Shown piece after piece: positions 1 to 64,000 of a stretch of 64,000 bases of DNA. Each line of letters starts with the position of its first letter. Position 1 is the stretch's first letter. The stretch comes from Gammaproteobacteria bacterium (GTDB lineage Bacteria; Pseudomonadota; Gammaproteobacteria; Enterobacterales; Psychrobiaceae): positions 124,001 to 188,000 of the forward strand of contig JABSRT010000006.1 in NCBI GenBank assembly GCA_013214945.1, read 5' to 3'. A program made the position numbers and the translations under genes. Under the pieces are notes generated by a model. The model saw only the letters and a program-made list of their open reading frames with translations. It was not told the DNA's origin and ran no database searches.

Positions 1-350
1 GCATCACCAATTTGAATTGTAAACGGGTGCTCGCCATTGGGCATATGACGGACAGTTTGGCCGTGTGAACCAATCGCGATAACTTCTTCAGGGGCAATGT
101 TAGCGAGTTTGAGTAAATTTAAACTCGCTAACGCAAACAGCTCACCACAGGCGCGGTCGCACTGGCCGAGTAAATTTATATCACCAGTCATTGGATTGGC
201 TAAGGTATGTAATTTAGTGAGCAGGGTACTAGGAATAGGTTGATCATGGCTGGCTACTAGCTGTGGCTTGCCATGACTAAACTCGACCAACACGGCGTCG
301 ACGCCGTCCATGCTGGTACCTGACATTAATCCGATATAATATTTTTTCAT
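1..350 (-). CDS. anmK: Anhydro-N-acetylmuramic acid kinase (5' part; runs off the window)
   Basis: AnmK phosphorylates 1,6-anhydro-N-acetylmuramic acid to MurNAc-6-P in cytoplasmic murein recycling. About 116 codons of the N-terminal part are visible. The start codon is at 350 and the protein opens [20 protein letters not shown], carrying the family's first nucleotide-binding loop ([10 protein letters not shown]). Near the window edge are GSHGQTVRH and a TIQIGD stretch, also typical of the family. The frame is open to position 1, so the C-terminal two thirds lie outside. It reads in the same direction as the M23 peptidase gene just upstream (17 bp gap), so the two probably form a cell-wall unit. 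AmpD, which acts in the same recycling route, is encoded at 19.2 kb. Confidence 0.95.
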
Positions 351-367
351 GCTAGCGCTCCCTGAGC

Positions 368-1762
368 CTAAAAGCTTGCCAACATTACGCGCTTATTGGC
401 GTTTAGTTGTTCCATTCTACGTTCGGCTAAGGTTAAAAACTTACGGCGATCTTTTTTGGCTATTGCTTGTGATTTTGGTAATTTAACCGTTCTAGGATTG
501 CGATGCACGCCATTAACTAAGAATTCATAATGCAGATGGGCGCCGGTAACACGTCCGGTTGCACCGACATTGCCAATGCGATCACCTTGCTTAACTCGGG
601 CACCTTTTTTGACATATCTTTTTGATAAATGAAGATACTTAGTGACATAACGCTCGCCGTGTTTTATCACCACATAATTACCATTGTACTTATTATAACT
701 CGAAGCGATCACAGTGCCGCTGCCTGAAGCGACCACTGGGGTGCCTGTCTTAGCGGCGTAATCGATGCCACGGTGCGGTTTAATTGCTTTAGTGACCGGG
801 TGAAGCCGGCGCGGATTAAAATTAGAGCTGATATATTTAAAATTAACCGGTGAGCGTAAAAAAGCTTTGCGCATGCTGCGCCCAGTCGCTGAGTAATATT
901 GGTCATTGTTTGCTCTAATAGCTTGATAGCTTTGACCACGATTGACAAATTCTGCAGCAATAATATTACCGTTCTTAACCTCTATACCATCGAGATATTT
1001 TGTTTCATAGATCAGGCTAAATTGATCTCCAGCGCGAATATCGAGCCCAAAATCGATATCCCAGCCAAAAAGTTGGGCCAAATTCATAATTAATGACGGG
1101 CTTAAGCCATTTTCAGACGCGGCGTTCCAAAAGTTGTTTTCAATGGTGGCGCTCACAATGTGCTCACGTGTTTCGAGTTCGCGAACAATTTTCTTGGCTT
1201 GAAACTTACCTGCTTGTTGCGATATCTCAAGGCTAGTGACGACATCTTGTTGGTAGGTCAGTTTTATTAATTCTTGCTGACCATTGGTGCCAAAATTTAG
1301 GGTTTGGCCGGGCATTATTTTAGTTAAGGCCATGGTGTCGTTGCCCAAACTGGTAATTTTATACAAGGTATTGGCACTAAAACCGGCACGATTAAAAATC
1401 AAGCCGAGATTATCGCCTGACTTTACCGTGACCTGTTGCCAGCTTAACGTCGGCTCTGGTTTTGTTACGACTGGTTTTATGACGACAGGCTTGGTGACTG
1501 CAGATTGTGACCGTGGCGGTGCAACCTTCGCAGTTGTTGCTGTTTGCTGTTGCTGTATGTGAAGTACTGGCGCCGAGTTTGCACTGCCTGAACTATCATC
1601 AAACACAATATCGGCAGCATAACGGGTAGCCACTTTTAAGCTGGTATCCGATGATGGGGCCGTTTCGTTACTAGGTAACAAAAATAAAATAGTCATAACT
1701 AGGGAAATGGCTAGCAGCAATTGCTGATGGCGACGGGGTAACTTATGGAAAATTTTTGTCAT
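368..1762 (-). CDS. M23 family metallo-endopeptidase, MepM-like (murein DD-endopeptidase)
   Basis: This 464-residue envelope protein probably cuts peptidoglycan cross-links. It has an N-terminal membrane anchor at about residues 15-30. A low-complexity Lys/Pro/Val linker (about 80-105) and an OapA/LysM-like domain (about 108-180, with [11 protein letters not shown]) follow. The C-terminal LytM/M23 domain spans about 300-425. Zinc ligands are visible as HRGID (H330, D334) and the HLH motif (H409, H411), with H378 in KYLHLSKRY. This layout matches MepM/YebA and the tyrS-linked M23 protein of Shewanella. It is divergent from tyrS, with 237 bp between the two starts. Assignment to the family is secure; its exact specificity (MepM versus another M23 hydrolase) is inferred. 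Confidence 0.9.
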
Positions 1763-1999
1763 GACGCTAAGAAAAACCTTGTTTTATACGCTGGTAAGCA
1801 ATGAAAAGCATGGTTGAAAGTTTAATTTCAACTATGGATCTAGTAAGATTACCAGCTTTATTTATATCCTTAAACCTAGAAGCGGATATTCTGCAGCGAA
1901 AAAGTCTCTTTTTTGTCATTTATTGTCATACCAGTGATCATTTCAGTGGGATCAATAGATCTAGTTTTAGTAATCAGACTAATGTCAGGAGAGCAGTAG

Positions 2000-3196
2000 A
2001 TGTCGCAAATAGCCGATGCCTTAGCAGAAATACAACGTGGTGCCGACGAAATTCTTGTTGAAAAAGAACTAATCGAGAAGCTCAAACTTGGCCGACCATT
2101 ACGAATCAAACTGGGTGCTGACCCGACCGCCCCAGATATTCACTTGGGCCATACGGTCATTTTAAATAAGATGCGTCAGTTTCAGCAGCTTGGCCATGAA
2201 GTAACATTTTTAATTGGTGACTTTACCGCGATGGTTGGCGACCCTACCGGCAAAAATGCCACCAGACCGCCATTAACCAAAGAACAAGTGCTCAAGAACG
2301 CCGAGTCGTATACGGAGCAGGTTTTTAAGATTTTAGATCCGGAAAAAACCAAAATTGCTTTTAACTCTACATGGTTAGAAAAGTTGGGTGCCGCGGGCAT
2401 GATTAAGTTGGCAGCCAATCAAACCGTCGCCAGAATGTTAGAACGTGATGACTTTAAAAAACGTTATAACAATAATCAACCGATTGCGATCCACGAATTT
2501 TTATATCCGTTATTGCAAGGGTATGATTCGGTTGCAATGGAAACTGATGTTGAACTTGGCGGTACCGATCAAAAGTTTAATTTGTTGATGGGACGCGAAT
2601 TACAAAAAGCCAATGGTCAAAGCCCGCAGTGCGTTATTATGATGCCGCTGCTTGAGGGATTAGATGGCGTTAAAAAGATGTCAAAGTCGGCCAATAATTA
2701 CATTGGTATTAATGATGTGCCAAGTGAAATGTTTGGTAAAATCATGTCGATTTCTGACGTCTTAATGTGGCGTTATTTTGAGCTGTTAAGCTTTAGGCCT
2801 TTGGCTGAAATTGAAGGCTTTAAAGCCGATATTGCGGCAGGTGCAAACCCGCGTGATATTAAAATTACCTTGGCGAAAGAAATCATCGCGCGTTTTCATA
2901 GCGAAGCCGATGCTCAAAAAGCTCATGATGATTTTATTTCACGCTTTCAAAAAGGTGTTATCCCCGATGACATGCCTGAGCATACGTTAGAATGTCCAGA
3001 GGGCATTGCAATTGCCAATTTGTTAAAAAATATTGGTCTGGTTAGCAGTACCTCTGAAGGCATGCGCATGATCAAGCAAGGCGCGGTTAAAATTGACGGT
3101 GAAAAATGCAGTGATAACAAGCAAGTTATCGAGCATGGTTTCAGTGGCGTAGTTCAAGTTGGCAAGCGTAAATTTGCCCGAGTTACCATTAGCTAA
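2000..3196 (+). CDS. tyrS: Tyrosyl-tRNA synthetase
   Basis: TyrS charges tRNA-Tyr with tyrosine in the cytoplasm. The 398-residue class I synthetase shows the HIGH-type signature HLGH at 48-51 and KMSKS at 226-230. The Tyr-binding region ([18 protein letters not shown]) lies at about 174-191. A C-terminal S4 RNA-binding domain covers about 330-398. The start is preceded by a good ribosome site (AGGAGAG, about 7 bases upstream). The gene stands alone with its own intrinsic terminator and is divergent from the M23 peptidase gene. Length and motifs fit the TyrRS form common in Shewanella and relatives. Confidence 0.97.
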
Positions 3197-3219
3197 TTAC
3201 TAGCGGTAATTTAAATCGA

Positions 3220-3246
3220 AAGCACAGCGCCCGCTGTGCTTTTTTA
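3220..3246 (+). terminator. Intrinsic terminator of tyrS
   Basis: Inverted repeat AGCACAGCG (3221-3229) and CGCTGTGCT (3232-3240) is followed by a six-T run, 24 bases after the tyrS stop codon. Confidence 0.9.
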
Positions 3247-3494
3247 TGTCCACAATTTATAGCAAATTGTATTGATAATGTTCATTTTAATCGCAATCGC
3301 ATTATCACCGAGATATCCACACAGACCAATATCTGTGGAGCTATTTACAGCCACATTAAAGCCTTACACTGAATACTTAGATTAAGGCCGAATTGTTCAG
3401 GCAGCTTACCGAAGTGCCTATGGTTTCGCTGTTTTTAATAGCAATACCTTACGACATCATCTCCATGCATTTAGCGTTCAGATCTAAAAAACAC

Positions 3495-3525
3495 TTTACC
3501 TTACAGTAAGGGGAAAGGTTAAGAT
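3495..3525 (+). promoter_or_regulatory. CueR-type promoter/operator of copA
   Basis: A -35-like TTTACC (3495-3500) and a -10-like TAAGAT (3520-3525) are separated by 19 bp, the over-long spacer typical of MerR-family promoters. The spacer region carries the near-palindrome ACCTTAC-N8-GAAAGGT (3498-3519), which differs at one position per arm. This matches the known layout of E. coli copA, where CueR twists DNA to align the elements when Cu(I) binds. The regulator is encoded in the same operon, so the site should give autoregulation as well as copA induction. Confidence 0.85.
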
Positions 3526-3553
3526 GGCTTATTATCTTATTTAAGGATTGCCC

Positions 3554-5926
3554 ATGACCATTCAACTCCATATCTCTGGCTTGCGCTGTAATGGCTGTGC
3601 TGGCAAGGTCGAAAGACTGTTAAATACCATTAATGGGGTGACGGCGCAGGTGAGTTACGCGCTCGAACAGGTATCGCTCGAACTCGATCAATCACAGCTG
3701 ATCACTGAGGTTAAGCAGGTTGTGGTCGATAACGGTTACCAATTGGCGGCGGTTGAATCGTCTTATCAGGTCACTGGGTGGAGTTGCGCAGGCTGTGCCA
3801 ATAAAACGGTTAAGTTGCTAGAGAAAATTGACGGCGTCACTAAGGTGACTGCTAATGCCGCTACCCAATCTTTGATGGTTGAATATATTCAAGGCGCGGT
3901 AAAGCCAGCGCAGTTTGCGCAAGCGGTTGATTCGTTGGGTTACCAGTTAACCCCTCAAGCTAATGCTGGGCAAGATCCAGCCCAGTCACTCGAACTTAAA
4001 CATCAACAGCAAAACCGCCGCGAGCTGATGTTGTTGCTGATTGCCTGCATGTTTACCTTGCCGTTAGTTAGTCCCATGATCTTGATGCTGGTTGGCATTA
4101 GCTTTGATCTTAATCCATGGCTTGAGCTGGCATTAGCCAGTGTGGTGCAATTTGTGGTCGGCATTAAGTTTTATCGCGGTGCATGGCTCGCGCTAAAAAA
4201 TCGCAGTTCTAATATGGATACTTTAGTGGTGTTGGGTACCAGTGCCGCATATTTTTACAGTATTTATTTAATGATGACTCTGGGCGGTTTGGCTCAAGGT
4301 GCCTTGTATTTTGAAGCCAGTGCGGTGGTTATTACCTTTATTTCGATTGGCAAATGGCTTGAGCGTCAAGCCAAGTTTAATACCGGACAGGTGATCCGCG
4401 AGTTAATGGCCTTAAGACCCGTTGAGGCACGAGTTATTCGTAATCAGCAGGAACAAATGTTGCCGCTTGAGCAAGTCTTACTCGGTGATACGATTCGGAT
4501 CTTAGCCGGCGAGAAAATTCCGGCCGATGGCGTGATCCTGAGTGGTGAAACTGAGGTCGACGAATCATTGGTCACGGGCGAGAGCTTGCCTGTGCTTAAA
4601 TCGGTGGCAGATTCGGTGGTGGCTGGCGCTATTAACGGCCATGGGGTTTTAAACGTTGAGGTTAGCGCTGTTGGCGAAAACTCGAGTATCAGTCAAATTA
4701 TAAAATTGGTTGAAAGCGCCCAAATGACCAAAGCCCCGATCGAACGTTTAGTTGACCGGGTTGCTAGTTTCTTTGTGCCTGTGGTAATGATTATTGCCTT
4801 GTTAACAGGATTCGTGTGGTTAGGGTTGGGCGCGGGATTTGAGGTCGCGTTAATCAATAGCATTTCGGTGTTAGTGGTGGCTTGTCCCTGTGCGCTGGGC
4901 TTGGCTACGCCAGCGACCGTCGTGGTTGGCAGTGGCGTGGCAGCGAAACACGGCATTATTATTCGCGACCCTAAGGCGCTTGAAATCGCTAGCAAACTCG
5001 ACTTAGTCGCCTTTGATAAAACTGGCACCTTGACTATGGGCCGCCCGAGCATCAAAAATATTGATCTTAACGCTGACTATGACTCTGCAGTATTTAGTTC
5101 ATTGATGGAATTAAGTGAGCATCCATTAGCGCGAGCTATTGTGAGTTATGAGCCGGACAAAAACGTTAAATCGTTGGCGATTGAGAACTTTAAAGTTGAT
5201 GCAGGCAAGGGAGTTCGTGCCAGTTATCAAGGGCAGCAACTGGTGGCTGGCAATCTTGAATTAATGGTTGAACAAGCGGTTAGCGGTGTACCAGACGACA
5301 AGCAACAATCAATATATAGCCAAATTTTCTTTGCGATAAACGGCCAGTTAAAGGCGATTGTTTACTTAGAAGATGCTATCCGCCCGCAAAGCGCGCAAGC
5401 CATTAAGTTATTACAGCAAAATGGGGTGGCGACCGCGATGCTCAGTGGTGACCATCAAGCGGCGGCGATTAATATTGCGCAGCAATTAGCAATAAAGACG
5501 GTTAAAGCCGAGCTTAAACCGCAGCATAAATTAGAACAGCTAGTACAATGGCAACAACAAGGGCAGCGGGTCGCGATGGTCGGTGATGGCATTAATGATG
5601 CCCCTGCGTTGGCACAGGCTGATTTAGGCATTGCGATGGGCTCAGGCACTCAGGTTGCGATTGCTAGCGCTGACATCACCTTGATTCGCGATGACCCAAT
5701 GTTGGTGGCCGCCGCAATCGATATTGCCAGAGCGACCTGGTCTAAAATAAAACAAAACTTATTTTTGGCCTTTATCTTTAACTCATTGGCCATTCCATTA
5801 GCGGCGATGGGGGCCTTAAGTCCACAGCTCGCTGGTTTAGCCATGGCATTAAGCAGCGTGACCGTGTTGGCTAATGCGTTGTTACTTAAACGCTGGCGCT
5901 TAACCTTGAAACAAGAGGGGCAATAA
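3554..5926 (+). CDS. copA: Cu(I)-exporting P1B-type ATPase
   Basis: CopA pumps Cu(I) out of the cytoplasm using ATP. There are two N-terminal HMA metal-binding domains with CNGC (C12, C15) and CAGC (C78, C81). Eight membrane segments are expected. The transmembrane metal site is CPC at about 444-446, the phosphorylation motif DKTGTLT starts at D488, an EHPLARAI nucleotide-binding motif follows, and a GDGINDAPAL hinge lies near the C-terminus. I chose ATG 3554 (790 residues) over an in-frame TTG six bases upstream because AAGGA ends at 3547, which is correctly spaced only for the ATG. The stop codon overlaps the cueR start (TAATG), so the two are co-transcribed. Confidence 0.96.
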   Translation: MTIQLHISGLRCNGCAGKVERLLNTINGVTAQVSYALEQVSLELDQSQLITEVKQVVVDNGYQLAAVESSYQVTGWSCAGCANKTVKLLEKIDGVTKVTANAATQSLMVEYIQGAVKPAQFAQAVDSLGYQLTPQANAGQDPAQSLELKHQQQNRRELMLLLIACMFTLPLVSPMILMLVGISFDLNPWLELALASVVQFVVGIKFYRGAWLALKNRSSNMDTLVVLGTSAAYFYSIYLMMTLGGLAQGALYFEASAVVITFISIGKWLERQAKFNTGQVIRELMALRPVEARVIRNQQEQMLPLEQVLLGDTIRILAGEKIPADGVILSGETEVDESLVTGESLPVLKSVADSVVAGAINGHGVLNVEVSAVGENSSISQIIKLVESAQMTKAPIERLVDRVASFFVPVVMIIALLTGFVWLGLGAGFEVALINSISVLVVACPCALGLATPATVVVGSGVAAKHGIIIRDPKALEIASKLDLVAFDKTGTLTMGRPSIKNIDLNADYDSAVFSSLMELSEHPLARAIVSYEPDKNVKSLAIENFKVDAGKGVRASYQGQQLVAGNLELMVEQAVSGVPDDKQQSIYSQIFFAINGQLKAIVYLEDAIRPQSAQAIKLLQQNGVATAMLSGDHQAAAINIAQQLAIKTVKAELKPQHKLEQLVQWQQQGQRVAMVGDGINDAPALAQADLGIAMGSGTQVAIASADITLIRDDPMLVAAAIDIARATWSKIKQNLFLAFIFNSLAIPLAAMGALSPQLAGLAMALSSVTVLANALLLKRWRLTLKQEGQ

Positions 5927-6333
5927 TGATGTTAAGCATAGGTCAGGCATCACAACAAACAGAGTTACCCACTAAAACCATTCGTTATTATGAAGATTCA
6001 GGGCTGATCTCACCACCGCAACGAGGTGATAATGGTTACCGGCGTTATGATGAAAATAATATTCGCGAGTTGAAATTTGCCAAAGCGGCGCGTCAAGCTG
6101 GTTTTTCCGTGCTTGAAACTAAAGAGTTGATAAATTTGTTTCGGGATAAAAATCGCGCCAGCAGTGCAGTAAAAGAGCTCACAGTAAAAAAAATTAACCA
6201 AGTGCAGCAACGGATAACCGCTATGACTAAGATGCTCAATCAGCTTGAGTTGCTGGCAGAGCATTGCCATGGCGATGAAAATCCGCAGTGTTCAATCTTA
6301 GATGGCTTGGAAAATAATTCATTATTGCCTTGA
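5926..6333 (+). CDS. cueR: Cu(I)-responsive MerR-family regulator CueR
   Basis: This 135-residue activator senses cytoplasmic Cu(I) and activates copper-efflux promoters. The N-terminal winged-helix region (about 3-70, with TIRYYEDSGLI) is followed by a dimerisation helix. A metal-binding loop CHGDENPQC has two cysteines (C114, C122) spaced as in E. coli CueR. The serine that in CueR favours monovalent ions (Ser77 of E. coli; ZntR has Cys) appears conserved in the RASSAVKE stretch. The start overlaps the copA stop by one base. A second Met directly follows, so the start could be at 5929. In E. coli copA and cueR are separate loci; here they form one operon. Confidence 0.93.
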   Translation: MMLSIGQASQQTELPTKTIRYYEDSGLISPPQRGDNGYRRYDENNIRELKFAKAARQAGFSVLETKELINLFRDKNRASSAVKELTVKKINQVQQRITAMTKMLNQLELLAEHCHGDENPQCSILDGLENNSLLP

Positions 6334-6374
6334 AAACAAATAATCTGACCTTATCTCTATATTGAGGACGCCTT

Positions 6375-6536
6375 ATACCAATCTAGGTAAGTAAGTGGTC
6401 TACTTTTTTATGAGTATAAATTGATTAGGACAAGGCATTTCTTTACGTATGTAGTTATTCTCCATAGAAAAGAAATAACGCAGTCATCATCTATTTAGGC
6501 CATTAAAAATGATCAGGTACTTTGCTGGATTGGTAT
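6375..6536. mobile_element. MITE-like element, copy 1 (162 bp)
   Basis: This 162-bp segment is repeated at 35459-35620 with only four differences. It ends in inverted repeats ATACCAATCT and (G)GATTGGTAT. It contains no reading frame of note and has internal inverted repeats. The terminal repeats plus constant length indicate a non-autonomous transposable element. No clear target duplication could be read by eye. It sits between cueR and ibpA. Confidence 0.8.
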
Positions 6537-6640
6537 TATTAGGGTGCTCAACTTAAGGTGCAGCAATCGTGCTGGCCGACTTTTAAACCTCTGTAACTGG
6601 ACCAAGTCTCTACTGGCTGGCGAGTTACATTGAGGTAATA

Positions 6641-6654
6641 TTGCTTCTTAGGAG
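6641..6654 (+). promoter_or_regulatory. ROSE-like RNA thermometer hairpin over the ibpA ribosome site
   Basis: In the leader, UUGCU (6641-6645) faces the Shine-Dalgarno bases AGGAG (6650-6654) across a UCUU loop. The pairing U-A, C-G, G·G, U-A, U·G is the arrangement described for ROSE thermometers of small heat-shock genes, where a U(U/C)GCU motif masks the ribosome site and melts on heating. Flanking bases add a few weak pairs. The structure is deduced by eye. Confidence 0.65.
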
Positions 6655-6660
6655 AATATC

Positions 6661-7098
6661 ATGCGTACCATCGACATTTCACCCCTTTATCGCAGCGCGA
6701 TAGGTTTTGACCGCTTAGCTCACTTGATTGAAAATGCTAATCAAGGCAGCAGCAATGCCAACCAAGGTTATCCCCCTTACAATATTGTGCAATTGTCCGA
6801 GGATCAATACCGGATTACTTTGGCCGTCGCAGGTTTTGAACAATCAGAGATTGAAATAATCAGCCATCAAAATACCTTATTAGTCAAAGGCACCAAGCAG
6901 GCTAGTGATAAAACCGAAGTCAATTATCTGTATCAAGGAATCGCTGAGCGAGGTTTTGAGCGCAAGTACCAGCTAGCCGACTACGTTACGGTGCAAAGTG
7001 CGGATATGAGTAATGGCTTACTGCACATTGACTTGAAACGACAAGTGCCTGAAGCAATGAAGCCCCGCACTATTGCCATTGGCTCGTCAGCCGCATAA
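6661..7098 (+). CDS. ibpA: Small heat-shock protein, IbpA-like (Hsp20)
   Basis: IbpA is an ATP-independent holdase that binds aggregating proteins and hands them to the DnaK/ClpB system. The 145-residue protein begins [19 protein letters not shown], almost the E. coli IbpA N-terminus. It has an alpha-crystallin domain at about 37-125, including [17 protein letters not shown]. The IxI-type tail is represented by RTIAIG near the C-terminus. It is a single gene following a MITE-like element, and its leader can fold into a ROSE-like hairpin. I could not place a convincing sigma-32 promoter by eye. Confidence 0.95.
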
Positions 7099-7104
7099 TC
7101 TGGC

Positions 7105-7133
7105 TAGAGCTTAGGTGAAAAACTTAAGCTCTA
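7105..7133. terminator. Hairpin between ibpA and pssA
   Basis: TAGAGCTTA (7105-7113) pairs with TAAGCTCTA (7125-7133), extendable by two pairs. It lies in the 40 bp between the convergent stops of ibpA and pssA. There is no strong T run on either side, so it may be a weak bidirectional terminator or a 3' stability element. Confidence 0.5.
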
Positions 7134-7138
7134 TCACT

Positions 7139-8491
7139 TTACATATATTGTTGAAATAACTTATCTAACTTAGTTCTGTGTAATCGTTTTAGCCATAATT
7201 GGACGGCTTTTGGATAGTCTTTTTCTTCGTCAATTTGCTGCCAATGGCTAACAATTCTGGTGTGCTTAATAATCTGTTGATGCTCTTGATTAAACATCGA
7301 CGCAAGCTGCGCCAGTTTGTCGTTAATCACTAAGCCATTTTCAATATCTAAGCGCCAAGCACGTGGGTTTAAATTGTTACCGGTCAGAATATGAATCTGG
7401 TCATCGACCCGCACCCCTTTCAAATGAAATGAGTTTTGTTCATGTTGCCATAAGCGAATCGTCAACAAGCCATTATCAATAAACTTTTGATGCTTTTTAA
7501 CAAACTTCCGCAAGCTGCCTTCATATAAATAGGGAATTAAGCCAATTTTTCTAAAAGGTTGATCTTCGGGTATGAAAAAATCACTGGCGCGTTTATCACC
7601 AATTACAATCTCAACGTTTTTCCCTTGCTTGAGCAATTTAATCAGTGGGCGCGTTAAAGCCCGTGGTAAATTAAAATACGGCGTATAAAGCACTAACTTA
7701 CGCTCGGTCGCTTGTAATTGTTGCTCAATCACGGTGTTAAGGTTGTTGGCGCGTTTGCCCAAACCGATTAGTGGGGTTATCGTTAAATCAGCGTCTTGAC
7801 TAGATGGCAGTTCGTAAGCGCAACGCGACAATTGGCGACGCTGTAATGCGACTTGTTGTTTGAACTTTTTTTGTATCTCAAGCGGTTGACGATTAAATAG
7901 ATAAACACAAGGGCTGGTAATTAATCTGTCGTTTAAAAAGTCGCTGAAACTGTTGGTTAGCGCTAACGAGTTGATTACGCTATATCGATCGTAACGGTAC
8001 TTATCTTGATAGTGGAGGTAGATATTGTTGATGCTCGCACCGGTATACAACATCTTGTCATCAAAAATCATGCCCTTTAAATGCAGCACACCAAAAACTT
8101 CACGGTGCTTAATTGCGACACCGTAGAATTTGATGAAATCGGGATATTCCAGATCTACTTTTTTATAAAACCCGGCATTGCCTTCAGAACCAGCATGACC
8201 AATTAATCCACGTCTGGCCCGGTGGAAATCGACAAATACTTTTATATCTAACGCCGGATGGCGTTGCTTAGCGCTAATCAAGTGCTTGACTATTAGCTGT
8301 CCTACTTCGTCGTCTTCCAAATAAAGTACGGTGAGATAGATGCGTTGGGTTGCACTGTCGATTAACGCCAATAGTTGAGTAAGGTACTCTTTTGCACTAA
8401 ATAAAAGTTCGATATCATCTTTTTCAAGCGAAATTTTCGGTAGTTTGTTTAGCAAGTTATTGCGACGGTATAGACTGACCATAGCACTCAT
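7139..8491 (-). CDS. pssA: CDP-diacylglycerol-serine O-phosphatidyltransferase, PLD type
   Basis: PssA makes phosphatidylserine from CDP-diacylglycerol and serine, the first committed step to phosphatidylethanolamine. The 450-residue protein has two phospholipase-D (HKD-like) motifs. The first is HLKGMIFDDKMLYTGAS in the N-terminal half and the second is HLKGVRVDDQIHILTGNNLN in the C-terminal half. Length and the N-terminal LPKIS...ALYLE-type pattern match E. coli PssA (451 aa), the peripheral-membrane form rather than the integral Bacillus form. A second Met three codons in (8482) is an alternative start. It is convergent with ibpA and divergent from mutT. Confidence 0.95.
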   Translation of the reverse strand: MSAMVSLYRRNNLLNKLPKISLEKDDIELLFSAKEYLTQLLALIDSATQRIYLTVLYLEDDEVGQLIVKHLISAKQRHPALDIKVFVDFHRARRGLIGHAGSEGNAGFYKKVDLEYPDFIKFYGVAIKHREVFGVLHLKGMIFDDKMLYTGASINNIYLHYQDKYRYDRYSVINSLALTNSFSDFLNDRLITSPCVYLFNRQPLEIQKKFKQQVALQRRQLSRCAYELPSSQDADLTITPLIGLGKRANNLNTVIEQQLQATERKLVLYTPYFNLPRALTRPLIKLLKQGKNVEIVIGDKRASDFFIPEDQPFRKIGLIPYLYEGSLRKFVKKHQKFIDNGLLTIRLWQHEQNSFHLKGVRVDDQIHILTGNNLNPRAWRLDIENGLVINDKLAQLASMFNQEHQQIIKHTRIVSHWQQIDEEKDYPKAVQLWLKRLHRTKLDKLFQQYM

Positions 8492-8716
8492 GTGGTAATT
8501 TTTAATGGACTCACTTTATCGTGTAATTACAAATTGATAAAGCCATTGTGCTGATTTATTTAATCTTGAACACTGATTTGCGAAAAAACCAGCATTTTGG
8601 GCTCACTATTGTGTACTTTTTTAGCAGTGACTATAACGGCTTAGCCCAATAAAACCGCAGCTTAGCGCATTAATTAGGTTAGAATAGACGCCATTAGTAG
8701 CAGATAGGTTTGTTGG

Positions 8717-9118
8717 ATGAAAAAAATATGGGTAGCAGCCGGGGTCATTGAAAACCACCAGGGTGAAATATTAATCGCTAAGCGTTTAGCACATTTACAC
8801 CAAGGCGGAAAATGGGAATTTCCTGGGGGTAAGGTTGAGGCTAATGAGTCGGCACTTGAGGCTTTGACTCGAGAATTATCAGAAGAGGTCGGTTTAGTTG
8901 TGACCGGTGCTAAGCCTATGGTTAAGCTAGAACATGATTACGGCGATAAAATGGTTATTTTGGATGTATGGCACGTGACGAGTTTTAGTGGCGTAGCAAC
9001 CGGCTTAGAAGGACAAATTGTGCAATGGGTTACTAAAACAGATTTAGTAAACTTCGAGTTCCCCGCCGCTAACAAACCAATAGTCGCCGCCATTTTGGCG
9101 ACGGTTGACTCGGATTAG
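8717..9118 (+). CDS. mutT: 8-oxo-dGTP diphosphatase MutT
   Basis: MutT hydrolyses 8-oxo-dGTP to keep oxidised guanine out of DNA. The 133-residue Nudix protein has a complete Nudix box, GX5EX7REUXEEXGU, visible from GGKVEANE to RELSEEVGL at about residues 37-59. It opens [22 protein letters not shown], typical of MutT. It is convergent with yacG, the two stop codons overlapping by four bases. In E. coli the gene is likewise next to yacG-zapD-coaE. Confidence 0.95.
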
Positions 9119-9327
9119 TTCGGGTTAAAAAAATCGTCGTTGTCCGGCAGATCAAACTCATCAAAGTTTATCAAGTCAGGGTTGGTGGTTCCGGCAATTG
9201 CATTGCTGCCATCGGCCCAGTCACCTAAATCAATCAGCTTGCAGCGATCGCTGCAAAAAGGTCGATATTGACTGGCTTTAATCCATTTTACGTCTTGTTG
9301 GCAGGTTGGGCATTTTACTGTGGTCAT
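9115..9327 (-). CDS. yacG: DNA gyrase inhibitor YacG (zinc finger)
   Basis: YacG is a small zinc protein that binds GyrB and inhibits gyrase. The 70-residue protein carries the four zinc cysteines as CPTC near the N-terminus and CSDRC at about residues 25-29, followed by the family motif LIDLGDWA. The acidic, disordered C-terminus is usual. It is ten bases downstream of zapD and probably co-transcribed with zapD and coaE. Confidence 0.95.
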
Positions 9328-9337
9328 AGTGAATCAT

Positions 9338-10072
9338 TTAGCAACATGAAAGAAAAAACTTTATATCATGTAATGGTTGTTCGCTCCAAGGAATAAAGCG
9401 AATAGCATAACGATTACGATAACCACTAATCGTTGGATAACAACCTTGTTGCACGTCCAGTTTTATCCTTAATAATTGATTTCTATCACAAGTGTCCGAG
9501 AAAAATGCATCGTTAGCGATTTGTTGGTGATAGCTCGATGATTGGCGCAGCAAATGTAATAATAATTTAATCGCCTCGATCGTTTTCTGAAATGGCTTGA
9601 GCCAGCGCTTGATATCTTGCTGGCGAGTGGCCTGCGGTAAATGCAGCCAAAAATTTAACAGCGGAGTATCAAATAACGCGCCGCCGCCGGGCAGTGGCAT
9701 TTTGTTTTTTATTTGATTGAGCAATGGATCATTTGTTAATAGGTGCTGACCTTTATTAGCTGCTGATTTTAACAGTAAAAAACCGTCAATTTGTCCTAAT
9801 AACTGATTTAGCTGTTCGGCATCGATGCCATCATTATGGCGCCATTGTTGCAGCGAGATCTTATGCCCGTCGAGATCGCGGTTCAGTTCTTGTTTTAATT
9901 CACCGCGCTCTACAAGTTCAGCGATTGAAAATAAGGCATTAAAAAAAGGCTTAAAGCCAGCGCTTTGCTGACAGGCGCTCAATTGATTTATTTGCTCGGC
10001 AAGATGCTCAATGCGCAAATAACAGCGAATTTTTTCGCTCAGTGGATGTTCGTAAATTATAGTATCAGACAT
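9338..10072 (-). CDS. zapD: Cell division protein ZapD
   Basis: ZapD (YacF) cross-links FtsZ filaments at the division ring. The 244-residue protein begins MSDTIIYEHPLSEKIRCYLR, closely like the E. coli N-terminus. It is mainly helical with a C-terminal beta-rich part containing GCYPTISGYRNRYAIRF. Its place between coaE and yacG is the conserved gammaproteobacterial order. No unusual features. Confidence 0.94.
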   Translation of the reverse strand: MSDTIIYEHPLSEKIRCYLRIEHLAEQINQLSACQQSAGFKPFFNALFSIAELVERGELKQELNRDLDGHKISLQQWRHNDGIDAEQLNQLLGQIDGFLLLKSAANKGQHLLTNDPLLNQIKNKMPLPGGGALFDTPLLNFWLHLPQATRQQDIKRWLKPFQKTIEAIKLLLHLLRQSSSYHQQIANDAFFSDTCDRNQLLRIKLDVQQGCYPTISGYRNRYAIRFIPWSEQPLHDIKFFLSCC

Positions 10073-10115
10073 ATTTATTATTATTTTATGCTGTTAATGA
10101 ATTGGTTTATTTAGC

Positions 10116-10736
10116 TTATTTTTTATTCTTGATCCTATCATAAACAAGTTGCTGATATTTATCATGGATTTTTTTCACATCTTGGGTTAAATGTTCAATA
10201 CTGCCGTTGTTACGAATAATGTCATTAGCCTCGGTTAAGCGTTGGTCCCGGCTTACTTGCGCCGCCATTATCGCTTTAACTTGTTGTTCGCTGCTGTGGT
10301 CTCGGGCCATGGTACGGGCTAATTGATCTTGCTCATTACTGTCGACCACTAAGACTAAATCAACCATCGACTGCATGTTGTTTTCGATCAGCAGTGGCGC
10401 CACCAGTAAGCAATAAGGCGAAGTCGCTAAACTAAGTTCAGTTGCAATTTGTTGACGAATTAACGGATGTAACAAGTTATTGAGCCAAGTTTTATGCTCG
10501 GCATCACTAAAAATCAATTGGCGTAACTCGCTGCGATTGAGGCTGCCATCGGGGCTTAAAATGTCGGGCCCAAAGTGCTGACTTATTTGAGATAAAGCGC
10601 TTGAGCCTGGCGCAACGACATCGCGTGCGACAATGTCGGCATCGATAATGTCGATGCCATATTGGCCTAATAAATTGGCAACGGTTGTTTTACCACTGGC
10701 GATGCCACCAGTAAGGCCAATAATTAAGTGACTCAT
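10116..10736 (-). CDS. coaE: Dephospho-CoA kinase
   Basis: CoaE performs the last step of CoA synthesis, phosphorylating the 3'-OH of dephospho-CoA. Starting at ATG 10736 the protein is 206 residues and opens MSHLIIGLTGGIASGKTTVA, with the P-loop GGIASGKT. Later motifs include DADIVARDVV and LLVAPLLIE. The open frame extends 20 codons further upstream into pilD, but the start at 10736 gives the normal family N-terminus. It also overlaps the pilD stop by one base (TAATG), indicating translational coupling with pilD. Confidence 0.95.
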   Translation of the reverse strand: MSHLIIGLTGGIASGKTTVANLLGQYGIDIIDADIVARDVVAPGSSALSQISQHFGPDILSPDGSLNRSELRQLIFSDAEHKTWLNNLLHPLIRQQIATELSLATSPYCLLVAPLLIENNMQSMVDLVLVVDSNEQDQLARTMARDHSSEQQVKAIMAAQVSRDQRLTEANDIIRNNGSIEHLTQDVKKIHDKYQQLVYDRIKNKK

Positions 10737-11617
10737 TAGAAGAAATAGCTCAAGTAAGCTTGATTGATCATCTCGCCCCACATTAGCGTGACCCAAGCCG
10801 CGATCGCTAAATAAGGACCAAAGGGGATCGGAATATTTTTATCTTGGCCTTTGATTGCCAAAATCGAAATGCCGATAATTGCGCCCGCCACCGAGGACAA
10901 TAAAATGGTCATCGGTAAATATTGCCAGCCGAACCAAGCTCCAATTAAAGCAAATAACTTAAAATCGCCATAACCCATGCCTTCTTTACCGGTTAACAGT
11001 TTAAATGCCCAGTAAATGGACCACAAGCTTAGGTAGCCGATAACCGCACCAACCACAGCGCTGGACAAATCAGTAAACATGCCATTAAGGTTTAACAAGA
11101 TACCGAGCCACAACAGCGGCATTACGATGCTGTCGGGCAATAACATTTTATCAATGTCGATAAAAGTGAGTGCCACTAACGACCAAGTTAATACCAGTGC
11201 TGCTAAACATTGCCAGCTTAAACCAAACTTAAGCGCTACCATCAGCGATAAAATACCCGTTAACAATTCAACCAATGGGTAACGACACGAAATGGGGTTT
11301 TTACACTGACGGCACTTTCCTTTTAGCCACAAGTAACTAATGACTGGAATGTTTTCTAATGCACTAATGTTATGCTGACATTTAGGGCAGGCTGAGCGTG
11401 GCACCACCAGGTTGTAGTTGCTTTCATTCTCTGTCTCGGTGGTTAGCTGTGACAATTCAAAATATTCACCCGCTTCTTGCTTAAACTGGCGTTCCATCAT
11501 GATTGGTAATCGATGAATGACGACGTTTAAAAAACTACCGACTAACAAACCCAAGACTAACACTAAGCCATAAAAGTAATTCGGATGCTGACTTAACAAA
11601 TTGACCATTTCGTTCAT
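10736..11617 (-). CDS. pilD: Prepilin peptidase / N-methyltransferase PilD
   Basis: PilD cleaves the leader of type IV prepilins (and usually type II secretion pseudopilins) and methylates the new N-terminus. The 293-residue membrane protein has the cytoplasmic zinc loop with two CxxC pairs (CPKC and CRQC) at about 90-125. The two catalytic aspartates are visible in FIDIDKMLLPD and GYGDFK. Multiple membrane helices follow the first segment at about 15-35. It ends by overlapping coaE and lies 109 bp downstream of pilC. Confidence 0.96.
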   Translation of the reverse strand: MNEMVNLLSQHPNYFYGLVLVLGLLVGSFLNVVIHRLPIMMERQFKQEAGEYFELSQLTTETENESNYNLVVPRSACPKCQHNISALENIPVISYLWLKGKCRQCKNPISCRYPLVELLTGILSLMVALKFGLSWQCLAALVLTWSLVALTFIDIDKMLLPDSIVMPLLWLGILLNLNGMFTDLSSAVVGAVIGYLSLWSIYWAFKLLTGKEGMGYGDFKLFALIGAWFGWQYLPMTILLSSVAGAIIGISILAIKGQDKNIPIPFGPYLAIAAWVTLMWGEMINQAYLSYFF

Positions 11618-11672
11618 AACTACAATACCACTCTAAATAACTAAATATATTTACTAACAAATAAAAACCAAG

Positions 11673-11716
11673 ACTTAAACTAAGCGCTTAACGCTAATAC
11701 TTAAACTAAGCGCTTA
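11673..11716. repeat. 18-bp direct repeat between pilD and pilC
   Basis: ACTTAAACTAAGCGCTTA occurs at 11673-11690 and again at 11699-11716, separated by eight bases. Each copy contains the hexamer palindrome AGCGCT. It lies in the 109-bp gap of the pilus operon and no function is evident. Confidence 0.7.
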
Positions 11717-11726
11717 AAAATAAGCC

Positions 11727-12965
11727 TTATACAATACTGCCGAGCTGGAAAATCGGCAAATACATCGCGATAATTAAGCCACCAACTAACACGCCAATCA
11801 CCACCATTAATAATGGTTCCAGCAACGAGGTTAAGCCGTCAACTGCGTCATCGACTTCCCGTTCATAAACCTCGGCGACTTTATTGAGCATGTCATCAAT
11901 CGCACCCGTCTCTTCACCAATCATCACCATTTGCACTAACATATTGGGGAATATCCCGGTTGAATTCATCGCGACATACAGCATTAAGCCCGCTTCAACC
12001 TCGCTTTTGACCGTTCTTAAGGCATCACGGTAAACAGCGTTTCCGGAAGCACCTGCTGCTGAGTCTAGCCCTTCTAACAGCGGCACCCCAGCATTAAAAG
12101 TGGTGGCTAAAGTACGGCTAAAGCGAGCGATTGAAGATTTATGCAAGATTGGGCCAATGATCGGAAATTTTAATAAGGTACGGTCGGTTTTATCGCGCAC
12201 CGCTTGTGAATTAAAGTGAGCCCGTTTAAACAGTAATACCGCCGCAACAACACCGCCAACAATTAGCGCCCAATAAGCCTGCACGAATTCTGAAATGCGT
12301 AACACAAACTGGGTGAAGGCGGGTAGTTCATGACCAAATGACGAAAATATATCCTGAAACTGCGGCACCACAAATAACAGCAATAACAGCGTTACCCCCA
12401 GCGCGACCACGATGACTGCCGTAGGGTAGAGCATGGCTTTTTTTATTTTTGATTTTAGTGCTTCGGTTTTGTCAAGGTAGGTTGCGATTCGATCAAAGAT
12501 GGCATCGAGCGAACCCGACATTTCGCCTGCGGCGACCAAATCACAGTAAAGGTCATCAAAGTATTTACGATGCGGCCTTAATGCGTCGGCTACTGGTACC
12601 CCGGCTTGAATTTCATCATTAACCGTTGTTAATAACTCACGTACAGGTGCTTTGTCATGACCGTCGGCAACTATTTTATAACTTTGCACTAGCGGTACAC
12701 CAGCGCCTAGCATAGTCGCTAGTTGGCGGGTGACCATGGCAATATCCATTGGTTTAATCGACTCGAACTTAAGCAAAGGTTCTGATTTTTTTACTAACTT
12801 GGTGGTACTGACCCCTTGTTTGCGCAAAATAGCTTTGGCATCTAGCGGAGTTGCCGCTTTAATTTCACCCGACGTTCTAACGCCTTTGCGGTTAATACCT
12901 TTCCAGCTATAAGTATTAATTTTAATCGCTTTTTTTGGCTTTTTCTTTGCCGTCGCGGTAGCCAT
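11727..12965 (-). CDS. pilC: Type IV pilus inner-membrane platform protein PilC
   Basis: PilC is the polytopic platform on which the PilB ATPase acts during pilus extension. The 412-residue protein has the GspF/PilC duplicated domain. The first copy is at about 75-200 and the second at about 275-400. Each is followed by hydrophobic segments such as AVIVVALGVTLLLLLFVVP and VVIGVLVGGLIIAMYLPIF. The N-terminus is Lys-rich. It is 79 bp downstream of pilB and clearly part of the pilBCD unit. Confidence 0.95.
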   Translation of the reverse strand: MATATAKKKPKKAIKINTYSWKGINRKGVRTSGEIKAATPLDAKAILRKQGVSTTKLVKKSEPLLKFESIKPMDIAMVTRQLATMLGAGVPLVQSYKIVADGHDKAPVRELLTTVNDEIQAGVPVADALRPHRKYFDDLYCDLVAAGEMSGSLDAIFDRIATYLDKTEALKSKIKKAMLYPTAVIVVALGVTLLLLLFVVPQFQDIFSSFGHELPAFTQFVLRISEFVQAYWALIVGGVVAAVLLFKRAHFNSQAVRDKTDRTLLKFPIIGPILHKSSIARFSRTLATTFNAGVPLLEGLDSAAGASGNAVYRDALRTVKSEVEAGLMLYVAMNSTGIFPNMLVQMVMIGEETGAIDDMLNKVAEVYEREVDDAVDGLTSLLEPLLMVVIGVLVGGLIIAMYLPIFQLGSIV

Positions 12966-13044
12966 GATATTGTCCTATCTGTGCGTGATGTCGCGCCATT
13001 TAAACAATGGCAGCGGATAAGTTGGTTGTAACTGACTCCGGAGG

Positions 13045-14748
13045 CTAAAAATTGGTTACTCGGTTAACCTCTTCTAAGCTAGTTACCCCCTGGGCGGCTT
13101 TTCGTAACGCCGATTTGCGTAAATTAGCAACTCCTTCAGCGGTTGCAGCATCGGCAATTTCGATTGAATTGCCGCCGTCCATTATAATTCTGCCTATTTT
13201 TTCTGTCATTGGCATGGTTTCATAAATGCCGACTCGGCCTTTATAACCGGCCGAACACCTGTCGCAACCGACTGGTTGAAACAGGGTTAAGCCTTGGCTT
13301 AATATACTTTCGTCATATCCTAAGTCAGTTAACTGGTCGGGGCTTAATTGCTCTGGTTTTTTGCAATGTTCACATAGCCGCCTGGCTAAGCGCTGGGCAA
13401 TAATCAAACTAACCGAACTGGCGATATTATATCCTGGTACGCCCATGTTAATTAAGCGAGTAATGGTTTCAGCCGCCGAGTTGGTGTGCAAGGTCGAAAG
13501 CACTAAGTGGCCAGTTTGGGCGGCTTTTATCGCAATTTCGGCGGTTTCTAGATCACGAATTTCACCCACCATTATTACATCAGGATCTTGGCGTAAAAAG
13601 GCGCGCAGCGCCATAGAAAAATCAAGTCCGGCCTTGGCATTAATATGAACTTGGTTGACCCCGGTTAAGTTAATTTCAACCGGATCTTCTGCGGTCGCAA
13701 TATTACGTTCGGGGCTGTTTAAAATATTAAGCCCAGTATATAACGACACTGTTTTGCCAGAGCCCGTTGGGCCCGTTACTAAAATCATGCCCTGTGGCTG
13801 GTTAAGATGCTTAAGGTAGAGCGCTTTTTGCTCGGGCTCATAACCTAAGGCATCAATGCCCATCATGGCAATAGACGAATCGAGAATACGCAATACCATT
13901 TTTTCGCCAAACAAGGTCGGCAGTGAACTGACTCGGAAATCAATCGACTTTTTGTTCGATACTTTTAACTTAATCCGGCCATCTTGCGGAATGCGTTTTT
14001 CGGCGATGTCCATTTTTGACATGACCTTGATTCGCGCCGCCATACGTGAGGCTAAGTAGGCTGGTGGATTGCCCATTTCATGTAAAATTCCGTCGATTCT
14101 AAAACGTACTCGATAGGTTTTTTCGTAGGGTTCAAAGTGTAAATCGGAGGCGCCTTTGCGAATGGCATCCATCAATAATTTATTAATGTAAATAACGATT
14201 GGCTGGTCGTCTTTGTCAACGTCGTCATCTTGCTGTTGAGCTGGGCCCTCGTCAACACCAATTTCTGCTAACTCTTGCTCGTCAAAGGCGTCTATCGCCA
14301 AGGCGTCGGAGTCACTTTCAAATAGGCTGTTAATGACCTGCTGCAGCTGATTTTCACAGACCAAAATAGGTTCTGTGCGCATGCCGGCGTTAAACTGGAA
14401 CTCTTCTAACGCGGTAATATTAGTTGGGTCGCCAATTGCTAAAAATAGTCGGTTACCACGCACATACAACGGCAGCGCTGCGTGTTTATTAACGCGCTTT
14501 TCATTGAGTAAATCGCTTGGTAAAAAACTATGATCAAATTGGTTTAAATCAAATAACGGCATGCCAAATTCATGGCTGCAAATTTGGGCGAACTTAACCG
14601 AGTCAATCAGTTTGCTTTCAACTAGGTGACTTAAAAACGGCCGGTTTTCGGCTGCCGCTGCTGTTGCAGCCTGCTGGGCCGCGGCACTTGACAGCAACTG
14701 ATGGCGGGCAATGACATCTAACAGTCCATGATATGTTGCTGTTGCCAT
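13045..14748 (-). CDS. pilB: Type IV pilus assembly ATPase PilB
   Basis: PilB is the hexameric cytoplasmic motor that drives pilus extension. The 567-residue protein has an N-terminal MshEN/GSPII_E domain (about 30-150) and a RecA-like C-terminal domain. The latter has Walker A GPTGSGKT, an Asp box (EDPVEI), Walker B (DPDVIMVGEIRD) and a His box (TGHLVLSTLHTN). A zinc tetra-cysteine motif is formed by CEHC and CDRC near the C-terminus. An acidic linker (about 160-180) separates the domains. The spacing to pilA (321 bp, with a terminator) suggests a separate promoter. Confidence 0.96.
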   Translation of the reverse strand: MATATYHGLLDVIARHQLLSSAAAQQAATAAAAENRPFLSHLVESKLIDSVKFAQICSHEFGMPLFDLNQFDHSFLPSDLLNEKRVNKHAALPLYVRGNRLFLAIGDPTNITALEEFQFNAGMRTEPILVCENQLQQVINSLFESDSDALAIDAFDEQELAEIGVDEGPAQQQDDDVDKDDQPIVIYINKLLMDAIRKGASDLHFEPYEKTYRVRFRIDGILHEMGNPPAYLASRMAARIKVMSKMDIAEKRIPQDGRIKLKVSNKKSIDFRVSSLPTLFGEKMVLRILDSSIAMMGIDALGYEPEQKALYLKHLNQPQGMILVTGPTGSGKTVSLYTGLNILNSPERNIATAEDPVEINLTGVNQVHINAKAGLDFSMALRAFLRQDPDVIMVGEIRDLETAEIAIKAAQTGHLVLSTLHTNSAAETITRLINMGVPGYNIASSVSLIIAQRLARRLCEHCKKPEQLSPDQLTDLGYDESILSQGLTLFQPVGCDRCSAGYKGRVGIYETMPMTEKIGRIIMDGGNSIEIADAATAEGVANLRKSALRKAAQGVTSLEEVNRVTNF

Positions 14749-15069
14749 TAAAATTCCTGAATACGCAATTGGTTATAATACTTTCATAGTATCTTAATAA
14801 GCAAAAAAACCTAGCGATATTGCAAGATTTTTACTTAATAGTGAGGCTATGATGCTATGCAGGTCGGTTGAAATCAGGTCGGTTGAAATAAACCTGACCA
14901 AAGAAACGTTTGTTAGAAAATTCTAAAATAGGCTGGATGCAGTGCAATCAGAATGGATTGGCATGTCGCGGCTTCGACTTGAAATTTATCATATTTTTGA
15001 TATAAAAATGCCACTCAATAAAAATGGAGTGGCATTTTTTATTTGCTTAATAATTAAACCAGCAGTTTA
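14749..15069. other. Intergenic region between pilB and pilA
   Basis: This gap holds the pilA terminator at its right end, a 15-bp tandem duplication (CAGGTCGGTTGAAAT at 14860-14874 and 14875-14889), and presumably the pilB promoter. No reading frame with coding character was found. The + strand frame that runs from here into pilA is only the complement of pilA. Confidence 0.6.
15003..15041 (-). terminator. Intrinsic terminator of pilA
   Basis: A long stem AAATGCCACTC / GAGTGGCATTT (about 15006-15016 and 15028-15038) has A/T runs on both sides. It lies about 30 bases past the pilA stop on the minus strand. It could act in both directions and separates pilA from pilB. Confidence 0.88.
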
Positions 15070-15390
15070 TTACAGACCACAACCTTTGAATGCTTCTTTG
15101 TCTGAAACACATGCCCAAGACAATTCACCTGAGCTAACATCAACGGTAGGGGTTATTGTAACTGTTGAGTTACCTACTTTAGTGGTAAAAGAAGCAACAC
15201 TAGAACCATCGATTGACCAAGCTTCTGTTTGTTTAAAAATGTTCACTTGAGACTGAGACAGAGCTGCTGCGCCGTCGGCTTTTTCAATGTATGTTTTATA
15301 AGCAGGCATTGCTACTGCGGCTAAAATACCGATAATGGCAACAACAACCATCAATTCAATTAGGGTAAAACCTTGTTGTGCTTTTTTCAT
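15070..15390 (-). CDS. pilA: Type IV major pilin-like prepilin PilA (short form)
   Basis: This is the presumed structural pilin. The start chosen is ATG 15390 (106 residues), with AGAGGA upstream, rather than ten codons earlier. It opens MKKAQQG followed by [20 protein letters not shown], with PilD cleavage after Gly7 and the methylated Phe. The pilus-assembly Glu is residue 5 of the mature chain. The mature protein is only about 99 residues, shorter than the usual 130-150. Two cysteines eight residues apart at the C-terminus ([11 protein letters not shown]) define a small disulphide loop. It stands upstream of pilBCD and downstream of nadC, the usual order. A glycosyltransferase gene for pilins lies just beyond nadC. 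Confidence 0.94.
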
Positions 15391-15768
15391 GGGAAATTTC
15401 CTCTGTTGTTTGTCAAGCAAGTCTTATCTAAGTTTAACTTGGCTTAACTAAACGATATTTAATATGAGCTAATGATTTTTTGTGTTGAACTTATTATTGC
15501 AAGCTGTCATACAAAATAATCAGAGCTGTTATCAAGCTATAATGTGGCGGCAAAATAACCTAACGTCACTAAAACTGTAAATTTAGTAACATGCTAAAAT
15601 TAACATTATATATTATTAATAACAACGAAAAACTCATACCTTTGTCGGATATTTGAGCTATTTGATGTAATTAAACTACGCCGACATACCTAGTTGTTAA
15701 ATCTTGGATGCCGACACGCAATTGATAATAAAGAAGTTGTTCTTATTTTGACCGCTGCGAGGTGGTAG
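15391..15768. other. pilA upstream region
   Basis: This AT-rich gap between nadC and pilA must hold the pilA promoter. I looked for a sigma-54 element (GG-N10-GC with TTGCA context), which drives pilA in several gammaproteobacteria, and could not place a convincing one. No reading frame or strong hairpin was seen. Confidence 0.5.
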
Positions 15769-16611
<843 letters not shown>

Positions 16612-16753
16612 TTATACTTACTTTGGTTTAATCAGGAATTAGTTTATTTTAACGGGTTTTCCCATTCAAATACTAGGTTAATTGCTGGGCTTAATTCAGC
16701 GGTCTTTAATAGATTCCAAACGTTGGACTTAATTGTCGTGCTTACATCTCATA

Positions 16754-18562
16754 TTATGGCTGTTGGAATAGCTGTTGTGCCGCGGTTATATGAGCGACAG
16801 ACTCTTGCCAATCTAAACTTGGGAATAGCGCTTGTGCTTCACTGAGTATTAAATTAGCCGCGCTGATTTGTTGTAGATATAAATAAGCCAAAATTAAGTT
16901 ACTGTAATGCTGTGGTACTGGCATTACCGCAATTTGCTGCCGCGCCCAAGTAATGTAAAGCTCAATCGTTTGTGGCAGCTGATTTTCAATCGCAATTTGT
17001 AATTGTGTTTCAATTAAGACCTGCTCAAAGTCTACCGATACTAGCGGTAAGGATGTTGCAAGCAATGGTGATGAATCTTGGCTTATCACCACCTGAGTGA
17101 TGATCTTTTGACTTATTAATAAGCTAGTCATTTGCACTGTGGTAACGACAAATAAGACCAGCGCTAGTGCTTTAAAAATAATTGGGTTATCAATCCTGAT
17201 AACCCGCTCTTTGGCTGGTTGGCGAGCAATGTAAGCGGTAATTAATAAAAAAGTTAGCCAACTGGCAACGCTTGAATAAAAAGGAAACTCGGTCATTGTA
17301 TGCAGTGACAGCGGAAATAGTAACGCAAATTTAATTGGCCAATTACTGCGCTGGCGACCGATGGCATAAATAAAAGCCGCTGCAATAATTAGCATTGCTA
17401 TTAGGGCGACCGCACCGCCTTCAACCAACCACAGTAATGGCTCGTTATGCGGATGACTCATGCGGTATTGGGGGGGATAACTTGGGTCGCTGCGATACTT
17501 GTCGGCTTGCAATTGATGGTAAGCGCGGCGAAAGCTGCCATAACCATGGCCTAATAATGGCTGTTGCGTGATTAATTCAATTGAATCGCGATAAATTTCG
17601 CTGCGCAGACCCGCTTCGCTGTAAACCTCGGCACCACGGGTATGGCGCTCTAATAAAGCTAGTGAACTCACCGCTAGGGTAATGCCCAATAAAACTAAGG
17701 CGAGCCACTGCTTATTTACTGATAATTTGTTTAGCCAATCCTTGTTAACCGAGGGCTTATTAATAGAGGGCTGATTAACGTCAGAATTAGCAACGCCGTG
17801 TCGGGGCATTAATAATAACAATGAGCCGATAACTACCGCGACAAAACCGGTCCGTGATTGCAGCAACACTATCGCCATGGTGGTAACAACTGGCACCGTA
17901 TTAATGAGCAATGAATAGAGTTTGGTAGGTGCTTGGTTTAAGTTTTTTCTTAAGTTATCACTTAAGCGTTGACGTAAATAAAGCGAAATTAAAAGTCCGG
18001 TAGCAAAGAAACTAGCAGCGACATTGGCTTGAAAAAATATCGCCGAGGGCCGGCGTGAATTAATATTAATAAGGCTTTGGCTGGGTAAGATATAAAACTG
18101 AATTAACGAAAATGTCGATTCAATTAAGGTCGCAATTAAAATAAATTTGAGTAGTTTTTCAAAATCAGCGCTAGTGAGCTCAAACTGAATAATCGCAATT
18201 AACACGGCGAGCCCTGCAAATAAACCAAGTAAACGTTGATGGCTATACCAGCCAGTTCCAGGCGCGTAAATTAATGGCACGAGTAAGAGGCAGCAAGCAA
18301 TAGTAATAGCGGTAACAAAGGGGGTATATAATAGTTTTTTACTGTGGGCTATTTGTATGATGCCTAATGCAATCAAGGCTGAAATTACGACCCAACCCAG
18401 TGGGTTAAACGGGGTACTTAACGCCATGCCGCCGTGATTTTGCTGAAAGTAATGCATCGCGACGATAAAATAAAAGCCTACAATCAATAAAAAATATTGT
18501 TTTAGTTCTAACTGAAACAGCCGGGTTTTAAGGGTTGAGTAATGACAGTGCAGGTTTAGCAT
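16754..18562 (-). CDS. PglL/TfpO-like O-oligosaccharyltransferase (Wzy/O-antigen ligase superfamily)
   Basis: This 602-residue polytopic membrane protein is probably a transferase that moves lipid-linked glycan to a protein in the periplasm. About ten hydrophobic segments span residues 20-470, with a Wzy_C-type periplasmic loop containing GHGYGSFRRAYHQL and HPHNEPLLWLVEGGAVAL. A soluble C-terminal part of about 110 residues follows. Placement beside nadC and pilA suggests the pilin is its substrate, as for PglL/TfpO enzymes. Family members also include O-antigen ligases, so specificity is inferred from context. The loop at about 270-290 contains short (S/N)xNK repeats. The downstream gap to nadC is 145 bp. 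Confidence 0.8.
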   Translation of the reverse strand: MLNLHCHYSTLKTRLFQLELKQYFLLIVGFYFIVAMHYFQQNHGGMALSTPFNPLGWVVISALIALGIIQIAHSKKLLYTPFVTAITIACCLLLVPLIYAPGTGWYSHQRLLGLFAGLAVLIAIIQFELTSADFEKLLKFILIATLIESTFSLIQFYILPSQSLININSRRPSAIFFQANVAASFFATGLLISLYLRQRLSDNLRKNLNQAPTKLYSLLINTVPVVTTMAIVLLQSRTGFVAVVIGSLLLLMPRHGVANSDVNQPSINKPSVNKDWLNKLSVNKQWLALVLLGITLAVSSLALLERHTRGAEVYSEAGLRSEIYRDSIELITQQPLLGHGYGSFRRAYHQLQADKYRSDPSYPPQYRMSHPHNEPLLWLVEGGAVALIAMLIIAAAFIYAIGRQRSNWPIKFALLFPLSLHTMTEFPFYSSVASWLTFLLITAYIARQPAKERVIRIDNPIIFKALALVLFVVTTVQMTSLLISQKIITQVVISQDSSPLLATSLPLVSVDFEQVLIETQLQIAIENQLPQTIELYITWARQQIAVMPVPQHYSNLILAYLYLQQISAANLILSEAQALFPSLDWQESVAHITAAQQLFQQP

Positions 18563-18591
18563 TAAGCTAACATTCCTTGTAAGTAGATGAC

Positions 18592-19113
18592 CTAAGGATT
18601 AATTTGGGTCAACGTCAGGGTATTATTTTGTTGGTGCAAGTCTAACTGTTGCAATGCATTCATTCCAAGTAAAATCACGTTGTTTTCGATGCCCGGGTTT
18701 AAATGGGCCGCGAGCTGGCCTAGCTTAATACCAGCAATCGTTAGGGAGTTCACTGTCGTGGCGGCTACTTGAATTTGGCCATTGGCGGTATTAACCGTAA
18801 ACGTTTGGCCTGCACTCAGTTGGAGTTGCCGCGCAAGATGTGCCGGAATAGATATTTGAGTGGCGCCAGTATCGAGTAAAAAGGTCACAGGCTGGCTATT
18901 AATAGTACCATTAACTAAGTAGTGGCCGCGGTTATTAGGTTTAAGCACCACTGAAACCTGGCCGTTATTTTGATAATTTGAACTGACTTGCTGATTCGGA
19001 TTAATTTTTTGCGAGATTTGGTCTTGAAAATAGTAAGCTAATGCCCCGAGCAGTAAGCACCAAAAAATAACGGACATTGCTTTAGCGATGAATGTGTTAC
19101 TTATGTTGATCAC
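18592..19113 (-). CDS. Retropepsin-like aspartic protease, membrane anchored
   Basis: This 173-residue protein belongs to the bacterial clan AA aspartic protease family (TIGR02281 type). An N-terminal membrane helix at about 9-28 is followed by a single retropepsin fold. The catalytic motif FLLDTGATQISIP is at about 80-92, and the late hydrophobic-Gly motif NVILLGMNALQQL is near the C-terminus. With one DTG motif it would work as a dimer, with the domain in the periplasm. The substrate is unknown. It sits 29 bp upstream of the glycosyltransferase, in the same direction, so they may be co-transcribed. Confidence 0.85.
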   Translation of the reverse strand: MINISNTFIAKAMSVIFWCLLLGALAYYFQDQISQKINPNQQVSSNYQNNGQVSVVLKPNNRGHYLVNGTINSQPVTFLLDTGATQISIPAHLARQLQLSAGQTFTVNTANGQIQVAATTVNSLTIAGIKLGQLAAHLNPGIENNVILLGMNALQQLDLHQQNNTLTLTQINP

Positions 19114-19211
19114 GGGTCGTCCTTATATTTGATGAAAAAACTTAAGTAAAAACTTAAGTAAAAACTTATAATACATACTAAAAAACACTTAATAAAAACT
19201 ATAAATACACC

Positions 19212-19799
19212 ATGAAAAATGAAAGTCAGCCGATGAAAACACCCAATGTACAAACATTAACCATTGATAATGGTTGGTTAGATAATGCCACTATTTGTTG
19301 TTCTAGTCATTACAACCAACGGCCGCTGGTCGATGATATTTCGTTGTTAGTGATCCACAATATCAGTTTACCGCCGGGTCAGTTTGGCGGTGGTTATATT
19401 AATGACTTGTTTTTAGGGCGACTAGATTGCCAAGCAGATCCCTTTTTTTCTCAACTAGAGGGGCTGAGAGTGTCAGCTCATTGCATGATTAGCCGTACCG
19501 GTATTATTACTCAATATGTCTCATTTGAAGACCGAGCCTGGCATGCCGGAATTTCCACCTATAATGGCCGAACTAATTGCAATGATTTTTCAATTGGCAT
19601 TGAATTAGAGGGCACAGATACCACCCTTTATACCTCGGCGCAGTACGAGGCGCTGGCTAAGGTAACCAAGGTTTTGTGCCGACACTATCGGTGCTTAACA
19701 CCTCAGACTATTGTTGGTCATTGTGACATTGCCCCTGGGCGGAAAACTGACCCCGGTGACGCTTTTGATTGGTCGCATTATGGCGCTATGTTAGAGTGA
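19212..19799 (+). CDS. ampD: 1,6-anhydro-N-acetylmuramyl-L-alanine amidase AmpD
   Basis: AmpD cleaves the peptide from anhydromuropeptides in the cytoplasm, a murein recycling step. Its loss induces AmpC in bacteria that carry it. The 195-residue protein shows the Amidase_2 fold with zinc ligands H49 (LLVIHNIS), H170 and D180 (GHCDIAPGRKTDPG), and the catalytic Glu in SIGIELEG (E131). No signal peptide is present, as expected for the cytosolic enzyme. Two in-frame ATGs (19212 and 19233) are possible starts; neither has a strong ribosome site. It is followed by ampE. Confidence 0.95.
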   Translation: MKNESQPMKTPNVQTLTIDNGWLDNATICCSSHYNQRPLVDDISLLVIHNISLPPGQFGGGYINDLFLGRLDCQADPFFSQLEGLRVSAHCMISRTGIITQYVSFEDRAWHAGISTYNGRTNCNDFSIGIELEGTDTTLYTSAQYEALAKVTKVLCRHYRCLTPQTIVGHCDIAPGRKTDPGDAFDWSHYGAMLE

Positions 19800-19898
19800 T
19801 TAACGACAAAAATATTGCCAAGCAATATTAAATCAGAGAGTTATATCGGCGCTGAGCTTGGTATTTGGATAAAACAACTATTTGGAACTTAATATATT

Positions 19899-20756
19899 AT
19901 GGCGCTGTTTGCTTTGTTAGTTGCTTTGTTGCTTGAGCGGATCTATTCATTGGGATCGCATTGGCAATTTGAATATTGGTTTGAGCGAGGAGTAACTAAA
20001 ATAACCCGCACACTTGAACCAACCGCGTGGTCATTTCAATTGCTAGTGCTTATTTTACCTGCTAGCTTAACCTATTTATTATTGCAATTAAGTGCTGGAC
20101 TACTTTACGGTCTATTAACACCGATTTTGTGGGTTGTTGCTGTACTACTAAGTATTGGTTGTGTCCATTTCCGTCAACAATATAAGCATTACTTGTTGTC
20201 GGTTTGCCACGACGATACTCAGGCCAGTTATTTAATTGCTGCACAATTGGCTGAAGTTGAGAAACTTGATGTTACTGAGGCCGCTAGTTTGGGCGCGCAA
20301 GTTGGGCGCCAACTGGTGTGGATTAATTACCGCTATTATTGTGCAACTGTTTTAATGCTGATTATTGGTGGCCCGGTTGCCGTGGTCTTTTATGCCAGTA
20401 TTCGCAGTTATGATTTGTTGGTTGATCGCAGGGTGCTACCAAAGGTGGCTGTTATAAAGTCTTTGTTATTTGTTATTGATTGGCTGCCTGCGCGACTAGT
20501 GGCTTTGGGTTATGTGTTGGTTGGTAATTTTTCGCATGCTATTAGTTTGTGGTTGTCGCTGTTGTTTAAATTTAAATTACCAGCGGCACAGTTAATTGGT
20601 GCTGTAGCGATGGCGGCAGAGCAAGTGACTGACGTGTCTTGTGTGCAAGGTGTATGTATGCAAACTACTTGTCGGCTAGTGGCACTGGCTAAGCGGAATT
20701 TATTGTTGTTGCTTGGTTTGGTGGCATTAATGACCATTGCTGGGCTGCTGGCTTAG
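19899..20756 (+). CDS. ampE: Inner-membrane protein AmpE (regulatory signalling modulator)
   Basis: AmpE is a polytopic inner-membrane protein encoded with ampD; its biochemical role is still unclear. The 285-residue sequence begins MALFALLVALLLERIYSLG, characteristic of the family. Hydrophobic segments lie at about 1-18, 48-90, 150-170 and 265-285. A VGRQLVWINYRYYCATV-type stretch also fits the family. It lies 99 bp after ampD and upstream of pdhR, as in E. coli apart from the absence of aroP. Confidence 0.9.
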   Translation: MALFALLVALLLERIYSLGSHWQFEYWFERGVTKITRTLEPTAWSFQLLVLILPASLTYLLLQLSAGLLYGLLTPILWVVAVLLSIGCVHFRQQYKHYLLSVCHDDTQASYLIAAQLAEVEKLDVTEAASLGAQVGRQLVWINYRYYCATVLMLIIGGPVAVVFYASIRSYDLLVDRRVLPKVAVIKSLLFVIDWLPARLVALGYVLVGNFSHAISLWLSLLFKFKLPAAQLIGAVAMAAEQVTDVSCVQGVCMQTTCRLVALAKRNLLLLLGLVALMTIAGLLA

Positions 20757-21000
20757 CGTTATTTTTTATCGATTGTGAGTTTTTTTGTGCCCTGAGGTTG
20801 ACTAGTTATGTTGACCGTTAAAAACGGACACTTATGCGGTAGCGCGGGTACAAGTGTTACATTTATCTAATTTCATCATCTAATTAATCTGGCTAAGACT
20901 AAAGGTTGATTTGTTTCATATCATGGCAATTTTGTTTAATCGAAATTCTTTGCTAGGTGGACAAATTAACTTTTTTTTGTTAAATTCGTCTTCGTTGGTT

Positions 21001-21017
21001 AATTGGTAATACCAATT
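21001..21017. promoter_or_regulatory. PdhR operator upstream of pdhR-aceEF
   Basis: AATTGGTAATACCAATT is a perfect 7-bp inverted repeat with a three-base centre. It fits the known PdhR consensus ATTGG-TNNNA-CCAAT. It lies 18 bp before the pdhR start, overlapping a TATAAT (21017-21022) that may be a -10 element. Bound PdhR would therefore block expression until pyruvate releases it. Confidence 0.88.
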
Positions 21018-21034
21018 ATAATAAAGAGGAAATA

Positions 21035-21802
21035 ATGACCTATCGTAAAATCAGGCAGCCAAAGCTATCCGACGCGATTGTGACGGCACTTGAGACCATG
21101 ATCCTTGAAGGCAGTTTACGCCCCGGTGAAAAACTACCGTCCGAGCGCGAGCTTGCCAAGCAGTTTGAGGTATCACGCCCGTCCGTCAGGGAAGCGATCC
21201 AGGCATTAGAAAGTAAAGGGCTATTAAATCGTCGCCAAGGAGGGGGGACCTATGTGCAGGAACAACTGTGGAAGAGCTTGAGTGATCCGGTACTCGAGTT
21301 AATCGCTAATGATCCTGAAAGTCAGTATGACTTATTAGAATTTCGTCATGCGACCGAAGGAATGCTGGCATTTTACGCCGCGATACGTGGTACCGCGACT
21401 GACTTTGAAGCGATTCGACACTGTCAGGAGGCAATTAAGCTGGCACAAGGCCAACATGATATTGCTAAAGAAGCTGATGAGATTGTTGAGTTGTACAAAG
21501 TGGTCGCAGAAGCGTCGCATAATGTTGCGATGTTGCATTTGGTGTTAAGCATGAGCCAATTATTACGCGATAACATTGCCCAAAACCTTGAGTTACTTTA
21601 TCGCCATCCAGCAGCCGTTGAGATGAGCAATAAGCACCGAGGCGAATTAATTGAAGCGATTGTTTCTCGACAATCAGAGCAGGCGAGAAATGCCTCTAAT
21701 GCTCACTTGGCATATATTGAAGACATTTTATTATCTGTCCGCCAAGAAGATTCAAGAGTACAACGTTCGTTAAGAAGAATACAAAATAATGACCCTGTCT
21801 AA
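21035..21802 (+). CDS. pdhR: Pyruvate-responsive GntR-family repressor PdhR
   Basis: PdhR represses the pyruvate dehydrogenase operon and is released by pyruvate. The 255-residue protein opens MTYRKIRQPKLSDAI. It has a GntR winged helix at about 10-75 (LRPGEKLPSERELAKQF and RQGGGTYVQ), followed by the all-helical FCD ligand domain (about 95-235). A ribosome site AGAGGA precedes the ATG. The perfect operator just upstream indicates autoregulation. It lies 81 bp before aceE, presumably with read-through. Confidence 0.96.
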   Translation: MTYRKIRQPKLSDAIVTALETMILEGSLRPGEKLPSERELAKQFEVSRPSVREAIQALESKGLLNRRQGGGTYVQEQLWKSLSDPVLELIANDPESQYDLLEFRHATEGMLAFYAAIRGTATDFEAIRHCQEAIKLAQGQHDIAKEADEIVELYKVVAEASHNVAMLHLVLSMSQLLRDNIAQNLELLYRHPAAVEMSNKHRGELIEAIVSRQSEQARNASNAHLAYIEDILLSVRQEDSRVQRSLRRIQNNDPV

Positions 21803-21883
21803 GATGCAGGGCTAATGCATTTACCCTCATAGAAGGGAATGCAACGTGGCTGAAATACAAAAAATACATATAAGGAAACGACA

Positions 21884-24556
21884 ATGTCTCACATCAATTT
21901 TACGGATGTAGACCCTCAGGAAACTGAGGAGTGGATCGACGCACTTGAAGCAGTACTTCAAGAAGAAGGTCCAGAGCGTGCACATTATTTACTAGAAAAG
22001 TTAATTGATAAAGCCCGTCGTAACGGTACTCACCTGCCTTACACTGCAACGACTGCTTATTTAAATACCATTGAAACAGCTCAAGAACCGCATATGCCTG
22101 GCGATCCACAAATTGAACGTAACATTCGTTCGATGATCCGCTGGAATGCTCAAGCGATGGTATTGCGCGCGTCTAAGAAAGACTTAGAACTTGGTGGTCA
22201 CCTAGCAAGTTTCGCGTCGTCTGCGACCTTATATGATGTTGGTTTTAACCACTTCTTTAAAGCGCCAAATGATAAAGATGGCGGCGATTTAGTGTATTTC
22301 CAAGGCCATATTTCTCCTGGCATCTATGCGCGTTCATTCCTTGAAGGACGTTTCACTGAAGCGCAAATGGATAACTTCCGTCAGGAAGCATTCGCCGATG
22401 GTCTTTCTTCATACCCGCACCCTAAATTGATGCCTGAATACTGGCAGTTCCCGACGGTTTCTATGGGTCTTGGTCCAATTCAAGCGATTTATCAAGCGCG
22501 TTTCCTTAAGTACCTGACCGATCGTGGTATTAAAGATTGTTCAGGTCAGACTGTTTATTGCTTTATGGGCGACGGCGAGTGTGATGAGCCTGAATCACTA
22601 GGCGCTATCGGTCTTGCTGCGCGTGAAGGTCTTGATAATCTATGTTTCATTGTTAACTGTAACTTGCAGCGTCTTGACGGTCCAGTTCGTGGCAACGGCA
22701 AGATCATTCAAGAGCTTGAAGGTGAATTCCGCGGCGCTGGCTGGGAAGTTATCAAGGTTATCTGGGGTCGCTACTGGGACTCATTATTAGCCCGTGATAC
22801 CAGCGGTAAATTGTTACAGTTAATGGAAGAAACCGTTGACGGTGAATACCAAAACTGTAAGCAAAAGGGCGGCGCATATACGCGTGAGCACTTCTTTAAC
22901 AAGTACCCTGAAACCGCAGAAATGGTTGCAAACATGACAGATGACGACATTTGGCGTCTAAATCGTGGTGGCCATGATCCAATGAAAGTTTATGCCGCTT
23001 ATGCGAAAGCGAAAGCGACGAAAGGTCGTCCAACCGTTATTTTAGCTAAAACAGTTAAAGGTTACGGCATGGGTGATTCAGCTGAAGGCAAAAATATTGC
23101 GCACGGCGTTAAGAAAATGGACATTGAAGTGCTTAAGCAATTCCGTGACCGTTTCAACATTCCTGTGTCTGATGAAGACCTACCGAATATTCCTTACTAC
23201 CGCCCAGCAGCCGACAGCGCAGAAATGAAATACATGAAAGCGCGTCGTGACGAATTAGGTGGTGTATTGCCTCAGCGTAAGCCAAGATTCTCTGAACAGT
23301 TAAACATTCCAAGCCTAAGCATTTTCGACAATGTGCTTAAAGGTTCTGGCGAGCGTGAAATTTCAACCACCATGGTTATGGTTCGCATCATGACTGCCTT
23401 GGTTAAAGATCGTGAAATCGGTAAGCGCATTGTACCAATCGTGCCTGATGAAGCCCGTACGTTCGGCATGGAAGGCATGTTCCGTCAAATCGGTATTTAT
23501 GCTCACGAAGGCCAAAAATACGTTCCTCAAGACAGAGATCAAGTAGCTTACTACCGTGAAGATACTTCAGGTCAGGTATTGCAAGAAGGCATTAACGAGC
23601 TTGGCGCAATGGGTTCTTGGGTATCTGCAGCGACATCTTACTCGGTTAACGATTGTCCGATGATCCCGTTCTACATCTATTACTCAATGTTTGGTTTCCA
23701 GCGTATTGGTGATATGGCGTGGGCTGCTGGTGATATGCAAGCACGTGGTTTCATGGTTGGTGCAACGTCAGGTCGTACTACATTGAACGGCGAAGGTTTA
23801 CAGCATCAAGATGGTCACAGCCACATTCAGGCAGGTACTATTCCTAACTGTATTTCTTATGATCCTACTTACGGTTACGAGCTAGCTGTTATCGTGCAAA
23901 ACGGTATCGAAAGAATGTACGGTGAAACACAAGAAAATATTTATTACTACCTAACAACGCTTAACGAAAACTATAAGCAACCAGCAATGCCAGAAGGCGT
24001 TACTGAAGGTATCATCAAAGGTATCTACCCGTTTGCTACCGTTAAGAGCAATGGTGCTAACACGGTTAAGTTACTAGGTTGTGGTACTATTTTTGAGCAA
24101 GTTCGTAAAGCGGCAACCATTCTTGCTGAAGACTTCGGTGTTAGCTCTGAGCTATACAGCGTAACGTCTTTCAATGAGCTAGGCCGTGACGGTCAAGACG
24201 TTGAGCGTTACAACATGCTTAACCCAACTAAAGATGCTCGTGTTGCTTACATTACTGAAGTATTAGGTGCTAGCGAAGATAACATCGTTATCGCGTCAAC
24301 GGATCACATGAAGGCATTCGCTGAACAGGTTCGTGCTTATATTCCTGGTAGCTACAAAGTATTGGGTACTGATGGTTTTGGTCGCAGTGATAGCCGTGCT
24401 AACTTACGTTCACACTTTGAAGTTGATGCGGCGCACGTCGTTATTGCTTCACTGTCTGAATTGGTTAACCGTGGCAAGCTAGAGCAGTCTGTACTGATTG
24501 ACGCGATGACGCGCTTTGGTATTGATGGCGACAAAATTAACCCACTTTACGCTTAA
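21884..24556 (+). CDS. aceE: Pyruvate dehydrogenase E1 component (homodimeric)
   Basis: AceE is the thiamine-diphosphate enzyme that decarboxylates pyruvate and acetylates the lipoyl group of AceF. The 890-residue single-chain E1 matches the proteobacterial alpha2 type. The TPP-binding motif begins GDGECDEPES and ends near NCNLQRLDGP. Pyrimidine-domain segments such as GEGLQHQDGHSH are also present. The codon use looks biased as in highly expressed genes. The aceF start is only 12 bases after the stop, so they form one operon with pdhR. Confidence 0.98.
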   Translation: MSHINFTDVDPQETEEWIDALEAVLQEEGPERAHYLLEKLIDKARRNGTHLPYTATTAYLNTIETAQEPHMPGDPQIERNIRSMIRWNAQAMVLRASKKDLELGGHLASFASSATLYDVGFNHFFKAPNDKDGGDLVYFQGHISPGIYARSFLEGRFTEAQMDNFRQEAFADGLSSYPHPKLMPEYWQFPTVSMGLGPIQAIYQARFLKYLTDRGIKDCSGQTVYCFMGDGECDEPESLGAIGLAAREGLDNLCFIVNCNLQRLDGPVRGNGKIIQELEGEFRGAGWEVIKVIWGRYWDSLLARDTSGKLLQLMEETVDGEYQNCKQKGGAYTREHFFNKYPETAEMVANMTDDDIWRLNRGGHDPMKVYAAYAKAKATKGRPTVILAKTVKGYGMGDSAEGKNIAHGVKKMDIEVLKQFRDRFNIPVSDEDLPNIPYYRPAADSAEMKYMKARRDELGGVLPQRKPRFSEQLNIPSLSIFDNVLKGSGEREISTTMVMVRIMTALVKDREIGKRIVPIVPDEARTFGMEGMFRQIGIYAHEGQKYVPQDRDQVAYYREDTSGQVLQEGINELGAMGSWVSAATSYSVNDCPMIPFYIYYSMFGFQRIGDMAWAAGDMQARGFMVGATSGRTTLNGEGLQHQDGHSHIQAGTIPNCISYDPTYGYELAVIVQNGIERMYGETQENIYYYLTTLNENYKQPAMPEGVTEGIIKGIYPFATVKSNGANTVKLLGCGTIFEQVRKAATILAEDFGVSSELYSVTSFNELGRDGQDVERYNMLNPTKDARVAYITEVLGASEDNIVIASTDHMKAFAEQVRAYIPGSYKVLGTDGFGRSDSRANLRSHFEVDAAHVVIASLSELVNRGKLEQSVLIDAMTRFGIDGDKINPLYA

Positions 24557-24568
24557 AGGATCAACAAC

Positions 24569-26563
24569 ATGTCTGATTTACAAGATATCTTAGTCCCTGA
24601 TGTTGGTGGCGAAGAAGTAGAAATTATCGAAATTTGTGTTGCCGTTGGTGACTCAATTGAAGAAGAGATGGCACTAATCACTGTTGAGTCTGATAAAGCC
24701 TCAATGGATATTCCAGCACCATTTTCTGGCACGCTTAGTGAATTAAGCGTGAGTGTTGGTGACAAAATTTCTGAAGGCATGCGCATTGGTGCTATGGCTG
24801 TTGCTGGCGCGTCTGCGCCAGCGGCTCAAAGCGCTGCGCCAGTTGCTCCGGTTGTGGAAGCTGCGCCAGTCGTTGCTGCTGCACCTGTGGCCGCGGCACC
24901 TACCGCATCAGCTATTCAAGAAGTTCATGTGCCTGATATTGGCGAAGACGGTCAGGTTGAGATCATTGAAGTGCTCGTTGCCGTTGGCGACACTGTAGCC
25001 GAAGAAGATGGTTTAATTACCCTTGAAACTGACAAAGCGACCATGGACGTACCAGCTCCTTTTGCTGGCACCGTGGTTGAGGTGAAAGTTGTCGTTGGCG
25101 ATAAAGTGGGCGAAGGCTCGTTAATCGTGATGCTTGAAACGTCGGCTGGTGCTGTTGTAGCTGCCCCTGTTGTTGAAGCAGCTGTAGCTGCTCCGGCTCC
25201 TGTAGCTGCTGCACCAGTTGCTGCTGCACCAGTTGCTGCTGCTGCGGTAGCTAGTGCTCCTGCGCTGCAAGATGTTGCGGTTCCTGATATTGGCGAAGAC
25301 GGTGAAGTTGACGTTATCGAAATATTAGTTGCTGTTGGCGACACTGTTGCCGAGGAAGATGGCCTAATTACGCTGGAAACTGACAAAGCGACCATGGACG
25401 TGCCAGCTCCTTTTGCTGGCGTGATCAAAGAGCTTCGCATTGCTGCTGGTGGTAAAGTGGCTACGGGCACTATCATCGCTGTGATTGAAACAGCTGGTGG
25501 CATTGTTGAAACCTCAGTTGCAGCGCCAGTTGCGGCTGCACCAGCTCCTGTGGCTGCTCCTGCCGCTGCACCAGCGCCGAAAGCACCGCCTGTTCCAGCT
25601 CATCCATCAAAAGCACAGCCAGGTAAGCGAACTAAAGCCCATGCTTCACCGTCGGTACGTCGTATTGCCCGTGAGTTTGGCGTTGATTTAACGCTAGTTA
25701 CAGGTACTGGGCGTAAAGGCCGGGTACTACGTGAAGATGTTCAATCTTACGTTAAGTACGAATTATCACGTCCTAAAGCCTCTGCGGCCACAACGACATC
25801 AGGCAGCAAAGAAGGTGGCTTGAGTGTTGTTAGTGTTAAGCCGGTTGATTTCTCTAAATTTGGTGAAATCGAAGAGAAGAAGCTGTCACGCATTCAGAAG
25901 ATTTCAGGTCCATTCTTGCATCGTAACTGGGTAACCATTCCACATGTTACTCACTTTGATGAAGCGGATATCACTGAACTTGAAGTTTTCCGTAAAGAGC
26001 AAAATGCAATTGCTGAAAAGCAAAAGCTTGGCCTTAAGATTTCGCCACTGGTATTTATCTTAAAAGCTGCCGCTAAAGCGTTAGCCGTTCACCCAACGTT
26101 CAACTCTTCATTGAGCAGCGATGGTGAATCACTTATTCTTAAGAAATACATTCATATCGGGATCGCGGTTGATACACCAAACGGCCTAGTTGTTCCTGTG
26201 GTACGTGATGTTGATAAGAAAGGAATTCACGAGTTATCACGCGAACTGGGTGAAATCTCGAAGAAAGCCCGTGACGGCAAGCTAAAAGCAACTGATATGC
26301 AAGGTGGTTGTTTTACTATTTCAAGCCTAGGTGGCATCGGCGGCACGGCGTTTACGCCAATCGTTAATGCGCCTGAAGTGGCAATTTTAGGTGTTTCTAA
26401 ATCAGAAATGAAGCCTAAATGGAATGGTAAAGAGTTCCTACCGAAATTGATGGTTCCGCTTTCAACGTCTTATGACCATCGGGTAATTGATGGTGCTGAA
26501 GCTGCACGATTTAGTGCTACTTTAGCTGGAGTATTATCTGACATTCGTCGCTTAGTACTTTAA
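24569..26563 (+). CDS. aceF: Dihydrolipoyl acetyltransferase (PDH E2), three lipoyl domains
   Basis: AceF forms the core of pyruvate dehydrogenase and transfers acetyl groups to CoA. The 664-residue protein has three lipoyl domains with the modified lysines at K43, K156 and K273. Flexible Ala/Pro/Val linkers follow each. A peripheral-subunit-binding domain lies at about 356-394 and a catalytic domain at about 430-664. The active-site motif is DHRVIDG (His about 637). Lipoyl domains 2 and 3 are nearly identical in DNA, while the first differs, consistent with recent duplication or gene conversion. It is followed by a terminator, so lpd is expressed partly from its own promoter. Confidence 0.98.
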
Positions 26564-26570
26564 TTAATAG

Positions 26571-26595
26571 AAGCCGCACACTCTGCGGCTTTTTT
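26571..26595 (+). terminator. Intrinsic terminator of the pdhR-aceEF operon
   Basis: AAGCCGCA (26571-26578) pairs with TGCGGCTT (26584-26591), followed by a T run to 26595, eight bases after the aceF stop. Confidence 0.9.
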
Positions 26596-26770
26596 GATTG
26601 CAGACAAAAAGTTGGTCGCTGTATTAAATGCAAACCAATAGCGATTAAATTATTTAATTGCGCAATAGCACTATACATATTTTGTCTAGCTGGCTAGAAT
26701 TGTGCAAACTAAAAAGACACATATCGCAGCCATCATAAGCGTGGTTTTGCGAACACACATCGAGGTGAAA

Positions 26771-28198
26771 ATGAGCAACGAAATTAAAACTCAGGTTGTA
26801 GTATTGGGCGCAGGCCCTGGTGGTTATTCAGCAGCGTTTCGCGCAGCCGATTTAGGACTAGATGTTGTATTAGTAGAAAAATACGCAGAGTTAGGCGGCG
26901 TTTGTTTAAACGTTGGTTGTATTCCGTCTAAAGCGCTACTACATGTTGCTAAAGTTACTCAAGAAGCAAAGCATATCGAAGCGCATGGCATTACTTACGG
27001 TGAGCCAACGATCGATATCGCTAAAATTCGTGGCTACAAAGAAGGCGTTGTAAATAAATTAAGCGCTGGTGTTGCAGGCATGGCCAAAATGCGTAAAGTT
27101 AAAACGGTTACTGGCACTGCTAAATTTACAAGCACCAATACTTTAGTTGTTGAAGGTGAAGAAACGACGACAATTAACTTCGAGCATGCAATTATTGCTT
27201 GTGGCTCTCGCCCAATTGAATTGCCATTTATTCCGCATAACGATCCACGCATTTGGAACTCAACTGACGCACTTAAAGTCGAAGGCGTTCCTAAGAAATT
27301 GCTGATCATGGGCGGTGGTATCATCGGTCTTGAAATGGGCACCGTGTACGAAGCGCTAGGTAGTGAAGTAGACGTGGTTGAGATGTTTGATCAGCTAATT
27401 CCTGCGGCTGACGCTGACATGGTTCGTATTTACACCAAAGCCAACAAAGAACGTTTCAACATCATGCTGTCAACTAAAGTAACAGCGGTTGAAGCGAAAG
27501 AAGACGGTATTTACGTCTCGGTTGAAGGCAAAAAAGCGCCAACAGATCCAATTCGTTATGATGCGGTACTAGTTGCCATTGGCCGCGCGCCAAACGGTTT
27601 ACAAATTGGTGCACAAGGTGCAGGTATTGCAGTTGACGAGCGTGGTTTCATTAACGTTGATAAGCAAATGCGTACCAATGTACCAAACATCTTCGCTATC
27701 GGCGATGTTGTTGGTCAACCAATGCTTGCGCACAAAGCTGTGCATGAAGCGCACGTTGCTGCTGAAGTTATTGCAGGTAAGAATCACTTCTTCGATCCTA
27801 AAGTTATTCCTTCAATTGCTTACACCTTCCCAGAAGTTGCATGGGTTGGTCTAACTGAGAAAGAAGCGAAAGAGCAAGGCATCAACTTTGAAGTAGCTAA
27901 GTTCCCATGGGCAGCAAGTGGCCGTGCTATCGCTTCAGACGTGTCTGACGGCATGACAAAGCTAATCTTCGACAAAGATACTGACCGCATTATCGGTGGT
28001 GCTTTAGTTGGAGATAATGCTGGTGAGTTACTAGGCGAAATCGGTCTGGCGATCGAAATGGGTTGTGACGCTGAAGATATCGGCCTAACAATTCACGCTC
28101 ACCCAACATTGCACGAGTCAATCGGTTTGGCGGCAGAGATTTATGAAGGTTCAATTACTGACCTTCCTAATGCTAAAGCGGTAAAGAAAAAGAAATAA
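26771..28198 (+). CDS. lpd: Dihydrolipoyl dehydrogenase (E3)
   Basis: Lpd reoxidises dihydrolipoamide for pyruvate and 2-oxoglutarate dehydrogenases and the glycine cleavage system, passing electrons to NAD+. The start at 26771 gives 475 residues beginning MSNEIKTQVVVLGAGPGGYS. It has GAGGTG as ribosome site; the frame extends upstream to a GTG at 26702, which would add 23 unlikely residues. The redox disulphide is CLNVGC (C45, C50). An NAD-binding GGGIIGLEMG and the C-terminal HAHPTLHES active-site His are present. Within its own 175-bp leader is a palindrome ATTAAAT-T-ATTTAAT (26644-26658) of unknown role. Confidence 0.98.
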   Translation: MSNEIKTQVVVLGAGPGGYSAAFRAADLGLDVVLVEKYAELGGVCLNVGCIPSKALLHVAKVTQEAKHIEAHGITYGEPTIDIAKIRGYKEGVVNKLSAGVAGMAKMRKVKTVTGTAKFTSTNTLVVEGEETTTINFEHAIIACGSRPIELPFIPHNDPRIWNSTDALKVEGVPKKLLIMGGGIIGLEMGTVYEALGSEVDVVEMFDQLIPAADADMVRIYTKANKERFNIMLSTKVTAVEAKEDGIYVSVEGKKAPTDPIRYDAVLVAIGRAPNGLQIGAQGAGIAVDERGFINVDKQMRTNVPNIFAIGDVVGQPMLAHKAVHEAHVAAEVIAGKNHFFDPKVIPSIAYTFPEVAWVGLTEKEAKEQGINFEVAKFPWAASGRAIASDVSDGMTKLIFDKDTDRIIGGALVGDNAGELLGEIGLAIEMGCDAEDIGLTIHAHPTLHESIGLAAEIYEGSITDLPNAKAVKKKK

Positions 28199-28220
28199 CT
28201 TCTTTTTGTTATTAGCATAA

Positions 28221-28249
28221 AAAGGGCTGTCAATTGACAGCCCTTTTTT
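28221..28249 (+). terminator. Intrinsic terminator of lpd
   Basis: A perfect 26-bp palindrome (AAAGGGCTGTCAA and its complement, 28221-28246) is followed by further Ts, 23 bases after the lpd stop. Confidence 0.93.
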
Positions 28250-28463
28250 ATGCCCGAGGTATTGCTAAACCTTAACATTCCACATTTATTTAATTAATCA
28301 TCAATGACAACGCTCGTAAGTTAGCTAACTTTTTTGGTTTTTTCTTGTTAGTTAGCGACATGTTACCTGACGTTTGCGATTAATTTTAGTTAGCATAAAA
28401 CCATACATTTAATACGTTATTTGTTATTATGCAATTAGTTAATAAATTTGAGCCAGACTATTT

Positions 28464-29693
28464 ATGTTTTTTCATGCCGCTAGACAACCTATTCTTGATC
28501 GCGACAAAAATCTCTTTGCTTATGAGTTGTTGTTTAGAGATGGCGTGAGCAATGTTTTTCCAGATATCGATGGCGATGCTGCGACCTCAAAAATCGTCGC
28601 GGGCAGTCAATTTGATTTTTCAATGAGAGACTTTACTGGTGACAAACCGGCTTTCATTAATTTCACCCTAGAAACGCTCGATAAAAAATATCCTGCCTTG
28701 GTCCCGCCAGAACAGTTAGTGGTTGAAATATTAGAAACGGTTAAACCCGGCAAAAAACTGCTAAGTCATTGCAAAGAGTTAAAACAGCAAGGTTATGTGA
28801 TTGCGCTCGATGATTATATTCATCAGCCAGTATGGCGTCATTTTTATCCCTTTATCGACATTATTAAAATTGATGTGCTGGCGACTTCGCTTGAGACAAT
28901 TCATGAAGTAATTACGGCAACAAAAGACTATCCAAATATCAAGTTATTGGCCGAGAAAGTTGAAACTTATGAGCAATTTGAACAAGCGTTAGATCTCGGA
29001 TTTGAATATTTTCAAGGTTATTTCTTTTCAAAACCAGAAATGATCAAAGCTAAAAGTTTAACGCCCTCGCAGGTCAGTTTGGCGGAATTACTGTACGAAA
29101 CGAGTAAAGCCGATCTTGATTTGCCGAAAATCATTAGCGTGTTTGAATTAGACGTTAATTTGTCATACAAATTATTGCGTTATAGTAATTCGCCATTGTT
29201 TAAGCGACGTGCCGAAATTTCAACGATCAAACAAGCATTAGTGACCTTGGGCAAGGCTGAGTTGCAAAAATTTGTGTCGGTATTGTTCTCGGCTCAAACG
29301 TGTGAGGGCAAGCCGCCTGAATTAATGGCATTGGCGCTAACGCGGGCTAAATTTTGTGAGGGTCTGGCGGGACAATCTAGCCAAATCAAGGATAAGTCGA
29401 TGGCATTTTTGACGGGCATGTTGTCATTAATCGATGCGATCCTTGGCGAAACGATGGTGACAGCAATGGAAAAGTTGCCATTGTCTAGTGCGATTAAAGT
29501 TGCATTGATTGAGGGTGAAGGTGAACTCGCTAAGCTCATTACGATTGCTAAATCCTACGAGACAACTAACTGGGACGCTGCACTTAGTGAAATTGAAAGT
29601 GTGGGCATAGAACCAGATCAAGTACCTGAGATTTATCAAAACTCAGTGCAATGGGCTAATGAGCAAATGCGGTTTATCTTAAACTCAGCTTAA
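28464..29693 (+). CDS. EAL-HDOD domain signalling protein (YuxH/CdgJ-like)
   Basis: This 409-residue cytoplasmic protein joins an EAL domain (about 1-200) to an HDOD domain (about 205-400). The EAL signature is altered: the first motif reads YELLFR and the usual DDFGTG reads DDYIHQ. A VEILE, a KID and a QGYFFSKP motif remain. Cyclic-di-GMP hydrolysis is therefore uncertain and binding or a protein-interaction role is possible. Proteins of this architecture affect motility or biofilm in related bacteria. It is monocistronic, between lpd and hemL, as in Shewanella. Confidence 0.85.
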   Translation: MFFHAARQPILDRDKNLFAYELLFRDGVSNVFPDIDGDAATSKIVAGSQFDFSMRDFTGDKPAFINFTLETLDKKYPALVPPEQLVVEILETVKPGKKLLSHCKELKQQGYVIALDDYIHQPVWRHFYPFIDIIKIDVLATSLETIHEVITATKDYPNIKLLAEKVETYEQFEQALDLGFEYFQGYFFSKPEMIKAKSLTPSQVSLAELLYETSKADLDLPKIISVFELDVNLSYKLLRYSNSPLFKRRAEISTIKQALVTLGKAELQKFVSVLFSAQTCEGKPPELMALALTRAKFCEGLAGQSSQIKDKSMAFLTGMLSLIDAILGETMVTAMEKLPLSSAIKVALIEGEGELAKLITIAKSYETTNWDAALSEIESVGIEPDQVPEIYQNSVQWANEQMRFILNSA

Positions 29694-29717
29694 ATTGAGT
29701 GCGCGAATGCCAGCCAT

Positions 29718-29753
29718 AAAAAAGCCCAGACTAATTATTAGTCTGGGCTTTTT
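29718..29753. terminator. Bidirectional terminator between EAL-HDOD gene and hemL
   Basis: AGCCCAGACTA (29723-29733) pairs with TAGTCTGGGCT (29739-29749) across a five-base loop, flanked by As on the left and Ts on the right. It can serve both convergent genes. Confidence 0.92.
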
Positions 29754-29829
29754 ATTAAGCTACTTAATAAAGCTGCTCTGATAGAGCACTGAAACAAAGC
29801 ACTCTACTTAAGCAGTCGCATTAAGCGCT

Positions 29830-31116
29830 TTAGCTAACCATTTTGGCAAAACAACGATCGGCAGCAGCCAGCGTGGCTGCAATTTCTTGCTCACCGTGAG
29901 CGGTTGACAAGAAACCTGCTTCATAAGCCGATGGCGCTAGGTAAACACCTTCTTCAAGCATCAAGTGGAAAAAAGTATTAAACTGCTCAATATTACATTT
30001 AGTCACTTGCTCGAAGCAGTTCACTTGAGGTTGGTCGGTAAAGAAAAAGCCAAACATAGCGCCGACATAGTTAATCGCCATTGGGATGCCATGTTTATTA
30101 GCGGCCGCTTTAAAACCTTCGGCTACTTGCTTGGTTTTTGCTGTTAGGCTGTCATGCAAACCCGGCTCGCATAATAATTCTAATGCCTTAAGGCCTGCGG
30201 CCATCGCAATAGGGTTACCAGATAACGTACCAGCCTGATAAACTGGGCCGGTTGGTGCAATGTATTGCATTACTTCTTTACGACCACCAAAAGCGCCTAC
30301 TGGCATGCCGCCACCAATGACCTTACCCAAGGTAGTAATATCAGGTTTTACATCATAATATGCCTGCGCGCCACCAAGGGCTACGCGGAAACCTGTCATC
30401 ACTTCATCGATGATCAATAGCGCTTGATATTTATCACAAACAACGCGTAGTTTTTGCAAAAAATTATCCGTTGGCGGAATACAGTTCATGTTGCCAGCAA
30501 CTGGCTCAACAATAATACATGAGATGTCGTCACCATATTGCTCGAACAAAGCTTCAACAGAGGCGATATCATTATAGGTCGCGGTCAGGGTATGTTTGGC
30601 AAAATCGCTCGGAATACCAGGTGAGCTTGGTTGGCCTAGGGTTAATGCCCCTGAGCCTGCTTTCACTAACAAAGAATCGGCATGGCCGTGATAACAGCCT
30701 TCAAATTTTAAAATTTTATCGCGCTTGGTGAAACCTCGGGCTAAACGAATCGCACTCATGGTGGCTTCGGTACCAGAACTGACCATGCGAATTTGTTCCA
30801 TTGACGGCACTAGTTCACGTACTTTTTCAGCCATGATAATTTCTAACTCGGTTGGCGCACCAAAGCTTAAGCCGTTAGCGGCTTGGTCGATCACTGCCTG
30901 ACGAATTTCAGGGTGATTATGACCTAAAATCATCGGGCCCCACGAGCCTACATAATCAATGTAGTCTTTACCATCAACATCGGTGATAATTGCTTTATCG
31001 GCTTTTTCGATAAACAACGGGCTGCCGCCAACGCCAGTAAAAGCGCGAACCGGTGAGTTAACACCACCTGGGATTGTCTGCTGTGCTTGTTCAAATAAAT
31101 CTTGTGAACGACTCAT
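29830..31116 (-). CDS. hemL: Glutamate-1-semialdehyde 2,1-aminomutase
   Basis: HemL makes 5-aminolevulinate from glutamate-1-semialdehyde, the C5 route to haem. The 428-residue PLP enzyme shows the Schiff-base lysine K265 in [33 protein letters not shown] before it, and the phosphate-binding [10 protein letters not shown]. Length and residue numbers match E. coli HemL. It lies 46 bp after pyrB on the same strand. Confidence 0.97.
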
Positions 31117-31162
31117 TTTCTGTCCTTATAATAGATTACTTAACCTGAATTTTTGATAAAGG

Positions 31163-32170
31163 TTATTTACGGCTAAACCAATTCACTTCACTTTCGTGTT
31201 GCTGTACTTGATCGGCAACACCTAGCGTTAAAGCAAACAGCGCCATTCGAATTAATACACCATTTTCCACTTGGCGGAAAATAGCCAAATTAGGGTTTAA
31301 ATTTAAATCGACATCGAGTTCGTTGGCTTCTTCGCGAGAGTCGCGCGGTAACGGGTGCATGATGACGGTATTAGATTTGCAATGCTGGGTATAAATTTGT
31401 TGATTCAAGCGAAATTGGCCGCGATATTTGTTGGCTTCTTCAGGGCTTGGAAAACGTTCTTCTTGAATCCGAGTTAAATACAAAATATCGGCATCGAGAT
31501 TGCCTTCAAGCACATCAGTTATAATTACCCGATGGCCAGCGTCCTCAATCAGTGAGATAACGTCATCAGGCATCGCCAATTCTTGAGGCGAAATTAAGCT
31601 AAAGGTAATGTTGTTATATTTACTTAGTAACTTTGATAATGAATGAACGGTGCGACCAAATTTAAGATCACCGACCATTGCTATGTGCATATTATCAATG
31701 GTTCTTAACTTGCTCGAAAGCTCTTTTTCAATGGTATATAAGTCAAGTAAGGCTTGCGTCGGATGTTCGTTCGAACCATCGCCGCCATTAATTACTGGCA
31801 CGAGCGAGCCCGTGGCAAATTCAGCAACTGAGCCTGATTGTGGGTGACGCATCGCAATAACATCGGCATAACTGCTTAATACGCGAGCCGTATCATAAAG
31901 TGACTCACCTTTAGATAAGGCTGAGCTGCTAATTCCCGTCGTTTCACGGACAAAACCGCCGAGTAAATTAAATGCACTACCAAAACTCACTCGGGTTCTG
32001 GTGCTCGCTTCAAAGAACATATTACCTAAAATGGCGCCGTCGAGCACCTGGGTGCGCTTTTTACGTTGAGCATAAGGAAGCATAATATCGGCAGTTGAAA
32101 AAATGGTGGAAATTGCGTCGCGGTCCAGTTGCTTGACCGACAAAATATGGCTGCCCGTGAAATCAATCAT
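31163..32170 (-). CDS. pyrB: Aspartate carbamoyltransferase catalytic subunit
   Basis: PyrB condenses carbamoyl phosphate and aspartate in pyrimidine synthesis. Starting at ATG 32170 it has 335 residues and opens MIDFTGSHILSVKQLDRDAI. AAGGA lies at a good distance; the longer frame to 32200 adds ten residues without a ribosome site. The carbamoyl-phosphate motif STRTR is at 56-60 and HPTQALLDLY follows in the middle. No pyrI regulatory subunit gene follows; hemL is next. I see no UTP-type attenuator in the 105-bp leader. Confidence 0.95.
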   Translation of the reverse strand: MIDFTGSHILSVKQLDRDAISTIFSTADIMLPYAQRKKRTQVLDGAILGNMFFEASTRTRVSFGSAFNLLGGFVRETTGISSSALSKGESLYDTARVLSSYADVIAMRHPQSGSVAEFATGSLVPVINGGDGSNEHPTQALLDLYTIEKELSSKLRTIDNMHIAMVGDLKFGRTVHSLSKLLSKYNNITFSLISPQELAMPDDVISLIEDAGHRVIITDVLEGNLDADILYLTRIQEERFPSPEEANKYRGQFRLNQQIYTQHCKSNTVIMHPLPRDSREEANELDVDLNLNPNLAIFRQVENGVLIRMALFALTLGVADQVQQHESEVNWFSRK

Positions 32171-32275
32171 GTGATGTTCCTTAAAAGAAGTGATACCCAA
32201 TAAACGATAAGCTTTGTGGCGGCAAAATATAGCAGAAAATCAGTATTGCCTAAAGGAGATTCATCATTAAATCCG

Positions 32276-33937
32276 CTAATAACCTCGACCTTTATGGAGG
32301 TGCTTTTGCAAAGATCGCCAGCTAAGCAGTCCAACAGGGGTATTGCTACCCTGGGCTAAAATAAGCACATAACCTTTTCGTTGCGGGCTGAGTAATTGGT
32401 AGGCCTCTGCCAAGGTGGCATTGTCAGTTAGGGTATGAATGCTCACGAGGGTCTGATCGCGACTGGTATAACCCATCATATTTGAAGGGACTAAATACTG
32501 TCCCTGTTCACCGTGCTGATGAATAACCGTAGGCATGGTGCTATTGAGCGTACGCCAAGGCGAACTGGCTTCTAGTAAGTTGAACTTGCGGCGCATTAAT
32601 ACCACCACGCCAGTATCTTGCAACTCATAAATAACCGGTGACACTTTATAGTTTAATTTTTGTAAATCGAGCTGAGCATAAAACAACGAATTAAGTTTAA
32701 ATACCTGTTGTGATAATAATATGGCGGGCACGACGACCAGCAAGCTTGGAAAAATAATGGCGGCATTGCCAGACAGCTCTAACACGGCCACTAAAGCGGC
32801 GAGTGGAGCATTGAGACTAGTTGCCATCATGGTAACCATGCAAATCATCACCGCCATTGGCACAAACTCAATCAGCTGCGGAAAATAAGGCACCAATGAC
32901 CAAACAATAAAACTGCCAAGCAAGGCCCCTATGCCATAAAGCACCCCGATCACGCCGCCTGGAATGCCCAAGCCGAGAGAAAAAATAGTTGCGATAAACT
33001 TTGCGACTAACATCGTAAAAATAAATGATGTTTCAGGATGCTCAGTTAAGGCGACTGTTAAAGCACCGTAATCGGAACCCATTGTTTGCGGTACTAACCA
33101 GCCAATAATGGCCATAATAATAGCGGCCAGCGGCAGTCGAACATAAATGCTGACTTCACGCGAATATTTAATAATGCTTAGTAATGAGCGATTAAACAAT
33201 ACCGCAATTAGGCCAACCGTTAGCCCAAGAATTATAAAGGGCAGCAAAGCATTAATGGTGATTTGTGGCAGTAATAAATCGCTATACAGATGGATATCAC
33301 CAAAGACCATGCGACTCATGGCCGTGCCAAGCAAAGCAGAAACCATAATGGGTAAGAATAAATGAATTCGATATTGTCTTAACACCACTTCTAATACAAA
33401 AACCACTGCGGCTAAGGGGGAATTAAACGAGGCTGAAATGCCAGCTGCAACGCCGCAAGCTGCCATTATTTGTTTGGCATTGTTGGGCATTTGAATGAAA
33501 TTAGCTAGCACACTGGCGCTACCAGCTCCGACATGAACCGCCGGGCCCTCTCGGCCAACCGAAAAACCGCCGGCTATCGCGGCTATAGCGCTAAAAAATT
33601 GATTTAACGTATTGCCAGCAGGGATGTAGCCATAATATTTTCGCTGACGATATAAAACAAAAGGTATGCCCATACGGTGAAATTTGTGCCGAGTTATTCG
33701 TACCATCAGTAAAATAAATATCACGGCAATGACCGGCAGTACTAAACGCAAAGCGGGGGCTAGTTCAGCAAAATCACCATTGTTAACCGCGTAAAAACTG
33801 GTAATAGTCGCGATGATTAGTCGTAATGAAATGATAGCCAGAGATGCGAAAAACCCGACAATTAAGCCGCAACTGACTAATTGCCATGATGTTTTTGGGT
33901 GGGCTAGGTGATATTTAAAACCTTGGATAAAGCTCAT
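32276..33937 (-). CDS. CLC-family anion channel/transporter with C-terminal CBS region
   Basis: This protein of about 553 residues has the CLC fold with many membrane helices in residues 1-430. The gating glutamate is present in GREGPAVHVG (about 128-137). The usual selectivity motif GSGIP reads RMGIP (about 88-92), with Met in place of the anion-coordinating Ser. The C-terminal 120 residues look like a CBS pair (LVPSNMMGYTSRDQTLVSI and ATLAEAYQLL). I preferred ATG 33937; a TTG twelve codons upstream is also open. Likely function is chloride/proton exchange or channel, but the altered motif leaves the ion uncertain. It is upstream of pyrB and divergent from the next gene. Confidence 0.85.
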   Translation of the reverse strand: MSFIQGFKYHLAHPKTSWQLVSCGLIVGFFASLAIISLRLIIATITSFYAVNNGDFAELAPALRLVLPVIAVIFILLMVRITRHKFHRMGIPFVLYRQRKYYGYIPAGNTLNQFFSAIAAIAGGFSVGREGPAVHVGAGSASVLANFIQMPNNAKQIMAACGVAAGISASFNSPLAAVVFVLEVVLRQYRIHLFLPIMVSALLGTAMSRMVFGDIHLYSDLLLPQITINALLPFIILGLTVGLIAVLFNRSLLSIIKYSREVSIYVRLPLAAIIMAIIGWLVPQTMGSDYGALTVALTEHPETSFIFTMLVAKFIATIFSLGLGIPGGVIGVLYGIGALLGSFIVWSLVPYFPQLIEFVPMAVMICMVTMMATSLNAPLAALVAVLELSGNAAIIFPSLLVVVPAILLSQQVFKLNSLFYAQLDLQKLNYKVSPVIYELQDTGVVVLMRRKFNLLEASSPWRTLNSTMPTVIHQHGEQGQYLVPSNMMGYTSRDQTLVSIHTLTDNATLAEAYQLLSPQRKGYVLILAQGSNTPVGLLSWRSLQKHLHKGRGY

Positions 33938-34029
33938 TGGCGTAGGATTAGTTATCTCAAATTTGTTCGGCAATTGATACTACTATAGAATGCCGACTAT
34001 TGCAGATTATTGAGCAGATATTAAATTTA

Positions 34030-34746
34030 ATGTTAAGGTTAAAATACTTTTTAAAAGCCAAGTTTGGCTTAGTTCAGGCGATCCTTTTTGTGCTTAGTGG
34101 TCTGGTGGCTGGTGGCTATTGGTTTGGTCAGGCAGATGATGGTAATGCGTTAGCGCAGCTGTCTGAGGTAACGGCTGAAAATAAGCGTAATAAATTGGCG
34201 CTATCACAAACGGCTATTTCGCTAGAGATTGAGCGTAACACCATTGTTGAAATGAACGCGACTATTTTGCGTCAACAATCTGAGCTGATTGAGCAGCAGT
34301 CCGCGTTACGATTTTACCAAAAAGTGATGGCGCCAGGCGATACTGAAAATGGAGTGAAAATCGAAGATGTTAAGCTTGAGGCGGGCATTAGCGCCAACCA
34401 TTACCGCTTTCAATTGGTGCTTGCTCAGCTCGAAAAACGTAAACGTTACATTAAAGGTGAGGTACGGTTAGCGGTTATTGGCAGTGAGAGCGGGCAGCCA
34501 AAGATCATTAATTTAACCAAACAGATTAAAAATACTAGCGCACTTAAGTTTAGTTTTTTGTACTTTCAATCGATAGAAGGCGAGTTTGTGTTGCCACAGG
34601 GATTTATTCCGGAGCAATTAGAGCTTCGCTTAAAAATGTCGAAGCGCCGCGGTCAAAAAGCGGCTAATAATCCCCAAGTTTATGCGTGGGATGAAGTCTT
34701 AGTTGCACCGTTAAAACTGTTGTTAGATAACCTGAGTCCTGGATAA
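34030..34746 (+). CDS. Single-pass membrane protein with coiled coil (DUF6776-like)
   Basis: This protein of 238 residues (248 if a TTG at 34000 is used) has unknown function. It has one N-terminal membrane helix (about 14-32) and a coiled coil of about 55 residues (NKRNKLALSQ to IEQQSALRFYQ). A C-terminal soluble domain includes MAPGDTENGVKIEDVKLE. The MAPG...GV-I pattern and position before erpA match a conserved Shewanella hypothetical that I recall as DUF6776; this is from memory. Neither start has a clear ribosome site. It is probably anchored with its bulk in the periplasm. Confidence 0.75.
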   Translation: MLRLKYFLKAKFGLVQAILFVLSGLVAGGYWFGQADDGNALAQLSEVTAENKRNKLALSQTAISLEIERNTIVEMNATILRQQSELIEQQSALRFYQKVMAPGDTENGVKIEDVKLEAGISANHYRFQLVLAQLEKRKRYIKGEVRLAVIGSESGQPKIINLTKQIKNTSALKFSFLYFQSIEGEFVLPQGFIPEQLELRLKMSKRRGQKAANNPQVYAWDEVLVAPLKLLLDNLSPG

Positions 34747-34981
34747 ATATTTTGTAACACGATAATAGAAATGAATATACACAGCTAACTCCCAGTGACG
34801 ACATTTGAGTGGATATCTAGGCGTATTCACGAATCAATAGCTGGCTATTGGGAGTGAAAACAACGCAGAGAGCTGCTAAAAGAGCGTTGCTGGGCAAATT
34901 AATTTATCTGGTACTCAGGTTAGATAGTGCGCAGCCGCCCATTTCACAATAAAAGGATTGCACCTACCAGCTTGCTGTAAG

Positions 34982-35006
34982 ATAATTGACCGATTCACTC
35001 AGGTTT
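34982..35006 (+). promoter_or_regulatory. IscR type-1-like site in the erpA promoter
   Basis: The 25 bases from ATAATTGACC to CACTCAGGTTT agree with the type 1 IscR consensus (ATASYYGACT-RWWWY-AGTCRRSTAT) at 21 positions by my count. The site overlaps a -35-like TTGACC (34986-34991) and ends 30 bp before erpA. E. coli erpA is also repressed by [2Fe-2S]-IscR. Confidence 0.65.
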
Positions 35007-35035
35007 ATTGAGTTTTATTTTTTTGTGAGGTTGCT

Positions 35036-35389
35036 ATGTCTGTAGAAGTCGTTGAAGCTGGGATCCCGTTGGAGTTTACGGATGCCGCGGCCCAGCGTGT
35101 TAATTTTTTGTTAGATGATGAAGATAACAAAGAGCTTAAATTGCGGGTTTATATTACCGGCGGTGGTTGTTCTGGCTTCCAGTACGGTTTTACCTTCGAT
35201 GATAAAATCAATCCAGATGACATGATGGTTGATAAAGATGGTGCAACCATGATTGTAGACTCGATGAGTTTACAATATTTAGTTGGTGGCCGAGTGCACT
35301 TTACCCAAGGGCTAGAAGGTTCACGCTTTTTGGTTGATAACCCAAATGCCACTGCAACCTGTGGTTGTGGTTCATCATTTAGCGTTTAA
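35036..35389 (+). CDS. erpA: Iron-sulfur cluster insertion protein ErpA (A-type carrier)
   Basis: ErpA carries Fe-S clusters to apo-proteins, including those of isoprenoid synthesis. The 117-residue protein has the three conserved cysteines C45 ([11 protein letters not shown]), C109 and C111 (CGCGSSFSV). Start [18 protein letters not shown] is preceded by GTGAGG. It has its own terminator and an IscR-like promoter site, so it is monocistronic and probably iron-sulfur responsive. Confidence 0.97.
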
Positions 35390-35410
35390 TTGTAAACGCA
35401 GGTTAGCTTG

Positions 35411-35441
35411 AAAAAAAACCACCGCTTGCGGTGGTTTTTTT
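35411..35441 (+). terminator. Intrinsic terminator of erpA
   Basis: ACCACCGC-TT-GCGGTGGT, flanked by A8 and T7, lies about 25 bases after the erpA stop. The A run on the left also lets it serve transcripts from the other strand. Confidence 0.92.
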
Positions 35442-35458
35442 AGTTTAGGATTAAAGTA

Positions 35459-35620
35459 ATACCAATCTAGGTAAATAAGTGGTCTACTTTTTTATGAGTA
35501 TAAATTGATTAGGACAAGGCATTTATTTACGTATGTAGTTATTCTACATAGAAAAGAAATAACGCAGTCATCATCTATTTAGGCCATTAAAAATGATCAG
35601 GTACTTTGCTAGATTGGTAT
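35459..35620. mobile_element. MITE-like element, copy 2 (162 bp)
   Basis: Second copy of the element at 6375-6536, in the same orientation and exactly the same length. Its terminal repeats are perfect over 12 bp (ATACCAATCTAG and CTAGATTGGTAT). An internal repeat TATGTAG-TTATT-CTACATA is intact here but broken in copy 1. It lies between the erpA terminator and the end of the MltB-family gene. Confidence 0.82.
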
Positions 35621-35635
35621 AATACCTTAATCTGC

Positions 35636-36664
35636 TTAAGACTTTAGCTGATCAGCTAGCAGGCCGATCGTTAGTGCATAGCTGTTAGCACAGTTGTATC
35701 TTAAGATAGTCCGATAATTTTCGTATGTTAAATACGCCGGTCCATCGATGCCGTCAGGCAAAATCAAGGTCGCTTTTAGCTCAACTTTAGGTAATTCAGT
35801 GGTATTTAAACGGCGAACCCCTAAGCTGTTCCACTTTTCTAGTGACAGTTTGTCGCTGTGAACGCGTAACGCGCGGCAGCCTTTTTCAGGTGTTGTTGCT
35901 TTTACCTGATCGAGCCAGCCATGAGCATTTTTTGGCAAAGAGACCTGACGACCCCATGTTTGTTGGTCATCCCAACCGAAATGTCTGAGATAATTGGCTA
36001 TCGATGCAAAAACATCGGCCTGATTATTCCAAATGTCTTTTTTACCATCGCCGTCAAAGTCTTGGGCAAATCGTAAAAAGCTCGATGGCATAAATTGACC
36101 CTGGCCCATTGCACCACTCCAAGAACCTTTCATATCGCTCAGTTTAATATGACCTTGATCTAAAATCTTTAGGGCATTAAACAGTTCTTTACGGAAATAG
36201 GCAGCGCGGCGTTTATCAAAGGCTAAGGTCGCTAATGAACGAATAATATCGTTGTTGCCGGTATAAGTGCCGTAATTGGTTTCTAAGCCCCAAAAAGATA
36301 AAATAAAGCGTGGTTGTACGCCATAGGCTTGACCAACCTTTTCAAGTAACTCTCGGTGTTTCTTTTGCATCTTTTTTCCGGTGTCGATGCGCCAAGGTGA
36401 TAAACGCTTCGTAGAATAGTCGACAAAAGTCCGCTTAAATTCGGGTTGAGCACGATCGCTTTTTATCGCTTTGGGGTAAGGTTTAAGATCGGCTAAAGCG
36501 GTATCAATAATACCGTCACTTATGCCCTGTTGCTTAGCCTCTACCCGTACTTTAACCAACCATTGATCAAAGCTAGGTTCACTGGCATGAGCAGCGAACG
36601 AGAGGGGCAGGCTAAAGGATGCTGCTAATAATCCTGTTGTTAGTAACCGGGAACATATCGTCAA
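35636..36664 (-). CDS. Lytic murein transglycosylase, MltB family
   Basis: This 342-residue exported enzyme cleaves glycan strands to 1,6-anhydro-MurNAc ends. A signal peptide covers about 1-27 (ending AAHA, then SEPSFDQW). The SLT_2 catalytic domain has the Glu in FWGLETNYGTYTGNND and the family block SGAMGQGQFMPSSF. It also has FDGDGKKDIWNNQADVFASIANYL. The start is a TTG at 36664 with AAGG upstream; no in-frame ATG would keep the signal peptide. No lipobox Cys is positioned at the cleavage site, so it is probably soluble in the periplasm. Its product feeds the AmpD/AnmK recycling route. Confidence 0.9.
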   Translation of the reverse strand: MTICSRLLTTGLLAASFSLPLSFAAHASEPSFDQWLVKVRVEAKQQGISDGIIDTALADLKPYPKAIKSDRAQPEFKRTFVDYSTKRLSPWRIDTGKKMQKKHRELLEKVGQAYGVQPRFILSFWGLETNYGTYTGNNDIIRSLATLAFDKRRAAYFRKELFNALKILDQGHIKLSDMKGSWSGAMGQGQFMPSSFLRFAQDFDGDGKKDIWNNQADVFASIANYLRHFGWDDQQTWGRQVSLPKNAHGWLDQVKATTPEKGCRALRVHSDKLSLEKWNSLGVRRLNTTELPKVELKATLILPDGIDGPAYLTYENYRTILRYNCANSYALTIGLLADQLKS

Positions 36665-36683
36665 AATAAATCTACCTTGAAAG

Positions 36684-37403
36684 TTAAGTTTTTTCCGTTG
36701 GGCGTTGTTCTACTTCATCAATCATACACATTACTTTAAGGGTGTTGGACTTAAATTCTCGTTTATAGAGAATCACCACCACGGCGCTACACGAAAAAGC
36801 AAATAGCAGCGGGTGAACAAACCAAGCTAAGGTTGACATCGCAAAGTAATAAGAGCGTAAGCCGTAGTTATAGCTATGGCCCGCATGATCGACAATTTTA
36901 GCGACATTAACCACGTGTTTTTGCTGTTGTTCAGTAATTGGTTGGTTCTTTTCAGCACGAGGAAATGCGCCCATTAAGACTGAACAAAAGGCATATTGGC
37001 GCATCGACCAGGTAAAGGTAAAAAAGGCATAAATAAAGATGCCAATCATTAAAAAAAGCCGGGCCTGAATGTCATGCAAACTTGAAGGATAGGCAGTGGG
37101 TAACTGACTAATGGCTAAATAAAGTTTATCTGAGGTACTTAATAGCGTCAGTAAGGCGGCCAAAATAAGGATAGTGGTCGACGCAAAAAAACTCACTTGC
37201 CGTTCTAAGCTGGCCAGCAAGGCGGTATCGGCAATTAAATGGTCACGATAAAGTAATCGCTGCATCCACGTAATACGATGCCGGTGCAAGACAGAGGCAA
37301 TGCAGTGGGTTTTTTTCGCTCGGCTCTTGGCAAATTGAGTGTAACCAGTCCAACAGATAAAAAACCAGCTGATACAACCAATCGATATTAATTCACTACT
37401 CAC
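36684..37403 (-). CDS. DUF599-family membrane protein
   Basis: This 239-residue integral membrane protein has about four hydrophobic segments (near 5-22, 70-90, 110-130 and 185-212). It matches my recollection of the DUF599 family, for which no function is known. The start is GTG 37403 with AAGGA seven bases upstream. It is 19 bp upstream of the transglycosylase gene on the same strand, so they likely share a transcript. No motif suggesting enzymatic activity was seen. Confidence 0.75.
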   Translation of the reverse strand: MSSELISIGCISWFFICWTGYTQFAKSRAKKTHCIASVLHRHRITWMQRLLYRDHLIADTALLASLERQVSFFASTTILILAALLTLLSTSDKLYLAISQLPTAYPSSLHDIQARLFLMIGIFIYAFFTFTWSMRQYAFCSVLMGAFPRAEKNQPITEQQQKHVVNVAKIVDHAGHSYNYGLRSYYFAMSTLAWFVHPLLFAFSCSAVVVILYKREFKSNTLKVMCMIDEVEQRPTEKT

Positions 37404-37705
37404 AAATTGATCCTTAATTTAGGTTTTTTTATTTGATGTAAAATAACCTGTTCTAAGGGCTTTTGCCAAGCGAGTTAAGCGGTTATTTTATGAAAAATTA
37501 AGATCATTGACGCTAATTGAGTATAATGACTGAGATAGAGTTGGCTCAATAGTAAATAAAGCCCAGTTAAACACTTGTTTTTGTCTGATGCGCCCATACC
37601 TTGTAAGTAGTGAAATATTAATTCTGGTTGCATTACTTAATGTGATTGGTCATAACAGATATACCAATACCTCGATTGCGGTATTAAAATTTAAAAGGTT
37701 GTTAT
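37404..37705. other. Divergent promoter region between DUF599 gene and ribA
   Basis: No reading frame was found. I searched for an FMN (RFN) riboswitch upstream of ribA and saw none. A small inverted repeat AATACC-N8-GGTATT lies at 37666-37685, 20 bp before ribA. Confidence 0.5.
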
Positions 37706-38314
37706 ATGTCGGTTAGTTTTGTAGATTCGTGTCGCTTGCCCACTCGGTTAGGTGAGTTCACAATGCATGGTTTCACCGAAGCTAATGGCCAAGAGCATAT
37801 TATTTTAACCTATGGTGATATTACACCTGAGCAACCATTATTAATTCGGTTGCATTCCGAATGTTTAACCGGTGATTCATTGTTTAGTATGCGCTGCGAC
37901 TGTGGTTATCAGCTAGAAACCGCGTTAGCTAGCATCGTTGAAGCCGGTCAGGGCGCCTTATTATATTTACGCCAAGAAGGCCGTGGTATTGGTTTAATCA
38001 ATAAAATTAAAGCTTACCATCTGCAAGACGAAGGAGCCGACACCGTTGAAGCCAATGAACGACTTGGTTTTGCTGCTGATTTGCGCCGCTATGATATGTG
38101 CAAGCCGATGCTTGAGCACTTTGGAGTAACCAAGGTTCGTCTGCTGACCAATAATCCGAAAAAGGTCCAAGCACTAACCGATGTTGGCATTGAGGTGGTT
38201 GAACAGGTGGCGATTCAGGTCGGGCGTAACCAGCACAATCATGACTATCTTAATACCAAAGCGGAAAAAATGGGTCACATGATGACGCCGGGTTTATTGA
38301 GCGATCTGGGGTAG
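37706..38314 (+). CDS. ribA: GTP cyclohydrolase II
   Basis: RibA opens the imidazole ring of GTP, the first step of riboflavin synthesis. The 202-residue protein has the zinc cysteines in [18 protein letters not shown] and the catalytic block [21 protein letters not shown] also fits the family. It is a stand-alone RibA, not fused to RibB. AAGG precedes the ATG by eight bases. It is followed 84 bp later by the NqrF-like reductase gene, itself a flavin enzyme. Confidence 0.96.
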
Positions 38315-38398
38315 CCCCCAGGGCAAGCGCATCATAATTTAGATATCCATATACGCTCAATCGCTTCATTTATATATCTGTGTTAGCTTCGATGTAAT

Positions 38399-40096
38399 AT
38401 GACCTTTTTACAAAAGGAATTTGTAAAAGCTATGATCATCATTCATCAAAATCAAATCAGTTGGGCGGCCAAATTACGTAACCTGCACCGCCCGCTTGCA
38501 TTTTTAGCGATAATCCCTTTATTTGTTTGGCTGCTCAGTGGTTGTATGCTCGCACTTGATCCGAGCAGCGAGCTAGCGCGGCAGATTCATCTGGTAGATA
38601 TCGGCGCAGCTCAACCCTATTTATCCTATTTAGCGCTGTCGCTGATCTTTGCGGTCAGTGCGATTGGTGGCTGGCTATTTTGCTATAGCTTCGATGTTAA
38701 CGATCAACGTCAACCCGCCATGCCCAGCTTGCGAGCATGGCATAAGTGGCTTGGTGGCTTAGTTGGCATACAGCTGATAATTTGGACCCTTAGTGCATTC
38801 GCTTTAAGTTTACCAGATGGGGTAAATGACCAGTCAAATTCAATCGCTAACATGTTTCATCTGATGTCATATAGTCAAAATGCCTTGCTCAACAACGTGT
38901 TATTACTCAGTGCATCGAGCCTGACGTTAGTGTTTTTAGTCATCGCCTTGCTTATGTTGTTGGTTATTTTGTTCACTAAGCGAGTTGCAAGCTATCAAGT
39001 TTCAATTTATGGCGCGCAGGGCACGGAAAATATCACGGTGACGGGGGCGCAGCCTTTGCTCAGCGCATTAGCGCAGCAGGCGTATAATTTACCCTCGGGC
39101 TGTGGTGGCTCAGGCACTTGTTGTCAATGTAAAGTTAAGGCGGTTAGGGTGGATAGTCCGCTGACGGCACAAGAGCGTACAACCCTAACAGCCAATGAAC
39201 TGAGTCAGGGCTATCGCTTGGCCTGTCAAATAGCGGTCGATAACGATTTGGCGATTGAAATCTCCAATCAACACCAGCAAAGCATTGAAGTAGATGTCGT
39301 GAGCAGCAAGTTTGTAACGCCTTTCATTAAAGAGCTGGTGGTGAATGTGCCATACAGTGCTAATTTTGCGTTTGACGCAGGCCAGTTTGTTAACGTGCAA
39401 GTGCCGCCTTTTTCGCGTTCAATGAGTCAATTAAACGTGCCGCCACAATTTCAGCCCCATTGGTTGAAGCAAGGATTAAAGCGATATCAGGTGGTTAATT
39501 CGCAGCAAATCCAGCGCAGTTATTCAATGGCATCAAGCTCTGCTAATGGCACTAAGTTAGTGTTTAATATTGGCTTAGCGATGCCCAAAAGAGGTTATGG
39601 TCCGGGAGTCGCATCAACTTATTTATTTGGGCTTAGCGTCGGTGAGCGTTTAACGATATCGGGTCCGTTGGGTGAGTTCGTGAGCAACGACAACAGCCGC
39701 CGCGAAATGATTTTTGTTGGCGCTGGCAGCGGTATGGCGCCGTTAAAATCGCATATTGATAGTGTCACGGTTAGTCAACCGAGTCGTAAGGTATCCTTAT
39801 GGTTTGGCGCGCGCACCGAAGATGATATATTTTATCAAGCACATTTTGATTATTTAGCCCGGCGTCATCATAATTTTAACTGGACTGTTGCCTTGTCAAA
39901 ACCAGACAGTAAGTGGCAGGGAGCGACCGGACATATTCAACAAACCCTATTTAATCAATATTTAGATCAACACCCGCGACTGAGCGACTGTGATTTTTTT
40001 CTGTGTGGCCCACCAGTCATGATGCAAGACACCGCGAGGTTATTGCAGCGTAAAGGGGTGTCCCAGTCGCAAATTTTATGTGATGAATTTACCTAA
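38399..40096 (+). CDS. Membrane-anchored NqrF-like [2Fe-2S]/FAD/NAD(P)H oxidoreductase
   Basis: This 565-residue protein joins an N-terminal membrane domain to an NqrF-like electron-transfer module. Four hydrophobic helices lie near 33-53, 76-97, 117-137 and 168-193. H30, H115 and H154 are placed as in PepSY-type membrane domains. The plant-type [2Fe-2S] domain has C235, C241, C244 and C276 (CGGSGTCCQC, RLACQ). An FAD domain has RSYSMASSS at about 378-386 and an NAD(P)H domain has FVGAGSGMAPL. It lacks the rest of an Nqr operon, so it is not NqrF itself. It could pass electrons from NAD(P)H into or across the membrane; the acceptor is unknown. ATG 38432 is an alternative start. An SDR gene follows 11 bp later. 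Confidence 0.8.
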   Translation: MTFLQKEFVKAMIIIHQNQISWAAKLRNLHRPLAFLAIIPLFVWLLSGCMLALDPSSELARQIHLVDIGAAQPYLSYLALSLIFAVSAIGGWLFCYSFDVNDQRQPAMPSLRAWHKWLGGLVGIQLIIWTLSAFALSLPDGVNDQSNSIANMFHLMSYSQNALLNNVLLLSASSLTLVFLVIALLMLLVILFTKRVASYQVSIYGAQGTENITVTGAQPLLSALAQQAYNLPSGCGGSGTCCQCKVKAVRVDSPLTAQERTTLTANELSQGYRLACQIAVDNDLAIEISNQHQQSIEVDVVSSKFVTPFIKELVVNVPYSANFAFDAGQFVNVQVPPFSRSMSQLNVPPQFQPHWLKQGLKRYQVVNSQQIQRSYSMASSSANGTKLVFNIGLAMPKRGYGPGVASTYLFGLSVGERLTISGPLGEFVSNDNSRREMIFVGAGSGMAPLKSHIDSVTVSQPSRKVSLWFGARTEDDIFYQAHFDYLARRHHNFNWTVALSKPDSKWQGATGHIQQTLFNQYLDQHPRLSDCDFFLCGPPVMMQDTARLLQRKGVSQSQILCDEFT

Positions 40097-40107
40097 AGGA
40101 ACAACGG

Positions 40108-40770
40108 ATGAAAACAGTAGTAATTACCGGCGCTAATCGTGGCATAGGTTTAGCCATGGCCAGTGAGTTTAAGCGCTTAGGATATGAAGTGATCGCTTTG
40201 TGCCGCCAAACATCGGCTAAATTAGTAGCTCTCAATGTTAAAGTAATCGAAGGGGTTGATGTAGCAACCGATGGTGGGCGTGAGATAATGGCTACAGCCT
40301 TAGCGAATGTCTCGATTGATATTTTAATTAATAATGCCGGCATTTTACGTGACGAATCATTAGGCGCGCTTAATAGCGCAACGATCATGGCACAATTTTC
40401 TATCAATGCGCTGGCGCCATTACAGGTGGTTGACTTGCTGGCTAAGCAATTGCCTAGTGGCTCCAAAGTTGCGCTAATTACCTCGCGCATGGGCTCGATC
40501 AGCGATAACGGTTCCGGCGGACGATACGGCTACCGCATGTCAAAGGCAGCGCTCAACGCGGCTGGCATGTCATTAAGCAAAGATTTAGCACCGCGCGATA
40601 TTTCAGTGGGTTTATATCACCCAGGTTATGTTCAGACCGATATGGTCGAAAATAATGGTGACATTAGTGCTGCAACCGCCGCAAGCAGACTGGTTAAGTT
40701 AATTATTGAGCAAGATATGACGCAAACGGGTTTATTTAAGCATTCAAATGGTGAAATATTGCCTTGGTAG
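40108..40770 (+). CDS. Short-chain dehydrogenase/reductase (C-factor-like)
   Basis: This 220-residue NAD(P)-dependent SDR has the nucleotide-binding TGANRGIG at 7-14 and NNAGIL at 75-80. The catalytic triad is formed by Ser about 126, Tyr142 and Lys146 (YGYRMSK). The classical SDR fold is complete. The substrate is unknown; similar proteins are named C-factor or CsgA-like. It is 11 bp downstream of the NqrF-like gene with AAAGGAAC as ribosome site, so co-expressed with it. Confidence 0.88.
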   Translation: MKTVVITGANRGIGLAMASEFKRLGYEVIALCRQTSAKLVALNVKVIEGVDVATDGGREIMATALANVSIDILINNAGILRDESLGALNSATIMAQFSINALAPLQVVDLLAKQLPSGSKVALITSRMGSISDNGSGGRYGYRMSKAALNAAGMSLSKDLAPRDISVGLYHPGYVQTDMVENNGDISAATAASRLVKLIIEQDMTQTGLFKHSNGEILPW

Positions 40771-40809
40771 TCGTAAAATAAGCTTATTACATAGCAAAAG
40801 ATTATTATT

Positions 40810-41181
40810 ATGGAATTTGAATTTAAAACTGATTATTTAAACGATTCATTTCGCGCCGAGTTTTCGATGGGACATGAAGCGATTGGCCATTGGTTAGTGG
40901 CTGAACTTGGCAGCGACGTTGCTGATATTAAACAGTTGCTTGACCAACTTGCAGTTATTAAAACTCAAGAAAATACCGAAACCTTGATGGAAGGGCGTGA
41001 TTTCTCTTTAACCGTAACGCCGCAAGACATCATCGTTAAAGCCAATGCTTTACACCTAGAGGCTGAAATTCCTGAAGGGGAAGATTTATCCCATTACGAT
41101 GATGAAAGTTTTGCCGAATGTGGCATTGAAGACTTTGAAACCATGCTGCATAGCTGGATTGAGTTTATCGTCAATAAATAA
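40810..41181 (+). CDS. yacL: YacL family protein (UPF0231)
   Basis: This 123-residue acidic protein is of unknown function. It matches E. coli YacL in length, in the early MGHEAIGHW block (E. coli MGHEVVGHW) and in the late YDDESFAECGIEDF (E. coli YYDEESLSLCGVEDF). It has no signal peptide or membrane segment. It follows the SDR gene by 39 bp on the same strand. In E. coli the gene lies near lpd-acnB, so here it has moved. Confidence 0.88.
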   Translation: MEFEFKTDYLNDSFRAEFSMGHEAIGHWLVAELGSDVADIKQLLDQLAVIKTQENTETLMEGRDFSLTVTPQDIIVKANALHLEAEIPEGEDLSHYDDESFAECGIEDFETMLHSWIEFIVNK

Positions 41182-41198
41182 TCTAAGCTCGGGTTTAT

Positions 41199-41243
41199 TT
41201 AGCGTTATAATGTGGCCACTTATCTGCCGTATTATAACGCTAA
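41199..41243. repeat. 13-bp perfect inverted repeat after yacL
   Basis: TTAGCGTTATAAT (41199-41211) and ATTATAACGCTAA (41231-41243) are perfect complements with a 19-base loop. No T run follows directly, so it is not a standard terminator. Confidence 0.75.
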
Positions 41244-41292
41244 GCGTTAGAATTTTTGATCAATCCCCCCGCATTGTGAGCATCTAAACTTG

Positions 41293-41342
41293 CTTGGTGT
41301 TCAAACTTAAACTTGGTGTTCAACCTTACACTAGGTGTCAGC
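41293..41342. repeat. Three imperfect 19-bp tandem repeats
   Basis: CTTGGTGTTCAA recurs at 41293 and 41312, with a degenerate third unit CTAGGTGTCAGC at 41331, a period of 19 bp. It lies in the gap between yacL and the MerC-like gene. Confidence 0.6.
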
Positions 41343-41417
41343 AACAAGTGGCATTTACTATCATTCCCCTTTAATTCTTCGCGCCGCATCTTCACAAAGC
41401 ATCTTGATTTAAATTTG

Positions 41418-41825
41418 TTAGTGCTGCTCAGAGCAACCACAATTATCTTTACTTTTACACAACCGATAATTCCAAATATGTCCGAAAGCAATGATGATTG
41501 TGCCAACGACAGTCAGCGCTTTTTCTCCGGTTTCACCCAACATATCATGGCCAAATAGAGCAGCTGCAACTAAGGTCGACAAGCCGATTACACCCGTAGC
41601 AACGACCCGATAACGCTGATGTTTTTTGCAGCCGAGAGTCAGGGCATAGGCGCTGACTGGCACGACAGCAACTAACAACCATAAATGGAAAGCTTCATCT
41701 GCTAATGGTAGTACTGCAATCGAAGGTAAAAAAACAGCAATTAGCGGTAGTGCTAAGCAATGGACAGTGCAAAGGAGCGAAAGGCTAATAGCTGCTTTGT
41801 CGCTAATGCGTTGGGTATTGTTCAT
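41418..41825 (-). CDS. MerC-domain membrane protein, divergent member of the zinc cluster
   Basis: This 135-residue protein has four predicted membrane helices (near 10-30, 45-64, 74-92 and 105-120). The MerC-type cysteine motif CTVHCLALPL is in the first helix. The C-terminus has a Cys/His tail (CKSKDNCGCSEQH) that could bind metal. MerC was first known as a mercury uptake protein. Here it is divergent from a Zur-type regulated cluster. A MerC-domain protein is also, as I recall, part of the Vibrio Zrg zinc system, so a zinc role is more likely than mercury; no other mer gene is nearby. A Zur-like box lies 110 bp upstream. Confidence 0.82.
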   Translation of the reverse strand: MNNTQRISDKAAISLSLLCTVHCLALPLIAVFLPSIAVLPLADEAFHLWLLVAVVPVSAYALTLGCKKHQRYRVVATGVIGLSTLVAAALFGHDMLGETGEKALTVVGTIIIAFGHIWNYRLCKSKDNCGCSEQH

Positions 41826-41934
41826 GGTTAATAATTTTCCTAGGTTGTTTATGCCGTTACTTAGTTAGATATTTAGTTTTGTTATCACTGGCCAAAAAAT
41901 GGATTTTGTAAATTGATAATCTTGCTATTTAGGT

Positions 41935-41953
41935 AATGTTATAACATAACATT
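41935..41953. promoter_or_regulatory. Zur-type box 1 (MerC side)
   Basis: AATGTTAT-AAC-ATAACATT has perfect 8-bp arms with a three-base centre. It matches the gammaproteobacterial Zur consensus (GAAATGTTATA-N-TATAACATTTC). It lies in the divergent region about 110 bp upstream of the MerC-like gene. Confidence 0.8.
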
Positions 41954-42125
41954 TAAATAAAAAAGGTTTATCATTTAAAAAGGTGATTAAGCTCGCAGCG
42001 TTGAACGCAAATATAAAATGTTGTACCTAACTTTTTAAACTTGTTATTTAGAGTAATCATGTGGTTACGTTATATGTTTTGATTAACTATTTTGCTCGGC
42101 AAGCAAATTTTATGTTTTAAAGTGT

Positions 42126-42144
42126 AATGTTATAATATAACATG
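42126..42144. promoter_or_regulatory. Zur-type box 2 (DUF2796 side)
   Basis: AATGTTAT-AAT-ATAACATG has the same arm and spacer layout as box 1 and ends 29 bp before the DUF2796 start. Zinc-bound Zur here would block transcription of the transporter cluster. Confidence 0.85.
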
Positions 42145-42173
42145 TTGGCATTATTGAAATGAGGAACTATTTT

Positions 42174-42824
42174 ATGAAATTGTTAACCAGCATATTATTA
42201 TCACTCGCAGCGCCTATGGTTGCGGCAGAGTCAATTGAACGTTTTCATCAAAGCCATGAGCATGGAAAAGGCAGCATGACAGTAGTGTTCGACGGTGTGA
42301 AGTTACAGATTAATATTGATAGCCCCGCTGACAGTATTGTCGGTTTTGAACATGCTCCACACAATGACAGTCAGCGTTTAGCCCTTGCCAGCGCAATGAG
42401 CCTACTAGAGCAACCTCAGAAATTATTTATGTTGCCAAGTGCTGCCGATTGCCAGTTACAGTCGACCACAATCGACGCAGCGATGCTTGAGCATGACGCT
42501 GATGCTGATGCAGAAGATCATGACGAGCATGAAGAAGACCATGACGAGCATGAAGAAGACCATGACGAGCATGAAGAAGACCATGACGAGCATGAAGAAG
42601 ATCATGACAAGCATGATGAAAATCATGACGATCATGCTGATGGCCACAGTGACTTTGAGCTGTCTTATGTTTACGTTTGTGCTAAGCCACAGGCATTAAC
42701 GCAATTTTCGGTCGAACTAAATAAAAATTTCCCGCAGCTGCAAGCGTTAACCGTTCAGTTAATTGGTCCTAAGGGTCAGAGCTATCAAGAACTTGACGTT
42801 AATAATAAATGGGTGAATTTTTAG
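42174..42824 (+). CDS. zrgA: Periplasmic His-rich zinc-binding protein, DUF2796 (ZrgA-like)
   Basis: This 216-residue exported protein is a probable zinc-binding partner of the ABC transporter that follows. The start is ATG 42174 with GAGGA upstream; an ATG at 42159 is in frame but lacks a ribosome site. A signal peptide of about 18 residues precedes ESIERFHQSHEHGKGS. The middle holds four perfect copies of a seven-residue unit (HDEHEED) and two degraded ones, forming a His/Asp/Glu-rich loop at about 113-158. Flanks match DUF2796, known in Vibrio as ZrgA. Its Zur-type box and the downstream ABC genes support zinc import. The name rests on family and context, not on a search. Confidence 0.85.
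   Translation: MKLLTSILLSLAAPMVAAESIERFHQSHEHGKGSMTVVFDGVKLQINIDSPADSIVGFEHAPHNDSQRLALASAMSLLEQPQKLFMLPSAADCQLQSTTIDAAMLEHDADADAEDHDEHEEDHDEHEEDHDEHEEDHDEHEEDHDKHDENHDDHADGHSDFELSYVYVCAKPQALTQFSVELNKNFPQLQALTVQLIGPKGQSYQELDVNNKWVNF
42519..42644 (+). repeat. 21-bp tandem repeat coding for the metal-binding loop
   Basis: Six consecutive 21-bp units start at 42519, 42540, 42561, 42582, 42603 and 42624. The first three are identical, the fourth differs at one base, and the last two are degraded. The repeat encodes HDEHEED and keeps the frame, so copy-number changes would lengthen or shorten the loop without a frameshift. Confidence 0.92.
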
Positions 42825-43522
42825 TGTTAACACCTATTATCGAATTGGATCAGGTGCACTTTAGTTGGGATAACAAGCAGCCAGTGCTTGATATTCCAAG
42901 CTTAAAAATATATTCAGGTGAGCGAATATTTCTGCACGGTCCTTCCGGCAGTGGTAAAAGTTCACTGCTGAATTTAATCGGCGGAATAAATATCCCAAAT
43001 CAGGGCAGTGTATGCCTATTGGGGCAAAAGATTAATCAGCAGGGCAGTGCCTGGCGAGATCGTTTTAGATCGGATCATATCGGACTGATATTCCAACAGT
43101 TTAATTTACTCCCTTACCTTAGTGTTATCGAGAATGTGTTGTTGCCGTGTCGCTTCTCTACCCAGCGTCGCCAACGTGCAATAAGCCGTTATGGCACGTT
43201 AAACAGCGCCGCAACGCAGTTACTTGATCAGCTCGGCATGGCACAAAGTATGTGGAACCGACCGGTAACCACACTGAGTATCGGCCAGCAACAGCGGGTT
43301 GCTGCAGCCAGAGCATTAATTGGCAGCCCTGAACTACTGATTGCCGATGAACCAACGTCAGCACTCGATACGGACAGTCGAAATGCATTTCTACAGCTAT
43401 TAATCAATGAATGCGATCATAGCGAAACTACGTTGATTTTTGTTAGCCATGACAACTCGCTGCAAGCGAATTTTAGTCGGGTAATTTCATTGGCTCAGTT
43501 AAACCAAGTTGAGGTGGTGTGA
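42824..43522 (+). CDS. ABC transporter ATP-binding protein (LolD/MacB type) of the zinc cluster
   Basis: This ATPase probably powers the adjacent FtsX-like permease. It has Walker A GPSGSGKS, the Q-loop GLIFQQFNLLPYLS, the signature LSIGQQQRVAAARAL (Ile replaces the usual second Gly), Walker B LLIADEPTSALD and the H-loop FVSHDN. Two starts are possible. GTG 42824 overlaps the zrgA stop (TAGTG) and has GGGTGA at a good distance; ATG 42809 adds five residues without a ribosome site. I chose the GTG. The stop overlaps the permease start (TGATG). Gene order fits the Zrg system of Vibrio. Confidence 0.88.
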   Translation: MLTPIIELDQVHFSWDNKQPVLDIPSLKIYSGERIFLHGPSGSGKSSLLNLIGGINIPNQGSVCLLGQKINQQGSAWRDRFRSDHIGLIFQQFNLLPYLSVIENVLLPCRFSTQRRQRAISRYGTLNSAATQLLDQLGMAQSMWNRPVTTLSIGQQQRVAAARALIGSPELLIADEPTSALDTDSRNAFLQLLINECDHSETTLIFVSHDNSLQANFSRVISLAQLNQVEVV

Positions 43523-44781
43523 TGAAAACCTTATTAATGTTAGCGCTGCAAAGCATGAGAAACCGGCGTTTAACCGCGATCATGACCATCTTAGCAATTG
43601 CCGTTAGCGTGACCCTGTTAGTCGGGGTTGAGAAGTTAAGAACGGGTGCTAAAGTCAGTTTCAGCAATACCATTTCAGGGACCGACTTAATTGTCGGAGC
43701 ACGCTCTGGCTCGGTTCAAATGTTGCTATATTCGGTGTTCAGAATAGGCAATGCAACGAACAACATCAGTTGGCAGAGTTATCAAGACATCGCTGCTAAT
43801 CCTAAAGTTGCCTGGACCATTCCTATTTCACTGGGCGACTCACACCGCGGATATCGAGTACTGGGCACCAATAGTGATTATTTTAAGCATTATAAATACG
43901 GTCGTCAGCGTCAGTTGAACTTTGACCAAGGTCGCCAGTTTGTTGGGCTGCATGATGTAGTGCTTGGCGCTGAAGTGGCGAAAAAACTCGGTTATCAATT
44001 GGATCAGCAGTTAGTGATTGGCCACGGTATTGGCAATACCAGTTTTAGCGAACACAAAGATCAGCCATTTAAGGTTGTTGGTATTCTTAAGCCGACTGGC
44101 ACCCCACTTGATCGGACCTTACATGTTAGCTTAGCAGCGATTGAGGCTATTCATGTCGATTGGCAAGCGGGAGCGTATATTGCTGGCTCTGGCGGTAGTG
44201 TGCCGATTGAGGATCGGCAGTTACAGCCCAAGGCTATTACTGCAATGCTGGTGGGGCTAAAGTCAAAAATGGCCACATTTAAGCTGCAACGCAGCATTAA
44301 TAACTACCGTGGTGAAGCATTACAAGCTATTTTACCTGGCGTTGCACTGCAAGAGTTGTGGGCAATGATCAGCATTGCAGAGCAGATGTTATTGGTGATC
44401 TCGAGCTTTGTCGTGGCAACCGGACTATTCGGAATGTTAACGGTATTACTAACCAGTTTGAATGAACGACGCCGTGAAATGGCGATTTTGCGCGCTGTTG
44501 GCGCTCGTCCATGGCATATATTTTTGTTACTGGTACTTGAAACTGGCGGGTTGACCTTGTGCGGAATTTTGCTATCGATGTTAATGCTGTACGGTGGTTT
44601 AGGTCTGAGTTTGCCCATGATAGAAAGTCAGTTTGGGCTCTTTTTAGAATTAGATTGGCCGAGCAGTTATGAATTGAAATTGCTCGCTGTTGTTTGGTTC
44701 TCTGGTACCTTGTGTGGCTTAATACCTGGTTATCGCGCTTATCGTAACAGTGTTAGCGATGGCATGACGGTACGGATTTAA
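43522..44781 (+). CDS. FtsX/MacB-like ABC permease of the zinc cluster
   Basis: This 419-residue membrane protein has the four-helix layout of LolC/MacB permeases. One N-terminal helix (about 18-38) is followed by a large periplasmic MacB_PCD domain (about 40-270) and three C-terminal helices in the FtsX domain (near 292-315, 335-365 and 390-410). TSLNERRREMAILRAVGARP is the characteristic cytoplasmic motif. I chose ATG 43522, which overlaps the ATPase stop; a GTG one codon earlier is possible. This transporter type often drives periplasmic processes rather than classical import, so how it serves zinc uptake is unclear. Confidence 0.87.
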   Translation: MKTLLMLALQSMRNRRLTAIMTILAIAVSVTLLVGVEKLRTGAKVSFSNTISGTDLIVGARSGSVQMLLYSVFRIGNATNNISWQSYQDIAANPKVAWTIPISLGDSHRGYRVLGTNSDYFKHYKYGRQRQLNFDQGRQFVGLHDVVLGAEVAKKLGYQLDQQLVIGHGIGNTSFSEHKDQPFKVVGILKPTGTPLDRTLHVSLAAIEAIHVDWQAGAYIAGSGGSVPIEDRQLQPKAITAMLVGLKSKMATFKLQRSINNYRGEALQAILPGVALQELWAMISIAEQMLLVISSFVVATGLFGMLTVLLTSLNERRREMAILRAVGARPWHIFLLLVLETGGLTLCGILLSMLMLYGGLGLSLPMIESQFGLFLELDWPSSYELKLLAVVWFSGTLCGLIPGYRAYRNSVSDGMTVRI

Positions 44782-44827
44782 CGGCTAGTTTACACTGGAT
44801 TTTATTAACAATATTACAGAGAAAAAC

Positions 44828-45361
44828 ATGAAAAAAATATTATATGTCGGGGCAATGTTATTGCTGGGTTATTTTAGCCCTGTCCACAGTGAAACGATCA
44901 ATGGCCAGCAGGTTAACGAGCTTGACTGGGATAACCTGATGCCAGAATATTTGGCATTGCCGCAAGAGGGTGATGTAATGTTTGATGCCCAGCAATTTGC
45001 CGAATTGACTGAAGATCCAATGACTGATTTGGCCACGAACGCGCCACTAGCATCTGCGGCGGTAATGCCTGAATTAGACGGCCAAATAATTCGTATACCA
45101 GGGTTTGTGGTGCCATTGGTCGAAGATGGGTTAAAGATTACCGAGTTTTTCCTCGTGCCGTACTTTGGTGCTTGCATTCATGTGCCGCCACCACCGGCCA
45201 ATCAAATGTTACACGTTACCTTTCCTGCCGGCATCGAAATTGACAGCATTTATGATGCGGTAACAATTGTCGGCAAGTTGACCATCGCAACGGTGACCAA
45301 TGAAATGGGTACGGCCGGATATAAGCTGGAAGCTATCAGCATTGAGCCTTATCAGCTGTAA
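44828..45361 (+). CDS. Exported DUF3299 protein, last gene of the zinc cluster
   Basis: This 177-residue protein has a signal peptide (about 1-21, ending PVHS) and a DUF3299 domain. The most distinctive segment is FFLVPYFGACIHVPPPPANQM, which carries a cysteine, a histidine and a proline run. The family is often encoded with DUF2796 and FtsX-like permeases, as in Vibrio Zrg clusters. A periplasmic metal-handling role is inferred from this. It starts 46 bp after the permease stop and is followed by a strong terminator that closes the operon. Confidence 0.82.
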   Translation: MKKILYVGAMLLLGYFSPVHSETINGQQVNELDWDNLMPEYLALPQEGDVMFDAQQFAELTEDPMTDLATNAPLASAAVMPELDGQIIRIPGFVVPLVEDGLKITEFFLVPYFGACIHVPPPPANQMLHVTFPAGIEIDSIYDAVTIVGKLTIATVTNEMGTAGYKLEAISIEPYQL

Positions 45362-45378
45362 TTTTTTACAGCAGTAAT

Positions 45379-45414
45379 AAAAAGGGCGCTTACTTTCGTA
45401 AGCGCCCTTTTTTT
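45379..45414. terminator. Bidirectional terminator between the zinc cluster and rapA
   Basis: AAAGGGCGCTTAC (45381-45393) pairs perfectly with GTAAGCGCCCTTT (45398-45410) around TTTC. A T run to 45414 follows, with As on the left for the minus-strand rapA transcript. Confidence 0.94.
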
Positions 45415-45441
45415 ATGCCAAATTACTTTTTATTACGATTC

Positions 45442-48336
45442 TTATTCAGGTGAGACCACAATAAAGCGTAATGAGTCGAGTTGGATTTGCGCGTTGTCGA
45501 TAAACTTAGCGAGTTGCGTTTGTTGGGTGCGCAAGTGGCTGAGTTCTTCTTCACGAATATTAGGGTTGATTAGCTTAAGGTCGGCCAAGCGCTCTATTTC
45601 GCTATCAAGCTCAATATTCATTTTTGCCAGTGCTTGCGCTTTAATATCTTCCAACTCAGTGCTCGCAAAGACAGTGCCTTCTTGAATTTGTTGGTGAATG
45701 AAAGTTTGTGACGCACCAACCAACTTAGCGGCAATATGACGACCAATCGGGCTTAATTGACCATTGAGGTTATCAAACGAGATATTGCTGTGTAGGTTAT
45801 TGCCTTTCTTGTCCATTAACATCCGCAGTGGCGTGGCCGGTAAGAAACGACCGATGTGATAGCTCTTTGGTGCTGAGGTATCAGCGACAAAAATCAATTC
45901 AAGTAACATGGTGCCCGCTGGCAATGCCTTGCTCTTTAGGACAGATACCGCATTATTACCGGTATTGTCACTTAAGATCATGTCAATTGCGCCTTGAACC
46001 ATCGGGTGTTCCCAGTTAACAAACTGGAAATCTTCTCGCGCTAGCGCCGTTTGACGATCAAAGGTGATAGTGGCGCCATCTTCGGTTAACGTCGGGAAAT
46101 TAGGATGCAACATGTGGCCACCCGGACGCAAGATAATTGCATTTTCACTGTGATCATCTTGGTCAACACCGCAAATGTCGAGCATGTTAAACATAAAGGT
46201 TGGCAATTCTGTGCCGTCATCGATTTCGTTGATTTGATCGGCGATTTGCTGGCCAGATTGCTGCCCACCAGAATTTAGTTCGAGCAGACGATCGCGACCT
46301 TGCTCAATTTTTAGTTTAAGTTTCTGATGAATTTCATCGGTACTGCTAACCAGTTCAGTTAACGATTGGGCTTCGTCAGTTTGGTTAAGCAGATCAAATA
46401 AATCTTGTTTAACTTGTTCAAAAACGATGCCGCCAGAAGGACAAGTTTGTTCAAAGGCGTTAAGACCTTTGTGGTACCAATTTAATAATACTTCTTGGCT
46501 TGAACCTGCCATGTAAGGCACATGCAGTTGAATATCATTTTCTTGACCAATACGGTCGAGACGACCAATGCGCTGCTCGAGCAAATCAGGATTAAGTGGT
46601 AAATCAAACAACACTAAATGACGAGCAAACTGGAAGTTACGACCTTCTGAACCAATTTCAGAACATACTAACACCTGAGCGCCATCTTCTTTTTGGGCAA
46701 AGTAAGCGGCGCCTTTATCACGTTCAATAATTGACAGGCCTTCGTGGAATACCGCACTGCGGATCCCTTCTTTAACCCGTAACGCTTGCTCTAATACCAA
46801 CGCGGTATTCGCGTGAGCACAAATCACTAAGACTTTTTCTTTACTGGTTTTAATTAACTCAATTAACCAATCAATGCGGGGATCAAAGGCCCACCATGAA
46901 GCGTCTTTACCTTCAAACTCTTGGAAAATTTCTTCAGGGTATAATGATTGCAAAGCTGATTGCTGTGAATCTTTTTTGCTGCCCATGATTTTCGATACTT
47001 TAATCGACGTTGCATATTGGCTTGGCATAGCCAGCGGGTAGCTGTTTAAGATCCGTTTAGGGAAACCTTTAACCGCATGGCGAGTATTACGCATCATTAC
47101 GCGGCTTGTACCATGACGGTCGAGCAGCCATTGTAATAACGTTTGACGTGAAGGTGACTCAGGATCACCCGCAATATCATTAAGCAAACCGCTGATATCT
47201 TTTTCTTTTAATATCTCAGTAAGCGTAGCGCGGGCCGAGTCAGAAAGAGCCGGTTGGTCTATCAGCTCTTGGGCTGCTTGGGCGACTTTTTGGTAGTCTT
47301 GCTCTTCGGCTAAAAAGGCTTGGTAATCGTAAAAACGATCGGGATCAAGCAAACGTAAGCGGGCAAAATGCGATTCATGACCCAGTTGATCCGGCGTCGC
47401 CGTTAATAGCAAAATACCAGGGGTCGCTTTCGCTAGGCCTTCAACAATTCGGTATTCGCGCGATGGTTTTTCACTGTTCCATTCAAGATGATGCGCTTCA
47501 TCGACAACCACTAGATCCCATTCGGCATCTATGGCTTGCTGATAACGGGTCTTTTTACGCATTAAACCAAGGCTGGCAATAATAAGCTGCTCGGTTTCAA
47601 ATGGGTTTTCTGCATCGGCGTAGGCTTCTACACAGCGCTCTTCATCAAAAATAGCAAACTTTAAGTTAAAGCGGCGACGCATTTCGACTAACCACTGATG
47701 CTGCAAAGTCTCAGGTAATAAAATTAATACCCGTTCGGCGCGGCCGGTTAACACTTGCTGCAAGATAATCATGCCAGCTTCAATGGTTTTACCTAAACCC
47801 ACTTCATCGGCTAATAATACGCGCGGCGCATAACGTGAGCCAACTTCTTTAGCGATGTGAAGCTGATGAGGAATTAGGTTGGCGCGGGTTCCAGCTAGGC
47901 CTAGCAGTTCGCTTTGTTGCATTTTATGACGCTGTTTAAGACAGTCATAACGCAAAGTGTAATGATTCATGCGCTCGATTTGACCGGCAAACATCCGATC
48001 TTGAGGCTTATTAAAGCGAATGTTATGACATAGCATGACTTCGCGTAAGGTAACGTCTTCTTCACCAGTATCTTCACGGGTGCCAGTATAGGTAACTAAA
48101 CCGTCATTGTCGGTCGCACTGGTAATTAATAACGACCAGCCCTCGTGGCTGTTGACACGGTCACCTTGGTTAAAAATAACTCGTGTTAATGGCGCTTCAT
48201 TGCGTGAAAAAAGTCGACTTTCCCCTGTCGCAGAAAACAGTACGGTCACGGTGCGCCCTTCTAATGCGACAACCGTGCCGAGTCCTAATTCTGATTCTGT
48301 ATCACTAATCCAACGTTGGGCCAAAACAAAAGGCAT
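45442..48336 (-). CDS. rapA: RNA polymerase-associated protein RapA (SWI2/SNF2 ATPase)
   Basis: RapA recycles RNA polymerase stalled after transcription by remodelling it with ATP. The start at 48336 gives 964 residues beginning [20 protein letters not shown], the conserved N-terminus (E. coli 968). The open frame continues 22 codons upstream without support. Walker A is DEVGLGKT at about 177-184, the DEAH motif is in [10 protein letters not shown], and the helicase C-domain has [22 protein letters not shown] and [11 protein letters not shown]. It is monocistronic and convergent with the zinc cluster. Confidence 0.97.
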
Positions 48337-48567
48337 GTAATGTATCTCTCTAACCGAGTTCAAAAGGACGCGTATATTACATGATGATATACCCGAATGC
48401 ATTGCTATTTTAGCTCATTTTAACAGGTCTGTGGTGTGCTAGTGAGACGATTGCGGCAAAACCAATGATCACAGCGGGTGGCTGGTGGCTAACAAGGCTT
48501 TTTTTTGTCGCAAACTGTGTTATGTTTATTTTTAGGATCAACTTGTTAGAAATAGGGAGTATGATTT

Positions 48568-49947
48568 ATGGATAAGACTAAAATTTATGTACTAGATACA
48601 AATATATTATTGCATCAACCCAACGCCATTTTTTCTTTTAACGAGCACGATGTCATTATTCCAATGACAGTATTGGAAGAACTGGATCAAATTAAAGACC
48701 GCCACAAAGATGTCAGCCGCGATGCCCGAGTGGCTATTCGCACCATCGAAGATATTTTTTCGCAAGAAAGCTCAGAACATATTCTTAAAGGCGTCGCTAT
48801 CTCAAACCATGGCGTCGACCAGTCGCAGCTTGGTTCCTTGGCTATTTTCCCTGATCACCAGCTCAAACTTGATGAAGACGCGCTACCTGGTCCCGCTAAC
48901 GATAATAAAATAATTAATACCGCGCTGCACTTACAAAAGGTTCACGCGCCCCGTGCCGTCATACTCGTTACTCAAGATATTAATATGCGGCTCAAAGCCA
49001 AAGGAGCAGGCGTGCAGTTGGTTGAAGAGTATCGCAGCGACCAGCCTATTTCAGATATTCGATTTTTGAGTAAAGGTTACCAAAAGTTTAGTGGCGACTT
49101 TTGGCAGCATATTCAAAACTGTGATACCAAAAGTGATGGTCGTCATACTATTCATACCGTTAGCACCGACGATGTTCAAGAGAGTTATGTTAACCAATAT
49201 TTAATTGATGGTAGTGACCATTTTTGTGCACGTGTGACTAAAGTTGAGCAAACTGGGGTCAGTTTTATTGATGTTAGCCGCGAACGAATTGAGCACCGAA
49301 AAGCCTGGGGAGTGAAAGCAAAAAACGTCTATCAAGGCATGGCGCTTGATGCCTTGCTTGATCCTAAAATTGAGTTAGTGATATTAACGGGTGCCGCTGG
49401 CAGCGGTAAAACGTTGCTGACCATGGCTGCGGCGTTAGAGCAAGTGATTGATAAAAAACGTTATAACAAAATTATTGTCACTCGAAATACCCCGGAAATT
49501 GCCGAATCAATCGGTTTTTTACCCGGCACCGAAGAAGAAAAAATGGCACCGTGGTTGGCGGCAATAACCGATTCGTTGGAAGTATTACATGGTGGCGACG
49601 AATGCCAGCAAGGCAGTATTAATTACATTTGTGAACGGGCAAATATTCAATTTAAATCGATTAACTTTATGCGCGGACGTTCAATTCAACGGGCCTTTGT
49701 ATTGCTTGATGAATGTCAAAACTTAACCGCGTCACAGCTAAAAACCATTATTACTCGCTGTGGAGAGGGCACCAAAATTGTCTGCTTGGGTAACTTAGCG
49801 CAAATAGACAGTAACTACCTAACTGCCGTATCGTCGGGTTTAACCTACCTGGTCGAAACCTTTAAAGACTTTGAAGGCAGCTCGGTGGTTCATCTTGATG
49901 GCGTGGTGCGTAGTCGCCTGGCTAAATTTGCCGAAGAGCATATGTAA
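48568..49947 (+). CDS. PIN-PhoH family ATPase/ribonuclease (PhoH2/YlaK type)
   Basis: This 459-residue protein fuses an N-terminal PIN nuclease domain (about 5-150) to a C-terminal PhoH ATPase domain (about 255-455). The PIN domain has the acidic residues in YVLDTNILLH and VLEELDQIK. The PhoH domain has Walker A GAAGSGKT (about 275-282) and Walker B FVLLDECQNL. Such proteins are thought to be RNA helicase/nucleases. It stands alone between rapA and the hybrid kinase. The physiological role is not known for this genus. Confidence 0.92.
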   Translation: MDKTKIYVLDTNILLHQPNAIFSFNEHDVIIPMTVLEELDQIKDRHKDVSRDARVAIRTIEDIFSQESSEHILKGVAISNHGVDQSQLGSLAIFPDHQLKLDEDALPGPANDNKIINTALHLQKVHAPRAVILVTQDINMRLKAKGAGVQLVEEYRSDQPISDIRFLSKGYQKFSGDFWQHIQNCDTKSDGRHTIHTVSTDDVQESYVNQYLIDGSDHFCARVTKVEQTGVSFIDVSRERIEHRKAWGVKAKNVYQGMALDALLDPKIELVILTGAAGSGKTLLTMAAALEQVIDKKRYNKIIVTRNTPEIAESIGFLPGTEEEKMAPWLAAITDSLEVLHGGDECQQGSINYICERANIQFKSINFMRGRSIQRAFVLLDECQNLTASQLKTIITRCGEGTKIVCLGNLAQIDSNYLTAVSSGLTYLVETFKDFEGSSVVHLDGVVRSRLAKFAEEHM

Positions 49948-49985
49948 GCCCAGTTAAACTCCTGCCTAAGCTATGCAATTCCAGT

Positions 49986-50040
49986 AGCTTGGGTATATCC
50001 CCAAGCAGCTTGGGTATATCCCCAAGCAGCTTGGGTATAT
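49986..50040. repeat. Tandem palindromic 21-bp repeat (2.6 copies)
   Basis: A unit starting AGCTTGGGTATATCCCCAAG occurs at 49986-50006 and 50007-50027, with a partial third unit at 50028-50040. Each unit is a hairpin (GCTTGGG with CCCAAGC), and the junction between units (CCCAAGC-A-GCTTGGG) is another. It lies just after the PhoH gene and before the hybrid kinase. The partial third unit runs into TATAAT (50038-50043). Confidence 0.85.
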
Positions 50041-50072
50041 AATAGCGCCAATAATGATATTAGGAGTTTAGC

Positions 50073-53000
50073 GTGAAGACCCACATTCTTGGTCAATATA
50101 ATCGGACCATTTTTTATACCTATCTTGCTGTTTTGGCCTTGGCGCTTGGCGCATCGTTGTGGGTACTTAATAAAAACCGTACAGAAACGCTCAATGACAA
50201 ATTTCTGCAAATAAAAACCCATGAGCATCAAGTTGAATTGCTGCTCGACTCTGGCGTGCGCGCTGTTAATTCGTTGCGCCAGTATGCAACCAAACACTTA
50301 AGTTTGGCTGATGCTCCGCGACTTGATTTGTTGCTGTCCTATTATTCGTATAAAGGTATTGAGCAAGGTTTTGAGATAACCCCAAATGTTAAAGCTGAGT
50401 TTAAAGACTTGTTTGAAATTGGCATGATCAGTGGTACCGGCAGCCTTAAACAACGCTCAATGAAATATTACAGTGAAATCGATATGTTGTTCGAAATGAA
50501 CTTGTCGTTTCCGGTTGCGCTCGAAATGGTGCCCGACGCTGCTTGGGTCTATTATTTATCAGCGAATGAATTTATTGGCGTATATCCATGGCCAGGAGAT
50601 GATTACTTTTTTTCCAAAGACTCGTTTAATAGTCCTGCCTTTATTAATGCGTCTCCCGAGGCTAATCCACAGCGTGGCGTTTTTTGGACCAGTGCTTACC
50701 TAGATGATGCCGGCAAAGGGCTAATGACCACGGTGGGGGTGCCACTGTATATTGATGACGAATTCTACGGCGCAATTGCGATTGATATTACACTATCAAC
50801 CTTAAGCAAGGAGTTGATGCGGCAGGTGAGTTTTAACGGCACTATGTTATTGCTCGATGATAAGCAACAAATATTGGCCCAAAACCGGCGCGACACTGAG
50901 CCAGCAGGTTCTGGCTTAGAGCTGTTTCAAAGTCAGTTGCCAACAGAGTTAAGTAATTATTCACTTGAACGGCTATTACAGGCGACACAAGGCGAGCTGC
51001 TTAATGGTTATTATGTTCAAGCGGTCGAGTTAGTTAACGCGCCATTTAAAATGATTTATTTTGAAGCTGAAAGCCAATTGTTTGGTGAGTCAGGACGCCA
51101 GTTTGTGATTAGTTTAGTGTCAATGATGCTGGCGTTATCGATCTTAATTTCAGTGGTTCATTGGCTAGCACAGCAAACCTTTATTGGCCCTGCTTCTAAA
51201 TTGATGGAGCATCTAGAATCTTGTGCTAAAGAGCCTATTGAACCGCCTAAAGGGATCAGCGAGGGTTGGCGACCATTCTTTGTCTTAGTGAGCAGAATAT
51301 TCAGTGAAAACAAAAGCAATACGTTACAGCTGGCTGAAGACAATCGTCAGCTCGATATAAAAGTAGCTCAGCGAACCGAAAAGCTGCGAGAAACCACTGA
51401 AAAACGCGAGCGAGAATATGCCTTATTGCGCTCGTTAATCGACTCAATCCCCGATGTGATCTTTTATAAAGACATTCAAGGCAATTATTTAGGCTGTAAC
51501 AAAGCCGCTTTAACCCTGTTTGCGGTTGATGAACAAGGGTTTCTTGGTCGCAGTTGTCGTGACTTTCTTGGTGATGACTTAGCCGACAAGCTGGAGTTAG
51601 GTGATAAAAAAGCGATACAAACCGGCAAAACAGTCACCATGCAACAAGCGCTCGATTCCAAGAATCCAAGCCTGTTGTGGCAAATTCAAAAAACGCCTTA
51701 CCAAGGTATTCACGGTGAATTACTTGGTATTATCGGGGTGGCTCGCGACATCACCAAAGAGCACCACGCCGCTGAGCAATTACGACGCAGTGAAGAACGT
51801 TACTATATGGCGATGGACGCGGTCGAAGAAGGCTTATGGGACTGGAAAGTTCACAGTGATGAGCTGCATTGCAACCCCGCATATTTTACCATGTTAGGTT
51901 ATCAACCTGCCGATGTGTTATCGAGCTGGGACGGTTTTAGAAAGCTGGTCCATAAAGACGATTGGAGTTTAACCGCGGCTAAGCTTAACGAGCACTTGAG
52001 TGATCCGAGCCAACCTTATGAACATGAATTTAGAATGTTGTCGCAACAGGGTAATTATGAATGGATTTTAGCCCGCGGCAGTGTGGTTAAGTATGACGAA
52101 AATAACCAACCATTACGGATGTTAGGCACCCATAAAAACATTACCAAACGCAAAGAATTCGAGGTGAAAATCGTTGAAGCCAAGCAAGAGGCAGAAGCGG
52201 CTAACCGTTATAAAAGTGAATTCTTGGCTAACATGAGCCATGAAATCCGTACGCCGATGAATGGCATCATGGGCATGATCCAGCTGGCGCTGCAAACAGA
52301 ATTAGATCTTAAGCAAGCTGATTATTTAAATAAAGCCCATAGTTCGGCTAACGTCTTGCTCGACATCATTAATGACATTTTAGACTTTTCCAAAATTGAA
52401 GCGGGCAAGCTGGCATTAGAGCAAGTGCCGTTTAATTTGGAAGAGGTATTAAGTGCGGTGGTTAATGTTAATGTCTTGGCGGCGCAAGACAAGCAGCTAG
52501 AACTCATATTGCATCCGCCGACAACGCCGCTGGCCTTGTTGGGCGATCCATTGCGGCTTAATCAAATATTGACCAATGTGGTATCAAATGCGGTTAAGTT
52601 TACCGCCCAAGGTTTTGTCGAGCTGCGTTGTGATGTTCAAAGCCAAAGTCCGCAGCAGGTTAAGCTAAAGTTTAGTGTTACCGATACCGGTGTTGGCATT
52701 GACTCGAGCAAGTTACACCGACTATTTAAGCCATTTAGTCAGGCCGATGGCTCAACCACCCGTCAATATGGTGGTTCGGGATTAGGTTTGTCTATTTCGC
52801 AGCATTTGGTGCAAATGATGGGCGGCAGTTTTGAGGTTGTTAGTCAATTAGGCCAAGGCAGTTGCTTTAGTTTTACCATTGAATTGGCGTTAGAAAACCA
52901 GCAATTACCGCAACCATGGCGTTTGCCTGAGCAGCTTCGTGAACCAGCGATCTTGCTGGTGGAACCTTGCGAACGCGCACGCATTAGCTATCAACAGACC

Positions 53001-53723
53001 TTAACTGAAATTGGTTTTACGGTGACGCCTGCGAGTAGTTTAGCCGATGCCGCCGAGCAGCTTGAGTCTGGTTATAATTACCAAGCGATCTTGCTTGACT
53101 GGACCCGAGAGCAAGACCGTAACACCGTACAATTACAAACGGTTGCTAAGCTGGCTAATAAAGCGCTATTAATTTTGATGGTTGGTTATGGCGATGACGT
53201 AATGAAAGATCCTAAGATAAGTTCCCTCGTCAAAGGTGTACTTAGTAAGCCGCTATCGCCAATGGTCATGGTAGAGCAAGTCAGTCAACTGCTCGATCAA
53301 GCAACGGTGCCTACTGTCGCTAAAAAGGCTGCTAGCGTTGAATTTAAAGGAAAACTGCTGTTAGTTGACGATAATATAATAAATCAGCAAGTCGCTAAAG
53401 GTTTGTTAGAGTCACAAGGTTATCAAGTGGACTTGGCTGTTAACGGCCAAGAAGCGGTAGAAGCTGCATTAAATCATCACTATCACGCGGTATTAATGGA
53501 TATTCAAATGCCGGTAATGGACGGTTTAACAGCAGCGGGAGAAATCAGAAAAACCTACTCACTCACTCAATTACCTATTATTGCGATGACCGCACATGCA
53601 ATGAGTGGCGATCGAGAAAAAAGCATTGATGCTGGTATGAATGATCATATAACCAAGCCGCTGATTTTAACTGAAATGTTCGAGACTATCGCGCGCTGCA
53701 TTAGCGAGAGCGATCCGTTATAA
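50073..53723 (+). CDS. Orphan hybrid sensor histidine kinase (dCACHE-PAS-PAS-HisKA-HATPase-REC-REC)
   Basis: This 1216-residue inner-membrane sensor has two membrane helices (about 13-32 and 342-366) enclosing a periplasmic dCACHE-like sensor. Two PAS domains follow (about 450-570 and 577-690). The kinase core has the phospho-acceptor H723 ([13 protein letters not shown]) and ATP-binding GGSGLGLS. Two receiver domains follow. The first (about 955-1075) lacks the paired acidic residues at its start (LLVEPCERA) and looks degenerate. The second is complete with VDDN and D1143 in [11 protein letters not shown]. No Hpt domain or partner regulator is adjacent. The start is GTG with TAGGAG upstream. 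The ligand is unknown. Confidence 0.9.
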
Positions 53724-53734
53724 CCGTGCAAACG

Positions 53735-53803
53735 GCGGCTAGTATCGACTAGCCGCTTTAATGAAATTGGCTATTAATCACAAGCTAACTCGCTTGTGAT
53801 TTT
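53735..53803. terminator. Two hairpins between the convergent kinase genes
   Basis: GCGGCTAGT-ATCG-ACTAGCCGC (53735-53756) is followed by TTTAA and suits the hybrid kinase gene. A second hairpin, AATCACAAGC / GCTTGTGATT (53776-53785 and 53792-53801), is followed by TT and overlaps the last codons of the leftward protein kinase gene. Confidence 0.75.
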
Positions 53804-55596
53804 GGGTTGGCGTGCTGGAAATTATCTTGCATCCTTGCCTGCGAGCTAAAGAACTTACTGTCTTTGTAAGGAAATTTCATAAATCCAGATACGCCAAGGC
53901 CGTTAATTAGCGGTACTTTAGCGATCAAGCTATCAATAAGTTGCTGGAAATATTGTTGTTGCGAACCATCGAGCAATGACAGGTAGTTATGGATCTTTAA
54001 ATCTTTTTCAAGCGCTTCAAAAATAATACAGCCGGTGTGATGAACCTGATTCATCTTGGCTAAAATTTCCATCATTTCATCGGGTAAATCCAGTTGTTCA
54101 TCGGGATCTTTGTCATCTTCAAAATAAGAGTGAAGCCGACTGCTGTCATCAATTTGGGGTTGATCATGAACATCAAAAGTTAACGTGGTCTGCTCATAGG
54201 GCAAGTATGGCTTGTCCTGACTGTCGCGCTCAATATGTTGGGTTTGCTTAGCGTTGAAGAAACACGCTTTAAAAATGCCTTCACGGTCGATTGCTCGCGC
54301 CAAATTCACCATGTTATTGACGGCGCAACCAAAGGAGCGTCGTAATGACGGATCATAAAGATTTAAATTTGAGTCGATATAAAGGCCATCATCTTGCCAA
54401 TGAATAGCCAAACCGCCGACAATCGGAAATTTACCTAAGCGACTAACCGAGGCTAGAAAAGCTTTAGAGTTGTCGCCCATGCCCGCGAGAAAGTTTTTAT
54501 AATAATTATCGAGCTGAACGTCATCAATATCATCAAACTCGCTTAAATGGGCTTCTTCTTTAAGGAATGATTTACGAGAGGTATAAACAACCGATTCCAG
54601 ATCTTCATTTGACGGATGAATCCATACCGGCAATTGAGGTGGGCTTGGAGATGCTTGCTCAGCTGGCACCACAATGTTTTTCATGTACTTCATGTTATTA
54701 ATAAAGTAATCGCCAGCTTGGTGACGTAGTTTGATGTCGCTACTCATCATATTTTGTAGCGTGATGGCAAACTCCTTGGGCAAACCAAGGGACGTTACCG
54801 AAATAACTTGCGATCCAAAGCGGCAAGACTGGCCAGACGCTAACGCATAGAGCGTACCGGCCAAGCCCTGCTCATCAAAACGCGGGGAAGACAACGCGCC
54901 ATTTAACTGCTCTTCGCCAATAAAATAAACATCGCCTAGCCGGGCATTAGTATGCTGTAAATCACCAGACATTAACTCCATCACGTTGGCATTAAAAAAT
55001 TGTCCTTGAGTATCAACTTGAGAGAACACCGATGAGCCCCAATCGATTAATCCGACCCGATTTTTATGTGGATCATACACAATATTAGACGGCTTAATAT
55101 CACCATGAATAATAGGTTTTTTTAGTTGTCTTAACTCGATTAATATCTCGACCAATTGGCTGGCGATATCGATTAATATTTTAGCGGGCAGCGGGCCCTG
55201 ACTGATCGAATATTTTTCTAAATCAATGCCGATGGCTTGCTGCATTGCCAATATCCGTTGTTTGCCGATTTTAAAATAACCGAGGCATTTAGGCACCAGT
55301 GGAAAATTGACTTGCTCTAGCATAAAGGCTTCTTCTTCGAGCCGGTCTTGCACATGCTCAGGCAAGGTAATACGCGAGAATTTAAACACAAAATTTTGAT
55401 TGGCAGGTGACAAAGCCGAAAATGCAAAACCGTAAGCGCCTTTGCCAATATATTGCGGATTACGATAACCCAATTGCTCAAGTTGCTGATGACAAAGATC
55501 TATCCAATCGCGCAGCTTTTTGGCGTCGTGATGATTGAGTAAATAAATTGACTGTTCTTCAGAGATATAAAACTGTTGTAGATTAGGTTTTGTCAT
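53785..55596 (-). CDS. Eukaryotic-type Ser/Thr protein kinase family protein
   Basis: This protein of about 603 residues has a Hanks-type kinase domain in its N-terminal half. The glycine loop is GKGAYGFAF (51-59), the ATP lysine is K72 in FKFS, the catalytic loop is HGDIKPSN (H164, D166; HGD replaces HRD) and the metal motif is DWG (D185). The C-terminal half (about 300-600) has no domain I recognise. There are no membrane segments, so it is cytoplasmic. I chose ATG 55596; a TTG at 55617 would add seven residues. The substrate is unknown. It is convergent with the hybrid kinase. Confidence 0.85.
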   Translation of the reverse strand: MTKPNLQQFYISEEQSIYLLNHHDAKKLRDWIDLCHQQLEQLGYRNPQYIGKGAYGFAFSALSPANQNFVFKFSRITLPEHVQDRLEEEAFMLEQVNFPLVPKCLGYFKIGKQRILAMQQAIGIDLEKYSISQGPLPAKILIDIASQLVEILIELRQLKKPIIHGDIKPSNIVYDPHKNRVGLIDWGSSVFSQVDTQGQFFNANVMELMSGDLQHTNARLGDVYFIGEEQLNGALSSPRFDEQGLAGTLYALASGQSCRFGSQVISVTSLGLPKEFAITLQNMMSSDIKLRHQAGDYFINNMKYMKNIVVPAEQASPSPPQLPVWIHPSNEDLESVVYTSRKSFLKEEAHLSEFDDIDDVQLDNYYKNFLAGMGDNSKAFLASVSRLGKFPIVGGLAIHWQDDGLYIDSNLNLYDPSLRRSFGCAVNNMVNLARAIDREGIFKACFFNAKQTQHIERDSQDKPYLPYEQTTLTFDVHDQPQIDDSSRLHSYFEDDKDPDEQLDLPDEMMEILAKMNQVHHTGCIIFEALEKDLKIHNYLSLLDGSQQQYFQQLIDSLIAKVPLINGLGVSGFMKFPYKDSKFFSSQARMQDNFQHANPKSQAS

Positions 55597-55857
55597 AGCA
55601 TTAATTTGTGAGGGCAATCAATTTAAGAGTATGACTATTAATAAAACAAGGCAACCAAAGTTATAATATTTGTTGCGAAATTTGTATTAATATATGGACA
55701 GACAAATTAATTTATAATTATAACAAAAAATTGATCAATGTCTTATTGCTAAGGTGAACCTTTGATTACTCTTAGCCATAACTATTAACATTAGCTCTAA
55801 GTAAAAGTTCTAAGCAATAGTTTTAAACAAAACATAATAATATTCAGGAGAATAAAC

Positions 55858-56169
55858 ATGTTAAAAAAACGTTATATCGCACTGGCACTAGCATTATCAT
55901 TGCCAATGCTAGCAAATGCAGCGGGTGATGCTGCGGCCGGTAAAGCAAAAGCGGCAATGTGCGCCGCTTGTCATGGCGCTGGAGGGGTTTCAGCTATTCC
56001 AACTTACCCTAATTTAAAAGGTCAAAAGGCTGCTTATCTTGAAGCTTCTTTAAAAGCTTTTAAAAATCAATCACGCACCGGTAACCAAGCTGCGGTCATG
56101 TATGGCATGGCCGCACCGTTAAGTGACGCTGACATTGCAAACTTAGCAGCGTACTATTCTGCACTGTAA
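55858..56169 (+). CDS. Small periplasmic class I cytochrome c (c5/c553-like)
   Basis: This 103-residue precursor has a signal peptide (about 1-21, ending ANA) and one haem site CAACH (C35, C38, H39). The probable distal ligand is one of the Met residues in [11 protein letters not shown]. The mature form is about 82 residues, typical of a single-haem electron carrier between membrane complexes and terminal reductases or oxidases. GGAG precedes the ATG. It is monocistronic with its own terminator. Confidence 0.93.
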
Positions 56170-56256
56170 AAAATTAAGCAGATAACCCGACGCTGCCAAG
56201 TATTGGTTTAGTATCAGGGGTTACAAAAACCTTAACCAAAACTCAGGTTAAACCAA

Positions 56257-56282
56257 AAAGTCCATTACGATGGGCTTTTTTT
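56257..56282 (+). terminator. Intrinsic terminator of the cytochrome c gene
   Basis: AAAGTCCAT (56257-56265) pairs with ATGGGCTTT (56270-56278, one G·U) around TACG, with Ts to 56282. Confidence 0.85.
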
Positions 56283-56386
56283 GTTAGCTTAGCGCCAATA
56301 ACAAGGTGAGTCGTGTTATCGCAACTATCATATTGCGCTAAATGTTAACAAAAGATCGATATGTTGTGATTAATTCGAATTAAGCG

Positions 56387-56416
56387 TTGACAAGTGCTAA
56401 TGAGAATGATTATTAT
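56387..56416 (+). promoter_or_regulatory. Fur-controlled promoter of the RyhB-like sRNA
   Basis: TTGACA (56387-56392) and TATTAT (56411-56416) are 18 bp apart and form a strong sigma-70 promoter. Between and over the -10 lies GCTAATGAGAATGATTATT (56396-56414), which agrees with the 19-bp Fur consensus at 15 positions by my count. Confidence 0.88.
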
Positions 56417-56422
56417 TACGTC

Positions 56423-56567
56423 ACGTTCTCAGGGACGTATCTCCTGACAAACTATATGCTGTTTATATGGATTGTTTTAGAGTAAATATCGAATGTTGGT
56501 ATTTGCTTGAACACGACTATTGCTCACATTGCTATTTTTCGGCCGCATTTTGCGGCCGCTTTTTTTT
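56423..56567 (+). ncRNA. ryhB: RyhB-like Fur-repressed small RNA
   Basis: RyhB is an Hfq-dependent sRNA that, when iron is short, base-pairs with mRNAs of non-essential iron proteins. The predicted transcript is about 145 nt, from just after the TATTAT box to the T run at 56567. Its 3' part holds CACGACTATTGCTCACATTG (56512-56531) followed by CT, which is the RyhB core (E. coli CACGACATTGCTCACATTGC) with one inserted base. It ends in a strong terminator, CGGCCGCA (56540-56547) with TGCGGCCG (56551-56558) and eight Ts. The Fur-box promoter completes the picture. It is longer than the 90-nt E. coli RyhB, as I recall for Shewanella. The 5' end is estimated. Confidence 0.88.
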
Positions 56568-57250
56568 GCCTCTCTAAAAATTATCAGTCAAGCTTCCTTA
56601 CTCAAATTATTGTATTTAACGTGACTAACTCTCGTCATTAGCATTGTCGCGAGAGGATCGCGGAAAATAACTGCAAATTTAGTGATATTGGTCTGCTAAT
56701 TGATCAAAAAAAGACTTGAAATTTATCGTTAACTTAAGTCGGTCGACTGCTAATAAAAATAAATTAAATAAAAGCTGGTAATCGAATCGAATTCTGGTAA
56801 ATTATCGCTCCTGCCAAATTATTCTGGTTAATAAATGAGCCTGCCGAGGTCTCATTTCTAGCTAAAGTTAGTAGTTTGGCTTAAAAACACCCTAAGATCG
56901 TATAAGGCAAACTCCATGCCATAAAATTATTATCCACAAAAAATAATTTTTACTATAAAATTCATCTCTTTATCTTTTTCTTAAGCAAAAACAAATATTT
57001 AGCGTTAAATTATGCAGCTTTGTGCTATTTGATGTTGCTATAATAGAATTTCTTCTCAACAGAGTTATCCACAGAATATATTTATAATAAGTTGAACATT
57101 TCACTTACTAATCTATTTTAAAAGAACTTTAAATTGTCAAGCTAACTTTTAGTAGCGAACAATAAAAGTTAGTTAACTAACCTTGTCGAATATGGCATGC
57201 TTAATGCCGTAAAATCCTGTTCATTTTCTGATAAAAAACGATAAAAAAAT
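56568..57250. other. AT-rich polA upstream region with two DnaA boxes
   Basis: This 683-bp gap has no reading frame with coding character. It contains two perfect DnaA boxes TTATCCACA in the same orientation, at 56930-56938 and 57065-57073, in very AT-rich sequence. The polA promoter must lie in the right part. DnaA has been reported to stimulate polA in E. coli, so regulation of polA is the simplest reading; a replication origin is not supported by two boxes alone. Confidence 0.65.
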
Positions 57251-60034
57251 ATGGCTACAATTCCTGAAAACCCTTTTATTCTCGTTGATGGTTCCTCTTA
57301 TCTGTTTCGTGCGTTTTTTTCGCCACCACATTTAACGAATTCTAAAGGCGAAGCCACTGGCGCTGTATACGGTGTCATTAATATGTTGCGCAGTTTAGTT
57401 AAGCAATACAAACCGTCAAATATGGTGGTGGTATTCGATGCTAAGGGCAAAACGTTCCGCAATGACATGTATAGTGAATATAAGGCCAATCGACCGCCGA
57501 TGCCTGATGATTTACGGATTCAAATCGAACCATTACATGAGCTTATTCGTGCGATGGGCTTGCCGCTTATATCGATTGCTGGTGTTGAAGCCGATGATGT
57601 TATTGGTACATTGTCGACGTTGGCGAGCAAGCGGGGCATACACACGCTAATTAGTACCGGCGATAAAGACATGGCGCAGTTAGTTGATCAAAATACCACG
57701 CTGATTAATACCATGACAGACACGGTATTGGATCGTGACGGTGTGATCGGCAAATTTGGTGTGCCACCAGAGCTTATTATCGATTTACTTGGCTTAATGG
57801 GTGACAGTTCAGACAATATTCCCGGCGTGCCAAAAGTTGGTGAAAAAACCGCGTTAGGCATGCTACAAGGCATTGGCTCGATTAATGATATTTATCAAAA
57901 CATTGATAAGCTGTCTGATTTAAGTTTCCGTGGTGCTAAAACGATTGGCAAACGAATGCTTGAGCATGAAGAAATGGCGCGTTTGTCTTACGACCTAGCC
58001 ACGATCAAGATTGATGTTGAATTAGACCAAGGTTATGACGACTTTAAAATTGCTGAACCACAGCAAGATGAGCTAATAAGACTCTTTGGTCAGCTTGAAT
58101 TTAAGCGCTGGTTGAGCGAAGTGATTGATGGCGGTAATTTATTGGCCAGTGGTCAAGCGAGCACTCAGAACGCTGCTACTGCCGAATCAGCCAATACGAT
58201 TAAAACCAATAACTACCCGGTTATTTACACCCTAGGTCAGCTTAATCAGTGGCATAAAAAACTGACCAATGCAGAGTTATTCTCGTTTGATCTAGAAACC
58301 ACTAGCTTAGATTATATGGCGGCTGAAATTGTCGGCATGTCGTTTGCTGTTCAAACGGGCGATGATAGCTTCGAGGCGGCCTATTTGCCGTTGGCACATG
58401 ATTACGAAGACGCACCTAAGCAAATAGAATTAGCCTTTGCGCTTGAGAAATTTAAAGCACTGCTTGAAGATCCAACAAAAGCTAAAGTCGGCCAAAACCT
58501 TAAATATGATCGTAATGTGTTAGCCAATTATGACATTAAACTGGCGGGTATTAAGTTCGATACCATGCTGGAGTCTTATGTCTTTAACTCGACGGCAGTT
58601 AAGCACAACATGGATGCCTTATCGCTTAAATATTTAAGCCACAAGACCATTAATTTTGAAGACGTTGCAGGTAAAGGCGTTAAACAAAAGACCTTTAATC
58701 AAATTTCTATTCTTGAAGCCGGGCCTTATGCCGCTGAAGATGCTGATATCACCCTAAGGTTGCATCAAAATTTATGGCAAAAGGTCAGTGCTGAGCCGAA
58801 ATTAGCAAGCTTGTTTAATGAGATAGAGTTGCCGTTAATTCCGATCTTATCGGACATTGAACGCCACGGGGTTTTAATTGACGCCGACATGTTGCTTGAG
58901 CAAAGCAAGTATCTAGCCACCCGCATTACTGAGCTCGAACAGCAGGCGTGGAGCTTAGCGGGTGAGGAATTCAACCTAGGCTCACCCAAGCAATTGCAAG
59001 ACGTGTTGTTTAGCGATGAAAAAATGGCACTGCCGGTATTAAAGAAAACGCCTAAAGGCGCGCCGTCGACCAACGAAGAAGTGCTGCAAGAATTAGCGCA
59101 TGATTATGAGTTACCAAAGACTATTTTAGAATACCGCAGCCTGAGTAAACTTAAATCGACCTATACCGACAAGTTACCTTTGTTGATAAATGCGAAAACT
59201 GGCCGGGTTCATACCTCGTATCATCAGGCAGTTACTGCGACAGGGCGTTTGTCGTCAAGCGATCCTAACTTGCAAAACATTCCAATTCGCAGTGAAGAAG
59301 GGCGTAAGATCCGCCAGGCCTTTATTGCGCCTGAGGGATATCAGATTGTCGCGGTCGATTATAGCCAAATTGAATTACGGATTATGGCGCACTTATCGCA
59401 AGATAAAGGCTTGTTAACGGCCTTTGCCAATGACTTAGATATTCACAAAGCCACAGCCAGTGAGGTATTTAATACCCCATTTGATGAGGTGACAACCGAT
59501 CAACGTCGCAGCGCTAAAGCGGTTAACTTTGGTTTAATTTATGGCATGTCGGCGTTTGGTTTAGCCAAACAGCTCGATATTCCACGCGGTTTAGCCCAGC
59601 AATACATTGACAGCTATTTCAGTAAATACCCTGGCGTGCTCGATTATATGGAAAATACTCGGCTATCAGCGGCAGACAAAGGATACGTTGAGACATTAGC
59701 TGGACGTCGTTTGTATTTGGCTGATATTAATGCCAAAAATGGCGCGCGTCGTAAAGCTGCTGAGCGTGCCGCTATTAATGCACCCATGCAAGGAACTGCC
59801 GCCGATATCATTAAAAAGGCGATGATTTTGGTTGCTGGTTGGTTAAGTGAACAACCTAGTGGTGATGCGTCAATGGTCATGCAGGTACACGATGAATTGG
59901 TGTTTGAGGTCAAAACCGAATTGGTTGAACAGTTCTGTAGTAAAATTATCGAACTAATGGCCCAGGCCGCTGATCTTGATGTACCGCTAATTGCTGAAGC
60001 TGGTTTTGGTGATAATTGGGAACAAGCTCATTAA
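57251..60034 (+). CDS. polA: DNA polymerase I
   Basis: PolA fills gaps and removes RNA primers during lagging-strand replication and repair. The 927-residue protein has all three domains. The 5'-3' exonuclease (about 1-290) includes [11 protein letters not shown] and [18 protein letters not shown]. The 3'-5' proofreading domain (about 325-515) keeps the acidic motif FDLETTSLD and YAAEDAD. The polymerase domain (about 520-927) has [17 protein letters not shown], an O-helix with [14 protein letters not shown], and [10 protein letters not shown]. It is a single gene preceded by a long AT-rich leader region. Confidence 0.98.
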
Positions 60035-60120
60035 TTATTATGTTAATAGTAACCAATAGTAATCAATGGCTTAATGTTAACTTTTAAATGGTTTTTTAAA
60101 TAATGCAAAAAACGCGTTAT

Positions 60121-60223
60121 TTTTATGAACTATTGCGCAGCCTCGTTGACTAATCATTGTAGTTAGTTATCTCTGTTGTAAAACATTTCCTTGTTCCGGC
60201 CTTATTTTAGGCTGGTTTTTTTT
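60121..60223 (+). ncRNA. Candidate small RNA, copy A, at the Spot 42 locus
   Basis: This possible structured transcript ends at the terminator CCGGCCT / AGGCTGG (60196-60202 and 60209-60215) with eight Ts. It contains an inner hairpin TGACTAA / TTAGTTA and then the unpaired AAACATTTCCTTGT. In enterobacteria Spot 42 is encoded directly after polA, but I see no sequence match to it. It may equally be just a polA terminator with an upstream stem. Ends are approximate. Confidence 0.35.
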
Positions 60224-60256
60224 GCCTTTTTTCAGTCAACCGTAAAAATTAGTTAT

Positions 60257-60359
60257 TTTTATGAACTATCGAGCAACCTCGTTGACTAATCTTTGTAGTT
60301 AGTTATCTCGATAGTAAAACATTTCCTTGTACCGGCCTTATTTTAGGCTGGTTTTTTTT
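60257..60359 (+). ncRNA. Candidate small RNA, copy B, at the Spot 42 locus
   Basis: Second copy of the unit. Here a perfect 9-bp stem ACTATCGAG (60265-60273) with CTCGATAGT (60307-60315) encloses the inner hairpin TGACTAA (60283-60289) with TTAGTTA (60299-60305). Then comes the same unpaired AAACATTTCCTTGT and a terminator (60332-60359). The first copy lacks the outer stem. A promoter is not clear; TTGACT at 60282 with TATCTC 16 bp later is weak. Confidence 0.38.
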
Positions 60360-60404
60360 GCCTTTTTTCTGTAACCGTGAAAATGTTGATCTATTTTGTC
60401 GCAA

Positions 60405-61370
60405 TTAACACCGTTGCACTTCAAAAGCGATTACTTGATCGATGTGCGTTTGATCTAACGCGAGCATCACTAGCCGATCTATGCCCAAGGCGACTCCTGC
60501 GCAATCGGGCAGACCGGCGTTTAAGGCCGCGATTAAGTTTAAATCAATCGGCTGTGGTGCCAACCCGGCAGCGACTCTTTTTTGATTATCGATTTTGAAT
60601 CGCCGATGTTGCTCATCGCTATCAGCTAACTCATGAAAGCCATTGGCCAGCTCAATACCGCGATAATATACCTCAAATCGTTCGGCGACTCGTGGATCCG
60701 CTGGGCTAATTTGAGCGAGTGCCGCTTGTGAAGCCGGAAAGTCATAAATCATTATCGGGCGCTCAAGGCCAATCTTAGGTTCAATTTTAAAGCAAAATAA
60801 CAATTGCAATAACGTATCGTGATCTTGCTCGGTCGCGACAAAATCACCGAGATCATGCGACATGGCTAATTGGCGCAATTGCTCAATGTCAGCGGTTAGT
60901 GGATCAATGGCTAAATGCTCGATAAAAGCTTGTTGATAGCTCATTGAGTCGCTAGGCGCGGTGTTTAACACTTGTTGCAGCAATATATCCATTTCGGCCA
61001 TCAGGTCAATATGGTTGAACCCCGGGCGATACCATTCCAGCATGGTAAACTCAGGGTTGTGATAGCGGCCCGATTCTTCATTACGAAAAGATTTACAGAT
61101 TTGATAAATGGCACCGCTGCCAGCGCACAACAATCTTTTCATGTGAAACTCAGGTGACGTTTGCAAATACAGCGTTTTACCATTGGCGGCGCCTGGGCCG
61201 ACAAAAGTGGTGTTAAAGGTTTGCAAATGAACGTCAGTGACCGTGGCTTGTGACATCGCTGGGGTATCAACTTCCATGACATCGCGCTGGGCAAAAAAAT
61301 GGCGAACATTTGCTAAAATGCTGGCGCGTTGTTTTAGAGTTGAGATTGAGGCCGAGGGTTGCCAATTCAT
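60405..61370 (-). CDS. epmA: EF-P--(R)-beta-lysine ligase EpmA
   Basis: EpmA (PoxA/GenX/YjeA) attaches (R)-beta-lysine to Lys34 of EF-P. The start at 61370 gives 321 residues beginning [20 protein letters not shown], matching the family N-terminus, with AGGA upstream. The frame continues 11 codons further but lacks support. It is a lysyl-tRNA-synthetase-like class II domain without an anticodon-binding domain. Motif 2 includes [24 protein letters not shown] and motif 3 is at [14 protein letters not shown]. It lies downstream of efp behind that gene's terminator. Confidence 0.96.
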
Positions 61371-61401
61371 GAGGCGTCCTATTTTATTTAGCGCATTAAT
61401 C

Positions 61402-61433
61402 AAAAAAGCCCGCAGTTATAAACCGCGGGCTTT
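61402..61433 (-). terminator. Intrinsic terminator of efp
   Basis: On the minus strand AAAGCCCGC (61433-61425) pairs with GCGGGCTTT (61413-61405) and is followed by a T run to 61402. It lies between the efp stop and the epmA start. Confidence 0.9.
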
Positions 61434-61486
61434 GTGCTAACACTAAGGTAAATTAGTTGTTATTTAACCAGAACTTTTGATAAAGG

Positions 61487-62056
61487 TTATTTAGATACGC
61501 GTGATACGTATTCACCAGAGCGAGTATCTACTTTAATGATTTCGCCAATCTGAATAAATAGTGGAACACGAACTACAGCACCAGTTTTTAAGGTTGCTGG
61601 CTTGCCACCCGTACCAGCGGTATCGCCTTTAAGGCCAGGATCGGTTTCAGTGACTTCTAATTCAACAAAGTTTGCTGGTGTAACAATAATAGGGCTGCCA
61701 TTCCATAAGGTAATAACACAGCTATCTTGTTCAACTAACCATTTTTCATTGTCGCCAATTGCTTTAGCGTCTGCGGCAATTTGCTCAAAAGTTTCAGCAT
61801 TCATGAAATGCCAAAATTCACCATCGCTGTACAGATAGTCAAGATCACATTCCATTACATCGGCTACTTCAACTGTTTCGCCTGATTTGAATGTTTTTTC
61901 AAGTACTTTACCTGAAATTAGTTTACGAACTTTAACGCGGTTAAAGGCCTGACCTTTACCTGGCTTAACTGTCTCGTTGTCAATAATGGTAGTTGGTTCA
62001 CCATCGAGCATGAATTTTAAACCGTTTTTAAATTCGTTTGTGCTAACTGTAGCCAT
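61487..62056 (-). CDS. efp: Elongation factor P
   Basis: EF-P rescues ribosomes stalled at proline runs. The 189-residue protein has the three beta-barrel domains of the family. The modified lysine is K34 in the loop KPGKGQAF, the context recognised by EpmA. A long leader (292 bp to epmB) separates it from the divergent epmB gene. Both modification enzymes are encoded within 2 kb, so the complete beta-lysylation module is clustered here. Confidence 0.97.
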
Positions 62057-62348
62057 GATTTCCTCATTATGTTGTCAGAATCTGTGCTCTGTTACCCAAA
62101 AGATAACTCTCTTAAGTCGCAGGTCTTTATTTACTTAAAGTCAGCAGTGTTACTGGCAGCGTTATTTCATTAAAATAAGTGGTACTGCGTGCAACCTTGA
62201 AGCTGTCTGTCAGCGCGCAATTAATTTATTTTGTTAATCTACGACTGCTAGCCTTACTGACAAAGCACATTATTGTTATAGTTTGTCAATTACTGCTAAC
62301 GATATTAATTGGCAGATTCTACCTGATTAATCACCAATCTAAAAATAA

Positions 62349-63389
62349 ATGATGAAGATAATAGCCCGAAATATGATCACCCCCCAGCTTAGCTGGCAAA
62401 AAGAGTTAAGTCAGGCATTTACTGACCCTGCTAAGCTACTGGAATATTTAGCGATTGATCCTGAACCACTGCTCGGTTCCTTTGCTGCGCGCAAACTATT
62501 CCCGCTGCGGGTACCGGTACCTTTTGCGAACAGAATGCAACGCGGTAATGCCAAGGATCCGCTCTTGTTACAGGTTATGACCTCAGCGTTGGAATTTGAG
62601 CAACAGCCAGGCTTTGGTGCCGATCCCCTCGTTGAACAAATCGAGCAAGTGACCCCCTTACCTGGCTTATTACATAAATATGAAAACCGGGTGTTACTCA
62701 TGGTAAGAACGGGTTGTGCCGTTAATTGCCGTTATTGCTTTCGACGCCATTTTCCCTATCAAGACAACAGCCCCAATAAGCAAGGCTTTAAAGATGCCGC
62801 ACTTTATATTGGTCAGCGGCCTCAGATCAATGAGGTGATCTTATCGGGCGGCGATCCGTTAATGGCCAATGATGATCAGCTTAGTGCTTTAATGGCGCTG
62901 CTAGAGCCGATTCCCCATTTGACCCGTGTGCGGATCCACACCCGGTTGCCGGTGGTTATTCCAGCGCGGATAACCGAGCAATTTGTTGAGCTGTGCCGTA
63001 ATAGCCGGCTTAAACTAATAATGGTGTTGCACATTAACCACCCCAATGAAATTGATGACACGGTCAGTGAGTTTGTACAGCGGTTGAAACAAGCAGGGGT
63101 GACGATGCTAAATCAGGCGGTGTTATTACGAGACATTAATGACAGTGCAGCGGTGCAAGCGCAGCTGAGCGAAGCATTATTTGACGCTGGAATATTACCT
63201 TATTACTTACACTTACTCGATAAGGTCGCTGGCGCGAGCCATTTTGATACTCCCGAGACTAAGGCCATCACGATGATGCGTCAGCTGCATCAGCAACTGC
63301 CGGGCTTCTTGGTTCCTAAATTAGTCAGAGAAATTGGTGGCGAGGCTCACAAAACACCGATAGATCTTGGGTTATTTCCCAAGGTATAA
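62349..63389 (+). CDS. epmB: EF-P beta-lysylation protein EpmB (lysine 2,3-aminomutase)
   Basis: EpmB converts (S)-alpha-lysine to (R)-beta-lysine, the substrate EpmA puts on EF-P. The 346-residue radical SAM enzyme has the cluster cysteines C123, C127 and C130 (CAVNCRYC) followed by FRRHFPYQDN. The SAM-binding ILSGGDPLM and a C-terminal HLLDKVAGASHFDTPE region match the aminomutase family. Three Met codons (62349, 62352, 62373) are possible starts; none has a clear ribosome site. It is divergent from efp. Confidence 0.95.
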   Translation: MMKIIARNMITPQLSWQKELSQAFTDPAKLLEYLAIDPEPLLGSFAARKLFPLRVPVPFANRMQRGNAKDPLLLQVMTSALEFEQQPGFGADPLVEQIEQVTPLPGLLHKYENRVLLMVRTGCAVNCRYCFRRHFPYQDNSPNKQGFKDAALYIGQRPQINEVILSGGDPLMANDDQLSALMALLEPIPHLTRVRIHTRLPVVIPARITEQFVELCRNSRLKLIMVLHINHPNEIDDTVSEFVQRLKQAGVTMLNQAVLLRDINDSAAVQAQLSEALFDAGILPYYLHLLDKVAGASHFDTPETKAITMMRQLHQQLPGFLVPKLVREIGGEAHKTPIDLGLFPKV

Positions 63390-63421
63390 TGTCGCAAAAT
63401 TTATAGGTTATAGAGAATAAG

Positions 63422-63751
63422 ATGCCACATAGTCAACTTTTTACCGCACTGCAAGAAAACATTCGCCTGATCTATCGTCAGTCGATTGACGCCGACAAGA
63501 AAATTAATGAATTGCGCCAGCAAGATATGGCAAAATTTAGTTCGATCTTTGATCAAAGCCTAGGATTTAGCACGAAAGCAAACCGCTTTACTCCGTATGC
63601 TGAAGAGCTAGCGAAAGACTTAATAGAATTGCAACAGCTCTCACCGGAAGAGATAACTAAGCAAGTTCAGCCGCTGGTCGTGAAAATTGAAGTGTCGCTG
63701 CAAATATTACAGGTATTTAAAGCCAACCTAAAAGGTAAGCCACAGAGCTAA
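63422..63751 (+). CDS. Small helical protein of unknown function
   Basis: This 109-residue protein is not one I recognise. It has no signal peptide, membrane segment or cysteine. The sequence looks wholly alpha-helical, with charged heptad-like stretches (ALQENIRLIYRQSIDADKKI and LIELQQLSPEEITKQV) and a conserved-looking middle [25 protein letters not shown] precedes the ATG. It follows epmB by 32 bp on the same strand, so the two may be co-transcribed. Codon use is like its neighbours, so it is probably a real gene. Confidence 0.7.
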   Translation: MPHSQLFTALQENIRLIYRQSIDADKKINELRQQDMAKFSSIFDQSLGFSTKANRFTPYAEELAKDLIELQQLSPEEITKQVQPLVVKIEVSLQILQVFKANLKGKPQS

Positions 63752-63804
63752 CCTAGTACACCAGTTAGATCGTGGCTTATAACCCTAGCGTGTCACACCG
63801 AGCG

Positions 63805-64000
63805 CTAGGCAGCTAAGTTTTTAGCCTTAACTAATGAAAATGCATCCATTATTTGTTGCTGGCGTTCAACAAGGTTTGAACTGATAAAGCAAAGACGGCT
63901 GCCATTGCGTTGCTGCTCAATAATACCAGGCACTTGCTGCGCCATAATTTCGTCGTCGTCACTTAGGGCGTACATTTGAATTTCTTGACCAGGCAATGAA
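63805..64000 (-). CDS. C-terminal part of an unrecognised protein (runs off the window)
   Basis: A minus-strand frame ends at 63805 and is open to the window edge. The visible 65 residues include GQEIQMYALSDDDEIMAQQV and the C-terminal SLVKAKNLAA. I see no motif that identifies the family. No ATG start lies at the edge; the TTG at 63996 is more likely an internal Leu, so the gene probably starts outside. It is convergent with the small helical gene. Confidence 0.55.
   Translation of the reverse strand, partial: SLPGQEIQMYALSDDDEIMAQQVPGIIEQQRNGSRLCFISSNLVERQQQIMDAFSLVKAKNLAA

What the first reader, a model, noticed from the sequence alone, without database searches (positions are those of the whole stretch)
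60116..60385. Tandem duplicated sRNA-like unit at the Spot 42 position after polA
Two 136-bp units each end in a full intrinsic terminator and keep an identical inner hairpin and unpaired stretch (AAACATTTCCTTGT). The second also has a perfect 9-bp outer stem. Two terminators in a row each with their own conserved leader is more than polA needs. Enterobacteria encode Spot 42 here, yet I see no Spot 42 sequence, so this may be an undescribed sRNA pair.
Basis: partly seen in the sequence, partly recalled or inferred. Interest (0 to 1): 0.65.

Follow-up and report, generated by a model that had tools for sequence, protein, structure and literature searches.

The report
Twin stress-type small-RNA genes beside polA
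Right after the DNA polymerase I gene of a marine bacterium sit two near-identical genes for what looks like a short regulatory RNA, each with its own envelope-stress-type promoter and terminator; the arrangement recurs in its relatives and in a second bacterial family, so it is very likely a real, undescribed RNA gene family that is not Spot 42.

Summary
Two 136-bp units (60108-60243, 60244-60379) follow polA. All 9 held genomes of the genus (Psychrobium) and a tenth relative carry 1-3 copies there. In all 15 units TGAAC and TGACTAA stand at one fixed spacing: an ECF/sigma-E-type promoter (GAACTW-N15-GACTAA; the genus's own rpoE promoter reads GAACTT-N15-GTCTAT/C). The 5' arm of the 'inner hairpin' is the -10 box, its 3' arm the RNA's 5' end; the outer stem is not conserved. 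Predicted product: a 66-nt RNA (60158-60223; 60294-60359) with an unpaired 5' end, a UUUCCUUGU stretch and a covarying terminator. The same boxes follow polA in 21 of 24 genomes of a second family; Spot 42 is detected in none of the 9 nor of the 24. Rheinheimera has such a unit (canonical GTCTGA) and, beyond it, Spot 42, so they are separate genes. Nearest known analogue: Pseudomonas ErsA. Transcription, sigma factor and targets are unproven: the -10 has A where the rpoE promoter has T, and target searches found nothing.

The parts
57251..60034 (+). polA, DNA polymerase I, directly upstream
   Evidence: NCBIfam NF004397 and TIGR00593 over their cut-offs
60108..60243 (+). repeat unit 1
60126..60131 (+). 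unit 1 predicted -35 box TGAACT
   Evidence: TGAAC invariant at fixed spacing in 15 of 15 units
   Evidence: spacing equals that of the rpoE promoter
60158..60223 (+). unit 1 predicted sRNA, 66 nt (start inferred from promoter spacing and from where conservation begins)
60196..60223 (+). unit 1 intrinsic terminator and T-run
   Evidence: covariation
60244..60379 (+). repeat unit 2
60262..60267 (+). unit 2 predicted -35 box TGAACT
60283..60289 (+). unit 2 predicted -10 box TGACTAA
60294..60359 (+). unit 2 predicted sRNA, 66 nt, 62 of 66 positions identical to unit 1
60331..60359 (+). unit 2 intrinsic terminator and T-run
   Evidence: covariation
60405..61403 (-). epmA, convergent neighbour, not part of the sRNA locus
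   Evidence: NCBIfam TIGR00462 and NF006828 over their cut-offs; not directly downstream in the relatives

Best explanation
Two tandem genes for one short trans-acting sRNA. SHOWN by sequence comparison: each unit has its own fixed pair of conserved promoter-like boxes, a conserved transcript-like stretch and its own covarying intrinsic terminator; the arrangement is kept after polA across the genus and, with the same boxes, in most genomes of another family. INFERRED: RNA polymerase with an ECF sigma factor, most likely RpoE (sigma-E), starts each RNA at about 60158 and 60294 when the cell envelope is stressed; the 66-nt RNA ends at the terminator U-run (the usual Hfq-binding end, recalled); the conserved 5' end (UGUAGUUAGUUAUCUC) and the pyrimidine stretch (UUUCCUUGU, complementary to AGGAAA-type ribosome sites) pair with target mRNAs and block translation, as MicA, RybB or ErsA do elsewhere (recalled). 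The tandem copies, 1-3 per genome, raise the dose of the same regulator. The first terminator would also close the polA transcript.
For: Units in 9 of 9 held genus genomes and in L010, 15 in all. TGAAC exactly 21 bases before TGACTAA in 15 of 15. Same spacing as the rpoE promoter of the nine genomes (GAACTT-N15-GTCTAT in 8, GTCTAC in 1; read by eye, eight of them also listed). Conservation resumes 4-5 bases after the -10 box, where a transcript would start; TGTAGTTAGTTATCTC is exact in 11 of 15 units. Terminator helix 98.9% paired with two-sided changes in 5 of 6 pairs. Same boxes and spacing behind polA in 21 of 24 genomes of a second family although the transcript and the hairpin differ. Canonical sigma-E boxes (GTCTGA, GTCAGA) close behind polA in 4 of 76 named loci (shuffles 0.25) and 5 of 60 class genomes (shuffles 0.33). 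Rheinheimera carries such a unit beside Spot 42. ErsA, also beside polA, is sigma-22-dependent (passages).
Against: No RNA data. All 15 genus units and the 21 units of the second family have A (GAC) where rpoE and the other lineages have T (GTC), so RpoE recognition is uncertain, and the genomes hold 4-14 RpoE-family matches each. TGACTAA was the anchor by which units were picked, so its own invariance is partly by selection. The promoter pattern as such is not enriched in the nine genomes: 39 matches against 88 of the reversed control. The inner hairpin is paired in 14 of 15 genus units and 9 of 21 of the second family, so a role in RNA is not excluded. No target found. R1 over whole genomes of the second family reached E 0.001 in only 3 of 24; the 21 rest on reading behind polA.
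Confidence: 0.7

Rival explanations
1. The transcript starts upstream of TGAACT and the conserved inner hairpin is a functional 5' element of a longer (about 100-nt) RNA.
For: Whole units fold better than shuffles; both hairpin arms are nearly invariant in the genus, with loops of 7-9 nt; the hairpin is predicted in 14 of 15 genus units and 9 of 21 of the second family.
Against: No two-sided change in the hairpin; the closing arm is present in 5 of 21 units of the second family while the two boxes stay in 21 of 24; a variable stretch of constant length between the boxes is unusual for an RNA element and usual for a promoter; other lineages have canonical sigma-E boxes at the equivalent place.
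Confidence: 0.12
2. The promoter is read by an ECF sigma factor other than RpoE, so the RNA answers to another signal than envelope stress.
For: GAC instead of GTC in the -10 box in all 15 genus units and 21 of 21 of the second family; two further copies in L203 have TACTAA; several RpoE-family matches per genome.
Against: -35 box and spacing equal those of the rpoE promoter, and units in other genera keep GTCTGA or GTCAGA.
Confidence: 0.25
3. Plain duplicated polA terminators without an RNA gene.
For: Each unit ends in a good intrinsic terminator directly behind polA; no expression data.
Against: A terminator needs neither a 16-base conserved leader nor two boxes at fixed spacing; the boxes are shared with another family; all 15 units, 1-3 per genome, carry the whole set, not the terminator alone.
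Confidence: 0.06
4. A strongly diverged Spot 42.
For: Same place behind polA.
Against: No Spot 42 match in 9 of 9 genus genomes and 24 of 24 of the second family, though 21 of 58 genomes of the order sample match at E up to 0.001; Rheinheimera has both genes.
Confidence: 0.02

Closest known systems
ErsA of Pseudomonas aeruginosa
   Same: Lies next to polA (flanking genes PA5492 and PA5493 in PMC8545128, table passage; that PA5493 is polA is recalled); strictly dependent on sigma-22, the functional homologue of E. coli sigma-E, and responsive to envelope stress (PMC7565897, passages).
   Different: 132 nt (PMC5819304, passage) against a predicted 66 nt; one gene as far as the passages tell, against 1-3 tandem copies; ErsA's own sequence was not fetched or compared; sigma control is inferred here.
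Spot 42 (spf)
   Same: Position behind polA; short RNA with an intrinsic terminator.
   Different: No sequence match; Spot 42 is repressed by cAMP-CRP (recalled; PMC3295665 passages), while the units carry an ECF-type promoter; both genes coexist in Rheinheimera.
sX13 of Xanthomonas and alpha-r7 sRNAs
   Same: Encoded beside polA (PMC3771888, passages).
   Different: sX13 is 115 nt with three C-rich loops and is reported only from Xanthomonadaceae; the present RNA has one terminator stem and no C-rich loops.
Sigma-E-dependent sRNAs MicA, RybB, MicL (E. coli), VrrA (Vibrio)
   Same: Sigma-E-type promoter, short RNA, 5' end available for pairing (recalled).
   Different: Other loci; no match to VrrA above its gathering score (17.1 against 50 bits); targets here unknown.
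VSsrna24 of Vibrionaceae
   Same: About 60-nt sRNA in the same intergenic region as spf, behind polA (PMC3295665, passages).
   Different: Lies downstream of spf, reported as limited to Vibrionaceae, glucose-repressed and generally not affected by the stresses tried; sequences were not compared.

Membership tests
Spot 42 (RF00021) | Match to the Rfam covariance model | tested here: not met
   Not in the window at gathering nor among 10 matches with E up to 10 around the units; 0 of 9 genus genomes
Spot 42 (RF00021) | Place directly behind polA | tested here: met
   polA at 57251-60034
Spot 42 (RF00021) | CRP-repressed sigma-70 promoter | not tested
   No scan for a CRP site was made; an ECF-type promoter is present instead
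ErsA | Place beside polA | tested here: met
   for polA here; PMC8545128 passage for ErsA
ErsA | Sigma-22/sigma-E-type promoter | tested here: inconclusive
   -35 box and spacing fit the genus's rpoE promoter, -10 has GAC instead of GTC
ErsA | Length of 132 nt | tested here: not met
   Predicted 66 nt; length from PMC5819304 passage
ErsA | Sequence similarity to ErsA | not tested
   The ErsA sequence was not fetched
Sigma-E-dependent Hfq-binding trans-acting sRNA (functional class) | Own sigma-E promoter | tested here: inconclusive
   Motif and spacing present, sigma factor not tested
Sigma-E-dependent Hfq-binding trans-acting sRNA (functional class) | Rho-independent terminator with U-run | tested here: met
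Sigma-E-dependent Hfq-binding trans-acting sRNA (functional class) | Expression as a discrete RNA, Hfq binding | not testable with these tools
   Needs RNA-seq, Northern blot, Hfq pull-down
Sigma-E-dependent Hfq-binding trans-acting sRNA (functional class) | Base pairing with envelope-protein mRNAs | tested here: inconclusive
   No long complement at a shared gene start; rpoE mRNA no better than shuffles; outer-membrane genes were not examined

The most novel reading that the evidence does not exclude
The slot behind polA is an old envelope-stress sRNA locus of Gammaproteobacteria: ErsA, the units described here and those of the Psychromonas-like, Rheinheimera, Alteromonadaceae and Idiomarina-like bacteria descend from one sigma-E-driven gene whose promoter and position are kept while the transcript drifts, and Spot 42 is a separate neighbour added in some lineages. 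In Psychrobium the gene is multiplied in tandem, and this lineage and the second family have moved to a new -10 box.
Probability: 0.35. Interest if true: 0.65.

Novelty: new member of a known kind. Interest (0 to 1): 0.5.

Why it matters
It adds an sRNA family not matched in Rfam 15, with promoter, transcript and terminator delimited to testable coordinates, to a locus for which the sX13 authors asked whether other bacteria encode sRNAs too (PMC3771888, passage). It suggests that sigma-E-type promoters close behind polA recur in several gammaproteobacterial families, that Spot 42 and the sigma-E-type gene can lie side by side, and that two groups without detectable Spot 42 still use the slot. 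The 1-3 tandem copies within one genus are a natural case of changing sRNA dosage.

Tried and rejected
Spot 42 identity: rejected. Outer stem of unit 2 as a conserved structure: rejected. A sigma-70 promoter with TTGACT as -35 box: considered by eye only; the base before TGACT varies between units, no TATAAT-like box stands at the right distance, and TGAACT would be left unexplained. Leader or attenuator of the next gene: rejected, epmA follows directly only in the window; in the nine other genomes it lies further on (L006, L009) or gave no match in the stretch held. Long conserved antisense targets: none. rpoE mRNA as target (its ribosome site GGAGATAA looked complementary): shuffled sRNAs did as well or better in 27-90% of shuffles in the nine genomes, one unit per genome. 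One search covered the promoter with a spacing one base off (my counting error) and so missed the units; one search repeats it with the right spacing. One search failed on a script error and on an off-by-one pattern; replace them. R1 on four loci with Spot 42: two matches, the better (E 0.006) lies on the other strand at what looks like the end of another gene with a terminator, taken as chance. Weak R1 matches in Shewanella loci and L046 (E 0.15-3.5) coincide with another conserved element.

Rows dropped and limits: L011-L013 were left out of the 15 units because they are the same contigs as those of G006-G008 (equal lengths, equal sequence). In the second family 3 of 24 genomes (L185, L198, L204) showed no promoter of this kind. 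The class survey read the 60 best-scoring of the 148 genomes other than the window's with a polA match; one of the 60 stretches (L241) is cut short by its contig's end. The 76 named loci are L014-L089, the nearest polA relatives returned, not a balanced sample. R1 was run on 26 of those 76 and on the 24 polA loci of the second family. Only 6 of the 15 transcripts were folded alone.

Full report
WHAT IS THERE. The window comes from a genome of 4,699,491 bases. Its genus is taken as Psychrobium because genus member G008 has the contig of the named record 'Psychrobium sp. isolate DT_95' (equal contig length and sequence). Behind polA (57251-60034) lie two head-to-tail units of 136 bp, 88% identical, each with an intrinsic terminator. 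The next gene, epmA, is convergent.

CONSERVATION. A DNA search of 58 genomes (own genus and order) found the units in 9 of 9 genomes of the genus and in none of the 49 others. Reading downstream of polA in these 9 genomes and in L010, a tenth relative, gives 15 units: three in one genome (G005), two in three genomes (the window's, G006, G007), one in the other six. epmA follows directly only in the window's genome. The two window units are each other's closest match (91.8% over the aligned core; best match in another genome 80-81%), and the three G005 copies group together, but the first units of G006 and G007 match each other better (95.2%) than their own second units, so one duplication is shared there; the tree also puts the single G003 unit beside window unit 2 with weak support (0.55). 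Multiplication happened more than once, or copies are kept alike by conversion.

ANATOMY. Aligned on TGACTAA (the anchor by which units were picked), TGAAC stands exactly 21 bases upstream in 15 of 15 units, and most bases between vary (the automatic distance gave the same in 14 of 15 and was misled in L010 by a second GAAC). After TGACTAA come 4-5 variable bases, then TGTAGTTAGTTATCTC (exact in 11 of 15), a looser stretch, TTTCCTTGT (exact in 11 of 15) and the terminator. This is the layout of a promoter (-35, spacer, -10, discriminator) followed by a transcribed 5' end. Upstream of rpoE in the same nine genomes stands GAACTT-N15-GTCTAT (GTCTAC in one), the expected autoregulated sigma-E promoter, with the same spacing as GAACTW-N15-GACTAA of the units (read by eye). 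In the window's genome GAACTW-N15-GWCTAW occurs three times: at rpoE and at the two units. Over the nine genomes there are 39 matches (13 units, 8 rpoE promoters, 18 others) against 88 of the reversed control pattern, so the pattern as such is not enriched and the argument rests on place and conservation.

STRUCTURE TEST. Pairs counted on the 15-row alignment: terminator helix 98.9% paired, 5 of 6 pairs with changes on both sides; inner hairpin 97-100% paired but without a two-sided change; outer stem 26.7% and 32.8% paired in its two halves. Only the terminator has covariation support. Of 6 transcripts folded alone, the 5' 16 bases are unpaired in both window units and partly paired in the four others; the terminator is the main structure.

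BEYOND THE GENUS. A covariance model of the whole unit (R1), run over 295 genomes of the order, matched the nine genus genomes and three genomes of one other family, all three behind polA. At whole-genome E-values R1 finds 3 of 24 genomes of that family. Reading behind polA in all 24 shows GAAC(T/C)-N15-NGAC(T/A)AA in 21 of 24, 3-78 nt after the stop codon in 19 and 282 and 443 nt in two, with a terminator visible by eye in most. R1 run on the polA loci alone places matches in the same 21 (best E per locus from 2.8e-6 to 0.054); one genome (L203) has three tandem units, the second and third with TACTAA. The arm that would close the inner hairpin (TTAGT) is present in 5 of 21 and the -10 box is paired in the predicted fold in 9 of 21, against 14 of 15 for both in the genus. 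The boxes are kept where the hairpin often is not, which favours the promoter reading.

SIGMA-E-TYPE PROMOTERS AT POLA ELSEWHERE. A scan of the 260 nt behind polA for GAAC[TCA]-N15..17-G[TA]C[ATG][AG]A found 4 of 76 named loci (mean 0.25 in base-shuffled sequence, 1 reversed, 0 on the other strand): Rheinheimera aquimaris (GTCTGA), Alteromonadaceae M269 (GTCTGA), Pseudidiomarina piscicola (GTCAGA) and an Oceanospirillales MAG (GTCTGA). In 60 class genomes 5 had one (mean 0.33 in shuffles, 0 reversed, 0 other strand), all with GTC and all followed by a CTCCC(T/A)GAGC-type stretch; one of these RNAs reaches Rfam's anti-hemB family (57.8 bits, gathering 49.5). Most loci surveyed (72 of 76; 55 of 60) show no such promoter. 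In those that do, the -10 box has GTC; the GAC form is confined to the genus and the second family. A transcript-only model (R2) gives weak matches at the expected places in Rheinheimera (E 0.056), in four genomes of the second family (E 0.009-0.14) and about 310 nt behind polA in Paraglaciecola arctica (E 0.0096): compatible with common descent, not proof of it.

NOT SPOT 42. No Spot 42 match in the genus (0 of 9, while 21 of the 58 genomes sampled match at E up to 0.001 and 11 exceed the cut-off, strict filters) nor in the second family (0 of 24). In Rheinheimera aquimaris the polA locus carries the sigma-E-type unit (L036 5803-5899) and then Spot 42 (6012-6134; 56.5 bits, below the gathering score of 80, E 3e-10 in a 521-base search, core AAGATGTTCTATCTTTCA intact). 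They are different genes.

LITERATURE. ErsA lies between PA5492 and PA5493 (table passage of PMC8545128; PA5493 as polA is recalled), is strictly sigma-22-dependent and responsive to envelope stress (passages of PMC7565897) and 132 nt long (passage of PMC5819304). The sX13 paper (passages of PMC3771888) has a section on sRNAs at the polA locus and leaves open whether other bacteria have them. Listings searched for an account of the present RNA: Psychrobium (27 papers, 10 listed), polA with ErsA and Spot 42 (1), Spot 42 with spf and Alteromonadales (0), 'downstream of polA' with sRNA (1), polA with sigmaE-dependent and sRNA (80, 10 listed). None of the titles or abstract starts listed describes it; the library lacks most subscription journals.

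FUNCTION. The inferred mode of action is that of a short trans-acting sRNA under an envelope-stress sigma factor. Target searches failed: complements of the 16-nt 5' end with up to 2 mismatches number 24 outside the units in nine genomes, against 62 of the reversed control, and no two lie at the start of visibly the same gene; pairing with the rpoE ribosome site is no better than with shuffled sRNA.

VERDICT. Independent transcription and sigma-E control are inferences from sequence.

Noticed in passing
30 of 76 named loci between L014 and L053, e.g. L019 about 457 nt and L036 about 531 nt after the polA stop: A second conserved RNA-like element at the polA locus: AUAGC(U/C)UCUCCCC...GCUAU hairpin plus terminator, in Shewanella, Pseudoalteromonas, Rheinheimera and Psychrosphaera. 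Seven loci scanned against Rfam, six of them with the element, gave no family other than Spot 42 at gathering. It was not seen in the genus or the second family.
   Followed up: partly
L036 5796-6400 (Rheinheimera aquimaris): Three RNA-like elements in a row behind polA: a sigma-E-type unit, Spot 42 and the CUUCUCCCC element.
   Followed up: partly
L261 292-381 (minus strand): An RNA behind a GAACTA/GTCTGA promoter downstream of polA matches Rfam anti-hemB (57.8 bits); four other class genomes have a similar CTCCC(T/A)GAGC stretch behind such a promoter.
   Followed up: no
L203 1968-2428 (genome G246): Three tandem sigma-E-type units also in a genome of the second family, the second and third with TACTAA as -10 box.
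   Followed up: no
window 60405-63389: epmA, efp and epmB, the EF-P beta-lysylation genes, lie together right behind the sRNA pair; epmA does not directly follow the units in the other nine genomes.
   Followed up: no
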